Positions 1 through 64,000 of a DNA stretch of 64,000 nt are shown here, in pieces; the first letter of the stretch is position 1, and every line of letters begins with the position of its first letter. The notes beneath the pieces are model-generated. The model had not been told where the DNA came from and searched no databases. It worked only from the letters and a program-made list of their open reading frames with translations. This DNA comes from Cordylochernes scorpioides (Eukaryota; Arthropoda; Arachnida; Pseudoscorpiones; Chernetidae): NCBI GenBank assembly GCA_030710605.1, contig CP092865.1:31528190-31592189 (forward strand), in the 5' to 3' direction. Made by a program: the position numbers and the translations under genes.

Positions 1-1125
1 TAATGTAGAAAGCATATGTAAGTTAGCGGTATGTGCTTAAAATAATTAAAAAAAAGATTTCTATAAGTTATCTTCGTTTTTAAGCAATACCTTTTTGAGA
101 ATCAATTAATAAATATGAATTTCTTTTTAAACCAAGGTTTCCAACTACTTCAAATGTTCGATGTGTAAAATTAGTTGTCCTGCAGCATTCTACTTGTTTA
201 TTGACTCTTCGCCAAATTAACGTCTGAAATCCGTTATCATGGAATTCCGGACCATTAATATAAGACTTACTAATATATAGAGAGGTGTATGTTCAGGAAG
301 AAGGTGCCGGATGTCTGGTGGACGCACATTCCGCAGATTGCATCTCAATTTTACCCCCAACAGCACGTGACGGGCGTCCCACTTCTGCCCCCCCCTAGTT
401 TCCGCACAGTCCGTAAATGCATTCGGAATTCGTTAGACTCTGGTTAGCATTTTCTGGTCTAGTTCCCTCTCTCCCACTTCTGGAATCTTTAGTCTTCTGA
501 TGGAGACACAGGTTGTTCCAAGTTTTAATCTTTCTGTTATTTTCTACAACATAAGGTTCAATTGTCCTAACGCTATATAGTACATTAGGGAATACAACGG
601 TACGTTCGCACCCTGTTACTATTTCTTGGAAAGTTTTCTAGATTTCAAACACAACTGTAATATACCTATAATGAAATTAATCACACACACAAATAAGAAT
701 ATTTACTTCAAATTCTATTCGCTCTAGTTTATAAAATTTGTGTTCAAAATCTTTTTCCCACATATAAACCCGCACTTAAAGGAAGTGTGATTTCTCAGTC
801 TTCTCATTTCTGGTAGAATCGACCAATTCACAACTTCACTCGGAGAATGTTAGGAGATTAATGCCTCCTTTGTACTAGTGATGAGGACTATAGCCAGAGC
901 CATAGTATATAGGTTGTTGGCTTTTGTCTGAATTTGTTAAAGCTGGTGTTTTTGGTATCTTCACCAACCCGAATCTGCGCTCTTTGCATGGGGAAGATCG
1001 ATAAAGGCACTGATTTGATGCACCTTTGAGGGGAGAGGTACTCCCTCTCGGTACAAGAATGCTATTCTCTTTATACATATTGTAGAATTTTCAACATGAG
1101 AATGCCTACAAATACGAATACTTAT
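1..1125. other. Unassigned AT-rich DNA
   Basis: No gene, structured repeat or terminal inverted repeat is recognised here. Short reading frames at 875-1158 on the minus strand have no family resemblance and probably arise by chance. Confidence 0.5.
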
Positions 1126-1275
1126 TGTCTTCTTCTTCTTTTTTTTATATCCACTCAATCATATTAGGGTATCATGCTTGTAGAGCTTGAGACTTTTGAT
1201 GGTGTCTGCTGAGGATGAGTAGAGCTCATCAATGGATGAGTCAATACAGCCAATAATGTGTTTTGGGGTGTTATT
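1126..1275 (-). mobile_element. LINE 3' end, family A (fragment)
   Basis: Read on the minus strand, this encodes the tail of a non-LTR retrotransposon protein ending in residues close to DTIKSLK-YKLDTL, followed by a short 3' untranslated region and a GAA-rich tail. The same sequence recurs at 20565-20870 (minus) and 24441-24585 (plus). In the 20.6 kb copy the coding part holds a C-x2-C zinc knuckle near the end, the usual C-terminal motif of jockey/CR1-like reverse transcriptases. Only the last ~150 bp are present, as expected for severe 5' truncation. The clade is not certain. Confidence 0.6.
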
Positions 1276-2660
1276 GTGTCTCCTGGAGATTTCCTTTCAT
1301 TACAAGTTGGAATTTATTAATTCAAGTATCTTTGATTTGCCCAAATGGTCGATCATCAGATGATCTATTGATGATTTTATTTGAACTTGGTTATTGAAAA
1401 AATTAAAATGTGTTAATTCATTTAATTATAATATGAATTAGTTGATAAAATTATATATTTAAAATAATTTTCTTGTGTATAGGGGGTAAAGAATGTACGA
1501 ATCCTTCATCACCTTGAAGGTCCAAAGACCTAACTGGAGCAGTAAGAGAGAGAGAGGAGGGGGATGAAAAGAGACAATTATTACAGGTTATCCAAACAAC
1601 CCCTCCTGCTGAGTCTATAATTGCATACTGGCGCTGGGAGGTCAAAGGTTGGGACGTTTTGACCACTGACCACCACCATATTCCCCGGACTCTAATGAAA
1701 GCACTTGGAGAATCTCTTTAAGAAAACTTTCGCAAATATTTTCAACATTTTTGTTTTCTTCATCGTAGTCTTTTATTTTTGATTCCTTTTTAGGATTTTA
1801 GTGAAAGACGAGTTAATCGCTGTGTGTTTAACTTTGGTATTTAAAACAAATATATCCTAATTGGAGGAGCTATTTGTAGACCATTTTTATGTTTTTATTT
1901 GGTGTGTTTATGTCTCTTTGTTTTTTTACCAAAAGGACTTATTTTCTATAGATTATGAAGTGGCTAAGAATGTTATGCAAGTTTTATGCTGATATTAAAC
2001 AAAAAAACTGAATGTTTTATTATTGCAGAATGTCTTGAAAGTTCAGGTTTTTAATTTTATTCTTGAAATTTTCCTGCTCTTATGCCTTAAAAGATACATT
2101 TAAATTATTTAATTTATTTATGAACTAGTTCATGAGGTAGCCTAATAATTCATGTCAAGTTTCATGATATTGCACCAATTCCTTCTGGGTGTATTACTTT
2201 ATCTTTCTACTTTTGTATATGGGTCTGCTGTTAGTTAAAGATTAGAAGAAGGAAGCCCAACAAAATTAATGATTACGTGTATTCGAACGTGATGACATAT
2301 GCCATTGAACTTCTCACGCTGTACAACACTCCAGGAAGTCTCATTTATCAGTAAGAGCCCCATTCCATATTACATTCGAGGTTGAATACCTTTCAGCCTA
2401 ACCTTGAGGAACCGCCCTTCTTGAGTGAGAAACTCATTTTTCACTTTCTTTACCGCTTTCTTCTCTCGCGCCCTTGAATCTTCCAGGATTTCCTGCCATT
2501 CTACCCGGAGATGGATGAAAGAGCGGTGTTGCCACTATGATGCTTCCATCATATTATATAGCTTTGGTAATAATTCTAGTTGTCTTTTTCATGCTCCAAA
2601 TTTATTTTTATTGTCTTGCTTATTTAAAAGAATAATCAACTTATTTGTAAAATAATCAAC
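1276..2660. other. Unassigned AT-rich DNA
   Basis: Nothing recognisable. The ~220-bp open frame at 2425-2655 has no family resemblance. A 20-bp direct duplication lies at 2631-2670, at the edge of the next repeat. Confidence 0.45.
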
Positions 2661-2976
2661 TTATTTGTAACAAATACATTTACTGGCACACAATGTGTTT
2701 CTTCTCAATAATATTATCAAACATTGTCTCTACAGACCTTACATGCATACCTTTAAACTATATGTTGTACCTCTACAGGCTTATAATCTTATGTCCATAG
2801 GTTTACTAAACACACGTAAGCTGCCTTCCATATAAAATAAGGGTATATCCTAAAACCAATACAATACAATAGTAGAGCGGTCTAAAAAGTAAGGTCTATA
2901 GAGATAAGATTTGATAATATTATTGAAAAGAAATACACTGCCAGTAAATATATTTTTTACACATTTTATCGATAGA
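2661..2976. repeat. Interrupted fold-back repeat, CCAGTAAAT family
   Basis: The left half (2661-2745) contains TTACTGGCACACAATGTG and TCTACAGACCTTAC. The right half (2898-2976) carries the inverted version, with CACTGCCAGTAAAT. About 150 bp of unrelated sequence separates them. The intact palindromic form is at 36277-36461. Each arm has spaced TTGATAA and GAAAC words, which suggests a decayed hammerhead-derived element; that reading is inference. Confidence 0.55.
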
Positions 2977-3280
2977 TGTCTATTTAATTCATACATATTA
3001 CATACAATTTATTTGTAAATATAACAGGGCATATAGGTAAATATAAGGTGCTATTTTATATTCACTCAATGCAGTGTCAACAGTGTTATATACAAGTCAT
3101 ATAAGGGTGAAATACATTGTGTTTTTCTACAAATAAAACATCTTCCAACTGTGTTTTTCGGAAAAAAAAGATGATTTCGCGCCATAATAATTTCAATAAT
3201 CTTATCTTAAAGATAGAGGCTGCCTGGCCGGCATTCCTAGTTCTTCAAATTAAAGATACTTCTGCCAGCGAATCCTTATA

Positions 3281-3330
3281 TTGTCTCGACGTTTCGACAA
3301 AAATCGTTTGTCCTCGTCAGGAGCGAACAA
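3281..3330 (-). ncRNA. Hammerhead ribozyme motif, intact core
   Basis: Minus strand, 5' to 3'. Helix I 5' strand: TTGT, a 3-nt bulge TCG, then CTC. Core: CTGACGA (position 7 may be any base). Helix II: GACAAA, loop CGATT, TTTGTC, with one extra G before it. Second core: GAA. Helix III: only the palindrome ACGT. Cleavage-site base: C at 3288. Helix I 3' strand: GAG then ACAA, which closes the bulged 7-bp helix. All catalytic-core bases are present. The four-base helix III matches the minimal hammerheads known from Penelope-like elements, which may need to dimerise to cleave. Activity is inferred from structure only. Confidence 0.7.
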
Positions 3331-3412
3331 AAATTAAAACACTTGGCAAAGCGTTAAAAATTATTATAAATAAAGAGAATAATTTTTAACGCCTTGCCAA
3401 ATGATTTAATTT

Positions 3413-3462
3413 TTGTTCGCTCCTGACGAGGACAAACGATTTTTGTTGGAACGTCGAGACAA
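3413..3462 (+). ncRNA. Hammerhead ribozyme motif, core mutated
   Basis: This is the right-arm partner of the 3281-3330 motif, in the opposite orientation. CTGACGAG is at 3423-3430 and helix II at 3431-3447. The second core, which reads CGAAAC in the left arm, here reads GGAAC after TTG, so an invariant A of the GAA core is lost and cleavage is not expected. Helix I strands are still complementary. Confidence 0.6.
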
Positions 3463-3539
3463 TAAAAAAGATTTACTGGCCGAAGTATCTTTAATTTGAA
3501 GAACTTTCAATGATCTTATACAGGTGATTCTCTCTATCT

Positions 3540-3660
3540 CCTTAGATGTTATCAAGAACAACAACAAAAAAAGCTTTTATTATGGCCCATTGCCCTGTAT
3601 GGATTCGCCATACAACAACAAAACAATACAGCAATTCTTTTCTCCCTTTCCCCATGCACA
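3540..3660 (-). mobile_element. LINE/SINE 3' end with AATAAAAGC tail
   Basis: On the minus strand a purine-rich stretch is followed by GGCGAATCC, a degraded hairpin, ATAATAAAAGC and a TTG-rich tail. The same arrangement occurs at 38345-38440, 42025-42070, 62305-62400 and 62470-62530. It is the 3' terminus of a retrotransposon family, with no coding part kept here. Confidence 0.5.
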
Positions 3661-3876
3661 CATCTGTTCTAAAACTTTCCTCACTACTTCTTATATGTTA
3701 TCTTATGTTATCTCATAATCTTTATTCAATATACATACCATCTTTAGATATTAGGATTATATAAATTGTGTGGTATTTAAATTATCTTGAGTCATACACA
3801 TGAGATGAAAATAATTTGTTGAAAGCAGAAGTGTTTGATATTGACTTACTTACAAGAGAAGGAATCCCCAAACATC

Positions 3877-4091
3877 ATTTAAAAGAAGGGATTGAAGCTA
3901 ACGACGATGAGTTTATTTGTTTGTGCGGTATAATATTGGTAAGCTTTCGGACTATGACGTCCTTCAACAGGCTATTAGCCTACTAAGTATGTAACCTGTT
4001 GAAGAACGTCATAATCCGAAAGCTTGCTAAGATTATACCACACAAATAAAATATATTCGTTGCCGTTAGCTTCGATCACTTCTTCGAAATT
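3877..4091. repeat. Palindromic element, CCGAAAGCTT family
   Basis: Inverted arms run from about 3877 and end about 4091, with the centre near 3985. Each inner arm reads outward as CCTGTTGAAGGACG, a short loop, then GTCCGAAAGCTT. Against a hammerhead core (CTGATGA, helix II, GAAA) helix II GGAC/GTCC is intact and GAAA is present, but CTGATGA has become CTGTTGA. Related palindromes are at 48089-48230 and 52104-52290. Confidence 0.65.
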
Positions 4092-5371
4092 AACTAACCT
4101 GTAAATCAAGTGTTTCATATACGAAAAGGGAAAGTCATTGAAAAACAAGACCATGCTTTCTATATAGCAATTCATTGGAAGACAAATGGGTTAATGCCAA
4201 GTTTTATGCGAGTGTCCCCGGGCGGGGTGTACGTGGGAAAGTTAGAGGAATGCCTAGATAACTCCGTGGGGTTCGAACCCGGCTGGAATTTTTCTCTCCA
4301 AAGCTTTTATCACTACCAATTAAAAATAAAAGTCATGACGCCCTTATTTCTATTTTCCCTAATTGCGATATGGAAATATACTGGAATAACTTGATTTATC
4401 AGTAGTATATTTTCAAAATGATTTTGTTAGTTAATTATTCAGACTGCTGCTATCATTCAGCTTTATTGACAAAAGTTTGATGGCTATATTAATTTTAAAA
4501 TATCCATTGTATGAATGCCTTCGTTATAACATATATAATTCATTGAACCCAAAAAAATTCTCAATAATTTTGATTCAATAGTAATATATCACTTTTTATA
4601 TATATAAGGAATCGAGTTAAATTTTAATTTACGCTCCTGCTAAATGTTTTCAAGGATCATTTACTTATGAAGAGATGAGCATCTATATATATCTAAAGTA
4701 ATAATTTTCAGAAACATTTTCAAATCACAAAAAAAAACACCAAACGAGATCATTCTATGAAATATAAAAAGATATTTCAATACAAAAAGAAGTATTCTTT
4801 TTTCAAGTAAAACCACTAAAGAAGCAGACGTCTCAGTACAAAATAGAACCTACACGAAGCAGGTAAAGATAACAAAAAAAAAAGTTTGATATCATTATTT
4901 TCGAAATCATCATTTTACGCAGGTTTTCTGAAATTAATATTTTGACGTGGACCTTATCAGATTTTTTTTCGCGTTTTTTTTTATGAAATTCTTCAATGAT
5001 CCTCTATCATTAATTCTAGGCCTCTTAAATGAAAGGTCTGTTCAAGAACCCCTAATTTTGGGCTCAAATTGTCCCCTACAACACGAGGCCCACACCACGG
5101 CGCAGGTGACTAATGCGATGGTGACTTTGATTATTTTCTAGAATTCCTGTTTATAATAGGTTAGGTGTGAGATTGTTATCTGGAATTGCTATATTTGAGG
5201 TTCTTTCTTATAGTAGTTATCCAATAGTCTAGCTATATATCTTGCTAAATAACTGATCATTTGTGTATAATCTTCTTCATTATTACTGAAATGATATAAG
5301 ACACCATTTATTTTTGAAAATTGAATTTCGTGTTAGAATGAAAACCTTTCATTTTGTACTATTGCAAATTA
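4092..5371. other. Unassigned AT-rich DNA
   Basis: Nothing is recognised with confidence. A B-box-like word GGGTTCGAACCCG is at about 4268-4280, but no tRNA fold could be built around it. The open frame at 4110-4394 has no family resemblance. Confidence 0.4.
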
Positions 5372-5963
5372 CAGTTGACTCTCGATAAATTGAAACTCAA
5401 GGGACAAGAGAAAATTTTGAATTTTTTAAGTGTTCAAAATAACAGAAGTTTAAACAACTAAAAGAGAGGGAGGGAAAAAATCAAATAAACAAGTGTTTGA
5501 AGTTTAGGTAGTTTCGGTATATATGCATATTATATTTTGAAAATAGAGCAATCCATAAATAAATCTTTAATTAAAAAGGCATATATTGGATCAAAATATC
5601 ATTTTGATATTAATATTATATTTTGATCCAATATATACCTTTTTAATTAAACATATTATATTGATACAAGATTGATTAAGTGACTTACCGCAAGTTTTGA
5701 AAGTAATAAATTTATTGGGAGCTTTCGGGTCTTGCCCTTTCTCAAACAAAAGTTTGATCGAAAAATTCGTGAATTATTATTTTGAAAATTTGTACACACA
5801 CAGTGATTCACAAATGTTCATTTGTGGCAAGATACTAAATTAATTTAACTTCAAATTACCGAGGGGACCAATTAAAATTGATTTTATTCAACTTATCGAG
5901 TATTTTTCAAGGGACCGGAAAAAGATTTCAAATTATCGAGAGATTCAAATTAACGAGTTTCAA
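5372..5963. mobile_element. Possible pogo/Tigger-type non-autonomous DNA element, degraded
   Basis: It begins TA then CAGTTGACTCTCGATAA, which resembles the termini of pogo/Tigger elements. Its right part (about 5838-5963) repeats phrases such as ACTTATCGAGTATTTTTC and GGGACCGG. These phrases also occur inside the Helitrons at 19699-20517 and 41130-41381, so the sequence has been carried between element types. The right end lacks a clear terminal repeat. A small palindrome (5555-5652) is nested inside. Confidence 0.35.
5555..5652. repeat. Small palindromic MITE, GCATATATTGGATC family
   Basis: TTAATTAAAAAGGCATATAT, then TGGATCAAAATATC, is mirrored by ATTTTGATCCAATATATACC and a TTTTTAATTAA end. 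The same arms form the outer part of the palindrome at 16302-16533. Partial copies lie at about 17120-17165, 19010-19115 and 45140-45165. Confidence 0.6.
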
Positions 5964-7009
5964 AAACCAACACATTTACACCTCTCTGTGAAAATTGTGG
6001 ATTTATCATCATTATAATGTAAAATTAATTTGAGTAAAATGTCGAACTTGACTTCTAGGAATCATAAGTTGGATTATGCGCATAAGCAGCGAATTAATGA
6101 AATCAATTTATACATTTCATATGAATATATTCAAAAGATTGATCAGGTATTCAGGTAGTTGATATAAAGGCTCCAAATTGTATTCTAACAAAAAGAGAAT
6201 ATCATGAAAATGAAAAGCTCATAAACGAGTTAGTGCGGTATAATAGGTATCATAAAATAACGTAAGAGTGTCATAAAATCCTGAATGTGCAATTAATGAA
6301 TCCATTATATGAGAAGTAGGGAGATCCAAATGTAAACAACTTTACAAAATATGCACATTAAATTTTTATTGTTGCTACAGCATAGATGATGTTGGAATGT
6401 TGGCACTATCCATGCCATGACAGGACTGGTCGATGCTGGTTTTATTGATAGTTTATGGTTAGGGCTATTTTGCTTTAAGGAATGCTAGCCATGATGGAGG
6501 TAATAACGAATTGAGTACAAATATCAGGCCTCCATGTAAAAGTATATTTTCAAAAACCTTCTTAAATCTCTAACTTTCGAGCACAAACGCCCTTTTACAG
6601 GAGAAAACATGGTAAGATAGTTTTCCCTGGAGGTCTGATATTTTTACTTAATATTGATACAAGGGATTATTTTATTAATTTAATAACGAATTATTACTTT
6701 ATTTGAATGATCATTTCTACATTTCTGATATTATTAATAATCATAATGGGTCTTGAATTCTTAGAGCCATCTAAGTACACCACTTATCTATACATTTTCT
6801 GTCTTTAGAATTAGAAGATAATAGCTTGGCCAGATTGGATTTCTATATTTTTACAACGTTTCAATGTACACAGAAGGACTAAAATTGTTCAAAAATAATT
6901 TAAAACGTCTTTATATTCAATTTAGTTTCAATAATATGTATGTGGCGAGAGAGGCTGTCTGAATGATATTCATCGAAACGCTGTGAAACTAAAGAACTTC
7001 CAGTTAGGC
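5964..7009. other. Unassigned AT-rich DNA
   Basis: No gene or element boundary is recognised. Confidence 0.4.
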
Positions 7010-7212
7010 CAGGGGTCGTCAACTTTTTGAGTCGGAAGAGTCAAAAATTAAAATTGACAAAATTTCAAAGTTTTTAAAGAGCGACAACAATTTTTTGCCA
7101 AAAATAAATAGTACTCGCATAAATAATATTTGGAATGGAACAATAAAAAGAGCCGCAGTTTCACATCCAAAGATCCGCAAGTGGCAAGCGAGCTGCAGGT
7201 TACCAACCACTG
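7010..7212. mobile_element. hAT-type MITE
   Basis: The ends are CAGGGGTCGTCAAC at the left and, reading inward from the right, CAGTGGTTGGTAACC. These are typical hAT-like imperfect terminal repeats. Flanks AGTTAGGC and GTCTAGGC are a probable decayed 8-bp target duplication. The interior is homologous, in reverse orientation, to 61520-61720. It is non-coding and about 203 bp long. Confidence 0.7.
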
Positions 7213-8001
7213 GTCTAGGCAATATATATTACTTTAATGCTATTTTTCTCTGAATATGCATATTTATTCTTCTAAATATGTTTTGTGATTCTCGAAAAAA
7301 CTTAAAGGTCAAGACAAATTTCGGATTTTTAAATTAATTTTTGCTGACCTTCGATTAGTTAATAATCCATCTTCCTCAAGGTCATCTCGACATTCTCGTT
7401 TTACAAGGCCGTTTGAAAAATAAATTCAAGAAGATGCATCATCTGCTCTAGTTCAATTTTACAACGGCCTTGAGTGATGGAGATATTCTCTAAAACGCCG
7501 CTCAGAATATTGGAACTGTTGTTCGAACTGCAAGTAATGTGGAGATGAGATTCAAGATAGGATGCCGTATAGTATTCTTCATTGTCCACGAAGAGAACGG
7601 CAAATTTTTAGTCTCATATGCGTAACAAGTCAAAGATTTACAAACTTTTCTCTGATTCATTGGAGATGAAAGCTTTAACAACCAGTTTAACAGTTTAGCA
7701 GAAGGTTGAAATAATTGGTAAACACGAAAGGAAAGATAGTGATAGACTCAATGCTTGTAATGTCTAACCACCAAGGCTGTATATAGTTGATTACCTGTTA
7801 TCTATTGATACTTTTAAAACGGCCTCGAGTCTTAACGTAGTTCTGTAGATTATGCCAGTGTCAGGAAGAAAAGAAGCTATAAAAAAATCACTTATTAAAA
7901 CATTATCTCTTAGATAGATTCGTCCCTCAATCCAAGAAATAAACGGGAAAACAATTAAAGAAATTATCAATAAATAAACAGAAAGTCGTCTATATACAGT
8001 A
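7213..8001. other. Unassigned DNA before the mariner
   Basis: Short frames on the minus strand at 7401-7589 and 7791-8105 have no family resemblance. The target region just before the mariner is rich in TATA. Confidence 0.4.
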
Positions 8002-8003
8002 TA

Positions 8004-9313
8004 CGAGGTGTGTTCAAAAAGTATCGCGACCTTTGAATTTTCGCGGGTTACGTAATTCGAATTTCGATCTTTTTGTGGCTTTATGTTGGTACTCATGTCT
8101 CTCACTTATGCCGACAAGCTCGGCCATTTTGAATGTTCACTTAACTATTGACAGCTGCTTTGCTTGCAGGTGTTTTGGATCGTCTTCGATTTTTACCTAC
8201 TTAAAAAAATGTATCAAAGAACCTGTATCAAATTTTGTGTGAAAAACGAAATTAAGTGCGCGGATGCATTCCGAATGTTGACTGTGGCATACGGAGAAGC
8301 TACCTTGGACCGAAGCAACGTTTATCGGTGGTACAAAATGTTCTCAGAAGGCCGAGAAGATGTGAACGACGAAGAGCGTGCCGGACGCCCGAGCACTTCA
8401 ACAACAGACGAAAAAAATTAATGAAGTGGAGAAAATGATATTGGCCAATCGTCGAATCACCGTTAGAGAAGTTGCTGAGGACCTAAACATATCGATTGGC
8501 TCGTGCCATTCGATTTTTATCAATGATTTGGGCATGAGACGGGTCGCCGCGAAATTCGTACCAAAATGCTCAATTGCGGCCAAAAACAGCATCGCATGAA
8601 CATTGCTAATGAGATGTTGGACTCTGTCCGCGACGACCCAAATTTGCTCCAGAGGGTCATAACTGGTGACAAAGCGTGGGTTTATGGTTATGACGTGGAA
8701 ATCAAAGCTCAATCATCTCAATGGAAGCTGCCGCACGAACCAAGACCGAAAAAAGCGCGCCAAGTTCGGTCGAATGTGAAAGTTTTGCTGACAGTTTTCT
8801 TCGATTGCAGGGGCGTGGTGCATCATGAGTTCTTGCCACAGGGTAGAACTGTCAATAAGGAATATTACCTGAAAGTTATGCGCAATTTGCACGAAGCAAT
8901 CTGCCAGAAACGCCCGGATTTGTGGAAGAACAAAAATTGGCTTTTGCACCACGATAACGCCCCTGCTCACACATCGTTGCTTGTGCGCGACTTTTTGGCC
9001 AAAAACAACACACTAATGATGCCGCAGCCACCGTATTCCCCAGATCTGGCCCCCTGTGACTTTTTCTTGTTCCCTAAACTGAAGAGGCCCATGAAAGGAC
9101 GACGTAGACGAGATAAAGACGGCATCGAAGGAGGAGCTGAAAAAGATTTTTAAAAATGATTTTTTGAAGTGCTTCGAAGATTGGAAAAACCGTTGGCACA
9201 AGTGTATAATATCTCATGGGGATTACTTTGAAGGGGACAAAATAGGTATTCATGAAGAAATAAATAATTTTTGAAAAAACACAAAAGTCGCGATACATTT
9301 CGAACACACCTCG
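8004..9313 (+). mobile_element. mariner transposon, 1310 bp
   Basis: The terminal inverted repeats start CGAGGTGTGTTC. The right end, read inward, is CGAGGTGTGTTCGAAATG, so the ends match with few changes over about 30 bp. TA lies immediately outside both ends (8002-8003 and 9314-9315), as expected for IS630/Tc1/mariner insertion. One transposase reading region fills most of the interior. Full length with clean target duplication suggests a fairly recent insertion, but the transposase is frameshifted, so this copy could move only with help from another. Confidence 0.95.
8209..9282 (+). pseudogene. mariner transposase, broken by three frameshifts
   Basis: This is a cut-and-paste transposase of the DD34D mariner group. 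The ATG at 8209 opens the N-terminal helix-turn-helix domain (IKFCVKNEIKCADAFRML, then RAGRPSTSTTDE). The frame is lost at an A run, 8411-8417, with a stop at 8419. The second DNA-binding helix-turn-helix (ITVREVAEDLNISIGS) continues in another frame to about 8560, then shifts back. From 8566 the catalytic domain has Asp in ITGD (8668-8670), Asp in HHDNAPAH (8953-8955) and Asp in APCDFFLFP (9058-9060). The last two are 34 residues apart, the mariner spacing. A third shift at about 9105 breaks the C-terminus; the rest (KASKEEL-type tail, WKNRWHKCI, GDYFEGDK) continues to a stop at 9280-9282. The catalytic triad is intact, and ITGDE of most relatives reads ITGDK. Confidence 0.93.
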
Positions 9314-9569
9314 TAGAATATATACGTGTATACAGTATAGAAACCCACGGGGTGTATTCTAGGTATCTTATTTTCATATTTACCGATATTCCTAGCTTTT
9401 CTGATGAACTGTAAAACTTATAGTAGAAGTAGACAAAATTCTCATGGTCCAGAACGAATTTGTAAATCTCTGACTTGTTTAAACATAGTGAAGCTGCTAA
9501 TTTTATGTTCTCCCTTGAAGTTCTAAGAAAATATTGTGTAGTTTTTAATCAGATCACATTATCCCTCAT

Positions 9570-9930
9570 ATGGATGCAAATGAGAATATATTTTTATATA
9601 TTAATAATATTAATGTTATTAATGATCCAACATGTGAATGCCGCTTAGATGTTGAATCACCAGAGCATCTTCTTTTAACTTGCCCTCTGACTAATCAAAT
9701 TGTATGTAGATACTTTGAAACATTACCAAATTCTCTTTGTGTATATACTCTATCTTATGAGAACTTTGTTAAGTTTAGAACGATTTGTACAATAATTTAC
9801 AAAACACTACTAATCCATCGTGTAAATATTTAATCATATATATGTAAATAATACTAGCACAACACAATAGTCCTTTGGACTTCGTGCTTTTGTAACAATA
9901 ATTAAAATAAAATAATACGAATATTATTCC
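9570..9930 (+). mobile_element. LINE 3' end, family B (C-terminus and 3' UTR)
   Basis: An 87-residue frame ends a non-LTR retrotransposon protein. DPTCECRLDVESPEHLLLTC forms a C-x-C-x8-H-x4-C zinc knuckle at about residues 23-39, followed by ~48 residues and a stop at 9831-9833. The 3' untranslated region contains TCCTTTGGACTTCGTGC and ends in an AATAAAATAAT tail. A second copy is at 17655-17966. Everything upstream, including the reverse transcriptase, is missing through 5' truncation. Confidence 0.75.
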
Positions 9931-12900
9931 TCACATGGGGATATAAATGAAAATTGAGTAATATTAATCAGGTCTCTAGAGAAAAGTGTCTTTTCAATTT
10001 TTTTAATCCTGAGATGAATTTAGAAAGAGTTTGGGGAATGGTAGAAGGCAACTATGGCTCTTATGTTGAGACACAAAGAGAAAAACACTTTTCCCTTGAG
10101 GCTTGATTAACTTTACTCAATATTGATTCAAGGAATTATTTTATGGAATAAATGAAAATATATATTAAAATCACATCATCCAAAGTGGATGTAAAACAAA
10201 AAGAAAGTAGAGATGGAAACATGAGAAAGTTCAACAATGGCCCTTTGTTCCATTGTAAGAACTTACTTCTATGAATATTTCGGGATTATTCGCCCTTGGC
10301 CTTAACCCCTTTTTTTTTTACAAAACTCACCTTTTCAATTAAGGTATACAATTCACTTTATATGGTGTTTTGGTAAATAAATACAATTATATCTTTTGAT
10401 GTAATATTTTCTGACTGATTTCAGTTCCTTAACTAATTTGGCTATATATAGGTTTAGTAAGTAGTTTTAAATACATTTGAAAGTTTAAATAAAACATTAT
10501 TTATTTAATATTTTATTTTATAAAACGAGAATTGTTCGGAAAAAAATATTTTTCTGATCAATCACAAAAGTACATTGTGACATAAATAGTATTCCTGTCC
10601 CTATAAGTTTTGTAATTGAGTAGAAAGGTAGAGAGTATTCTGAAAGCTCTTCGTTATATAGAATGAAATTTGAAATAAATAGCGTTTTTTTTTTTGTCTT
10701 GTTAAATATATTTGAAATGACCAAATTTGGGGAATTTTGTATTTTATTTATAGGGATAATTCTTAACAACTCTATTTTTGTATATATTAATAATTTATAG
10801 AGAGTAGTCTTAATCGTGTTTTTCGGCCAAAATTTGGGTTTAAACTCTGGATTAGGCAGGTTTCATAAAAATAAATGTATTAATTAGCCTTAGATTTCTG
10901 GTCAAGTTCAACACTACAGGTGAGGGTAAATAATCAAACGTGACTATGGTACTTTGTAGATGCAAGGTCCAACTGATGCTATATACGTACAAGGTAGATG
11001 TGCTTACAGTATAAGCAGTCGTGGTGACCTCTATCAACAATGATTAGAACGACCTGTATATAATTTGTCCTTTGGGAAAACAAAAAAAATCCTGAATTTC
11101 TATATCCCAAACAAATTTCGAAAAGAAAACCCTTTTAAAACACACCAATACAATTATTTTGTTTATATATTCCAAATATATATGGAACATACCATAAAAA
11201 TCATGGTAGTTAATTAATGACTGTATCACTGTAAGTGTAGTACATGTCTGCGTGTTACTTGTGATCGCTGATGGACTTGTACAAATAATAAGTACAAATA
11301 AGTAAAAATAAGTACTTGTACAAATAAGTATAGGTTAGGACACAGGGAGCTGAAGTGCCCAATGCAGCACCGTGTAGGTTCTGGGAGACTTGTCGTTAAC
11401 TTCCTGACCCGAGGACCAATGGTGTGTGTCGGGGTGTCACGTGAGTGAGTCCCAGTCGTTGCTCCCCACACTACGTGATCTCACGTTGTCGGATTTAGCT
11501 ATACAATATTTTTGTAGAAAATAATTTATTCATCATTTATGTGAACAATGTTATGTTAAACTTCTGGAGAGTGTTTACTACTTCTATTGATAGCGAAAAA
11601 CCAACCCCATGCAAGTTTATAGATGACGGGTGAAGAATTTGGCCAATATTTGAATTTAATCAGAAAGTAGAAATCAGATGATCATCATTGTAATAGGTGA
11701 CAAGCCGTCCATCATTTGATTGTTGGCCTCAAGTTACAAATGTAAATCTACGGAAGATGTGGGTGTTCGCCACGCCGGATCTTCAGCAAGTTCCAGGATC
11801 AATCCAATAGCTACTGGAGTACCATGTAATTTAGGACGTCACGGCCCATGGCAGGTCCCATGGTAAGATGAAAATTATAGGTTCCTTCGACCTTGTGGGT
11901 GCGGTGGGGAGATTTGCATCCGTGCTGCACCCATCGATGCCAACTCACAGACTTCCTTAAAAAATAATATGTACCTAATATCTCGAACTGTTTGGATTCA
12001 CACAAATTAGATTCTGATATGTTAGTCATATAGTCTCATAATATTTATTCCACATGTTTCTAAACTAAATATATTTATTTTAGAATGATTTATATTTCCG
12101 TTATATTGTATAGGAAAGAATAATAAAGGTTTTACCAGAGATATAGCTCTTTATTTAGAAAATAGCAAAGTTATCAAGATATTCAACTTTTTTCCTGGGG
12201 CCATAATCAGAATAAAATATTCCTTTAGTTTATCTTGTCTTGGGCCCGGAGAGGAGTTGCGGATCTCTAATCATTGGTAGCTGAAATAAAGAAGCATGTT
12301 GCCGGAAAAACTATTTGCTATTATATTTCGTAAAAATAGTTGGCATTTTAAAATCGTGATTTTAGATTTAGAGTTCTCATTTGAAATCTAGCAACTTTTA
12401 CTTAGTCCGTTCAAATCTAAAATAATAATAATTCTACTCAGTCCATTTTGTAACGTACTGAAATATTTCATCAATATCCTCAATATTTCTTGTATGTTCT
12501 ACTGAAGACATTTCCAGTGACCAAACAAACGAATATTTACGACTATTGGTATTTGTTTGATTTGGTAGCAGGGTGGCACCATTTTTTAAAAATTTGTCAT
12601 TTGGGCTCATAGTTTTTTTTTTTTGCGGTTTTTATACTTTTTTTCAAATAAAACAGCTTTTTCAGGATTTTTGAATCAAACCTGCAAGAGATCAAATACT
12701 TCGTGAAATATGATTTTGAAAATGATTTGCAATTATTAAATTTATAATTGCATTCAAAATATAAAAAAAATGTAAAGCTGCTCTTAAAAAAACTCTAAAA
12801 TTGCAAATGCCTTCTTTTGTGTATATACATTTTTACTTATAACACACTTATATAAAACTGATTAATTTCAAAAATGGATTCGTTTTCCACAATAAAATTC

Positions 12901-13404
12901 AGAAGGCTTTAAAAGCACTATCTTCTTTAGAAACTTTCAGTATCGATGTTAAAATAATATCAATAGCATGTACCAATGAGAATAGACATATATGCCTATA
13001 TTTATCAAACATAGTAGCATCACTATGTCAGTGGTATTGCTCTATATATTCCTTCCATCTGTAGGAAAGAAGGAAGGTCAAAGAGTTTATCAAACGATTC
13101 CTATGTTTGGAAACGCTTGCATTGTGCCGGAGCTAATTCTGGGATCCCCAAATTGGTATTCCAGCCTTGTACTCTGCCTTTCCCACAGGCTTTCCCACTT
13201 ATGGATGATGTATGGTCCATGATGGCTGCCCTGTTTATCGGCATTCTGCCAGAAAACTACGGAAGTGGACGATTTTTATATTTAATCCTTTCAACACTCT
13301 TAATCCATGATTATCATTCATTATAAGCTTTGACGGTGATATTATACTATCTACTAAAAATAACTACACTCAAATTATTTCAAATTTAAAAAAAATCACA
13401 TATT
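9931..13404. other. Unassigned AT-rich DNA
   Basis: No gene is recognised. The stretch includes a short A/GTAC-rich run at about 11275-11335 (AAGTACAAATAAGTA words) and a GC-richer patch at 11340-11490. Two GTGCTTACAGTATAAGCAGTCG-like phrases (about 10998, 11215) resemble others at 30630 and 56215 and may mark a dispersed repeat that could not be delimited. Confidence 0.4.
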
Positions 13405-13565
13405 GACACGTGGAAAATTAGGAAAGACAAACTTCAGGGATGACACACCAATTTATTTAAGCAAGAACAAACTATGAATGATAAACAAAAGCAATAAGGG
13501 AAGTTTACAAAGTAGCAGAATATAAACATAAAAATGATACTCTGTTAATAAAATAAAGGTTACTT
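13405..13565. repeat. Dispersed repeat, GGAAAGACAAACTTCAGG family
   Basis: Contains GGAAAATTAGGAAAGACAAA, CAATTTATTTAAG, GGGAAGTTTACA and ACTCTGTTAATAA in order. The same order occurs at 13983-14150 and 34097-34285. A reverse piece is at 42185-42262, and partial pieces lie inside the Helitrons near 19965-20015 and 41135-41185. No terminal repeats were found; class unknown. Confidence 0.6.
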
Positions 13566-13982
13566 CGCTACTGTATACAGACGACTAGTGAAATAAGATT
13601 CTTTTACTATGTTATAGAACAGACAAACTTCAAGGCGAAGACTTTTCAACACGCCATCTTAGCTGCAAATACAAAATACGTTAAAAAGACGTTTGTCTAT
13701 GAACAATTAATTATTTCATTTTGAATATAAAAATGCCCCAACTCTTTGTGGAACAAGGTACAAAATAATGAAGCTTTTTTAATATTATGTATACATTCAA
13801 TAAACACACGTTTTTATCAGAAATCCACGCCGAATTTTACTTCCCTTTTTTTTTTTGGAAATACGGTTATTTTAACAAGAATGTTTTTTTCTTTCTCAAA
13901 AAGCTATTCTTATCAGGAAACAAAAAGCATATATCATTTGAAGTAACATTGTATCAAAGGTGTTGATGTATATATATTGTCA

Positions 13983-14150
13983 GGTAGAAAATGAGGAAAG
14001 ACAAACTTCAGGATGACACGGCAATTTATTTAAGGCACGAACAAAATCATATATATGCAATCAATATATGCAAAGAGGGAAGTTTCCAGAGTAGCAAAAT
14101 ATATAAATAATATAAATATAGAAATTAATAATTATATATAAAAAATAATA
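13983..14150. repeat. Dispersed repeat, GGAAAGACAAACTTCAGG family
   Basis: Second copy of the repeat described at 13405-13565, in the same orientation, with more divergence in the second half. Confidence 0.55.
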
Positions 14151-14595
14151 AATATTTTGCGCTACAATATATATAACATTTTCTCACAATTAGATATTTT
14201 AAATTTAAAATTCAAGAATTCTAGCGAGAATAGCTCTTCCACCGGCTTTTGTTTTACTTTAATACAAACAGTGCAAGTTAAGAAAATATCTCTTTGGTAT
14301 AAGCCTTAAGAAGAAGAACCATGCTTTCTTGGAAGCTTGCATTTTGAAAAGTTATTCATCGTGAGTAAAAATATTTCTTTTTTTAAAAGATAAATTTTGG
14401 ACAATGCTTTTACAATGCATTGTTATACTTATCACAAGTGTTTTAGTTCCGTAATGGATAATCTAAGAGATAGATAGAAACTATATATGATAAGAAAATA
14501 TTTAAATACAATATTCTGAACTCTGCATATCAATCAAAATTATTTTATAATAACACAACGGTAAAAAAAATATTTCAAATATTAAAATAAAAAAA

Positions 14596-14665
14596 AGTCG
14601 GTGGACGAGTGTGTAACACCCTCGATTCCCGACAGCCATGAACCGGGATTGAATCCCGCGTTAAC
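14596..14665 (+). repeat. tRNA-like sequence (degenerate pol III promoter boxes)
   Basis: TGGACGAGTGTGTAACACC resembles an A box of Ser/Leu-type tRNA, and GGGATTGAATCCC about 45 bp later resembles a B box. The sequence aligns end to end with the minus-strand copy at 56583-56660 (TGGAC-AG-G, then TCGATT, then CCGGGAT-GAATCC). This suggests a tRNA-derived repeat family, not a working tRNA gene; no clean cloverleaf could be formed. Confidence 0.45.
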
Positions 14666-16300
14666 CTTTTGTTTAATATCTGAATAACCTTCACATATTA
14701 TTCATTGTTCCAAATATCATAAACTAGGTTGCTCTTTTGAGCAGTACCTAATAAAGTGATTTTGGAACATGAAGAAATATGAAATTAGGGGAGATGTTTT
14801 AATAGAAAAATATGACATGTATCAATTGATGACTCACGTTTGACAGAAAAAAAATGGACCAATAAGTTGTTGATGCCTTAAAACAAATGAAAAAGACTAC
14901 GTGTCCTTCAAAAGAAGATCGTCCTATTTATCCACTCTCTGGGACATAGGACTCCCTCAACTGGAAAACTTGCCCATTGTGCCGACAGTAGCCATTGAAT
15001 GGAGAAAGTCAGATCTTACAGCCTTTTCAGAAATAATAGCAGAAAATATAAGGTTATCCCAAAAGTTTGTAAACACCTACAGCACAAATTCCAAATATAT
15101 ATATTCATGTGATATATATGTGCAAATATTTAATATGATATTTTCTTCATGAAATTTTAAGATAACACACCATATGCAATACAGTTGGCCAAGAAATCAA
15201 CACAAAATATTACATATTTCTCTCATAAAATATTTTGTACATATGTAAATAGGTAATCTTTTATTTTCTTCTTTATGCCTCAAATCAGGTATTTCATCCT
15301 TAATAATAAATTGGGATTCTTTATTAAATTCTATTATTTTTACCACGACTGCAATATCCATATATATATCCAAATTCAATTTTTTGCAAGTGTTTACGAA
15401 CTTTTGGGACAATCTTGTATGATGAAACTACATGGATGCGATGAGAAGAATAACAGAGATTCTACTCTTTTTTCTTCAATTGAATGATGAAATGGAGCAT
15501 TTCAAAAATTAAGGCATTTAATGTTTCAGCAAAACATTAAATAAGATTGTCATCACTAATAAATTTCATATAGATTATTTCCGCAATTATATGTAATTTT
15601 TGTTATTCAAATTTCTTTCACAACCTTTATATGTAAATTGTAGAAATACTATTTTTGGATGAATATAAACCGTTGTTTTTTATTATGAGGCTCGTTATTT
15701 GAATTTCACATAATATATTTTGTTAGTTTTTTTACCACTTTTATCAACAACATAAAAAAAGATATATCAAAAGTTTTCATACCGGATTGCGAAAGTAATA
15801 AGGACTTATGTAACCTGTGATCTATAAGAAAATCATCATGATGGACTGATTTTTTTCGGGCAGTTGGCGATATTTACGCTCAAGGGACTTAGGTTATCCT
15901 TATTTCTCTCTCTGCTTGTTTTCCCAGTCACCTCAAACGATGGAAACACTATAATATGTAAATATGGAAAAACGTAACGGATGAAAGATATCTAAATAGA
16001 CATGACGGCTCAAATGATCATTTTAGATAGAGAATACTATTTTTATAGGTTGTTTATCAAGAAAATGGGTTGGCCAATAGCCTAAAAAACTGATTCAACG
16101 TTTAATTAGGGAACGTTTAATTGTATCATCAAGAGCTAATTTAATCTATATAGAGAGAGATTGAAACGACTCTTCTTATATCTTTGGTTTATATAGGATT
16201 ATATAAGGTTAATATATAAATAAATAAGATTATATAATAATAAATATATGAGTAAATAGAGAGAGAGGTTTTGAAAATAGAGCAATCCATAGATAAATCT
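14666..16300. other. Unassigned AT-rich DNA
   Basis: No gene is recognised. Short frames at 14901-15152 and 15197-15487 have no family resemblance. A phrase near 15060 (CCAAAAGTTTGTAAACACCT) reappears inverted near 15390-15410, making a loose inverted pair about 350 bp apart. Confidence 0.4.
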
Positions 16301-16301
16301 T

Positions 16302-16533
16302 TAATTAAAAAGGCATATATTGGATCAAAAAATCATTTATTTTACCAATATTTCAGCTGGCTGAACGCCAACCTTTATCAAGGTGTTATAACATTTTAAA
16401 GTGTGTCAAAAACAACAACAAGTTGTTGACATACTTTAAAATGTTATAACACCTTGATAAAGGTTGGCGTTCAGCCAGCTGAAATATTGGTAAAATAAAT
16501 GATTTTTTGATCCAATATATGCCTTTTTAATTA
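16302..16533. repeat. 232-bp near-perfect palindrome (nested fold-back)
   Basis: The outer arms are the GCATATATTGGATC family also seen at 5555-5652. Inside them, arms of ~68 bp are almost perfect inverses around a 25-bp centre at about 16405-16430. Each inner arm reads outward as CCTTGATAAAGG, a 7-bp helix TTGGC/GCCAG with loop GTTCA, then CTGAAATATTGG. That is a hammerhead-like layout with an extra T and a G-to-A change in the CTGATGA core. Left motif 16345-16385 (minus), right motif 16452-16490 (plus). Confidence 0.75.
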
Positions 16534-17654
16534 GAGAGAGAGATGTAAATATTTAAAATAATTGATAAATATACATCTATATAATGTGTGAGATTCCTGG
16601 ATATTATTGATATATATTGGGGTCAAATAGCATCAGAGAAACTCACACTCTATGAATATAGCATATCCAAAAGCAGAGGGATTGAAAAGATCGAAGAATT
16701 ATATTTATATCAGAAATATTTAAATATGGGGGAAAGTTCTAAATATGCATTATTGATGCTCATTATAGAATATTTGAATATAATGAGTTACTGTTGGACA
16801 CCAGTGCCGCCACTCAAGTATAACACGTGACCGGAAGGATGACGTCGGCACCCCCCCCCCCCCCTCCAACTGACTGTAAAGTTTAGCCTAACGACGCTGT
16901 TGTTTGTTTACCTTTTACGGAGGATGTAACCTCTTTGTTTTCTCTCTTTCCCTTTTTAATATTTATATAACCTATGCTTTAATAAATTAGTTAGTGCAAG
17001 GCTCTTGTCCTAAATGTAACCAAGTACCTTGTCTACACCCCTACAAGAGTTACCAAGGAATCTTTTCATTATAGAAATTTTAAAAAATGGACTATTTATA
17101 CATAACTTATTATTAGTTAATAAAAAGGCATATATTGGATTTAATAAAAGATTTATATGCCTTTTTACTATCTAATGAATTAAATATGGATTGCTTTATT
17201 TTTAAAATAACTTATTATAAATTGAAGAATTCATTTAGAGAAAACACGATAAGTTTCATAATGTTATCACTTTTACAAAATACATATAGTATACGCCATG
17301 ATCGGTTTGGGACTCATTTTACTGAAAGTATGTCACATGTCTACACATGTATTGAGTTGTAAAGAATGTTCGTTCGGTTTTATTCGGCAATTTTATTTAG
17401 ACAAAAAATATATATACATTAATAATAAAATATAAAATATAATAAAAAATAATATAGACAATTTACCGTATAACAACAAAAACCGTTATGTAACAAAGGG
17501 ATACAAAAAGAACGAGCTTTCTTTACAACCCAATAGATAGACTTTGTGATAGACGCCATCGCAATGTGAGGTTCGATCCAGAGCTGTTGTCGAACATTGA
17601 TAGCCTACACCACGCTCAACCTACCAAAGGACCCTTCTTAAGTTTCCTATTCAA
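16534..17654. other. Unassigned DNA with a C run and a small MITE relic
   Basis: A run of about 14 C lies at 16851-16864. A partial GCATATATTGGATT palindrome is at about 17122-17165. A B-box-like GAGGTTCGATCCA lies at about 17570 without a tRNA fold. No gene. Confidence 0.4.
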
Positions 17655-17966
17655 ACTGAATGTTATCAATGATCCAACATGTGAATGCCGCTTAGATGTT
17701 GAATCACCAGAGCATCTTCTTTTTAACTTGCCCTCTGACTAATCAAATTGTATGTAGATACTTTGAAACATTACCAAATTCTCTTTGTGTATATACTCTA
17801 TCTTATGAAAACTTTGTTAAGTTTAGAACTATTTGCACAATAATTTACAAAACACTACTAATCCATCGTGTAAATATTTAATCATATATATGTAAATAAT
17901 ACTAGCACAGCACAATAGTCCTTTGGACTTCGTGCTTTTGTTACAATAAATAAATAAATAAATAAA
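17655..17966 (+). mobile_element. LINE 3' end, family B (frameshifted copy)
   Basis: Copy of the 9570-9930 element, joining it at ATGTTATCAATGATCC. One extra T at about 17720 (CTTCTTTTTAACTTG against CTTCTTTTAACTTG) breaks the zinc-knuckle frame. The same 3' untranslated region leads into a clean tail of about five AAAT units at 17945-17965. The tail unit suggests a poly(AAAT)-type LINE. Confidence 0.7.
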
Positions 17967-19196
17967 CCTACCAATTATCCTGATGGTTGCAATAAAGTAC
18001 AAGTACTACACTTGCACAAATCGATGAAAGAAGAAGTCGACGAGAGGAACTCCCCAAAGAGTTGGTTCTCAATTTGAATGCCATTAGCTGAAATGGATCC
18101 ATCCATTTGTCATCCCCAGGACATGGCCGTAAATTTATGGACCGGGAAGGATTTTGAACGTTTTCCTGACATTCTTCGGCGTTTGGGAAGTTAAGCAGGC
18201 AGAGTAGGGTCTACCAGCTGAATGACACTTCAGATGGGACAATGTGGGACAAGGCTGACGTAAGCGCTGCTGCAAAAAAAATGGCACGCGCTTATGGTTC
18301 TATTACAACGTAAAGCATCGATAATTGTATTGAAAGATATATTATACCTAACCCTTATATATAAATGTACTTCAATTGTGCCTACCTGTTTGTGGGCGGC
18401 ATGGAATTCTAAGCGGAGTCAAACAACAAATTATTTATCGTAAAATCATCTTTTAATTACATTTATTTAATACAAATTATCAGAAGGGGTTAAATTGTTG
18501 TATACTACATGATCTTTTTTCTTCTTGTTTAGTGGTCAAAAATCATTTCTATATTATAAAATGTTAGATAAATTATTATTACAACAAATAATGTGATATT
18601 AATGTTAATTTATATAATTTTAATGCATATTTTATGAGAATTATATATTTATAAGATGCATATTTGAATTTAATATTTGAATTAAATAGTTATTGAACAA
18701 ATTAAAACTTATAATGAAAATATGAAAAGTTAATGTTTGGGAACCGCTACATGTTAATAGAGAAAATCCTATTTTATACTTTTAAAATCGAAATAAATCC
18801 TAGTTAATGAAGAAATAATTATGTAGCATTAAATATTTCTGAAATAAGTATATTCATAATTTAAATTAACCATTTAATATAAGAGTTTTACCAAATTCTT
18901 CATACTCTCTTTTAGGTTTCTCTATATACTAAGTAAAAAATATCCTTATCTTGATAATGAATTTATTAAAAGCGGGAATTGAACTTTACGCATACCTATA
19001 TTTATTAAATTAAAAAGCATATATTGGATTAAAAAAATAATGTATTTAACGTAGGTTAAAAAAATATTTTTTTATTCTAATATATATCTTTTTTTTAAAT
19101 TGAAGATCTATTTATGGATTGCTCTTTTTGAAAAACATATATTTATATTGAGAACAATTTATAAACACATATTTTCTAGAAAACAGACATAGTCAT
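17967..19196. other. Unassigned DNA
   Basis: 18000-18320 is GC-richer than its surroundings but no open frame or RNA gene was recognised. A degraded GCATATATTGGATT palindrome is at about 19010-19115. Confidence 0.35.
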
Positions 19197-19311
19197 AAAC
19201 AGCGCTAAAACATTTTACCTGTGAACTCTGGCAATGACCTCTCCAGCTTGAACATGCAAGAATAGAAGGAATTGCCGTTCAGCTGTTAGGTAAAATGTTT
19301 TAGCGCTGTTT
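19197..19311. mobile_element. Small MITE with 24-bp perfect terminal repeats
   Basis: AAACAGCGCTAAAACATTTT plus ACCT at 19197-19220 is exactly inverted at 19288-19311. The total is 115 bp with a non-coding interior. No clear target duplication; superfamily unknown. Confidence 0.65.
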
Positions 19312-19569
19312 TTCTATTGGAGCTTCATATTCTAATTCATATATTATAAAAAATATAGCGTTATTTGATATTTAAATTATTTAATTAATATTTAAAATAT
19401 CTCACTGTACAAATAGAGAGAATGTTTAAATCCGAAATATAATTTTATTTACGCTTTTATATATTTTTCGGAATATTATTCAAATACAAATTTCCAGGCG
19501 TCTCACGTCCTGCTTGTTTTGTTATATATAAAAACATGTGAGCTATAAGCTGAATTCTCTTTACTTCCA

Positions 19570-19690
19570 TCAAAATCACTGTCATAGTGTAGAGCTCTAA
19601 CCTCTCGCGAAACCGCTGAGAGGGTCCACCGCCGATGAGCCAAGCCCTCCCAGTATTTTTTTTTCACCGCAGTAAAGACAGTTTGTTTTA
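19570..19690 (+). repeat. Half element of the GGGAGGGTCCACC fold-back family
   Basis: Plus strand: GCGAAACCGCTGAGAGGG, then TCCACCGCCGATGAGCC and AAGCCCTCCCAG, then a decayed CACCGCAGTAAAGACAG. This matches one arm of the large palindrome at 45212-45476. The words GAAAC, GGTC and CGATGAG sit in the order of a permuted hammerhead core. Confidence 0.5.
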
Positions 19691-19698
19691 TTTAAAAA

Positions 19699-20466
19699 CT
19701 AGCGGATGTACCCGGCTTCGCCCGTGTTTTACCCGAGTAAAGGTTTGTCTAACGAATCTCTCGATAAAGTGAACATTTTTTCCCGGTCCCTTGAAAAATA
19801 CTCGATAAGTTGAATAAAACCAATATTAATCAGTACCCGAGTAAAGGTCTGTCTAACTAACATTTGTTAAAACAATTCTCTATAAACTTATAAAAAGAAA
19901 TAGATATATTTTGATAATTTGAAACTGATAAAGTGATCATTTTTTCCCGGTCCCTGTGTGCCGTGTCATTCTGAATTTTGTCTTTCCTAATTTTCTACAT
20001 TACTAAATCATCGTTTTATCTAGTGAACATTTTTTCCCGGTCCATTGAAAAATACTCGATAAGGTTGAATAAATTCATGGTCGTTTATGTAAGATGGACG
20101 AAGTTCCCGGAGGTCATCTTGGGCAAGCTCCCGCGAGGCCTTTTTTCTTGTCTACTTGGCATAGCTGTGACACCAACTCTGCCCTGATTGGTCGGTGGGT
20201 ACTGGCGGCCGGGCGAATCCATTCTCTCACGGGGTGGGGCAGACCCAAGGTCATCAGGAGCAGCAAACCTAAGCCTATCTCCGTCTCAATGGTGCTTGCG
20301 AGTTAAAGCTACAAATCTGCAAATAACTCTAAGGATATTAAAGATATTCAAGATATTATTTTTCGTAAACCTTTCCGGGGATATGCCTAATAATATCCCA
20401 AATTTTCACGGCGATTGGATGTATGGTTTTTGAATCCATAGAGGACACACACACACACACACACAC

Positions 20467-20497
<31 letters not shown>

Positions 20498-20517
20498 TTC
20501 ATTTTTATATATATAGA
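19699..20517 (-). mobile_element. Helitron, non-autonomous, 819 bp
   Basis: On the minus strand it starts TCTATATATATAAAAATGAA (5' end at 20517) and ends in a short hairpin CCGGGCGAAGCCGG-like, then TACATCCGCTAG (CTAG at 19699-19702). The neighbours are A before TC and T after CTAG, the Helitron insertion signature, with no target duplication. Next to the 5' end are tandem CTGT and GT repeats (20444-20499 on the plus strand). The interior at 20090-20310 is GC-rich and has no recognised coding. The 3' end matches the Helitron at 40886-41381. Confidence 0.85.
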
Positions 20518-20564
20518 TAAACATTCGTGCTTTATTAGTTTTGTTTCTCATAGTGTAGATAAGT

Positions 20565-20870
20565 CTTCTTCTTTTTTCTTATCTCCCCTCTCAATCATAT
20601 CAGGGTATCAAGCTTGTAGAACTTGAGACTTTTGATGGTGTCTGCTGGGGATGAGTAGAGCTCATCAATGGATGAGTCAATACAGTCAATTATGTAGTTT
20701 GGGGTTTCAGGTTGAGAATTGCACTTAGTACATAGTAGGGAAACCTTACAACCATTCTGGAAAGCCATTGTCCGTAGATGACCAGACTTACGTCTAGAAA
20801 TCAAAGACTGTATATAAGTATGAAATCCTGAAATAATTAGTAAAAAAACGTTTATTTGTGATTTTCTCAA
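20565..20870 (-). mobile_element. LINE 3' end, family A (91-residue C-terminus)
   Basis: A minus-strand frame from 20870 to 20595 encodes the C-terminal zinc-knuckle region of a non-LTR reverse transcriptase. CTKCNSQPETPNYIIDC is C-x2-C-x8-Y-x3-C, with Tyr where His is usual. Before it is GHLRTMAFQNGC, and it ends SSPADTIKSLKFYKLDTLI. A short 3' untranslated region (TATGATTGAGAGG, GATAAG) and a GAAGAA tail end at about 20565. The loss of the usual His may mark a decayed copy. Confidence 0.7.
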
Positions 20871-22203
20871 TTTGATATTTTAAAAATGCTTTTGGATAAT
20901 AATAAACCTTTTTATAAAACATCTCTATTATTTGAGCCAGGTAATGCTGTTGTTTCAAACATGTTCCAACAATGTCGAGGGCGGACATTCAATATCCCTT
21001 GTAAACTCTTCACTGAAACAATAGGTCAGCATTTGGTCATTGTTAGATGGTCTTAAGGACATCCTGTGGGACCTTTGTCCTGTCGCGTTGATGTCCCACG
21101 ATAGCACTGTAGATTTGATAGTTCTCTGATTAGAGTTTATCTTTCTCTAAGATCTAATATAGAGGATTAACCCATATGTGACATCACGCTCGCTATTGGC
21201 AGTGTTATAATTATATAAATACAAATTGTTTTAATGATTATAAACAGGACATATAGCAAAAAAATATATATATTCTATATTTAATTGAATATTTTTCACA
21301 TTTTCGTTTCTATATAAATATGATGAGAATCGTATAATACTTAAGCGGAGCCTAAATCTCTTTTGAAATAATCTATATTTATACCATATTAATTTTTAGT
21401 GTTTGATTCAATCAATATATTGAACATTTTTGATAATATGTGCGTGTAATTATTGCTCTAAAATGTAAATTTAAATAATTTTTACACTCTCTCTAAAACT
21501 AGATATAATTTGTATAAATATTTTGGAACTATGTACGTGCTCATCTGTGAGAGGATGAAACTGGACATTATTTGTTTGATATTATTTTTAATGTAGATGC
21601 CATTTTAATTACCTTTTTGTAGTGTAGGTTTTATTTATAATAAACTTTGCTATTATGTTTTTTTAATAATAAAGAAGAATACTTATAATTTAAAATGTAT
21701 AAACATTTTTGACAACCGTGTAGGATCTCCTTTTATATAATAGATCTTCTAAAACAATTTGCATGACATAATTTATTCTGAAATAAACCCTTTATATAGA
21801 GAGCTATGATCTATTAAAATGTAAAAAGGGGTTTAAAAGAAAACGATACATAATGCACAAGTGCTCATAAATATAAAGGTGCTTTAACAAAGACATCTCA
21901 ATTAATCGAGATCTCAAAGAGGAAGCTGTTGCTTCAGAAACAGGTCTGAAATGAATGCAGCAGACAGAGGGCCGAGCCATGCAACAGAAAGAAGGGTTGT
22001 GTCAGCATTAGCATTCCGCCAATGAATGGATTTCAACACGGCAGGATTGACTGTTGACAAAAATGGCACTGACTCAGCAGAAATCCTTTCTCTTTCAAAA
22101 TGAGAACAGCACAGAGATTACCGTATGATGAAAGAACGCACTTAAACTTGAAACAATATGGTGATAGGTTCCTCACACATGTAAAATTATACAAAGACAA
22201 AAG

Positions 22204-22239
<36 letters not shown>

Positions 22240-22370
22240 ATAATTTGTATATAATTAAATGCAACCCCGACCCACTATGTATGTATCATGTATGATTTTC
22301 AAAGACTTAATAAAGAACAAGGTAACTGGAGGAAAGAAAGTAACAAAAGATATAGGAAGTAAGACTAAAG
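20871..22370. other. Unassigned AT-rich DNA with an AT microsatellite
   Basis: No gene is recognised. A perfect (AT)n run occupies 22208-22236. Confidence 0.45.
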
Positions 22371-23060
22371 CTGGCACGACTATTTTGGCACCCCTGTGTC
22401 AACATTGCAGGGGCAGAGACCGGTCGTCTCTAGTGACCGCAGAAGTTATATTAGACAAGAAGCACTCGACACTTCCTGGAAAAACAGGATGTATTCGGTG
22501 ACCAGAAGTTATAAATATTAAGCTAACGCCCAACATTTCCGGCAAAGATAGGACGTATTTGATAACACGGAAGTAAATAACGTCAAAATGGCACTCGACA
22601 CTTCCTATCAAGGCAGGGCACAGCTTTCATCAAGGGAAGCCGCCGGCCTATCAGAAGATAGCACCTTAAGTAGATCAACCAATAGAAAAAGATCATGTGA
22701 GATCTCTCAACCAATCAGAGAGAAACTGACTCGTGGTGTTAAATCGAAAGACAAGAATAGTTAGTTACGCTTTGGCTCCCACGGAGGTGACATCGGCTTT
22801 AGACCTCTCTCCCTCGGCTCATCCCACAGCTAAGTACAATCACCGCCATGTGATCAGTTAATTAACAATCAAAATCGCTCCGCCTTCTCAAGCTTTCTTC
22901 CCTCCAATCCAGTTGCCTTTTATTTTCAAACCTCACCATGTGTCCTGATTATTCCTAACTGTGTGCTTCACTTACCACTCAACGACTGCGCTTCAATCAA
23001 ATATCACCATTCGCATCCAACAATAAGAAACCCCGCAACGATATTGCCACAGAACGGTTA
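22371..23060. other. GC-richer block of unknown nature
   Basis: About 690 bp clearly richer in G and C than its neighbours. Two phrases, AAGCACTCGACACTTCCTGG (22460) and GGCACTCGACACTTCCTATC (22590), form a loose direct repeat about 130 bp apart. An ATTGCCACAGAACGG phrase follows at about 23042. Possibilities are a solo LTR with adjoining primer-binding region, a host promoter or first exon, or captured DNA. No frame longer than 80 codons and no protein match is recognised. Confidence 0.3.
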
Positions 23061-23141
23061 AGTCGACAGATTCTACAAAAAGTGTAATACATCAAATATT
23101 ACAGTGATATAACAACTATTGCATCGTATTACATATATATA

Positions 23142-23847
23142 CTAGCCGAATTACCCGGGCAACGCCCGGGTTTTACTCGATTAATTATTTTTATTCAAAT
23201 ACTATTCGTTACAATTATAAATTGGCACCGTGGATGTCACTCTTGTGAAACGTCCCGCTCCAAACTTTGTGTCTGAGAAGCGATATTTTTATCGAGAGAT
23301 AATCTGGCTTTGTGCCTTCTGATCGAATGAATGTTTTTCTGTTAGAATTTTGTTCCTGCATACTAAAAATGAACTGGCTTCACCCGTGGTATATGTTTTT
23401 TTTTTTGTAATTTCCCCGATATATTTTGTATCTGATAATCAAACACGATACAGCAATATTGTCATCATTCTTTTCTGACTAAAAACGACAATTTTTGCCC
23501 AGAACCTGTCAATGTCAATTTTTATTGGCTAAAAATGCGATAACTATCTTTTTCAGATTTTTCTCTATGTCCGGTTAAAACACCTTTAACGTGTACATTA
23601 GGTCGGTTGATATTACCTTCCATCTTCACCGCTAGAGGCGCTGCTTGCGAGCGAAAGGGAAAATTTGTAACGCAAATTTGCAAATAACTCGAAGAATATT
23701 CGGGATAGAGACCTGATATTTTCACTATAATATATATATACTGTTAAAATTTCAGTCATATTAGGTATGTATTTTGTGGACGTGTATAACCGACAAACAT
23801 ACACACATATATACATACATACACCGACTTTTATATATATATAGGGA
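23142..23847 (-). mobile_element. Helitron, non-autonomous, 706 bp
   Basis: Minus strand: begins TCCCTATATATATATAAAAG (5' end 23847, preceded by A) and ends with hairpin CCCGGGCGTTGCCCGGG, then TAATTCGGCTAG (CTAG at 23142-23145, followed by T). The 3' end is shared with the Helitrons at 29827, 39131 and 56929, though its 5' part differs. The interior is non-coding. Confidence 0.8.
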
Positions 23848-23850
23848 TTA

Positions 23851-24044
23851 TGATGCATTAGCGCGCCATCTGTTATCAAAATACGAAACTATTATAGACG
23901 CGTATGATCCTTTTAAAAAATAAACAATTTCTACTGTCCTTACTACAATGGAAAAATTAATGGGATATTTATTGTAGTAAGGACAGTAGAAATTGTTTAA
24001 TTTTAAAAAGAATCATACGCGTCTATAATAGTTTCATATTTTGA
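23851..24044. repeat. Fold-back element, ACGCGTATGATCC family
   Basis: Inverted arms contain CGAAACTATTATAGACGCG, TATGATCC and TTTCTACTGTCCTTACTACA, around a short centre near 23958. The same arms, with a long insertion of GGGAGGG sequence at the centre, make the palindrome at 45212-45476. Another copy is at 49975-50155. An (AT)n run follows at 24045-24066. Confidence 0.7.
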
Positions 24045-24440
24045 TATATATATATATATATATATATTGAATTATTTGGCTATATCCATTATCATTTATT
24101 TTATGCTTCTACATTCATTAATAGATGCCGAGTATATTGGAAGAAATTGCCTCATTAGTTAGGCCATCTAGTGACTTTACTACTTTCGCAATAACTATTA
24201 CTTTGCATATTCTGTGTATGTATTGTAATCATTAAAATCAACATAAAATAGATATATGAATTCCATAGCTATTTAAATTAAATACTTCCCTAAAATTGAC
24301 AAAATTAATGCAAAAGGATGCCTTTCTATAAATAAAAAATATAAAAATGAAAAAACAATACTTTTATGAATATTGAATATAAGGAAGTATATTTTAGTTT
24401 AATAGATATATTTTATATTATATATATAGATATATTATCA

Positions 24441-24585
24441 ACCTGCAAACCCGAACCACATCATTTACTGTATTGACTTATCCATTGATGAGCTCTTCTC
24501 ATCCCCAGCAGACACCATCTCAAGCTCTGCAAGCTTGATTCCCTAATATGATTGAGTGGAGATAAGAAATAAGAAGACACATCTA
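24441..24585 (+). mobile_element. LINE 3' end, family A (fragment)
   Basis: Plus-strand copy of the 20565-20870 LINE end: CCGAACCACATCATTTACTG, a TTGATGAGCTC phrase, CAGCAGACACC, AAGCTTGATTCCCTAATATG, ATTGAGTGGAGATAAG and an AAGAAGA tail. No frame remains open throughout. Confidence 0.6.
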
Positions 24586-25765
24586 CATTATAAGAAATAA
24601 AAATATTGAGCACGAATGTTTCTTCCAATTTGTTATACATAGATAGCGCGCTAATGCCGTATGCTTATATCCTATTGATAGCTTGTCACCCAAATCTAGT
24701 TAATGTATACACGAAGACCAACAGGATCTTTGGAACAATCCAGAAAAATCACCAACTTCTGAGGCATTACCAACTTTTGAAATAAGTATTCTAATAATAC
24801 ATATTGTGTGGAAGAAGCAACGCCAACAGCAAAATGTGATTGGAATGGCACAGAAAATATCGTCTTTGCTTTTGGAGAAAAGTGTAAAACTTGGACTACA
24901 AGAAAAGTTAGGATACTTGAGAATATTAAGCGCTACACAGTACACATTTAGGAAATTCCTGTGCAAGGAATGTGTATTTTGTCATCGATAAAGGACTAAT
25001 AAACATTTCGACAAAATGTATTTTTTCTTTAAAAATTGGGATGATACATAAGAAATCAAGAATATATTTAAGAAAGTATATCTTTCATGGCCTATTTCAC
25101 AGAACCATGTTCTGCATACACCATCAGGAAAAGAAATCTGGACTCTGATCTTTTCTCTTCATTAAAGAATTAGGCTGAACGTGACGCCTTGAGGAACTCA
25201 TGACCCAATGCTATCTGCAAAAGACTAATTTTGGGGTCAAGAAATTATCATGATATATTAATGACTTATTTACATCCTTCATGATTATAATTACTGTTTT
25301 ATTACACTCAGTTCACTTATATATAAATATGTATACACGAAGCTTATGCATATTCTAATGGGAATGCAAAATTATTTTACGTACCCTTTAACAAGAGATT
25401 TTAAGTGATTCTTCTTTCGTAGGCACAGTCTTTTGACTGACAGACATCTCAATGATAATAATGTACATCTATATTTTAATATATATTTTCATATTTGCAT
25501 ATGTTTTGTCTTTTCTATAAGTTGAGAGAGAGGGAGGTCTATGTAAGTCTGTAGGATTTCAAATATTTAGAATCTCTTTTTCTGAATCAATATTAGTTTA
25601 AAGAATCTATGAATGAGAGAAAAACAGCATATAATTAAGAAAAAGGCAACCCATAATCTAGCATTTGAAAGGTGCTAATAGCTTTCCCAATATATCGGAA
25701 TAACATCTTATCGTGGAATTCTTTTTTTATTCTATATTATTGTCTAAATATTGATAAATCAAGTC
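24586..25765. other. Unassigned AT-rich DNA
   Basis: No gene is recognised. Overlapping short frames on both strands at 24700-24991 have no family resemblance. Confidence 0.4.
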
Positions 25766-25808
25766 TACCATGTACGTATTTCAAGCTGACGGCTCTCGTC
25801 AGAGTGGT
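25766..25808 (-). ncRNA. Hammerhead ribozyme motif, core present, helix I weakened
   Basis: Minus strand: ACCACT, core CTGACGA, helix II GAGC/GCTT with loop CGTCA, GAA, helix III ATACGT, cleavage base A, then CATGGT. Core residues are all acceptable. Helix I pairs ACCA with TGGT, but the two base pairs next to the core are mismatched. It is the same family as 37057-37098, and the same neighbouring phrases (GGCCA-ATTCTAGAATAATT, then a CAGGAGATGC module) follow at 25980-26075. Confidence 0.55.
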
Positions 25809-26092
25809 AAGGACTGTCTCTCAACGAAAAACAGCTAGTGTTATGTTGTTTGTGTTGCCGTTGTGTGTGTGTTGTGTTTATTGCTCCCAGATACTTCATC
25901 AATGAACGGTTATTCAAGGGCAAAAGTGAATGATAACGCTAAACTATATGATACAAATTTTACTAGTCAATATTATGTAATTTGGCCAACATTCTAGAAT
26001 AATTAAAATTCAAGAGAGAACCCGAGAGATGGCGCATGCCATCATCAACTTTTAGTTACACGTTCAGGAGATGCACATTTTTTTCTGTGTGG

Positions 26093-26369
26093 ACACCTTT
26101 CTGAGCGATCACCTTTCTGAGCGAGTGTCTTTCTGATCGACCATCTTTCTCATCAAACATCTTTCTGAGCAATCACATTTCTGAGAATCCTCTTTCTGAA
26201 GGACTATCTTTCTAAGCGACAACCTTTCTTTTTGATCACCTTTTTGAGCCACCCTCTTTCTGTGTGAGCACTTTCTGAGCGATAACCTTTCTGGGCGACC
26301 ACCTTTCTAAGCGAGCGCCTTTCTAAGCGAACGCCTTTATAAGAAACTGCCTTTCTGAGAAATCACCTT
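26093..26369 (+). repeat. Degenerate tandem array, 16-bp unit, about 17 copies
   Basis: The unit is close to CCTTTCTGAGCGACCA, repeated about 17 times with substitutions and an occasional 1-2 bp length change. CTTTCTGAG is the best-kept part. The period is not a multiple of three and no frame stays open, so it is not coding. It starts just after a CAGGAGATGC module (26060-26080). Confidence 0.75.
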
Positions 26370-27015
26370 ATAAAATAAAAATAGAATATTTCACATGCTC
26401 TCATCCAATCCATTGATGAACGACACTTCAAGGAGGGATCAGGAGAATTATCCAAGTTTTCAGGGCATTCCGTGATGTAAGAGGTTCAACAGAAAAGCTA
26501 AACCAATATATTTAATGATTCAAATTTCTCATTCGTTCCGACATAAAACACATTGATGTATTGACAAGGTATGGAAACTAACCTACCTTTGAATGTGCAG
26601 AGTTCAAGATGATCCCAGACGAAGAAGAGAAGCACAAGTCCAAACATATGTGGAACTGGAAGGTGAGAAGTCAACTGCAGAGATTCTGGTGGAAAGATTT
26701 GAATAATAAAGAGATCTAAAATCAAAAGATTTAAATTTAGAGATTCAAATATAAGAGATAAAACGCGAGTAAATAATAGAATCCGGGCGAAAAATGATTA
26801 AAAGCCATTTTCTGATAGTGTGACTGAAGGTTAAATAGCATCATTATTTTTTTAGAAAGAGCATTGTTCGATGCAATAGATCGTTGAATTAGTAAGATTC
26901 AGAGTACTCCCTTCTTATAATATATCCCTTATGCATCCTTTCTCCGTACACCTTAATAAGGGCAGACTAGATGATAAAATAAGCCTGAAACAATAGTAGA
27001 ATGATCTGAAGATTA
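26370..27015. other. Unassigned AT-rich DNA
   Basis: No gene is recognised; the minus-strand frame at 26498-26725 has no family resemblance. Confidence 0.4.
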
Positions 27016-27125
27016 AACTTAAGAAACCTCTGGGAGGGTTTACCGCTGATGCGTCATGCCTTCCCTTTTACAATTTTTAATCATTGTAGTATAAGGTCTG
27101 TAGAAAGAGTTTTTATTATATTCAT
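27016..27125 (+). repeat. Half element of the GGGAGGGTCCACC fold-back family (decayed)
   Basis: GAAACCTCTGGGAGGGTTTA, CCGCTGATGCGTC, then CCTTCCC and a decayed ATTGTAGTATAAGGTCTGTAG. It aligns with 19570-19690 and with one arm of 45212-45476, keeping the GAAAC and CTGATG words. Confidence 0.45.
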
Positions 27126-29826
27126 CAAAAAGCACAAATAAATCAAACTTCCTTCATTATCCTCTCTAAACATGTTTATTTTGATGTCGGTAGGTCATTA
27201 AAGTACAGCCAGTACAACACTGACAAGGGACAACGCGTACCTCATTTTTTCTTGATTTATCGAGAAACCTAGATTTTGTTTCTCCTATTTTCTCCTACAA
27301 ATCAGAATATTATATTAGTATTTTTCTAAAATGAAGCGATAGGCCACGATTCTAATTTTACTAAGAAATTCGTTTTGTTGAAATCTGATATCACTTAAAA
27401 CGAAAATAAGTTTGATAAAATTCCACAATACCCCAAAAATGAGATATGAAATATATTGAATACGATAAAAACTACCGAAAATAATAATTTCTATAGGAAA
27501 ATATGATAATATAGGTTTTTAAGATGGAAATTTGTTCGGACACAATCGATGTGAAAATAATTAATTAATAAAAAAGAAATTAAGAAAATACTTTATAAAA
27601 ATACCTAAAGGATAAAACGTAGATATTTATGTTACCGTCATTGAATAATTACAGAGTTATATGAGTAAATTTAAATGCTCAGGTGACAAAAGATACTTTT
27701 TACGGGTTAACACAAAAGTTCAATATACTAGGGCCTGAATTAAAAGTATCTTAACACAGAGAAAACACACAGAAATACAACGAAATAAAAAGGAAGGACG
27801 TGAATAAACCACTCAATTAGTTCTAACAAAACCAATACTTTTCTTTTATTTTCAGTGTTGATAAGGAGCGGACTGGAATTACACAGGTATGCGAGAAGAT
27901 CACCAGACAGACACACAGAGAACGCTTTGAGCGTCTCCACACAATCACCACTCCTCCTCGTATACCGTTTCAACCCTCTTTTATGTACAAACATGGCCAC
28001 ATTCGTCCAATGACGTGGGAGATCGATTTACACTTAACAAATAAACAACATTCCTTCCGCATAACTGAGTAAATTAAAACTGCGTATGTTTGTCAAAATA
28101 TTTGACATAGGGATGATCAAGAATTTCAAACTTTATCTGATTTAATAGGGGCAACTGAATTGTAAGTTTTTATGTTTCAAAAAAAAATTACTTCTTCCCT
28201 TAATATACGATGATCGTTTCCCTCCGTATAATAAATTTTACTCATATAAATCTAATGTTTTATTGTTGGTAGCTCTGATATATTTATTTCCCTCTTTTTA
28301 TATAGTGCAGTTTTATTGAAAGAGCCCTAATTTTTTCTTTAAAGGTTTTTCATTGATTAATTATTTTTATAGTTATTTATAGTTTATATAATTTTTTGCT
28401 GTATACAAAATTTAAAAAATATATTTTAAAAAACACATCAACATTAAGGTATAAATTATTAAATAAAAACACTTTATAATATTAGAATTTATTTTATATT
28501 TATAATATTATTTACATATATATAATTATGTAGCTAGAGAGGCATCGCTCCCTTCAATAATGCATCATATCAATGTATTATATATATATTAATTATTAAT
28601 GTATATTGTGTGTTGGATGGAATTTTAAATATATATTCTCGTCATTCTGAAACGTGCATATGTTGATGGAAACATTATTTTTAAAAATATAGGATAGTTT
28701 TATATTTGCTGACCTTTTATGAGATGTAGCCAGTAATTACAAGACAGAATCGGCTGAGACAATTGTTTGCATTTTAATATAAATATGCAAATTATTCTAT
28801 TCTCGTGATCACCATGACCACCTAGAAGTCTGAAAATTTGTACACTTGCATTGATATATGGATTGGGCGAGTCTTCAAAACTACAGACTTCTACATGGCT
28901 CGTAGTACATTAAAGGTTTATCGAAAAATTTGTATCTAGACAGACATACTGAAAGAAAGACATGAAAAAAAGGCTAATTAAAACCTTTCAAAAAGACATT
29001 TCTTTAGTCACTAGATGTGCAAAGTTTTCGGGAGTATTTTGACATACGAAGAGTTATTTTATAATTAATTTGATCGAGGCACAAATTTAATTCTTACTAT
29101 AGATCAGACCAGTCAATACCTGTTTGACTAATTCAGGATATTCGCATTTCCCTGTGAATCCCATGTCACTCTGGGACATAGCCTGGAACCACAGTCGTGA
29201 ACATTATGAAATTTCCAAAATTGGTGTTAGGACTTTTCTGACCCGAAATTTATATATTTCAAGAGATTATCTAGAGATAGCGCTTAGGATTTAAATCTAT
29301 TGGTGGGGACAGAGTATAGACATGCAATTTATTTTTAAATAAAACCTAAACTAAAATTTAAAATAATTTATATTAATAAATATAACAATAAATTTTGAAG
29401 AAAATATTTCTAAAAGAAATGAAAGCACGCTTTCTGTAATGTATCCTGCTATTTTGCTACAAACACCATATTATCAATTGTATCTTTGTAAAATATGTTC
29501 AGAATTTAGCTGCTGTAGAAGCGGGGCAATTCCAAGTTCATCATTTGAATGCTGAATAGAATATGTGGACGCCATAAAAACTTCCAATTCTTCCTTATAA
29601 ACCATCCATTGTTAGAAGAGATTAAAAAAAAAAAAACTGATACTTTATCCCATTGGGACAGTTGTCTGCTAATGATCTTGGTATTGTGTTAGATCTTTCT
29701 AATTAGTCGTGTTCCCCGAAAACTTTCTTCCTACATCGCCATCCCACCTGTTAACTACAGACGTCGTCGACATAGGTAGTAAATGATGGTAGTTCGACGG
29801 GTCATCATAATCGTATATACTTATAC
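27126..29826. other. Unassigned AT-rich DNA
   Basis: No gene or element boundary is recognised in about 2.7 kb. The minus-strand frame at 27740-28000 has no family resemblance. Base composition is very AT-rich, especially 28370-28640. Confidence 0.4.
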
Positions 29827-30256
29827 ACTATATACAGTTACGAGCGTCATTCCTCATCTCCTAATCAACAATCAGTCATCAGTTTTCATCTCTGTCACCG
29901 TTTGCTTTTTTTTTTTTTGGAATGGCGCCCTCCTATTGGTTGGCTACGGTCACGCCACCTTTGCCCCCCCCCCCCCCACTCGCCTTTTCGTTTATTTAAT
30001 TATTGTGTCAGAGCGGGTCGCTCCTTAAATAAATGCATATATTAGTTAATAACCAAATGGAATCCTCTCTTTCATTTTCCCTGTAAGAGACGCCTACGGA
30101 AGCCAACAGTACATAGACAGATAAAGCACATAGGCTATAGTTATTAACTAACATATGCATTTATTTAAGGCGCCAATTTATAATTGTAACAAACAGTATT
30201 TGAATCAAAACATTCAATCGGGTAAAACACGGGCGTTGCCCGGGTCATTCGGCTAG
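29827..30256 (+). mobile_element. Helitron, non-autonomous, 430 bp
   Basis: The 5' end near ACTATATACAGTTACGAGCG has the usual TC changed to AC. The 3' end is hairpin CGGGCGTTGCCCGG, then GTCATTCGGCTAG (CTAG 30253-30256), then T. The minus-strand copy at 39131-39495 keeps the TC start. A 136-bp TTAA-flanked palindromic MITE (30029-30164) is inside it, and a poly-C run is at 29967-29980. Confidence 0.8.
30029..30164. mobile_element. TTAA-flanked MITE inside the Helitron, 136 bp
   Basis: The inverted ends ATAAATGCATATATTAGTTA and TAACTAACATATGCATTTAT are flanked by TTAA on both sides (30025-30028 and 30165-30168). The other Helitron copy at 39131-39495 contains the same 136-bp insert at the same site. 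The Helitrons at 23142 and 56929 lack it. TTAA duplication suggests a piggyBac-like non-autonomous element; the ends lack the usual CCC. Confidence 0.6.
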
Positions 30257-30700
30257 TACACTATAAAAGTATCACATTGTAAATTTATGACGAATGCGCG
30301 AAATTGATTCATTACCTTTTTGTGAAGTAAATAAAGACTATGCATTTATTAAACCATCTCATTACCGATTTATATCAGTGAATAACACCAGCTTCAGACA
30401 AAAGTCAACCTGCATATCATCTGTTATGGCTAGGAATTTCATATTTATACATTTTAATAACAGAAGTGTATTTTCTAACTTATCTACATAGTTTGGAAGA
30501 GTTTGACATTCTACTTAGAAAGTGTCATAGTGTCGTTTAGTAATTGTTATTAAGTTATGGGTTAGGATCTAGGACTATTGAAAAACACTATTTAAACTTG
30601 CTTTTCACATGTGTAGACACGTAGTGCACTTACAGTAAAAGCAGTCGCCAATTTCAACCAACCATGATTATCAAAGCCTGTATCACGTGTGTACAAAGGA
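30257..30700. other. Unassigned AT-rich DNA
   Basis: Nothing recognised apart from a phrase near 30630-30680 (CAGTAAAAGCAGTCG, CCATGATTATC) that resembles ones near 10998 and 56200. Confidence 0.35.
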
Positions 30701-30704
30701 TAAT

Positions 30705-30795
30705 TAAAAAAAATGTTTAAACGTCTTCCTTGTTGGTTTCGAACTCACGTTGTCAAAATAGGACCGTATTTACACACCACCGGATAATTCACTGC
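30705..30795 (-). repeat. tRNA-like sequence (degenerate)
   Basis: On the minus strand TTGGCAGTGAATTATCCGG lies upstream of a B-box-like GAGTTCGAAACC. It aligns loosely with the tRNA-like sequences at 14596 and 56583. No cloverleaf could be completed. Confidence 0.3.
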
Positions 30796-30960
30796 CAACC
30801 AGATGAAATCACTGGAAAAATTATAAATCCACAGGTCCTCTGAAATTCATTTAAAAATTACAAGTTAATTGTTGGGTATTATTTTCAAATATTATTTTTT
30901 ATTCTTTCAACTATAATATTCTGTGATTTATTAATCTGTCGTGTTGATCATGTATATATA

Positions 30961-32422
30961 TCTATATATATAAAAATGGATGTTTGTTGGTCCGTTGGTC
31001 CGTTGGTCCGTCCGTCCGTCCGTCCGTTCGTGATAATCTTCTACATCGCTCAACCAATCGTGATGAAACTTTGGGAAGATGTTTAGTATACTACCGGGAT
31101 GGTTTCTGGCTAATTACTCTTTAGAAATAACCTTTCGTTGCATTTTTATTTACGAAAAACGTAAATTCACTCGCAATCAACGCCCCCTCGCGGTAGACGT
31201 TTGGCCTGAAATAGCCTCGCATGAGCTTATTTGTAACGTCAAGCTTAGCCTATAGGTTAGGTACACAGCTTCGTACCCCCGCAACCTAGGTTCGAGGCTC
31301 AGCGTGGGTGTTTTTTTTTTTTCATTTCTTTTATATTATTGTATTCTTTTATATTATTAAAAATATTATTTTATTTAAAATGTAGGCTTTTTAAAATAAA
31401 AATTAACATAAACAATTTTTTAATACGTTGCATTTTTATTTACGAAAAACGTAAATTCACTCGCAATCAACGCCCCCTCGCGGTAGACGTTTGGCCTGAA
31501 ATAGCCTCGCATGAGCTTATTTGTAACGTCAAGCTTAGCCTATAGGTTAGGTACACAGCTTCGTACCCCCGCAACCTAGGTTCGAGGCTCAGCGTGGGTG
31601 TTTTTTTTTTTTTCATTTCTTTTATATTATTGTATTCTTTTATATTATTAAAAATATTATTTTATTTAAAATGTAGGCTTTTTAAAATAAAAATTAACAT
31701 AAACAATTTTTTAATAATATTTGTAACAAACCTAGGTTCGAGGCTCAGCGTGGGTGTCTTTTTTTATTTTCATTTCTTTTATAATATTGTAGCAAGGTCT
31801 GTTTTTACAGCATTATTATATTTTTATTGGTTTATTTTAAAAATGTTTGTTATGAAGGCTCTATGTAATACTATTTAGAGCACATTTTTACATTTTTAAA
31901 CACCTAAGCACCCCTCTTTTTAATATTGTAGCAAAGAATTGAAAGTATTATTTTATTTTAGATGTTTGCCATGAAACTTTGGGAGGTTGTTTGGTATACT
32001 ATCAGGACGATTTCTGGCGAATTATTTTAGAATAATATTTATAACAATAATTATAGCGCAATTAGGACATAGTGATTATATTCTGTGTTTGTGCATATAT
32101 AAATATTTTACAGAAAATGTGAGAACGTTCTATTCGAATATCTCGAACACAAAAAACAATACAAATAAACGCGTTCACTGACATTTATTAATGCAGTGAA
32201 TATAATCAATGATTACAATGAAGGGCTATATTATCTATATATATAAAAATCACTTTCAAATTTTAACGTAACGTTCCTTTCTCAATCCCGTAGGGCTTTA
32301 GATCGGCTAAAACATTTTATCTCTATAAGTGAATATTAACTTTACTTTACTGAATAGTTTAGTATAATGTTAATTTAACATATTACAATTTAGCCACAGC
32401 AACGCGTGGCCGGGTTCGCTAG
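30961..32422 (+). mobile_element. Helitron, non-autonomous, 1462 bp, with internal duplication
   Basis: It starts TCTATATATATAAAAATGG, preceded by A, and ends with hairpin GCCACAGCAACGCGTGGC, then CGGGTTCGCTAG (CTAG 32419-32422), followed by T. The 5' third has short GGTCCGTT/CCGT tandem repeats and the Helitron phrase ATGAAACTTTGGGAAGATGT. Two ~297-bp direct copies occupy about 31135-31430 and 31431-31727. A shorter third piece follows, and a second copy of the ATGAAACTTTGGGAGG phrase is at 31970. Non-coding. Confidence 0.85.
31207..31321 (+). repeat. tRNA-like box with T run, copy 1 (in Helitron)
   Basis: TAGCCTATAGGTTAGG resembles an A box, CTAGGTTCGAGGCTC a B box, and a run of 12 T follows the GTGGGTG end, like a pol III terminator. 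The same block repeats at 31504-31612 and, B box only, at 31727-31765. The spacing is tRNA-like, but paired stems are poor. It is probably a captured or decayed tRNA-derived sequence. Confidence 0.4.
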
Positions 32423-32440
32423 TATATATATATATATATA

Positions 32441-32819
32441 TGGAAATTTTGCCGGGAGGAAATTGATCTAAAGAGAAAGGGGTCTCCTCTCCCGTCAAAA
32501 TAGACGTCTAAAACCAGACGCCATCTATTGACCGTCGCCGCAACTAGCGGCTTCGGGTCGGTGACAAAGCCACAACACCAGCTTTGGCAAACTGAAAAGC
32601 GTCCTCCTAGAGACCATGGTTTCGGCCTAATGGCCCTCGTCAGTCTAGGGCGGATTTTATTCCATGAGATACACACGGGATCTAATGGAATCTTGACAAT
32701 CTGCCAAAGAGGTGTTTAGCTGGCAAAGTGCCTGGGCCATATCTATGGCTAAAATATAGATGGAAATTCTGCCGGGAGGAAATTGATCTAAATGACGGGA
32801 GAGGAGACCCTTTTCTCTT
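32441..32819. repeat. Hammerhead-bearing unit with direct and inverted ends
   Basis: The phrase TGCCGGGAGGAAATTGATC occurs at both ends in the same orientation (about 32450 and 32770). After it, AGAGAAAGGGGTCTCC at the left is answered by GGAGACCCTTTTCTCT at the right in inverted orientation. The ~320-bp unit between holds the ribozyme at 32606-32649. Mixed direct and inverted terminal copies are reported for Penelope-like elements; the assignment is inference. No reverse transcriptase is present. Confidence 0.55.
32606..32649 (-). ncRNA. Hammerhead ribozyme, type I, near-canonical
   Basis: Minus strand: helix I CCTAGA pairs perfectly with TCTAGG (6 bp). Core CTGACGA (position 7 variable). 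Helix II GGCC, loop ATTA, GGCC, with one extra G on the 5' side. Core GAA. Helix III is the 8-base palindrome ACCATGGT. Cleavage base C at 32612. All invariant bases are present. The palindromic helix III is typical of small hammerheads that can pair as dimers. The extra G next to helix II is the only irregularity. Confidence 0.75.
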
Positions 32820-33611
32820 TATATATATATATTTAAGCTAATATAGATATAGTGGGGTGAGGTAATAGATATATTGTTACAGTGAGTAGGTTTTCCCAAT
32901 AAGGATAAATTAGATAGAGATAGAGAAGTATGTTCATTTAAAATATTTAGTTTTTACCTTCAATAAGGAAGATTTATATTTTAGAAGGAAAAAATCGTTA
33001 ATTGTGATCCACCCAATAATATTTACACACTCCTTTTTAAAGATGTTGAAGGATCGGTAATTTGACGGTTACAATATATGTTGACAAGAACTATTTGAAT
33101 AATCTATCAATACAGTTTTTTAAAATACATTTTAAAGAGATTTCATTACCTATCTCAATCTATGGATACAGTGAATGGAAGTTACAAAATGAAAGGCGAA
33201 ACAAAAAAATAAGGAGACCTATATAGGTTTGTAAACAAAGTTTATTCAACAAAATGAAGAGTAAATAAAAAGATAAACATATACCACAAATAGAAGATAA
33301 ACTTCTATTGAATGCAATGTGCAGATATTCAACTTTGAATAGAAAAGAACATACAGAAGAATGGGGATGCGGCTTATAAAGACTATTTCCCTATACGATC
33401 ATACGCTAGATGGATTGAAATGTTCAAGTGAGATTAGAATTATCTTGTTTAGTTTTACTCTTTAGCGGCTCGTAATTCAGTTTTTAACAGATTATATTGC
33501 TTGATTAAGACAAAATATATTGTTTTGTATATTAATAGGGCATTTCCTACACCAAAAATGAATATATATTTTTTTATTCGAAGGCGATCCACTAAATCAG
33601 TTTATATAAAA
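32820..33611. other. Unassigned AT-rich DNA
   Basis: No gene or element is recognised. Confidence 0.4.
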
Positions 33612-33746
33612 AGGGCGTACCTGGATCTGTGAAGGGGAAAAAGACAATTTTTCTCAAAATATTTCGAGAGATTGCTTCATCTTTATCAATTTATTGCACA
33701 GTAAAATGTTTACTGCATAGTTTATTCACTGATCCAGGTATGCCCT
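33612..33746. mobile_element. 135-bp element with 21-bp terminal repeats
   Basis: AGGGCGTACCTGGATCTGTGA (33612-33632) is inverted at 33726-33746 with two mismatches. Inside, on the minus strand at 33655-33692, are TTGATAA, a short helix AGAT/ATCT and CGAAATATTT. This matches the hammerhead-derived words in the 16302-16533 palindrome. Confidence 0.55.
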
Positions 33747-34096
33747 ATATATATATATATATCTCGGAGTAAGCTAAATAAATAAACGTTTAGTTTATTT
33801 TTACTCCACTAGATGGCGCTCAGCCATCTAAAAAGCACATGTGCTTGTGGTCAGGAGATGCCTTCTTTATTTTTAATATCAACACCTGACCCACTTATCT
33901 TTTATTTTTTTCTATTTTTTTTCATATATATATATATATATATATATAAGTCAAATACACACATGTATACCACATTTTCGATAAGTATTTGTTTGTCTGA
34001 ATATATTATTTTATACTCTTAGAAAAATACATTTTTATTCTAAGACAAAAGAGGTCAAAAAGAGGCCATATTGGGGAATTATTTAATTATATTTCC

Positions 34097-34285
34097 ACGT
34101 GGAAAATTAGGGAAGACAAAAACTTCAGGAGGAGACAACAATTTATTTCAGGGAAGGACAAACTATGAAATGTAAACAAAAGAAAAGCCACGAGGGAAAT
34201 TTACAGAGTCGCAAGATTTAAACATAGAAATGACCACTCTGTTAATAAAAAATAATAAAATTAATAAATACTATGTTACAATATA
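34097..34285. repeat. Dispersed repeat, GGAAAGACAAACTTCAGG family
   Basis: Third copy of the repeat at 13405-13565: CCACGTGGAAAATTAGG, CAATTTATTT, GGAAATTTACAGAGTCG and ACTCTGTTAATAA appear in order. Confidence 0.55.
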
Positions 34286-34423
34286 CTGATAAGCTCTCCA
34301 TCTAGCTCATATCGTGCACTCAAGCACAAAGACCACAATGAATCAGTATTTAAAGAGAAAGAAGCTACGTACATTGAATTAAATTATATATTTAGAGAAT
34401 TCCTCACAACATTTCCATATACA

Positions 34424-34606
34424 CACACAGCTTTATTAAGACCACCGGTCTTACACAGATTCACCACAGGAAGGAAGCATAGATGGAGCTCTTATACTCC
34501 AGGCAGCACAGAACCCAAAAACAGCCTCCAGGTATGATGCATGTCCAGTGGCCACAGAATCCACCCTGCATACGCCATGGTTAGCGTATCACTTCAAAAT
34601 AGAGTG
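34424..34606 (-). mobile_element. SINE-like repeat, family 2, copy 1
   Basis: A ~183-bp block shared with 47507-47682, starting and ending at the same points in both copies. Read on the minus strand it begins ATTCCACACT, passes TGATACGCTAACC, GTGGATTCTGTGGCC and CTGGAGTATA-GAGCTCC, and ends with a hairpin and GGTCTTAATAAAGCTGTGTG. The fixed 5' end and the AATAAAGCTG tail fit a short retroposon. No clear tRNA boxes. Confidence 0.6.
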
Positions 34607-36276
34607 TGGAATCAGCCGCATTCTAGTCTTCACTTCCCTGATCCAAATAGACCACAACATACGGCGGATCAACATTCCCATATGCAGCTCGGTCCAAGTT
34701 CATGGAACTTGTTACTCTCACAAAAGTTGCTATGAACTCTATCAGTTTTATGGTACGGTTCTTCAACCAGGAGAAAACAGAGGTTGACTCGAGGTAGTTC
34801 TGTAATTAACCGTATTCGCCATATACGTTCAAGGTAATTTCATCGAATCTATAAAATAATTACGTTTCATAAGCTTTCAAATATAATTTTCTCAAAATAA
34901 TTATCAAAATTGCTACAAAGGTATTCTAGATCATGGAACTTTTCCACGCTACAGAACCTGGCCGCCTCAAGAGTTGGATACGCTCAAGGCGATATTCCTG
35001 GCGGTTTCTCCATTTCACCAATACTTTCTCTCCCTCTAACCCATCGCTTTCGAATCTTGCCGCTAGTCTTTCACTATTAACGACTCGACATTGAAAATAA
35101 TATAATAGGGAGTTTTAAATTGTTGCTTCGGAATCATTATTGTTATTCACCATTTTTGGCCTTCTTGCGACGCCACCTTGACCTAGCGAGCAGCTGGAGT
35201 GACCGTCCCTCCATATCGCCTCGCCTTCGGGGAAACGGCCTTTGAAAGTTCTAAAAACCACAGTCAGAGGCTGAGTTGATGTAGATTTTCCCAATTTACT
35301 CTTTCAGTCAGAATAAAATTGTAGCTGCCACATCCTTTGGTATTCCTTAATCAGTATAACTAGCCGAGTGACGACCCTGGCAACGCTAACGAAATTTTTG
35401 GTATATAGATCGCTATGTATAGTTTAGTATCTTTGGAGGAGATTACTTAAAACCTTACAACTAAAATCTCGGTCAGTGTATTATCTATATAGATTTTATA
35501 TTATTCTTTCGTATATCTTTTTATATAGACCTTAATATTCATATCAAATATATTTTATTCTGCATTTTATCTATGATTTTTTTTATTTTCGATTTATATA
35601 CTATTTATATAACATTTTAAACATTTTTCAAACTGATATAATGCTTATTTATCATTTTTTTAAATTATGTATCTTATTCTTAATAAAAGAAAAAGTCCTT
35701 ATCAAAATTGGAGTAGAATTTACGGGAGGCACAATTGAAGTAAAGTGAGTACGAACCATTTAAGAACACTCACCACTAAAAACACAATCCTCGGACAAGC
35801 TGAATGTTTAACAATAGAATTGAATTGAAAAACGGCCTCAAAAACAGAGAGCGGGTATGTTCCTAGCGGCGTGCTTCCTTCAATGATCTGGAACAATAAA
35901 AGAAAGGGATGAACGGCTTCTAAAAACTACGGAAATGGATTCTTAAATAGCCTTTGTTAAGTCGGATAAAGTAGTTAGCCATGATCCTTCCGTCATCCCT
36001 CTCCATGGATTCTAATGGTCAAGTTCTTTCTTTCTTCGTGACCATTGGACCGAACATGATTGGTTCGCTGCAGTCGTGGACTTTGCTTGCCTTATGGAAC
36101 TGATGAACTATGCCTTATCCATTTGCGTATATCCCTGTCGCGCTAATGTTTCCTTTAAGTGGAATCTAATGGTCCCAAATCATGTTCAGACTTCATGACC
36201 TCTGTAATAGTATAGGTCAAGTTACATCCTCCTTTTTTCACTTAACAAATCACATTTTTATTTACATACTTTAAAA
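34607..36276. other. Unassigned DNA, partly GC-richer
   Basis: 34930-35280 and 35830-36230 are less AT-rich than their surroundings (for example CTGGCCGCCTCAAGAG, CGCCTCGCCTTCGGGG), but no frame, splice pattern or RNA gene was recognised. Confidence 0.35.
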
Positions 36277-36461
36277 TTTGTAACAAATAAATTTACTGGC
36301 AATGTGTTTTCCTTTCAATAATATCATCAAAATTATTTCTACAGATCTTACTGCAATGAAAATATTTATAAGATACTTTTATTGCAGTAAGGTCTGTAGA
36401 GATAATATTTGATGATATAATTGAAAAGAAACACATTGCCAGTAAATTTATTTGTTACAAA
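36277..36461. repeat. Palindromic element, CCAGTAAAT family (intact form)
   Basis: TTTGTAACAAATAAATTTAC at the left is inverted exactly at the right, and the arms pair over about 85 bp around a centre near 36370. Inner parts contain TCTACAGA-TTACTGCAATG. Reading outward, each arm has TTTGAT(G/A)AT and GAAA(A/G)-GAAAAC/GAAACACATTG, decayed hammerhead-like spacing. The broken relative is at 2661-2976. Confidence 0.7.
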
Positions 36462-36910
36462 TTCAAACGATAGATGGCAATTGAATTCATAAAGTTAATT
36501 TACATACTTTATTGAACCTAACATACAGGTAATCTATTTTATTGACAAAAAAGCTTGAGTCGTAATCTATATATGAATATTGATTGTCAAAATATTGTTG
36601 TGGAACGATATGAATATTAAGTGATTTCAATAGTGTATTGCTATCGATAAGTTATATGCAAATTTTAAAAATCATTTTTACAAATTCGAAAATCCTTTTC
36701 GACAATGAAGAATATAAGTTATAGAGAAGCTAACACTAAAAGTTGTGTAAGTTATCGGATAATTTTAGCACATATAAAGTAGAAATTAATCAATTTTTAT
36801 ATAACAAACTATCTTGTTAATTAAAACAGGCATGGATATGTTGAAAAGGTAATTTGAGGTACAAATAGATATTGATGAAAAATAATCGATGTACTAAATG
36901 AGTAATTAAA

Positions 36911-37180
36911 TTTAAAAAAAGGCATCTACTTATCGTGCAACTGAAAGTTGCTGATGGCTTGCGCCATCTATCGGAATAAATATAAACTATTCTGGTTGTT
37001 TTTTAATTATTCCAGAATTGGCCAAATACCCCTTCTTGATTAATCAAGAAAAGCTAACCACGGACGCGTTTCGGGCTGTTGGCCCTCATCAGCGTGGTGC
37101 AAGCTGTACCTCAACGACCAAAAAAATTGGTCATTAAGGCATCCCGAAAAATCATGAAACGGGTAGTTAAGGCCAGAATT
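36911..37180. repeat. Hammerhead-bearing repeat unit (putative Penelope-type terminal repeat)
   Basis: Order: AGGCATCTACTTATCGTGC module (36920-36985), ~40-bp AT spacer, CCAGAATTGGCCAAATACC, hammerhead on the minus strand (37057-37098), CTGTACCTC, then CCCGAAAAATCATGAAACGG to about 37176. The same order is seen at 46425-46640 and, decayed, at 25766-26080 (reverse order relative to the strand) and 51062-51300. At 57580-57750 the flanks are present in reverse but the ribozyme part is missing. Confidence 0.65.
37057..37098 (-). ncRNA. Hammerhead ribozyme, type I, full consensus core
   Basis: Minus strand, 5' to 3'. Helix I ACCACG pairs with CGTGGT (6 bp, all Watson-Crick). Core CTGATGA is exact. 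Helix II GGGC, loop CAACA, GCCC (4 bp). Core GAA. Helix III is the self-complementary ACGCGT. Cleavage base C at 37063, with cleavage predicted between 37063 and 37062. Every invariant base of the hammerhead consensus is present and nothing is mismatched. The 6-base palindromic helix III gives only two pairs in a monomer, so efficient cleavage would probably need a dimer, as described for the minimal hammerheads of Penelope-like elements. Decayed relatives: 46557-46602, 51062-51105, 25766-25808. Confidence 0.88.
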
Positions 37181-38014
37181 GCGTAAATGAGTAATATTGA
37201 ACTGAATAGTGTTTAGAGAATAGCAAAACCATGAAGGATTATAGAACTGCACAATAAAACAAGTGAAAGGTGTCTATTTTAAGTTTGCAGTTCACCTGCA
37301 ATCACTAATTGGCAGATTAATGCATAAATTGTTTAATTTTGTTACTTTATTTATCTTAAAAAATCGTTTCTATTGAACAGGGAGACGTCGACTCAATATA
37401 TATAGAGAGATATTTAAGAAGATCTTGCTTCTTTCTGACACGATCATCCAAAGAGAAGATCTACAGAAAAAAAGAAGCATTAGAACAAATAAAAAAGAAG
37501 ATGCAGCTCTCCGAAGTAATTTAAAAATCTTTATATATATATAACTCTCACTTCCTCAATCAAGGTTTGAAGGAAAAGAAGAATTGCGTGTGAAACAAGG
37601 CTTGTGTTATTCCTAGATGCCCTTTGAGGAAAGTCGCCGAGCTTCTCTGACAAAAAATAAATTTGACAGATTGAAAATATTGATAGCATGTGGCCTCATT
37701 TTAATTGGTCCATTCATAGTAGAGAGGACAAGTAAAAACGTGAGAGTAAATAGATTTTGTCTATTGTTAATGTTCAAATACTTTTGTTCATAATACATGT
37801 ATTCTTAACTCACTTTGTTATCAAAGTATCTTATTGTATTAACTGACTATATATAAATTGTTACAAAAAAGTTCCTTCGGATTTTAGAATATTTTATATA
37901 GAATTATTGATCATTTGCTTGAGACATGAATATTATTATGATATTTGCTGGTTATTGAGTAAATTGGTACTAAATGGTATTGGTATGCAATCGTGGAAAA
38001 TCGTTAAAATATAA
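37181..38014. other. Unassigned AT-rich DNA
   Basis: No gene or element is recognised. Confidence 0.4.
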
Positions 38015-38252
38015 ATGTTATATTAAAATATTATTTCATTTAAAATTATATTTCATAGATTCAAATAGTCTGTTAAGAGTAATAAAAAAATAAAAAACTT
38101 ATTTACATAATGTATAAAAGGTTTGAGCCGGTCTTCGGAAAACAACAACAATGAGTTTTTATAGGGAAAGTGTGACCTCTGGCGGTCGATTTAACAGAGT
38201 ATTTGAATCTATGAAATATAATTTTAAATAAAATAATATTTTAATATAACAT
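38015..38252. mobile_element. 238-bp fold-back MITE with ~60-bp arms
   Basis: The arm ATGTTATATTAAAATATTAT and what follows, including ATAGATTCAAATA, is inverted at 38192-38252 with few changes. The interior has TTTGAGCCGG and CTGGCGGTCGA. The interior and right arm are partly repeated at 38640-38760 (TTTGAGCCGG, CTGGTGGTCGAATTTACAGA), so a second, incomplete copy lies ~500 bp away. Confidence 0.65.
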
Positions 38253-38344
38253 AAATAAAAACAGTTTAGATCATAATTATCTTTATTTGAGCTTATGGAA
38301 CACAATAGACATAATTAAGGAAGAAATACTTGATTTAAGGCGTA

Positions 38345-38580
38345 AAGATCAACAACAGCTTTATTAGGACATTTCCGTCCTGTAAGGACTCGTCATACAT
38401 CATTTTCAAGGAAAAAAGGAAAAAAAAAAAACATAAACAAAGGAGAGAAGGGAAAATGAAAAGGAAATCAAAGTATTCAACATAATAACTATGCAAATTA
38501 ACTATGGAAGGAAATTGCTCTGTAATTTTAGTTCATAGAGATTACCTTGTTCTCTAACGCTTTATAAAAGTTAAACAATT
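38345..38580 (-). mobile_element. LINE/SINE 3' end with AATAAAGCTG tail
   Basis: Minus strand: pyrimidine-rich stretch, TGACGAGTCC, hairpin AGGAC/GTCCT with loop GGAAAT, AATAAAGCTG, then TTGTTG. The coding part is absent. Compare 3540, 42025, 62305 and 62470. Confidence 0.55.
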
Positions 38581-38639
38581 CTATCGCTATATATTTTTGT
38601 AAAGATTGAGATATATGATTACATGATTTATTTACATAA

Positions 38640-38760
38640 CTACAAAAATATTTGAGCCGGACAACGGGAAACAACAACAATAGGTTTATATAGAAAATTC
38701 GGCGACATCTGGTGGTCGAATTTACAGAGTAATTTGTTCTAAGTTATAATTTTAAAATGA
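38640..38760. repeat. Partial copy of the 38015 MITE
   Basis: TATTTGAGCCGG, ACAACAACAATAGG, CTGGTGGTCGAATTTACAG and TTATAATTTTAAAATGAAAT follow the interior and right arm of 38015-38252. The left arm is missing. Confidence 0.5.
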
Positions 38761-39130
38761 AATACAATTTATACGTATATATAGCATATCAAACCTCCAT
38801 AACTAAATTATTCAAACCCATCTAGCGAGATTTCTTATAATAAGATTTATTTTGATATTGTAAAACAGAAAGTTTGGCAATACATTTTATTTTATCCATT
38901 TATCTTCAATTTGCCTAACTTAAATATATTTGCATTTATGCCTTTGATAACTTTATTAAACTTTTTAAATAGATGTCCTCTATTTTTTTACTATAAATAC
39001 CATCTTCATAATCATATTAGTCTTTTCTTTGACTTGTCCAGTGGACGGATTTTATCTGAAACCTTTATTGCCTGCTGTTTCTATGTTTCCTCGCGGCACC
39101 CCAGAACGTAATCACAACTATATATATATA
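38761..39130. other. Unassigned AT-rich DNA
   Basis: Nothing recognised; the short plus-strand frame at 38911-39111 has no family resemblance. Confidence 0.35.
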
Positions 39131-39495
39131 CTAGCCGAATGACCCGGGCAACGCCCGTGTTTTACCCGATTGAATGTTTTTATTCAAATACTATTTGTTA
39201 CAATTATAAATTGGCGCCTTAAATAAATGCAAATATTAGTTAATAACTATAGCCTATATGCTTTATCTGTCTATGTACTGTTGGCTTCCGTAGGCGTCTC
39301 TTACTGGGAAAAAGAAAGAGAGGATTCCATTTAGTTATTAACTAATATATGCATTTATTTAAGGAGCGACCCGCTCCAACACAATAGTTACAAAAATTCC
39401 ATTCCAAAAAAAAAAAAAAGCAAACGGTGACAGAGATGACAAATGATTAGGAGATGAGGAATTAAGAACGGATGACGCTCGTAACTGTATATAGA
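39131..39495 (-). mobile_element. Helitron, non-autonomous, 365 bp
   Basis: Minus strand: starts TCTATATACAGTTACGAGCG (5' end 39495) and ends with hairpin CGGGCGTTGCCCGG, then GTCATTCGGCTAG (CTAG 39131-39134), with T after it. It is close to 29827-30256 in the opposite orientation, including the nested TTAA-flanked MITE at 39223-39358, but lacks that copy's ~60-bp C-rich stretch. Confidence 0.82.
39223..39358. mobile_element. TTAA-flanked MITE inside the Helitron, 136 bp
   Basis: Same 136-bp element as 30029-30164, with TTAA at 39219-39222 and 39359-39362. Its presence at the same place in two Helitrons means it inserted before that Helitron subfamily spread. Confidence 0.6.
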
Positions 39496-39586
39496 ATAAT
39501 ACACCTAAGAGAATTTCAAAATTTATAAATTTGTTATTTAGTTTAAGCATGTTTGTTTTTATATATATAATAAAAATAAGTAGTTA

Positions 39587-39588
<2 letters not shown>

Positions 39589-39628
<40 letters not shown>
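39589..39628. repeat. (AT)n microsatellite
   Basis: About 20 perfect AT units. Similar runs are at 22208-22236, 33924-33948 and 50877-50913. Confidence 0.9.
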
Positions 39629-39631
<3 letters not shown>

Positions 39632-39654
39632 GAAATTGAAAATATTTATAAAAT

Positions 39655-39860
39655 AGATGGCGCCAGAAATCAGAAACTTTCAGTTGCACGATAAGGAGAT
39701 GCCTCTTTAAAAATGTTTTCATATTTCTTATCCGTTTTTTATGCACCTTATCCCAGTACCATATCACATTTGTATTATTTTTTCATATAATATACATAAT
39801 ATAATAGATGGTGCATTGCTATCTGAAAAGCACATGTGCTTGTGGTCAGGATATGCTTTA
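39655..39860 (-). repeat. CAGGAGATGC modules (two decayed copies)
   Basis: TTTCAGTTGCACGATAAGG-AGATGCC at 39678-39706 and AAGCACATGTGCTTGTGGTC, then AGGATATGC at 39825-39857, are reverse copies of the module that precedes the hammerhead at 36911. A further copy is at 33805-33870. Confidence 0.45.
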
Positions 39861-40110
39861 TTTTTTTTTTTATAATATATATTATGTAAGTAATTATACC
39901 TCAAGTTGTAAAAAATGAATTTATTATCAGTTTTGTTGTTTATTTACTATATTTATTCACATTGCAATATTCTCGTACATATTACATTCTCCAATGTATC
40001 TTCTATTAATTTAACTACAGGTTGAGAGAAATGGCAAGACCTGATAACTCTAGAAATATATATTTTTAAAACTTGCGGTAATTTATTTATTGAAATTTTA
40101 TCTACACAGT

Positions 40111-40446
40111 CTTCTTCTTTCTTATCTCCACTCAATCATATTATGGTGTCAAGCTTGATTGGGTGAAGTAGAATGCGTCTGTCTTTGTCATTAAGACTGG
40201 GAGCACTAGTCAGTGGCAGGCCGACTTAGCTCTAAATAAATGACAGCCTCTGACATGAGGAACAGACACCACTTGCAGCCGCTCCTAACATGGAGTATAG
40301 ACGCTGCTCATTCTGTATCCCTGGATCAGGAGCCCTTACAGGGTACTAACAGCTGGGCCAGCTGAGCCCTGTTTTTTTAGTGAGCTTGTTACTGCTCTCC
40401 CTCCTCCTTTTTATTCCGGTCTTGGGACCGCCAAAGGTGGAGTTAA
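40111..40446 (-). mobile_element. SINE-like element, family 1, copy 1 (336 bp)
   Basis: It is flanked by CTACACAGT at 40102-40110 and 40447-40455, a 9-bp target duplication. Minus strand: begins CTCCACCTTTGGCGGTCCC and ends ACACCATAATATGATTGAGT, GGAGATAAGAAAG, AAGAAGA. The copy at 50156-50480 starts at the same base, so this is a full short element and not a randomly truncated LINE. Its last ~45 bp match the 3' end of LINE family A (20565, 24441, 1126), the tail sharing typical of SINEs that use a partner LINE's reverse transcriptase. Confidence 0.7.
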
Positions 40447-40885
40447 CTACACAGTATACCCTGCAATTACTAAACTTTCTAAGATTGATTTTATGTTCAA
40501 TATACCCATAATAATACATTTATATTTATAAAGAAAAAAATTGTAGTATTAATAATAAGAGTAATTTTTAAAAAATAGATAAAATAATTTAAAAAGAGAA
40601 ATGCATGCAAATATATATTTTACAGAGAAGCATGCTTACTCTGATCTAATATAAATAGAAAATAACGAAGAGTAAAAAAGAAAAACAACGAATAAAAATA
40701 AATGGGGAAAAGTTCACTTTTTAGATTATTTTATTCATTTTGATTGAAGAATATCTGGTTCGTTACCCCAGTTGTTTTTTAGACAAGCTCATGACGTGTC
40801 AAAGCCGATTTAAATGCTTGGTTCCGTTGTTAAATCTTGCTGTTAAACAATTTAAATATTTATTGATACATACAGATTATTCACC
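40447..40885. other. Unassigned AT-rich DNA
   Basis: No gene or element is recognised. Confidence 0.35.
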
Positions 40886-41381
40886 TCAAAAAATATATAT
40901 ATATAAATGAATGTATGTGTGTGTGTGTCCTTTATGCCTGACCAAACCACTCATTGGAACGCCATGAAACTTTGGGAAGTTATTTAGTATAGTACTGGGA
41001 AGGTTTCTAGCAAATAAAATTTTTGAAATAACTTTTCACCTAAAAATAATCAAGATAAATATTCTAATTTATCTGTTATAATTCAACGATCTGCTCTAAA
41101 TATTATCATGATGATACGATGATTTTGTAATGTAGAAAATTAGGAAAGACAAAATTCAGGATGACACGTCAATTTATTTGAGACAAGAATAATGATACAA
41201 TTCCAAGGCAAGATACTATTCCTTTAACTTCCAATTACCGAGGGAACCAATTAATATTGATTTTATTCAACTTATCGAGTATTTTTCAAGGGACCGGGAA
41301 AAAATGTTTACTTTATCGAGAGATTCGTTAAACAAACCTTTACTCGGGTAAAACCCGGGCGAAGCCGGGTACATCCGCTAG
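40886..41381 (+). mobile_element. Helitron, non-autonomous, about 496 bp
   Basis: The 3' end is exact: hairpin CCCGGGCGAAGCCGGG, then TACATCCGCTAG (CTAG 41378-41381), then T. The 5' end is a decayed TATATATATATAAATGAATG, so its exact base is uncertain; a TC is at 40886. It contains the phrase CCATGAAACTTTGGGAAG and the same CTTATCGAGTATTTTTCAAG segment as 19699-20517. Confidence 0.75.
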
Positions 41382-41899
41382 TAATAATATAAACCTATGT
41401 TACCCATTACATTTCTCTTTTATTCTTTATTATTATATTTATCCACCTATATATTTATAACGTATTTCTCTTTTAGTATTATAGCCTAAATTTATTCTAT
41501 TTTTTTTTCATCAAGGTATCACATATAATCTATCTATCGCAATATATATGCTATGATTATAATGTTTTGATGTTAGAATGATAAAGAATTGGAGGTGCAG
41601 TCGTGAAAAAAGAAAGATAGTTATTTACTCATAAAAAGTAGTATTTATTTTAAATTACTTGAAAAGTAATACACATTAAATATTTTCACAGTAATATAGA
41701 ATTTATAGAATGAATTCTATATTCGTGATTTTAAGAAATAGGTAGGTTAACTATACGTATTCACAACAATCGCCAAAGTGTTATGTTCTAAATCTATGAT
41801 CAAAAATAAAAGAATAGTCAATGATATGAAAGTAAAATACATGTTTTTAAAAAATAAAATATTTGCATTTTAGATTATATAATATATATATATATATAA

Positions 41900-42070
41900 A
41901 TATATGTTAACTCTTTTTGTGTTGTTTTTCTTGCTTCCCTCTTTCTCTTTCTTGTTTTTTTTCTTTTTCTTCTGTCTATATCGTTATTTCCTTTGTCTCA
42001 CTGATTTGTTCTTATGCATACCTCTGGTGAATCCTGTATAGGGTCAGTGACCCTAAATAAAGGCTTTTTT
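41900..42070 (+). mobile_element. LINE/SINE 3' end with AATAAAGGC tail
   Basis: A pyrimidine-rich stretch (41920-41980) is followed by GGTGAATCCTGTA, hairpin TAGGGTC/GACCCTA with loop AGT, and AATAAAGGCTTTTTT. It is the plus-strand version of the 3' ends at 3540, 38345 and 62305, and its hairpin is the best paired of the set. Confidence 0.55.
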
Positions 42071-42184
42071 AAAATATATATGTTATATTAAAAATATTTG
42101 AGATTAAAAGAGATTATTAGTTTAATGATCTGATATAGAGAATTATTGAGCATTGAGAATACACGAGTATCATTTTATGTGTTT

Positions 42185-42262
42185 ATCATTCATAGTTTGT
42201 TCTTGCCCTAAATAAATTGCTGTGTCATCCTGAAGTTTGTCTTTCCTAATTTTCCAAGTGGG
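42185..42262. repeat. Dispersed repeat fragment, GGAAAGACAAACTTCAGG family (reverse)
   Basis: TTCATAGTTTGTTCTTGCCC, AATAAATTGCTGTGTCATCC and GTCTTTCCTAATTTTCC are the reverse of the start of 13405-13565. Confidence 0.55.
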
Positions 42263-42675
42263 AATATATTGTATGAATAACTGTAATCCACATCTCTCAG
42301 AAGGTTTATTTCTCGATACTCCTCGGTCCATCCTTGTTGATAGGTAAGCTGCAATGAGAACGTGATGTTCGAGAAGGATTCATCAATGCGGTAATCTCGA
42401 CGTCTGTGGCCTTGATAGCACCTCTCGTATCATTGGTAGCCCATCATCCATCAAGCTGCTGAATATATTCCAGGCTTTCCTTCCTCTATCAGTAAGCTTT
42501 CCTCATTTACCTTTATGTAGATTTATTTATACGATGTTCACATTTGCCGAAGGGGAATTTGATAATCGTTCTTCGACCTTTCATTTAAATGAGATTCAAA
42601 ATTAATCTTGATAACGTTTTAATTTGATTTTTTTATATTTAGTTTAAAATAATACTTAGGTCTCTCTGTTGGATG

Positions 42676-43077
42676 AAGCAGCGAATGTGTCTACCGATAT
42701 TTATTGGATTATGACTTATTTTTGTGTAATACCTATTTCTAATATTAAATTCTTGGATGATAATCAAATACAGCTATATGTTGTTAACCTCTATTCAATC
42801 ATTTTTGTATTGCACTTTAAATTTATTATTTGTGTTGCTAGTATGTTATGGCATTATTGAGCTGTGAGTTATATGAAGCACAGCGAATGTGTCTACCGAT
42901 ATTTATTGGATTATAACTTATTTTGTGTAATACCTATTTCTAATATTGAATTCTTGGATGATAATCAAATACAGCTATATGTTGTTAATCTCTATTGAAT
43001 CATTTTTGTATTGCACTTTAAATTTCTTATTTGTATTGCTAGTGTGTTATGACATTATTGAGCTGTGAGTTATCTGA
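42676..43077 (+). repeat. Tandem duplication, 202-bp unit, two copies
   Basis: AGCGAATGTGTCTACCGATA starts at 42680 and again at 42882. The two ~200-bp copies are nearly identical throughout, ending TTATTGAGCTGTGAGTTAT. Neither copy has a recognisable frame. Confidence 0.85.
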
Positions 43078-43282
43078 GTAAATTTTATACTTCATTCCAC
43101 AGTTGTGTTGATGATTTAGTGTGACCTTATTGGATTATAAGCCTCCTGTTTCTAGTTTATTAGATCTTAGTGATGTTTTGTCAATCTTCTGGCTCATCCA
43201 TAGATCACTTGAATCAAGTTCAATACGTCTTAGTCGTGTTGTTGTTCATAGTGAGCTTGGGGGTAATGAAATTCAAGTTATG

Positions 43283-43645
43283 AATGCCTTAACTAAGTTG
43301 TATTGTTGGCCTGTATAGCATTTTTATCTGAGTGTGGGCCACAAAATGAAGTTCTTGCGTCCTAACAATGTTGATAGTCTGTAGGGCCTTATTGAGGGCA
43401 GGCCTCTTGTACTAAGTTCTGTAAGCATTAACTTGTGTTGTGGCATTTGGAGACAAGTTTGTACACCTTAACCAAGTTGTATAATTGGCTTGTGTGCCAT
43501 TTTGTCAGAGTGTGGGCCACAAATAAAATCTCTTACATCATAACAATATTAATAGTCTCTGGAGTCTTATTGAAAGCAGGCCTCTTGAGCTAAGTTCTTT
43601 GAACATTAACTTGTGTTGTGACATTGGGAGACCAGTTATGTACAT
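43283..43645 (+). repeat. Tandem duplication, ~179-bp unit, two diverged copies
   Basis: CCTTAACTAAGTTGTAT (43287) is matched by CCTTAACCAAGTTGTAT (43466). GTGTGGGCCACAAA, GCAGGCCTCTTG and CATTAACTTGTGTTGTG follow in both. It lies ~200 bp after the 42676 duplication and shares a GT-rich style with it. It may be part of one long decayed element spanning 42660-43870. Confidence 0.7.
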
Positions 43646-44460
43646 CTTAGCTGTGACGATAGTCAGATGTGGAAATTTCTTATTGTGGTGCATATAAACA
43701 AATTTATGTACGTCTTAAATGTGATTTAGTACAAGTATTTGTATGTTGTGACCACCATGTTATGTACTTTATAGTTATGATTTAGTATCTAGCGACAATT
43801 TTGGATTGTAGGTCACCTATACTGTGCGTCATTATCTAATTGTGGTGTTATTTTGTTAAGGCTTTATTGAAATATGAGATTCTTAATCGAATTCTGTATA
43901 AATAAAGGCGGTTATGATAGAAGTATCAACTATAACACCATCAATGGCGAGGCTATCTAAGCAAAAGTTCAAATATCCACATATACTTGTGGTCACGGTT
44001 AGGTGAACACAGCTTGTAGGATTCCTACACGTGAGTTTATTTTGACAAGTTGTCAGCCGATTGAACCACTTCCTGCAGTACATCCCTCCACGGTCCATTT
44101 GTTCTCCGGAAGATGTCAAGTTATGTCACGCCATTGAGTGTTGTGTGGACATTTGTGTACACAGATGTATGGAAGCTCACTGACACTTGTAGCAGAGATA
44201 ACCCTAATATTTTTTATTGTGTTTTTTTTTAATGAATGTGAGACCTTTAAGGTAACTTCGTATATTTTTAAAATAGCGCAAAAGCTTAGAAGCTTCCCCC
44301 ATTAACCATCTTTGCAATCCAGTAGACTCGGGTCAGTTCATTTTCCACCATACACCAGATTTTATAATATAAGTATCGAGGGATCACATAAACAAAGAGT
44401 TATATTAGAAACTTTACTATTTTTGACGCGTAATCTTTATTTTATATAAAATAATTTCAA
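43646..44460. other. Unassigned DNA
   Basis: No gene is recognised. The minus-strand frame at 43883-44119 contains several Cys but no recognised domain. Confidence 0.35.
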
Positions 44461-44461
44461 C

Positions 44462-44560
44462 TATCCTTACTGCAATGGTCAAATAATGGGAGGGCCTGGC
44501 TCATCAGTGGTGAACCCTCCCATCAGTGTTTCGCCAGTTTAATCTACAATGCCGCAATAA
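44462..44560 (-). repeat. Half element of the GGGAGGGTCCACC fold-back family
   Basis: Minus strand: ACTGGCGAAACACTGATGGG, AGGGTTCACCACTGATGAGC, CAGGCCCTCCCATT. CTGGC before GAAA pairs with GCCAG after CTGATGA. This copy keeps the hammerhead words CTGATGAG and GAAAC best of the five copies. Upstream (44400-44460) and beyond it are decayed arms of the ACGCGTATGATCC family. Confidence 0.5.
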
Positions 44561-45180
44561 TATTGCATTAGGCAGTTTTGTTTTTATACTGATACTGGAT
44601 CTAATGGATCTTTTTACCTTAGTGCTTTTTAAAAACAAATCATTATTTAGCAAATAAGCATGTTCTCATGTAAAATATTTTTTTCAGATTATTTTTAAAG
44701 GCTGGGCCTCTATAGAAGATACATAAAGCATAAATATGAAAATTGACTTACCAGAAATTTATAGAGAATTTATATCTTCCTAAATTATTTATTTATTTAT
44801 TAATTTTTGTATATATTTATACTTGTAATATATTTATATTTATATTTATCAACACAACATATTGAATCATAATCCTTACTCTTTTTTTTTTCTGTATTAT
44901 TTATATCAGTCTCTCTATTTATTTAATCATATATTATTTTAATTATTATTATATTAATATAACAATGGTAGATTTTACATATATTTGATATATATACAGT
45001 GACTTTTTCATCAGATGGTTTCTTACTTTGGTCTTGTATAGCGCGAGTGGATCACATACCCACGTGATTTAGTTTAAATTTTAAAAAAGCCTTGATATAG
45101 AGAGGCTTTTTGCGCCTAGAAATATTGGTTAAATAATAAATTTATATCCAATATATACCTTTTGTTTATTTATTTATGTG
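44561..45180. other. Unassigned AT-rich DNA
   Basis: No gene; a fragment of the GCATATATTGGAT MITE is at about 45140-45165. Confidence 0.35.
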
Positions 45181-45211
45181 TGTAATGATGCATTAGCGCA
45201 CCATCTGTTAT

Positions 45212-45476
45212 GAAATTTCGAAACTATTATAGACGCGTATGATTATTTTTAAAATAAAATAATTTCTACTGCCCTCACTGCAATGGAAAACTTTAATGGG
45301 AGGGCCTGGCTTATCGGTGGTGGACCCTCCCAGCGGTTTCGCCAGTTTAACCGCTGGGAGGGTCCACCACCGATAAGCCAGGCCCTCCCATTAAAGTTTT
45401 CCATTGCAGTGAGGGCAGTAGAAATTATTTTATTTTTAAAAGGATCATACGCGTCTATAATAGTATCGAATTTTCA
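45212..45476. repeat. 264-bp near-perfect palindrome, GGGAGGGTCCACC family
   Basis: The arms pair from about 45212 to 45476 around a 10-nt loop at 45339-45348. Outer parts are the ACGCGTATGATCC family (23851-24044). Inner parts are CTGCAATGGAAAACTTTAAT, GGGAGGGCCTGGCTTATCGG and TGGTGGACCCTCCCAGCGG. The low divergence between arms implies recent formation or ongoing arm correction. Non-coding. Confidence 0.85.
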
Positions 45477-46424
45477 TATATATATGTAGTAATGTAGTGT
45501 TGCTGTTATCCGGTTGTTGATTGTAGTGTGGCATGTTGGTTGCAGTCGTGGTGACCACAATGATTATAGTGGGTTCAGGCGTGATTGGGATTACACAAAA
45601 GGACGAGGCATGTTGGTTGCCACCATAGAGATGGCGAGAGAGCAAGTGCAGCCGACACCGGTCAGGGGAGATCTGTCTAGAGGAGTCTGTCAAATCTCCT
45701 TTCTCAAAGCGGACTAATCTGTTTGAGTAAGAAAGGGGCACACTTGGGAACGCGACTTGTTTTTCGGACCTATTTTCTCCACTGGCGCCGACTGTCACTC
45801 ACTAGAAATTTTATTTGGCACTTTGGCAATAACACTGCAACTATACAAAACATGGAGACATAGATATACTGTATATTGGAATATATTACAACATATATAT
45901 GTAGTTAATCTTTATTCTGACACGCAAGCAAACTTTTCGAGGGCCCTACGAAGTCATCTGTGGCGTGTGGGTGGATTATCAGTCTAGGAGAGAATTATTC
46001 AGGTTTATGGATACTGTCCACAGAACGGCCAGATTTATTCAGGTGTAAATCACTCTAGCTTGTTGGACACATGGAATATAAATTATCCGCTAAATGTTGT
46101 CATAAATTGTGACACCTTGAATTTTTTTCAGGAAGAGAAGTGTTCCATTTATCGTGTTAATGTTTATTATTTATAGAGAAGCTAGTTTATATGAAACTTT
46201 ATTCTAAAATTGCCAAACTCAAATTACCTTATAAACGTCGGCGTTCCACTCTTCCATTACAGAATTACTGAAATATTTGGAGATGATTTCTTGATATCTC
46301 TTAAAGAATATTGTTAAACCTAAATATTCTGCATGAAGATGACACAGCAGATATGAATACCTATCGAGAGAACTCTGCCATATACTAAATATATGTAAAT
46401 ATGTTAAAAACAAAAAAGGCATAT
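45477..46424. other. Unassigned DNA
   Basis: 45520-45800 is GC-richer, with open frames on both strands at 45445-45798 and 45514-45717, but neither has a recognised domain. No other feature. Confidence 0.35.
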
Positions 46425-46640
46425 CCTGACCAGGTTCACATGAGCATTTCTAGATTTCAGAGAGCGCCATCTAGTAGAATAAAAATAAACTAAGCGTTTA
46501 TTTAACTTGTTCCATCATATTTGGCTAACCTAATTTATGGATAAATCAAGAAATGTCAACCACGAACGCGTTTGGGGCTGTTGGCTCTCGTCAGCGTGAT
46601 GCAGACTGTACCTACTACGATCTCTAAAACAAGAAGCGAG
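46425..46640. repeat. Hammerhead-bearing repeat unit (decayed copy)
   Basis: AAAAGGCATATCCTGACC module, GCGCCATCTAGTAGAATAAA, spacer, GGCTAACC, hammerhead relic on the minus strand, then GCAGACTGTACCT. It follows the same order as 36911-37180. Confidence 0.55.
46557..46602 (-). ncRNA. Hammerhead ribozyme relic, inactivated core
   Basis: Minus strand: ATCACG, CTGACGA, GAGC-CAACA-GCCC, then CAA in place of GAA, ACGCGT, cleavage base T, CGTGGT. The invariant G of the GAA core is lost, so it should not cleave. Helices I and III are kept. Confidence 0.6.
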
Positions 46641-46936
46641 GATATTGCGAAACTTCGCTTATAGCGAACCTGAACTAATCCTCAATATTAGTGATACCAT
46701 AAAGTGAAAAGTGGATATAATGGACCAAATGTTCAGTTGCATTAAGATTATCTATAGAGAGGTTTTTAAAATATATTTTTTTAAATTTCCAAAATTTTTA
46801 TGATGGCAAATAATTTAATTATAATCTATCATCACTATAATATACCCTTAATATTTATATAAATATTATATATTATTTATTTATGTATATTCATATTTGT
46901 GTTCATTTTATTTTTCTTCTGGATATTCTATCCTTC

Positions 46937-46970
46937 CTGACGAAGCCTAGGGGACCCCTGCGAAATTCGC
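46937..46970 (+). ncRNA. Hammerhead-like relic
   Basis: CTGACGA, an imperfect helix (AGGG-GAC-CCCT inside GC/GC), then GAAATTCGC. The core words and a pairing helix II are present but no helix I could be found, so it is at most a relic. Confidence 0.3.
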
Positions 46971-47506
46971 TTCCTTTCTGGTACCTTTGAGGGCAAGAAT
47001 TTGCTGACTGACGACTGCTAACAGCAAGTCATACTGTCTGCTGTGATTGGTAGACGAGACGCATGCGCAAATTCACTGTCTTGAGATACAAGACGGAAGT
47101 GGATCCATTTAAAAGCGTCGCACAAAATTTGTTTACCATATTTTAAAAGTCAATTGAAACAAATATTAAGCCCATCTTAAACCACGTTACATTATTTAAG
47201 CTAATTTTATTGTTATTTATTTTTAATTTAAATATCTAAACAAGATTTTAATTGTTTTTCTTATCAAACCTTAATGTTTATTTTTCTAATTTTATTTGTT
47301 ATAACTTTGCTTTACGTCTATGCTTTCAAATAGTCATTAAAGCTTCTTGTATATTTTATAAATCATTAGAAATTATTAGTTCATATTAAAAAAAAAAATA
47401 AAGAGTTACCAATCTACTACTATATATATGCCATTTATATTCTGCTTCGATATAGCTGCCATTTTACATATCGGCCCGTTGAAGATCCTAATATATACTA
47501 TATTTT
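46971..47506. other. Unassigned AT-rich DNA
   Basis: No gene or element is recognised. Confidence 0.35.
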
Positions 47507-47682
47507 ACACACACCCAGCTTTATTAAGACCACTGTTCTTATACCGATTCACCACCGAAGGAAACATAGATGGAGCTCCTATACTCCAGGCAGTGCAGAT
47601 CCCAACAGCCTCCAGGTTCGACGTATGTCCAGTAGCCACAGAATCCATCGTGCATAGGTTAGCGTATCACTGAAAAGGCTAG
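47507..47682 (-). mobile_element. SINE-like repeat, family 2, copy 2
   Basis: Second copy of the 34424-34606 element: same 5' start ATTCCACACT, same order of phrases, and the same hairpin and TCTTAATAAAGCTGGGTGTG end on the minus strand. Confidence 0.6.
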
Positions 47683-48088
47683 TGTGGAATATTGATAGTT
47701 ATATGTTACCGCAAGATTTGCATATTATCAAAATATATTGAGGTTACCTTTTTATAATACTTAGTTAGACAAATGTAATCAAAGTTAAGCAAGACATATT
47801 GAAGTCAACATCTAACTTCAGTCAGAAGTGGTAGAGGTAAAGTAGGCTGGGTCAGTGGCGATAGAGGGCTACGGACCAATGGCCACGGAATATTTTCCTG
47901 GTGGTAGCTGACGTGTGGAAAATAAAATTACTGGGCTGATGGAAGAAATATGGTGATGAACAGTTTCTGGTTAGAAAAGGAAAACTAGAGTAAGTACTTC
48001 TGGAACACGTGCCTTAGGTTTACCCAATTGGTTGTTGGCAAAATAGGTCAATATTGCCGTTATTGCTAAATAAACAACATAAAAACAT
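47683..48088. other. Unassigned DNA
   Basis: Nothing recognised. Confidence 0.35.
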
Positions 48089-48230
48089 TTTATTTTCAAG
48101 CTTTCGGACTTGTTAGTCCTTCAACAGGATTATCACTTTAACCAATTAATAATAAATTCTTATTATTACTAATTTGTTAATGTGATACTCCTGTTGAAGG
48201 ATTGATAAGTCCGAAAGCTTGAAAATAAAA
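48089..48230. repeat. Palindromic element, CCGAAAGCTT family
   Basis: TTTATTTTCAAGCTTTCGG and its inverse end the element. Both arms read outward CCTGTTGAAGGA, a short AT loop, then AAGTCCGAAAGCTTGAAAAT. Same hammerhead-like layout as 3877-4091. Confidence 0.7.
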
Positions 48231-48864
48231 AGGTGTACAAGAAACTTAGCTCTGGAAGCTTTATTTATTTTATAATATTATAAATCAGCGAAGAACGTTT
48301 ATTTATAAAATATTTTGGTATATTTTATCAGTTCTCTATCACAAATTGGATTGAAACATTGATAAAAATATTATTCAATACATTTTAGAAACTATTATGA
48401 ATTATATTTGAATATTTCTAAATCGTAATTATATATATTCAAAAGAGTATTGTTCAAATATTTTGAAAGTCTAAATGATATCTATCAAATGGTATAACCA
48501 CAAAATATTGAACAAAATCGCAAAGTTTACTAAAAATATTATTTAACATTCATTGTTGTCATTTCTTAATTATCGCTATATTCACGTTTATTAAAAGGGT
48601 TGAGTCGCAAATGTTACAGAAAATAAATAATTCCTTTTGAGAGTCATCGTCAACATTTCTAGTATCAATAATGCCTATTCAAAAGTGTTTTTAAATGCTC
48701 AAGATTTCTAAAATTGATTATTAAACACCTCTCTTTACAGTATAGAAAAATATATTTTGGCAGATTGGATTTTGAGTAATTTTTCACTTCAACCATTATT
48801 TTTATTCATTTATGACGTTTCGTTAACCCACTGTAACCCTCTTTAAAGAAAACTAATCCTATAA
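48231..48864. other. Unassigned AT-rich DNA
   Basis: No gene or element is recognised. Confidence 0.35.
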
Positions 48865-48867
48865 TTA

Positions 48868-48946
48868 AGAAAAAAAGGCATCTTCTTATCGTGCAACTGA
48901 TGAGGTTGAACTCAGTTGCCCGATTAGGAGATGCCTTTTTTTTTCT
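48868..48946. repeat. Short palindrome of two CAGGAGATGC modules
   Basis: AAAAAAGGCATCTTCTTATC, GTGCAACTGATGAGG and the inverted GTTGCCCGATTAGGAG, ATGCCTTTTTTTTT. This is the module found beside the hammerhead repeats, here head to head. Confidence 0.65.
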
Positions 48947-49274
48947 TAATGCATTTACCTTATCTCAATACAATATCACAGTTGTACTATATTTTCAAAT
49001 AATACTACAATTCTTATTTTTGCCTTTTTATATTTTAGCAAAAGTTAACATAGGGTTAGTTTTCCTATAAAAAGATGACAATGGGTGTAACCGAAATGCC
49101 GGAAATAAAGATAGCTTGAAATGTGTGTGTGGATAATTAATCATATATTTTCAGTCAGATTCAACTCTTTTTATGAACAGAGATAACAAATGGTTGGCCA
49201 AATTGGAAAAGAATGGCAAAAGTTGCAGAATATAAATTTAAATAGTTAAATACATACACGATGCGTCGTTTATA

Positions 49275-49421
49275 CAGGTAGCCCATAAATTTCGAAAATT
49301 TTATTTTTTTATTGAAATTAAAAGGCAAACTAGAATAAAAAAACTATAACTATTTTATTCTAATTTGCTTTTTAATTTGAAAAATAATATTAAAAGGGTT
49401 CGGGACTTATGGGCCACGCTG
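49275..49421. mobile_element. Tc1/mariner-type MITE, 147 bp
   Basis: The ends CAGGTAGCCCATAAATTTCG and, inverted, CAGCGTGGCCCATAAGTCCC are flanked by TA on both sides (49273-49274, 49422-49423). The interior is itself a loose palindrome (ATTAAAAGGCAAACTAGAAT and its inverse). Non-coding. Confidence 0.75.
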
Positions 49422-49423
49422 TA

Positions 49424-49974
49424 TAATAAAAAACATATAGTTTCCTTTTGCGTCAAATTCTTTTATTGCTTCAAAATGAAAAACATGAACTTTCGGATAA
49501 GTTTCTTAATCTAAATTTATTATGAACTGTGGTAAAATGTCAAAAATTTATGGGATTCAATATCTATCCGCCATAAATATTGAATATTTGTAAAAATGTT
49601 TATTTACACAATTTTGCGAAAGTATCTCTTTTTTATTTAGAAGCCATAAAAAAATTACCCAGAAGGACACTATATACCATGAAAAATATATTATTTTGGA
49701 ACTCTTATAAACATTTATAAATTCAATAAACTTTTTTTTAATTCAAGTAATTTTTTAGATATTCCTTAAATACATCCAAAGTTACCCCATAAAATCCTTA
49801 GCAACCATTGTATATCTTACATATCTGAATGAACTCTATCCAATAGTGGTCAAATTGTCTAATATAGGGAAATATTAGCTCTATTTAATATATATAATGC
49901 TGGTAAACATTTAGTTAATACACTATATACTGAATTATATATAGAGTTGTATAATATAGATTATTTTGATGCAT
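49424..49974. other. Unassigned AT-rich DNA
   Basis: No gene or element is recognised. Confidence 0.35.
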
Positions 49975-50500
49975 TATTATCTGTTATCCAAATTCGAAAC
50001 TATTATAGACGCGTTGATTCTTTTTTTAAAAATAAACAATTTCTACTGCCTTTACTGCAATGGAAAAATTAGCCAGGCCCTCCCATTAATTTTTCCATTG
50101 CAGTAAGGGCAGTAGAAATTGTTTATTTAAAAAAAAAAGAATCATAAGCGTCTATCTTCTTCTTCTTTCTTATCTCCACTCAATCATTCATGACTGGGTG
50201 AAGTAGAATGCGTCTGCCTTTGTCATTAAGACTGGGAGCACTACTCAGTGGCAGGCCGACTTAGCTCCAAAAGAAATGGCCGCCTCTGACATGAGGAACA
50301 GACGCCATGTGCAACCGCTCCTAACATGGAGTACAAACGCTGCTCATCCTGTATTCCTGGATTAGGAACCCTTACAGGGTACTATCAGCCGGGCTAGCTG
50401 AGCCCAGGTTTTTTAGTGAGCTTGTTACTGCATCCCCTCCTCCTTTTTCATCCGGGCTTGAGACCGGATAAGGCGGAGTTATAAGCGTCTATAATAGTTT
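49975..50500. repeat. Fold-back element, ACGCGTATGATCC family, split by a SINE
   Basis: Left arm from about 49990 (CGAAACTATTATAGACGCG) and inner arms CTACTGCCTTTACTGCAATG and its inverse. The right arm is interrupted at 50155 by the SINE at 50156-50480 and resumes with ATAATAGTTTCGAATAAAG. The centre has a shortened CCAGGCCCTCCCATTAAT. Confidence 0.75.
50156..50480 (-). mobile_element. SINE-like element, family 1, copy 2 (325 bp) with 12-bp target duplication
   Basis: ATAAGCGTCTAT is present at 50144-50155 and again at 50481-50492, an exact 12-bp duplication made when the element inserted into the fold-back at 49975. Minus strand: AACTCCGCCTTATCCGGTC to ATGATTGAGTGGAGATAAG and AAAGAAGAAGAAG. 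The 5' start is the same as in the 40111 copy. No protein coding. No convincing A or B box was found at the 5' end, so the promoter type is open. Confidence 0.78.
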
Positions 50501-50872
50501 CGAATAAAGATAATGAAAACCAGTGTATTTCAGAAATTATAGCACCTAATTGATAGATCTTTTAAGTCAGTTATAAGATGTCGTTACATTAAACTTCTTG
50601 ATAATTTTATTTTGTTCTCATCTAACAATTTTCTGAATTATTTTATAACTTCTGTCCAATAGTATATTATTAATATATTTTCTCACGTTATTATTTATAC
50701 CGTCTATTCTAAAAGAAAAAATTCAAAATTAGTTGAAAATATTTGTAAACTCAATGTAAGAGCATAGAGCGATAGAGAGAGAGGTTGAGATTAAAACTAC
50801 TTTAAAACAATGTCCATATAGGATGATATAAGATTAAAACAAAATAATGTGTGTGGTAAATATGAATAAAAA

Positions 50873-50915
<43 letters not shown>

Positions 50916-51061
50916 TAAATAAATATAAATATATTTATTAAAAAAACGAGAGATAAAAACCAAATTTTTCTCTCTAATGGCTTTCTACCATATATCGGAA
51001 AAACTTAACCTTTATTTTTCTTTCCATAATTGAGTAATTATTCTTTCATGAATTATTGAAA
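50501..51061. other. Unassigned AT-rich DNA with an (AT)n run
   Basis: (AT)n at 50877-50913; nothing else recognised. Confidence 0.4.
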
Positions 51062-51105
51062 CCCATGTACGTGTTTCGGGTTCTTGGCCCTCGTGAGGGC
51101 GGTAT
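51062..51105 (-). ncRNA. Hammerhead ribozyme relic
   Basis: Minus strand: ACCGCC, CTCACGA (invariant G lost), helix GGG/CCC, GAA, ACACGT, cleavage base A, CATGGGT. Same family as 37057. A CAGGAGATGC module follows at 51262-51290. Confidence 0.5.
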
Positions 51106-51299
51106 TTAGTTTCCAACCAACTAAGATGGGTAAATATGATTCTTTTTATAATTCAAGGATTTTCTTTTTAAATCAAGAAAGGTAATTTGCCAATTTTCGG
51201 AAACAAAAATATCGGTGTTCAGTTGATGTTATACCTGATAATTCCATGAAGCCATCAAAAACGTTCAGTTGCATGATCAGGAGATGCTCCTTTGTTTTT

Positions 51300-52103
51300 T
51301 TTTTTTTTTTGCCTTCATGATCTTCTGTTTTTTTATCTCTTTTAAAGCATATTTCAGCGTTTTCTCTCACCTTTAGCCTTGAATATCGTTTATTGGAATT
51401 AAAAATAAACGCTGAAGATCCTTTTGATGGAAATGTAGAAGGGTAAAGTAATTGATTCAGTAAATTATCGAATTCTAAATTTGATTTCTGAGATTTCAGC
51501 TATATTTGAACATTGATAATATGATCTTTCACATTTTGATTTCTGCTTCTTCTCTCATGTGTTCTGTTGAAAGTATAGGTGGGTTAACAATGCAGAAAAA
51601 CTTCTCCGTTCTCATTTTTCTATTTTTTTTATTTGGCAATAAAGGCATCAATTCGTGACCAGGTCAATCCTTTTGAATCTCCTTCTCTCCTTTCTTCCGG
51701 GTACCATATCTAAGATATTGTGAAATATAAGCAGTTAGCTTCTTATAATTTCTCCTAACAAGTTGATTAGAGTGTGTGTCTATCCTATACCAGTTATAAT
51801 TTGTTTACTATATCTACATATAAATTAGAATGATCTTTTGAATCTTTAAGAGATAGAGAGCACTACTACTGAGAATGGTGGATCATCTTAAAATGCCATT
51901 TCACACTCAAATAAAACATTTTTCTATAATATGAGTTAGAAATGATGCTGTAGATGAGCAATTAACTTTAAGATATCCCTATATCTGTTAGGAAATCGGG
52001 TCATCATGAAATATCATTTCACCCTCAAGTAGGACAGCTTTCTATGATGTCCCTTAGGGAGTGATATTGAATATAAGCCTCTATATAGAACCAAACATAG
52101 GTT
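51300..52103. other. Unassigned AT-rich DNA
   Basis: No gene or element is recognised. Two similar phrases, ATCATCTTAAAATGCCATTT (51893) and a decayed copy near 52010, hint at an old duplication. Confidence 0.35.
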
Positions 52104-52290
52104 GAACTAAATCATCAAGCAATCCAAGGCCATTGTCTCTTTTAAATACTCTTTCTCAAGCTTTCGGGGCGGATTCGCCTTTCAACAGGAAACCTAGGTT
52201 TTTTGATGAAGGGAATATTGGTCCGAAAGCTTGTGAAATAAAGAGTGGTTAAAAGAGACCTGTCCCTGGATTGCTTGTTGATTCAGTTTA
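52104..52290. repeat. Palindromic element, CCGAAAGCTT family (asymmetric cores)
   Basis: Outer arms AAATCATCAAGCAATCC and ATTGTCTCTTTTAAATACTC are inverted at the right. On the plus strand the right arm keeps TTGATGAAGG, a loop, then GGTCCGAAAGCTTG. The left arm reads CCTGTTGAAAGGC on the minus strand. The GATGA word supports CTGATGA as the ancestral sequence of this family. Confidence 0.65.
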
Positions 52291-52830
52291 TTTGTAAAGG
52301 CAGGAAGGAATATGTATTATAATCCTAGGTTTACATGGCAACGGCAGCAGATTTATATTCGCTCGTATAATAAATACACGTGCAATAATTTATTACATTA
52401 AGGAATTGTACAAATTGACCTTTATATATATAAAGAAGTGTGCTTGATTTTATACGAGAAGCTTTTTGTAAACGCAATAGTTTTTCAAAGAAATATATAG
52501 AAAGATATTTACAGATAAAAATATAATAACGCCTACTTTAATTTTCACAATCTGTAGGAAACCACCAGGCTTTAATTTTAAAAAAGGCGGGCAACCATTT
52601 AAAAATAATACTCAATCAATGACGTTCTTTACTTTTAATTTTTGTTTCGTGCGCCAAAGATTGCTTTATTAAGACTTGACGCGACTCGGGAAGATTCGCA
52701 CTTGATAAAAAGGAATTTGACTATGCAAATGTTTTAGTTTCGATTTGAGTAATTTTGGTATCTGTTTAATTTGTTTAAATATCTATATTATTTTTAGTTT
52801 TGTATATATTGAGCAATTTTTAATCACATT
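52291..52830. other. Unassigned AT-rich DNA
   Basis: No gene or element is recognised. Confidence 0.35.
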
Positions 52831-52837
52831 GTAATGG

Positions 52838-53063
52838 ATCTAGCCATTGCCTTTTAGGCAGATGCACCAGGTGGAACTAGCTGAGGAACACCGGGCTCGC
52901 ATTGAGAACCGGCAAATATGTCAGGTTCAGATGCTCATCCGGCAAAATCATTGTAGAGATCTTCGCCGATATAATGCGCCAAGTGTAAGTGAAGTTGCGG
53001 CCATTGCCTATCTCTTTCTGAAATGTTCAGATACCACCTCTTACTGCGATGTTACGGCTAGCT
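52838..53063 (+). pseudogene. Helitron replicase-helicase fragment
   Basis: A plus-strand frame encodes RARIENRQICQVQMLIRQN, then RDLRRYNAPSVSEVAAI. The RRYN-P-x-x-EVA-I pattern is familiar from the region just before the Rep catalytic domain of Helitron proteins. The match ends at about 53010; the following residues to the stop look unrelated. Rep and helicase motifs are absent, so this is a scrap of an autonomous Helitron, the kind of element that could have mobilised the short Helitrons here. Confidence 0.45.
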
Positions 53064-55387
53064 AACTTAATCTAAACTTAACTAAATTTGACTGTCCGAA
53101 CTTTACAGAAGTGAGACATCGATGTTCTCTGATCTAAATGATTTAACTCTCTCACATCAGCTACTTTGTCTATATGAATTTTATGAACTTTGTCGAACAA
53201 TACATGTAAATTTGTAGATATTTTTAGTTCCAAGTTCTATATTTGTTTTAGTTGTTTTGTTTGTTTCCTCTGTAATAGGCGCAAATTATTCAATATCGCG
53301 CCTGGTTGATTGATTTTTTTTAATCAACCAGATTTAAACTAACTTGTTCAACGTTTCTCTATTATAAGTATAATTAATATAAAAACAATTTTTAAATATC
53401 AGGTGTAGATCGCCATCCATTTACAATATTACAGAGACAAAGAGCTAACATCATATAAGTAATTTATACCATAAGAGAAGAACACCCTAAAGGTACGCTC
53501 TCTACTAATAAAAATAAATAAACGTCCTTATAGAAATTACTGGAAGTTTCTACGGTAATCATCTGATTCGACTCAAATTGCTTTGATGCGTTTGATCACT
53601 TTACGACCTGTAATCTCTTCAATGAGAATGATGGGTTTCTTTAGGATGAAGAACATCATTAAGAGGCTGTGGATATAAACTTCAATGTGAAGTTGAAGTT
53701 GAGGAAATAAACTAGATTTTAACATAAAGATTTTTATTGCAGAAGTTTTTCTTCAACTTTTTCAACATTGTAACTAGTATGTTCAAATGCTTGTAAAGGT
53801 ATTTCGCAATATTCTTCATTATTTGCCAACTCGCGTGTGTCCCACAAAATGAAAATAACAAATTCGAAAGAATATTTTCTGATTAAAAAGATTTGCAAAG
53901 TGTTGCTGGATTATAAATCCTTAACTGTTCAATATTGAGATTTCATAGGTAAGATTCGGTTCAGATAGATTCGTAACAAGAGAAGAAGTTATATGCCACA
54001 GTAAAACATTTAGCTGGTGGAAGAAGCATCAGGAACCTGCCAGTGACCTGCTAGCCTGACGTAAAGAGAGATGGACACAGATAAGATCTCAAGGCCAGCT
54101 TCCTATGTGGGTTAAACATTGCGGTGGCCTCAGGACATCTTCCATTAGACAACTATCTTCCAACATTTATCTCTTTTGGAAGAAAACACTAATCTTATCA
54201 CAATCTGCGATTCAAAAAATAACCATTGTTTCGTAGAACCCTGACACTATCAGATTAATTATTTGTATTTAGAAACTACCTCCACTTTGTGTAAGAAGCA
54301 GGTACTGTATACAAATAATTTCGCCAAAAGAAGTAGCAATTAAAGTAAAAGTTCATTTTCACCTCTCTGAGTGAGTTCTAACAATTTCAGAAATTTAGAT
54401 AATTGAGTGGTTTTCTCAATCATATTAGTAAAATCATGTGCATACATATGAAGTAAGAGTGCAGAAATTTAGGTGTAAGGTTCAAAATAAATATTCTCCT
54501 TCAGTGAATGCATAAAATATCTTTATTGCAACATGAATTAAAACAATGCTTATATTTAAACTTCTCTGTGCAGACCACGCAGATAAGTAAATAAGTCACA
54601 TCTGTAACATGTTAGGAGGTGAGAGACGCCCCTATACCGATGAGTAAACATGGTATACAAGATAGATTTCGCTAAAATAAACGATTAAGTTCTATATAAA
54701 CATTTCTATATAACGTGCGCGCGATGGGTTCTTTAGTCTTTATAATCCGAATTACCGGAAAAATATCTGTTTTAGAGTAGTTTGGGCCATGCGTAAGTAC
54801 CATTTGGCTTGAAGCACATCATTATTCGAGTTTTCCAACAAGTATACCTTGTTCATAGTTCACCAAAACTGGTATTGAGGCTTTTTAACTAAGCTTAATC
54901 TGCGCATTCCGAACCGAGATAAAAAAAAAAGATGCTTTGTGTCAATGCATTCAACAAATTCAATTTTTATTCAGCTATTAAACGGGAGAAGAACTTTGTT
55001 TGTTCACATATATAAATTTCGTAGTCTTCCCACTAAAAAGAATAATTAATGAATATAACTCGAACTATATTCAAAAGACAAATATTTAATCATTGAAAAT
55101 TCACAAGCGAGACTAAAACTATTTGATTCTTAATTTAAAATTCTGATTCGCCATCTCACCAAACTTTATTTAAAAACAGATTCGGAAAATTGATATTTCG
55201 GATAATCCAAGAGTTCGGGTGATTTTAACTTTAATATTTTTTGGAGATCCTCTAGAACTGGTTTTTCGAAGCCTTTTAAAGTCAGTAAACGTATGACAGT
55301 TACTATACTCGAAGTCTTTGTCGAAGAATTAACCATCGATCTCATGATACTTCAAGTTTCTACTAGGAAACCTGAGCTTCAGTTCAG
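53064..55387. other. Unassigned AT-rich DNA
   Basis: No gene or element is recognised in about 2.3 kb. If 55388-55593 is an exon, this could be intron or 5' flank. Confidence 0.35.
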
Positions 55388-55593
55388 AAACGTATAGAAG
55401 TGAATTTAAACGGTATGCGATGTGTCCAGAATGCTCCAGCCCAGCCTAGGTTCCTGGCAAGGGACTACGAGCTATTCCTGAAGAAACATCTGAAAGTAAA
55501 AGACGCTCAGGGTCATTCACCCAGTCTCGCCCATCTCCCAGAACTCTCACATGTCATACAAAAGCTGAAAGAAGATCTCAAAGCTTCAAAAAG
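55388..55593 (+). CDS. Possible internal exon of an unrecognised host gene
   Basis: A GC-richer open stretch of about 68 codons in AT-rich surroundings. It follows a CAG at 55385-55387 and ends at a strong splice donor, AAAAAG before GTAAGAG (55594). A stop lies upstream in frame at 55373, before the acceptor. The reading is KRIEVNLNGMRCVQNAPAQP, then LARDYELFLKKHLKVKD, QGHSPSLAHLPELSHVIQKL and KEDLKASKR, which suggests an amphipathic helical end. The acceptor has a weak pyrimidine tract. I do not recognise the protein. It could also be a chance frame or an old retroposed fragment. Confidence 0.35.
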
Positions 55594-55614
55594 GTAAGAG
55601 GAGAATTAGGAAAA

Positions 55615-55700
55615 ATAATTTTCTTGATCGTGCAACTGAAAATTGCTGATGGCTTGTGCAGTCTTTAGGAATAAATAACAATTAGCCGTTGATACTTATT
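55615..55700 (+). repeat. CAGGAGATGC-family module (decayed)
   Basis: TTCTTGATCGTGCAACTGAA, then AATTGCTGATGGCTTGTGC, matches the module at 36920-36985. No hammerhead follows. Confidence 0.45.
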
Positions 55701-56582
55701 AAAGATAGTAATGAAAGCCTTCAGGAACTTTGAGTTCCACGATCGAGCGACACCTTTGACTTAATTTAACGACATAATCCAGTACAGTTTCAATTTTGTA
55801 ATATTTTATCAATTGAAATGAGAGAATTTCTTAATAAACATGTACCAACTATATTTGTATTCCCTATTCCGTCCTTAAGAATGACTTACCCTTTCAGGAA
55901 AACATCAGTAATACACACACCTTTCTGCATCTCTTGTTTCGGTTAGGACTTTCTTCCGCATCAAGTCCAATTCAAACGATGAGAGCATCTTCTGCAATAA
56001 ATTTTGGAAATGTCTTTATAAATATCCAAATTTGTGTTATATATAGAATTTATTTAATTGTCAATATATATATCTCGGAGTAAATATTCAATACCTATGA
56101 GCAATACTGGGATCAATACAGAAGTCGCCCAGAGAATATTAGGAGAAGATTCTTTTTTAATTATCTCTAGTACACGTGGTACACGCCATGATAATCATTG
56201 TGGGTAGTTAGCGACTGCTTTTACTGTAAGTACACAGAAGAAGAATTGATGTTCAAAATGTGAGTTATTTGGATATTAGATTTAAGATATTATATGTACA
56301 TAGAATTCTTCAATGTCCACGGCTACAAAGGAAAAGATCAATATTAGGAGTTTCTCATGCCTATAAGGATAACAAGTTACAAATTGACAAGCTTTTTTTT
56401 TCTGACTCATTAATGATTTGAACTTTGTCTAACTGTACTATAATGTCTCAACGCACAAAATATTAGAATATCGTTTAAAATTAACTAGAAAACACCAGGT
56501 GTAATGGAGCTACGAATCCCAAGTACATGTGGTACAGGCCATGATAATCGGGAGAGCCGTTGAAACATTTTTTTCAGAAAAA
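55701..56582. other. Unassigned AT-rich DNA
   Basis: A phrase ending CCATGATAATC occurs twice, near 56180-56210 and 56525-56560 (GTACACGTGGTACACGCC and GTACATGTGGTACAGGCC), a loose direct repeat. Nothing else recognised. Confidence 0.4.
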
Positions 56583-56660
56583 AAAAATACTTAATTTCGG
56601 ATTCGATCCCGGGCCGTGACCATCGGAAATCGACGCTTTATTTCGCTAGTCCAGTGGCTG
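56583..56660 (-). repeat. tRNA-like sequence (degenerate)
   Basis: Minus strand: CACTGGACTAGCGAAATAAA (A-box-like), then CGATTTCCGATGG, CCCGGGATCGAATCC (B-box-like), and within 15 nt a T-rich end. It aligns with 14596-14665 in the plus orientation. The pair defines a tRNA-derived repeat family. Confidence 0.45.
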
Positions 56661-56928
56661 TTATGTTTAGTTCTGAATACCTGTTTATTTATCGGTATAT
56701 ACGAGTATTCACCAATGTTCACTTTTTCTATTTAGACTCCAGGGCGAGTATATATTAGACAAGTTGTCTTAATAAAAGGATTTTTTTTCTTTTACTGGTG
56801 TCAATAATATATGCATTTTTTCGCAAATCCAAGCTATGCCTTTTTACTAAGTAAAATTATCTAATTTTAAATGGCTTGTAACTAGTAAATTTTAACATAA
56901 TAAATTGTTTAATATTTTAAAATAATTA

Positions 56929-57246
56929 ATATATACAGTTATCAGCGTCATAATCAATTCTTTCTTAATCAATTCTGTCACAGTTTGCTTTGTGAATGGA
57001 ATAAATACCCAAATATGGCCATTTCTCATAACCATCGGTGGTTCAGTGGTAGAATGCTCGCCTGCCACGCGGGCGGCCCAGGTTCGATTCCCGGCCGATG
57101 TATTTTTTTTTTTACAATTTTAAAACTCATTTATATATTATACAAGAATGACATCCACGGCGCCAATTTATAATTGTAACGAATAGTATTTGAATAAAAG
57201 CATTTAATCGGGTAAACCCCGGGCGTTGCGCGGGTCATTCGCCTAG
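56929..57246 (+). mobile_element. Helitron, non-autonomous, about 318 bp, carrying tRNA-Gly
   Basis: The 5' part ATATATACAGTTATCAGCGT matches the starts of 29827 and 39131 (TC decayed). The 3' part GCGCCAATTTATAATTG, hairpin CGGGCGTTGCGCGG and GTCATTCGCCTAG (CTAG 57243-57246), then T, matches the same family. It lacks the TTAA MITE of the other two and instead holds the tRNA sequence. Confidence 0.75.
57032..57102 (+). tRNA. tRNA-Gly(GCC), near-intact, inside a Helitron
   Basis: The 71 nt fold as a cloverleaf. Acceptor CCATCGG/CCGATGT pairs 6 of 7, with position 1 C against 72 T. D arm GTTC/GAAT. Anticodon stem CTCGC/GCGGG with loop CTGCCAC, anticodon GCC at 57064-57066. T arm CCAGG/CCCGG with loop TTCGATT has one A-C mismatch where functional genes read CCCGG. 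Discriminator A at 57102. A box TGGTTCAGTGGTAGA and B box GGTTCGATTCC look intact. A run of 11 T starts at 57103, a pol III terminator. The two defects and the Helitron setting point to a captured, recently decaying tRNA gene; transcription is still plausible. Confidence 0.75.
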
Positions 57247-57576
57247 TAAGCATAATAAAAGGAAGAAATATATTCCTCGGAATAGCTTCAAATATTTCTC
57301 AGTTTGCATACATATAAGCACCACTTTTATTACCTACATATTTGAATATAAGAATGCATTTTCCAATACTCAACAGCAAACAAATCACAAATCGACCTTT
57401 CCATTTGGTGATTGTCTCTAAGTCTCGATTCAGCACAGAATACGAAAAAGGTACCGCCACTTTATTTACACTTACTGACTAAGTTACAATGTTAAAAAAA
57501 AATCGAATGATCTCTATACATATATCTCCAATTCACATTCGTACTATTTTTTTTCACATTTTTTCGTTTTCTCGCG
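57247..57576. other. Unassigned AT-rich DNA
   Basis: Nothing recognised. Confidence 0.35.
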
Positions 57577-57760
57577 CACTTTCGGCCTTAACTACCCGTT
57601 TCATGATTTTTCAGGATGCCTGAATGACCATTGGGTATTTGGCCAATTCTAGAATAATTGAAAATCAACGAATAGTTTATATTTATTCTGATATGTAGCG
57701 CAAGCCATCAGCAACTTTCAGTTGCACGATAAAAAGATGCCTTTTTCTTAATTTATTCAC
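57577..57760 (-). repeat. Hammerhead repeat unit lacking the ribozyme
   Basis: GGCCTTAACTACCCGTTTCA, TTTTTCAGGATGCC, AATGACCATTGGGTATTTGG, CCAATTCTAGAATAATTG and the TCAGTTGCACGAT module are the reverse of 36911-37180. About 95 bp (37033-37127, which holds the ribozyme) are absent at 57630-57634. Confidence 0.65.
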
Positions 57761-58440
57761 CTGATCCCAGTACAATTTCACATTTGTACAATTTTATCAC
57801 ATATATCTTCGTAAAATGCTGTCTTTCTTCATATGTTTTCAGGCTGTTGACCGTAGCTGTGAACAGGATGTGACACGGGTCATTCACTCTGTAAGATCAC
57901 CATCTGAAAGTTTTCAGATAAGTTCCTGAGTGCCATTCCTGATGTCATCAATTCCCCGGCAATTTCTATCAATTTCTAACGAGATTGGTTCCCCACGCCG
58001 CATTTTCCCTCTACGTGATCTATCTTCTATGTCTCCACAATTTCCCCTTCGCTTTTATCATTTTTTGAAAGGCCCCTGAGGAATTTCGATTTCAATCAGT
58101 CATTTATTCTATAAAATTGTTTTCTTTCCTTTTTTAATGTTTATATATAATATTATATAAAATGTAACTTGTAGTATAGAAATATTGTCTAAATATTTTA
58201 GGTTCATATAATTTTAATACAAAATTTCTTCTAAAAATGTTCGTATTTATTATTACAAACAATCAGTAAGCTCACGAAAAACTTATATACATATTGGTTA
58301 TGCACATAGAGTTATAAACATATTGATTATTTACCTATGTAATTGCTCCATGTTGCTCAAGCAATAGCAAAAGCAAAACTCATTACAAAAACCAAAATAC
58401 CCCAGCCCATATGCAACCTAAACATTAATAGAGAAATAAC
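57761..58440. other. Unassigned DNA
   Basis: 57840-58080 is somewhat GC-richer; no gene recognised. Confidence 0.35.
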
Positions 58441-58480
58441 GAAAACAATTTAAAGAATCAAAACAGTATATTTTAAAGAA

Positions 58481-58690
58481 ATGAAGATAAACCCAGACAT
58501 GGCTAGATCCTACAGGAACTGCAATAACTGTCACAACACCCAACTCACTCCGGACCACATATACAGTTGCCTGGCCATCCTTGCAGCCCTCTATATGGCA
58601 GATATCAATCCAGAAGAGGACATCCATACGGATATAAGAGAAATTTTCATGATTCATGTTACAAGGCACCTTTGTTGGCCGGTATTGTGA
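58481..58690 (+). mobile_element. LINE C-terminal fragment, family C (zinc knuckle)
   Basis: A 69-residue frame includes RSYRNCNNCHNTQLTPDHIY, then SCLAILAALYMADINPEED. CNNC-x8-H-x3-C is the terminal zinc knuckle of R1/jockey-like retrotransposon proteins, and TPDHI-SC is typical. It is distinct from families A and B. No reverse transcriptase upstream. Confidence 0.65.
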
Positions 58691-59495
58691 TCAGGGTGCA
58701 CGGACCGATCTGATCTTCTCCATGGACAAGACACCACCACCATATATGTAGTGATACCATAAATCCATTCTCTATATCAATATTAAAAGAGAACATCAAG
58801 CTTCCAGGAATAAGTTTTTTTAATTCAATTCAAATCTCTAACTGCGGGCTTTAAAGCTAGAGATTTGAATTATACTTTTTTAAACCGAAACCTTTTCCTG
58901 AAAGACTGATGTTTCCCCTTAATATGTAGTGATTGCTAAGTAGTTTTCACCTGTCTGCATATAAACACCTTAGATATTAACCTAATTTCAATGTTTTGTT
59001 TTGAATGTATATTCTATATAAAAAGGCAATAACATCAATGAACTTGGCTTCAATCAATGCAGAAAGCAAGATACATCGATTTCCAAATTTGAGTTAACTA
59101 AAACTGAGGAATATTATTTTTTTAAAACTAATACCTCGTACTTGAAATAAAGAAATTTGGTATAGAAATAATGTGTTTATTCACCATGTTAAAAATATGG
59201 AGAATATTTAAATTATTTAACATATACAAAAATTTGAGACAGCATATCTTCAAGAAATATAGTTCAATAGAAAGTATAGTCAGCTCTAACAGCTATAAAA
59301 CTATCTCAACTTTTATTCCTATTAACAGGCTTTAGCAAAGGTCTTGATAAAAAATATCCTTTTCCTCTAAAGAAGCAAATTTTGCTCGGGGAGGATTGTG
59401 GGATGAGGCTGACGAACTCAAATGCGTCTCCCCCAGACATGTTCTGTTGAACTGAAGACGTGACTGTCCAATCCATTATCTGAATATATCCTTAG
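58691..59495. other. Unassigned AT-rich DNA
   Basis: A loose inverted pair at 58815-58880 (TTAATTCAATTCAAATCTCTA against TAGAGATTTGAATTATACTT) with a GC-rich turn; otherwise nothing recognised. Confidence 0.4.
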
Positions 59496-59800
59496 TCTCC
59501 AATAAACCATTGGCTAACACTGCCCTATGTGCATTATCATCTATGGAGAGAGGTGCACGCCTGTTTAAATGAAGCCAGTCTAGACGCTGAGGTACCTTAC
59601 TCTCCAATAAACCATTGGCTAACACTGCCCTATGTGCATTTTCATCTATGGAGAGAGGTGCACGCCTGTTTAAATGAAGCCAGTCTAGACCCTGAGGTAC
59701 CTTACTCTCCAATAAACCATTGGATAACACTACCCTATGTGTATTACCATCTTTGGAGAAAGATGCACGCCTGTTTATATGAAGCCAGCCCAGACTATGA
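59496..59800. repeat. 105-bp tandem repeat, about 2.9 copies
   Basis: TCTCCAATAAACCATTGG starts at 59496, 59601 and 59706. The first two units are nearly identical, the third more diverged. The period is 35 codons, and both strands stay open: minus-strand units read LDWLHLNRRAPLSID-NAHR and AVLANGLLE-K, plus-strand units HLWREVHACLNEASLD-EVP and YSPINHW. The open frames may simply follow from the repetition. No known domain recognised. Confidence 0.8.
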
Positions 59801-61519
59801 GATCCCTTCCGCCAAAATGGGATGTTCACGGCCCCAATTCAAGTGGGATCTCCTGTGAAAGCAGTATACAGGTATACATACCGTTGGTCGTCTTGCATAA
59901 AGAATACTATACTGAAATTTCGATAAACACTTTGTTTTGAAAGTCTCCTTCTAGAGACCCGTGGGAATTCATTAGAGAGCTGAGTATCTATCATTCCTTT
60001 ATGGCATTAAGAAGTCAGATGATGGTCTTCTTGGGACGTGGTGGATGTTTTTCGCTCCTGCCCTGGGTTTCTGGCGAAACAAAATTGTTTCCAAAACTAG
60101 TAGCCAAGATGTACGGTAGCAATAAAAGGCATTCGTCGACTTCGTGAGAGTGGCTTTATTCCATCTTCCAGTAACTTTCCTTTGTAAAATATCAGATAAA
60201 TGAAAACGTAAAGCGATTACGGCCGATTTCACACGGAATTCGAACTATTTTACAAAATAGCATCTATATATTAATAGAGCGAGCGCTTACAATTTACTTT
60301 TTATTTTCAGTATAGATAATCAAAATATCATTGTGATTAATAAAAAAAAAACAGAAAATATTTCCAATCAAATATACACGGATGCGCATATGTGTTACAG
60401 GCAAGACAATATCTTCCATATAGCACCAAACACTGACAATAGAGTTATATCGAAATCGATATTGTGTGTGGTGTGAATATAATTATATAAAATATCTTTA
60501 CTGATATCCATTTACTACCTTTTCTTTATATTTATAATATAATTATAATAAATTATGGTGTATCCTCTTTCACATATACTCGAATTGAAGGAAATTTCAT
60601 TTTATCTATTATAAATCATTTACAAAGGAAAAATTTCGCTTGATTAATTCCAAGCAAAATTTTCAACTTCACTTTCTCAAAATGTGTTACATAAAATAAT
60701 TATTCATTGAACCTTATTAAAATTCTTAGTAATTCGATTTTTTCATGTTTTCAATTTGACAAGCTTATTTATTTAATTTATTCCCCAATATATTCTCTGA
60801 AATTGAATGCGACACGCGAACATTAAATTTGACCAGGCTGCTAAAAAGAAATTGACTTCCTGAAAGTACGTCTTTCGATTAAGTACCAGACGACTTTATA
60901 CAAAGATGGCGGCCGTAAAATTATAGTCGTCTGCATTTTTCTCTCTAATCTATTACCTCCTCCATCAATGGCCAACTAAATACGCTCCTTTGAATGGTCC
61001 TGTAACTGACTGAAGTGAAGGCTCTATTCAGGAACAGGCAATAACTCCCGATTTCCATTAGTCGCTGCATCCAAACAGCTTGTGAGCTATGAATAATTAC
61101 AATCCACACCCAATCTCTAGAGGAACTGGCTTCAGACAAGCAATGATGTTGAAAGTATTTTCTCGCTAGTCTTCAAAGATATCTGTGAAATTCTCTCTAT
61201 TTGATTATTTCATAGAAAAGCTAAACGCATGTCCACAAACTAAGACTTAATGAAATTATAAATAAAATATAATACGTTTTCTTTTATTTAAGATTTTACT
61301 AAGAAGGGATTATAATATTATTAATAACTTAATATATGAAGTTTTATCTTAAATTATTTTTAAATATTATAGATCAGTATATTAGCATATTCTTTTCCAT
61401 TGTTATTATCTACATTTTAATCATTATCATAAATATTTTTGTTTTAAATTACTTTAGTTTATTATATTTGGAAATTTGGAAAAATTCCCATTTATATTTA
61501 GACATTAAATTGGCCTAGA
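59801..61519. other. Unassigned DNA with a YY1-like site
   Basis: No gene recognised. At 60903-60913 AAGATGGCGGC matches the classic YY1 site and sits inside a 9-bp inverted repeat (CAGACGACT 60887-60895, AGTCGTCTG 60925-60933). 60945-61139 is GC-richer with no recognised domain. Confidence 0.35.
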
Positions 61520-61720
61520 ACAGAGGTCGGCAACCTGCGGCTCGCGAGCCAAATGTGGCTCTTTGGATGTGAAGCTGTGTATAGAACTCGTATAAATAAT
61601 TAAATGAATTATGCGAGTATTATTCATTTGGCAAGAAAACAATGTGTGGCTCTTTAAAAACTTTTAAATTTTATAAATTGTAATTTTTGACACTTCCGAC
61701 TCAAAAAGCTGTAAGCCCTT
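61520..61720. mobile_element. hAT-type MITE, 201 bp, clean 8-bp target duplication
   Basis: GGCCTAGA at 61512-61519 and 61721-61728 is an exact 8-bp duplication, the hAT hallmark. The ends are CAGAGGTCGGCAACCTGCGG and a decayed inverse. The interior has GGCTCTTTGGATGTGAAGCT and TTTTTGACACTTCCGACTC, the reverse of 7010-7212. Confidence 0.8.
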
Positions 61721-62304
61721 GGCCTAGACGCTTAACCAGCTTTTTGATAAATTCTATGAATTTTTGCTGTGTGACTTTGTAACTGACAAGTTTGCAGAGA
61801 CGGTCTAAATATGGGATAGAGTTTCACTATCTATATTTTTACACCAAGTTGCAGCTTTGCAAGGTCGACGACCTTGGTTTCTTCCTTCTTGGTGTTATAC
61901 ACATTTCCCGAGCGGGTTTCCATATTCAAAGCAAACAAATAAAAGTAATTAAAAATAAATTACCTTTTAAAGGTATTGTGTTTATTTATTCGTCGTCTTC
62001 CTCTCCGTCCTCTCTCGCTCCAATAAGCAATCAAGATATATATACAATAAAATATTACAAAAGGAATGAAACTATAAAAAGGAATGATAATCTAAATAAT
62101 CTGTTTTAAATAAATATTAAATATCATAGAATATTTTGAATAAATGTAGGGCGCATTAAGATTGATGCAACAATATTGATTGGATATATCCGTCCTTTCT
62201 TTTAAAATCATCCTATATATGAATGGCTCAGTTTTATCGGGATTTTTCGGAGTGAATGTTTGACCAGCCGTTATTGTTTAAACGCACTAGTATGATTATC
62301 AACA
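61721..62304. other. Unassigned DNA
   Basis: The plus-strand frame 61792-62109 has no recognised domain. Confidence 0.35.
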
Positions 62305-62530
62305 ACAACAACAACAACAAAAAGCCTTTATTGAGGACCTCTCGTCCTATATAGGATTCGCCAGTTTACAGAGTAATGGAAGAGAAGAGAACTAAGAATA
62401 CAGAGAGAAACCTATATACCGGTATAGTAGGTATAGTATAGTATTTTCTACACTGTGACTATATACAACAGCAGCAACAAGCCTTTTACTGGAATCAAAG
62501 TCCCATACAGTATTCGTCATTTTAATCCTG
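62305..62530 (-). mobile_element. Two LINE/SINE 3' ends with CAATAAAGGC tails
   Basis: First (62305-62400): on the minus strand GGCGAATCCTATATAGGAC, hairpin AGGAC/GTCCT, CAATAAAGGC, then TTTTTGTTGTTGTTG. Second (62470-62530): ATGACGAATACTGTATGGGA and AGTAAAAGGCTTGTTGC, more decayed. They lie ~100 bp apart in the same orientation. Confidence 0.55.
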
Positions 62531-63298
62531 ACATAGATTATTTGCATATAATTATTTACATCAATTAGATTTAGTATGATCATCTGCGCTGGGGGTTTCC
62601 TTTCCTCGTGAACAAACGGAAATGCATTTGGGTTTTTTTATATTAGATTGACGCGATTTTTTAAAATTCAAATATTATTGCTTTCACATTTTTCTTATTA
62701 ATTTTTTTTTAAATGAGGATAGATAGCATGAGCCATTCATTATAATTGCCAGTCAGTCCATTTACGATCAAATAGGTTGTAGTCTATGATATACTAATTT
62801 CCTTTTTTTTTTCTTCTTATGCTGCTTTCTTACCAAGCCTCTAGATATAGGATTCGATCTGTAGGTGTTCCAGAAACTTTTACGATTCTAGGGTTCGTTC
62901 TATAAGCCTATGTACAAGATCTCCATAGTTGGAAGATATCCAATACAATTATTCCTGTCCGAAGAATTTCTACATATTTTTCTAAAACGGATATCAAAAA
63001 TTGACATATCTAACTATGGGATTCGATATGTAGATATACTCAATTTTTGATATTTTAAGATTCATTCTCAAAACCAATATACAAAAGATCCCGAAGTTAA
63101 TATATATTCAATAAAATTAGGATATTGTCCGAAAAACGCATCTGAGGTTTCTCAAAATGTTTCAATGTTTGAGAGGAGTCTTAGGACATCTGTAGATGTA
63201 ACCAAATTTTACGACTTTTCTATATAATATAATTGGGATTGTATATGCGAAGAACTTCTTTAAGATTTGATAAAGCACAATTTGGATTATAGATTATA
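62531..63298. other. Unassigned AT-rich DNA
   Basis: Nothing recognised. Confidence 0.35.
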
Positions 63299-63477
63299 AA
63301 CACAAGGTAATAACACCAAATCCGAATAAATAAGCAGTGTGTGCTGTGTAACAGCGTTGTTACCATATTCAGACAAGAGTACTGAATGATACTTTTGTCT
63401 GAAGATGGTAATAATGCTATTACCGAAACTTCACACACTGTTTATTAATTTGGATTTGATTTTATTAACTTGTGTTC
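63299..63477. repeat. Palindromic element with CTGAAGATGG hammerhead-like arms
   Basis: The left arm from 63299 (CACAAGGTAATAACACCAAA) is inverted to 63477. The right arm, plus strand, has CTGAAGA (63399-63405), helix II GGTAAT/ATTACC with loop AATGCT, then GAAAC (63425-63429). The left arm carries CTGAATA, GGTAAC/GTTACA and CAGC. Against the hammerhead core, CTGATGA has become CTGAAGA, while helix II and GAAA are intact. Confidence 0.65.
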
Positions 63478-64000
63478 TTTAAGGTTTTTTAAATAATGGA
63501 AATCAACGATTGGGAAGTTTAGCCGATAGGATTTGATGGGTCGATTACATTGGAACCTGTTCTATAGTCGGTATCTATTAGGGTATGACCTGAATATAAA
63601 CAAAATAACAATGATAAATAGAAATTAATTCTTCTTTTCATCCAATTACTTAGTTAAAAAGTATATTGATGTATATATCAAAAATGGCTTCGAGGTATCA
63701 CTACACAAAGGCCGCGATAGAAAGCAAAAATTCTAATTCCAATTGTTGCAATGGTTTGATTCCATTGTTGGCTTTCTCAGAGGGCTTCAAAACAATGAGT
63801 GTTTTTAATAACTCTTGCCTTTGTGAGCCCCGTTGTTTCGAATAAGAATAAAACAAAGCAATCAGGTAAGAAAAACATTATTAATTGGAATGAAAGTTGC
63901 TAGATATGTTTTTTGAACGTATTTTTGTGTTCATATATTGTTTTTATTATAAGGGAAATGTTAGAAAAACATATTAAAAGATCTATATATTTCATTTGTA
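63478..64000. other. Unassigned AT-rich DNA
   Basis: Nothing recognised apart from a loose inverted pair at about 63720-63790 (AGAAAGCAAAAATTC and GGCTTTCT, with CCAATTGTTGCAATGG and CCATTGTTGG). Confidence 0.35.

What the first reader, a model, noticed from the sequence alone, without database searches (positions are those of the whole stretch)
37057..37098. Full-consensus hammerhead ribozyme on the minus strand
All core residues are present (CTGATGA, GAA, A-U next to cleavage base C), with 6 perfect helix I pairs ACCACG/CGTGGT, helix II GGGC/GCCC and the palindromic helix III ACGCGT. Chance assembly of core plus two complementary helices is very unlikely. The minimal helix III is the form known for Penelope-like element hammerheads. 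No reverse transcriptase lies nearby, so this may be a small non-coding, ribozyme-bearing retroelement.
Basis: partly seen in the sequence, partly recalled or inferred. Interest (0 to 1): 0.85.

Follow-up and report, generated by a model that had tools for sequence, protein, structure and literature searches.

The report
Hammerhead retrozyme with Penelope-like insertion footprint
The spot is one copy of a tiny gene-less jumping element that carries a self-cutting RNA and has tens of thousands of relatives in this animal genome; the way its copies sit in the DNA suggests that Penelope-like elements copy its RNA, probably as rings.

Summary
A complete type I hammerhead lies at 37098-37057 (-), cut predicted between 37063 and 37062. 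Rfam stays below its cut-off (HH9, 26.5 bits against 52). The strong evidence is genomic: 29,720 places in the 2.62-Gb genome match the 30-nt core within 3 mismatches, 0 for the reversed pattern, and sister families keep the fold through compensatory changes.

The window copy is a 277-bp insertion (36907-37183) with a perfect 12-bp target-site duplication. It belongs to a non-coding repeat of mostly 338 bp, single or in tandem: a metazoan non-LTR retrozyme, a known kind.

The new part is the insertion footprint. Reverse-transcribed arms end at one of two sites about 50 nt apart. In all 26 inverted-pair insertions that could be scored, the two arms use opposite sites; Penelope-like elements (PLEs) here do the same (5 of 5). 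Published biochemistry (PMC11167929) ties such a tail to two internal RT start sites of a PLE protein. Unit length is nearly uniform within most tandem insertions and differs between them. I infer that a PLE protein copies one retrozyme RNA, probably a ring, from both nicked strands. Neither ring nor cleavage was measured; the partner PLE is unknown.

The parts
36907..37183 (-). Retrozyme copy, family A, less than one unit (unit positions 218-338 then 1-156), hammerhead intact
36895..36906 (.). Target-site duplication TAAATGAGTAAT, left copy
37184..37195 (.). Target-site duplication TAAATGAGTAAT, right copy
37057..37098 (-). Type I hammerhead ribozyme: core, helix I 6 bp, helix II 4 bp, helix III 6-nt palindrome
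37043..37108 (-). Extended hammerhead with outer part of helix I; extent of the Rfam HH9 match (26.5 bits, below cut-off 52)
37062..37063 (-). Predicted cleavage point between 37063 (C) and 37062; not measured
   Evidence: sequence; hammerhead rule recalled
37033..37050 (-). Perfect 18-nt palindrome TTCTTGATTAATCAAGAA 3' of the ribozyme; nearly the same in family B
36961..36969 (-). AGATGGCGC motif, kept in the A and B units
36907..36926 (-). 3' end of this copy, at reverse-transcription start site 1 (unit about 156)
48863..49000 (.). Retrozyme remnant, inverted pair, arms end at sites 1 and 2
55604..55815 (.). Retrozyme remnant, inverted pair, arms end at sites 1 and 2
3203..3512 (.). Penelope-type PLE 3' remnant, inverted pair, arms end at PLE sites 2 and 1

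Best explanation
The hammerhead is the ribozyme of a metazoan non-LTR retrozyme. Arrays are transcribed, the ribozymes cut the transcript into units of about 338 nt, and the units are closed into RNA rings (inferred; shown for other animals in PMC7229834). A Penelope-like protein (GIY-YIG endonuclease plus RT) makes a staggered cut, which leaves a duplication of about 12 bp (duplication seen; enzyme inferred). The 3' ends of both DNA strands prime reverse transcription on the same RNA from two internal sites about 50 nt apart, one site per strand (pattern seen; mechanism inferred from PMC11167929). The enzyme can go round the ring many times, which gives divergent tandem arms of one unit length (pattern seen; ring inferred, uncleaved multimer not excluded). 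If only one arm is made or survives, a short copy like the one in the window results. The window copy has one ribozyme and less than one unit, so alone it should not give rings; it is probably a dead insertion whose ribozyme may still cut a host transcript.
For: Repeat: 29,720 places with the 30-nt family A core at 3 mismatches or fewer, reversed control 0; 3,601 with the family B core, control 0. Tandem units of 338 bp (A, also 339-350) and 343-352 bp (B).

Fold kept in 8 chosen sequences of families A, B, C: 98.3% of 117 cells paired, 8 of 16 pairs with changes on both sides; 0 of 500 shuffles reach the observed value for four of five measures and 14 of 500 for the fifth.

Insertion: 15 of 63 insertions have a non-simple direct repeat of 10 bp or more at their ends, 1.05 expected from mismatched flanks; AT-repeat matches were left out of both counts.

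Two start sites: of 39 inverted-pair rows (4 of them views of one array), 26 could be scored at both outer ends, and 26 of 26 use opposite sites, 12 one way and 14 the other. Penelope-type PLEs do the same in 5 of 5 scorable pairs, a sixth not scorable. [quoted passage not shown] PMC11167929 (parts 1-2 of 4 and passages): RT starts at two adjacent internal sites, both strands are extended, the genomic tail is the stretch between the sites. PMC3846280 (passages): a 31-bp tail at one of the inverted pLTRs.

Ring: neighbouring opposite-strand ribozymes are divergent in 23 of 24 cases; one insertion has 6+6 units all 343 apart, another 4+20 units with 21 of 22 same-strand gaps of 351 or 352 and one of 345. 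Units differ less within insertions than between them (median 1.8% against 5.7% in A, 4.1% against 12.3% in B). Only 2 of 110 inner ends fall exactly at the cleavage point.
Against: No PLE was found that carries this ribozyme or this tail. Of 32 PLE loci (L057-L088) 4 hold a related piece at E below 1e-5 and 2 a hammerhead by the scan; by my reading these are nested or separate retrozyme copies. The retrozyme tail has no significant similarity to the Penelope-type tail (86 and 219 of 500 shuffles as good for A and B) and is longer (about 50 nt against 30-40).

Some insertions have mixed units: L055 changes unit type once; the pair at C1:7583283 has 347 in one arm and 350 in the other. For 12 of 19 family A and 9 of 11 family B insertions with two or more segments, the closest other insertion is nearer than the units are to each other, so 'one ring per insertion' is not proved by identity.

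In 34 copies picked by flanking anchors (39 printed, 5 array repeats dropped) core positions are mutated as often as others, 2.8% against 0.6-3.1% in the other parts: no sign of selection on inserted copies. Two inner ends lie exactly at the cleavage point, so cleaved linear RNA may sometimes be template. The insertions studied are not a random sample (best-scoring, first-listed or near PLEs). Rfam stays below cut-off. No RNA data.
Confidence: 0.75

Rival explanations
1. Solo pseudo-LTRs: the repeat is not an independent retrozyme but the pLTR of a PLE family whose coding copies I did not see; the insertions are pLTR-only or 5'-truncated PLE copies.
For: PLEs are abundant (146 scored GIY-YIG matches), have inverted arms and a two-site tail themselves, and bear type I hammerheads in their pLTRs (PMC7761336, passages). 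Tandem pLTRs occur in PLEs (PMC11167929, PMC3846280, passages).
Against: Runs of up to 20 head-to-tail units at one-unit spacing leave no room for a coding frame; related pieces in 4 of 32 PLE loci do not look like terminal repeats of the frame; the Penelope-type 3' ends seen are a different sequence. 30 of the 32 PLE loci are only about 3 kb, so this is not a full test.
Confidence: 0.15
2. A retrozyme moved by a LINE or another RT, not by a PLE.
For: PMC7229834 names LINEs or PLEs as possible movers. Target-site duplications of about 12 bp and 5' truncation also fit target-primed reverse transcription by LINEs (recalled).
Against: The one-site-per-arm rule (26 of 26) is shared with the PLEs of this genome (5 of 5), and two start sites with extension of both strands are described for a PLE protein (PMC11167929).
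Confidence: 0.12
3. The template is an uncleaved multimeric transcript of a homogeneous array, not a ring.
For: PMC11167929: ribozyme mutants do not alter PLE insertion in vitro and unprocessed RNA is taken to be the main substrate. A mixed array such as L055 fits a mixed source.
Against: In 3 of 4 insertions with at least one interval in each arm the arms share their modal unit length, and lengths differ between insertions; an arm of 20 units (about 7 kb) would need a very long RNA.
Confidence: 0.3
4. Inverted pairs come from snap-back self-priming of one cDNA or from later recombination between copies.
For: Self-priming was proposed for Penelope inverted repeats in PMC3846280 (passages).
Against: A fold-back copy should carry the same outer end on both arms; here one arm has the tail and the other lacks it in 26 of 26. 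Whole pairs such as L002, L010, L011 and L027 sit between one direct repeat of 12-14 bp.
Confidence: 0.05

Closest known systems
Metazoan non-LTR retrozymes with type I hammerheads (Cervera and de la Pena 2020, PMC7229834; parts 1-4 of 6 read, passages)
   Same: Type I hammerhead, non-coding tandem units within 170-400 nt, GC below 45%, target-site duplication longer than 4 bp, coexistence with PLEs.
   Different: I saw no two-site, inverted-arm footprint there; the word 'inverted' does not occur in the main text. No sequence comparison with those retrozymes was possible here; rings not measured.
Axolotl and newt retrozymes (PMC7229834, part 3)
   Same: Similar unit size (330 and 350 bp), very high copy number (126,247 motifs there), very short helix III that works better as a dimer.
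   Different: About 33,000 motifs of families A and B here; another animal, probably an arthropod.
Minimal type I hammerheads of Penelope-like elements and Terminons (PMC7761336, passages)
   Same: Type I with short helix III; PLEs of this genome carry a hammerhead-like stretch near the 3' end by my reading of L084 and L087 (no Rfam hit).
   Different: Here helix I is extended past an internal loop, helix II has 4 bp, and no coding frame is attached.
Penelope/Poseidon element of Anolis with two internal RT start sites (Frangieh 2024, PMC11167929; parts 1-2 of 4 and passages read)
   Same: Two adjacent start sites seen as a tail in genomic copies; both DNA strands cut and extended; AT-rich targets.
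   Different: There a coding element with a 30-40 bp tail and template thought unprocessed, and no reported difference in start site between the strands; here a non-coding unit, a tail of about 50 nt, and opposite sites on the two arms.

Membership tests
Metazoan non-LTR retrozyme | Type I hammerhead with intact core and helices | tested here: met
   but below the Rfam cut-off
Metazoan non-LTR retrozyme | Non-coding units of about 150-450 bp in tandem, low GC | tested here: met
   338 bp with 40.8% GC, 351 bp with 39.3% GC, longest ATG frame 50 aa; tandem arrays
Metazoan non-LTR retrozyme | Target-site duplication longer than 4 bp | tested here: met
   12 bp for the window copy; 15 of 63 insertions with 10 bp or more, 1.05 expected
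Metazoan non-LTR retrozyme | Loop 1-loop 2 tertiary contacts | tested here: inconclusive
   internal loop in helix I and a 5-6 nt loop 2 are present; contacts not modelled
Metazoan non-LTR retrozyme | Self-cleavage and circular RNA in the animal | not testable with these tools
   no RNA data, no bench
PLE-borne minimal hammerhead (pLTR) | Lies in the pLTR of an element that codes for a PLE RT | tested here: inconclusive
   related piece in 4 of 32 PLE loci, none read as a terminal repeat; 30 of the 32 loci are only about 3 kb
Insertion by PLE machinery | Two alternative 3' ends (tail), inverted arms, tail on one arm only | tested here: met
   26 of 26 scorable retrozyme pairs, 5 of 5 scorable PLE pairs
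Insertion by PLE machinery | Tail sequence shared with a PLE of the same genome | tested here: not met
   no significant similarity to the one Penelope-type tail tested; the end of the permuted PLE in L088 was not reached, other PLE families not seen
Rfam hammerhead families | Score at or above the gathering cut-off | tested here: not met

The most novel reading that the evidence does not exclude
Retrozyme RNA rings are copied by a PLE protein dimer in a dual rolling-circle reaction: each of the two nicked target strands primes at its own start site on the same ring and both enzymes run round it, laying down divergent tandem arrays. That would settle which enzyme moves animal retrozymes and would explain why PLEs and retrozymes share hammerheads and tandem structure.
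Probability: 0.5. Interest if true: 0.8.

Novelty: new member of a known kind. Interest (0 to 1): 0.6.

Why it matters
Animal retrozymes are among the commonest homes of the hammerhead ribozyme, but PMC7229834 and PMC7761336 (read in part) argue for PLEs as movers only from coexistence, shared hammerheads and tandem structure. Here the insertions themselves carry a footprint that biochemistry ties to a PLE protein, and a genome with about 33,000 motifs of two families gives enough material to test it. The pattern is simple to look for in mussel, coral or axolotl: do inverted retrozyme pairs always end at two different sites? In six searches of the held library I saw no paper that reports this for retrozymes; most were seen as listings only, and subscription journals are mostly not held.

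Tried and rejected
Pure chance motif: rejected. Satellite DNA only: rejected as the whole story, because copies are mostly dispersed (67 of 79 listed family A clusters are single motifs) and have target-site duplications.

Template is the self-cleaved linear monomer as a rule: not supported, 2 of 110 inner ends at the cleavage point; some of the 110 are alignment breaks rather than true ends.

Purifying selection on inserted ribozymes: tested, not seen. A control stretch outside the ribozyme was asked for but gave counts and places only, no letters, so a rate outside the motif was not measured.

Shared tail sequence with the Penelope-type PLE: tested, not significant. A visual likeness that I noted earlier (note) is not borne out.

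Scans missed family B and nested hammerheads because of greedy matching; the same flaw was. One search repeats them exhaustively. My note that no insertion ends at the cleavage site is corrected.

Permuted PLE (L088): its ends lay outside the fetched stretch. Pfam finds only GIY-YIG there; that it is a permuted PLE is my reading. A search for the AGATGGCGC motif in papers gave nothing of use.

Full report
What is there. On the minus strand at 37098-37057 lies a full type I hammerhead. The core with helices of this quality does not turn up in 400 simulated windows. Rfam gives only HH9 at 26.5 bits, half its cut-off; copies of a sister family reach 41.8 bits, also below. The bare motif does not fold better than shuffles; a whole 338-nt unit does (z -8.37, 0 of 100 shuffles).

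Genome. The window is part of a 2.62-Gb assembly of 24 contigs. TTAGG repeats occur (748 overlapping matches; the first 100 listed lie in one place 4.1 Mb inside contig 1) and TTAGGG ones do not, which hints at an arthropod; the species is unknown. The 30-nt core has 29,720 matches at 3 mismatches or fewer, none for the reversed pattern; the family B core has 3,601, control 0. Counts of repeats are lower bounds by the tool's own note.

Element. The window copy runs from 36907 to 37183 between two copies of TAAATGAGTAAT. Its unit, taken from a tandem locus, is 338 bp; a sister family has 351 bp in L044 and is 68% identical. Neither has an ATG frame over 50 aa even as a concatemer. A third hammerhead family (C) appears joined to B sequence in L040 and L041 (my reading). 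Across eight chosen sequences of A, B and C, 8 of 16 pairs change on both sides.

Insertion footprint. I merged matches into 88 rows and 75 after removal of duplicates by flanks (duplicates of one array at contig edges, L023-L026, were not caught). Arms end at unit 143-164 (site 1) or 195-212 (site 2). Of 39 inverted-pair rows 26 could be scored at both outer ends and 26 of 26 use opposite sites; 13 were dropped because an end lay at the edge of the locus or outside both ranges. Of 41 single arms 28 end at site 1, 10 at site 2 and 3 at neither. Under independent even choice 26 of 26 has a chance of 1.5e-8. The insertions are not a random sample: they are best hits, first listed places, or neighbours of PLE matches. 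Direct repeats of 10 bp or more (not AT repeats) flank 15 of 63 insertions against 1.05 expected.

PLEs in the same genome. GIY-YIG gives 146 scored matches. The frame in L087 has RVT_1 and GIY-YIG. The 3' ends of Penelope-type copies fall at query 250-272 or 290-310, ranges that I set: 25 of 26 ends, and 5 of 5 scorable inverted pairs use one of each. The window holds one such pair at 3203-3512. This matches the two internal RT start sites and the tail of PMC11167929, and the tail on one of the inverted pLTRs in PMC3846280 (passages). PMC11167929 reports no difference in start site between the two DNA strands; the opposite use within one insertion is what I add.

Template. In the first 100 listed places of each family the neighbouring opposite-strand ribozymes are divergent in 23 of 24 cases. 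Unit spacing is nearly constant within an insertion and differs between insertions: all ten same-strand gaps 343 in one (6+6 units), all three 350 in another, 21 of 22 at 351-352 in a third (4+20 units). In 3 of 4 insertions with intervals in both arms the arms agree in modal length; in one they differ by 3. L027 has 0 differences among full units of both arms, L044 0-4 of 351. L055 changes unit type once, as if the enzyme had moved to another template. L093 repeats a 115-nt piece, perhaps a mini-ring. Identity alone does not prove one ring per insertion: in 12 of 19 (A) and 9 of 11 (B) insertions another insertion is closer than the units are to each other. Inner ends scatter over the whole unit; 2 of 110 are exactly at the cleavage point, and the window copy shares its end at 218 with L015 and L019.

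Decay. Of 34 copies picked by flanking anchors, 26 keep the core and 13 are identical to the common sequence; core positions mutate as much as others. Inserted copies thus look neutral.

Verdict. Retrozyme: firm by anatomy, not by RNA. PLE as mover: likely by footprint, partner unknown, tail sequence not shared. Ring as template: favoured over multimer but open.

Noticed in passing
window 50431-50485 (-) and 40395-40449 (-): Two type-P1 twister ribozyme matches below cut-off (46.9 and 34.1 bits, cut-off 67.2). Each lies at the start of a 337-bp stretch that the two places share at 86%, so probably the 5' end of a retrotransposon.
   Followed up: partly
window 25627-25763, 25980-26084, 33779-33922, 39653-39866, 46412-46613, 51160-51287, 57535-57802: Seven more retrozyme remnants of families A and B, besides the two inverted pairs listed in parts.
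   Followed up: partly
window 26027, 33811, 39655, 36961, 46464, 23863: AGATGGCGC occurs 6 times against 0.09 expected; 5 lie in retrozyme remnants. It looks like a CTCF-type core (recalled), so retrozymes may scatter protein-binding sites.
   Followed up: no
window 8527-9153 (+): Piece of a mariner-like transposase (Pfam Transposase_1; 'mariner' is my reading).
   Followed up: partly
L093 (G000:C1:4128550-4129650): A 115-nt piece of the unit around the ribozyme is repeated with the same junction, as if copied from a mini-ring.
   Followed up: no
L040 1256-1322, L041 1809-1871: A third hammerhead family (C, longer palindromic helix III in L041) joined to family B sequence, as if by template switch.
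   Followed up: partly
L088 (G000:C1:8985000-8994000): Nearly perfect inverted repeat of over 4.3 kb with a frame that has GIY-YIG at its N-terminus, which I read as a PLE with permuted domains.
   Followed up: partly
window 57032-57102 (+): tRNA-Gly(gcc) gene; three tRNA matches also lie in L087.
   Followed up: no
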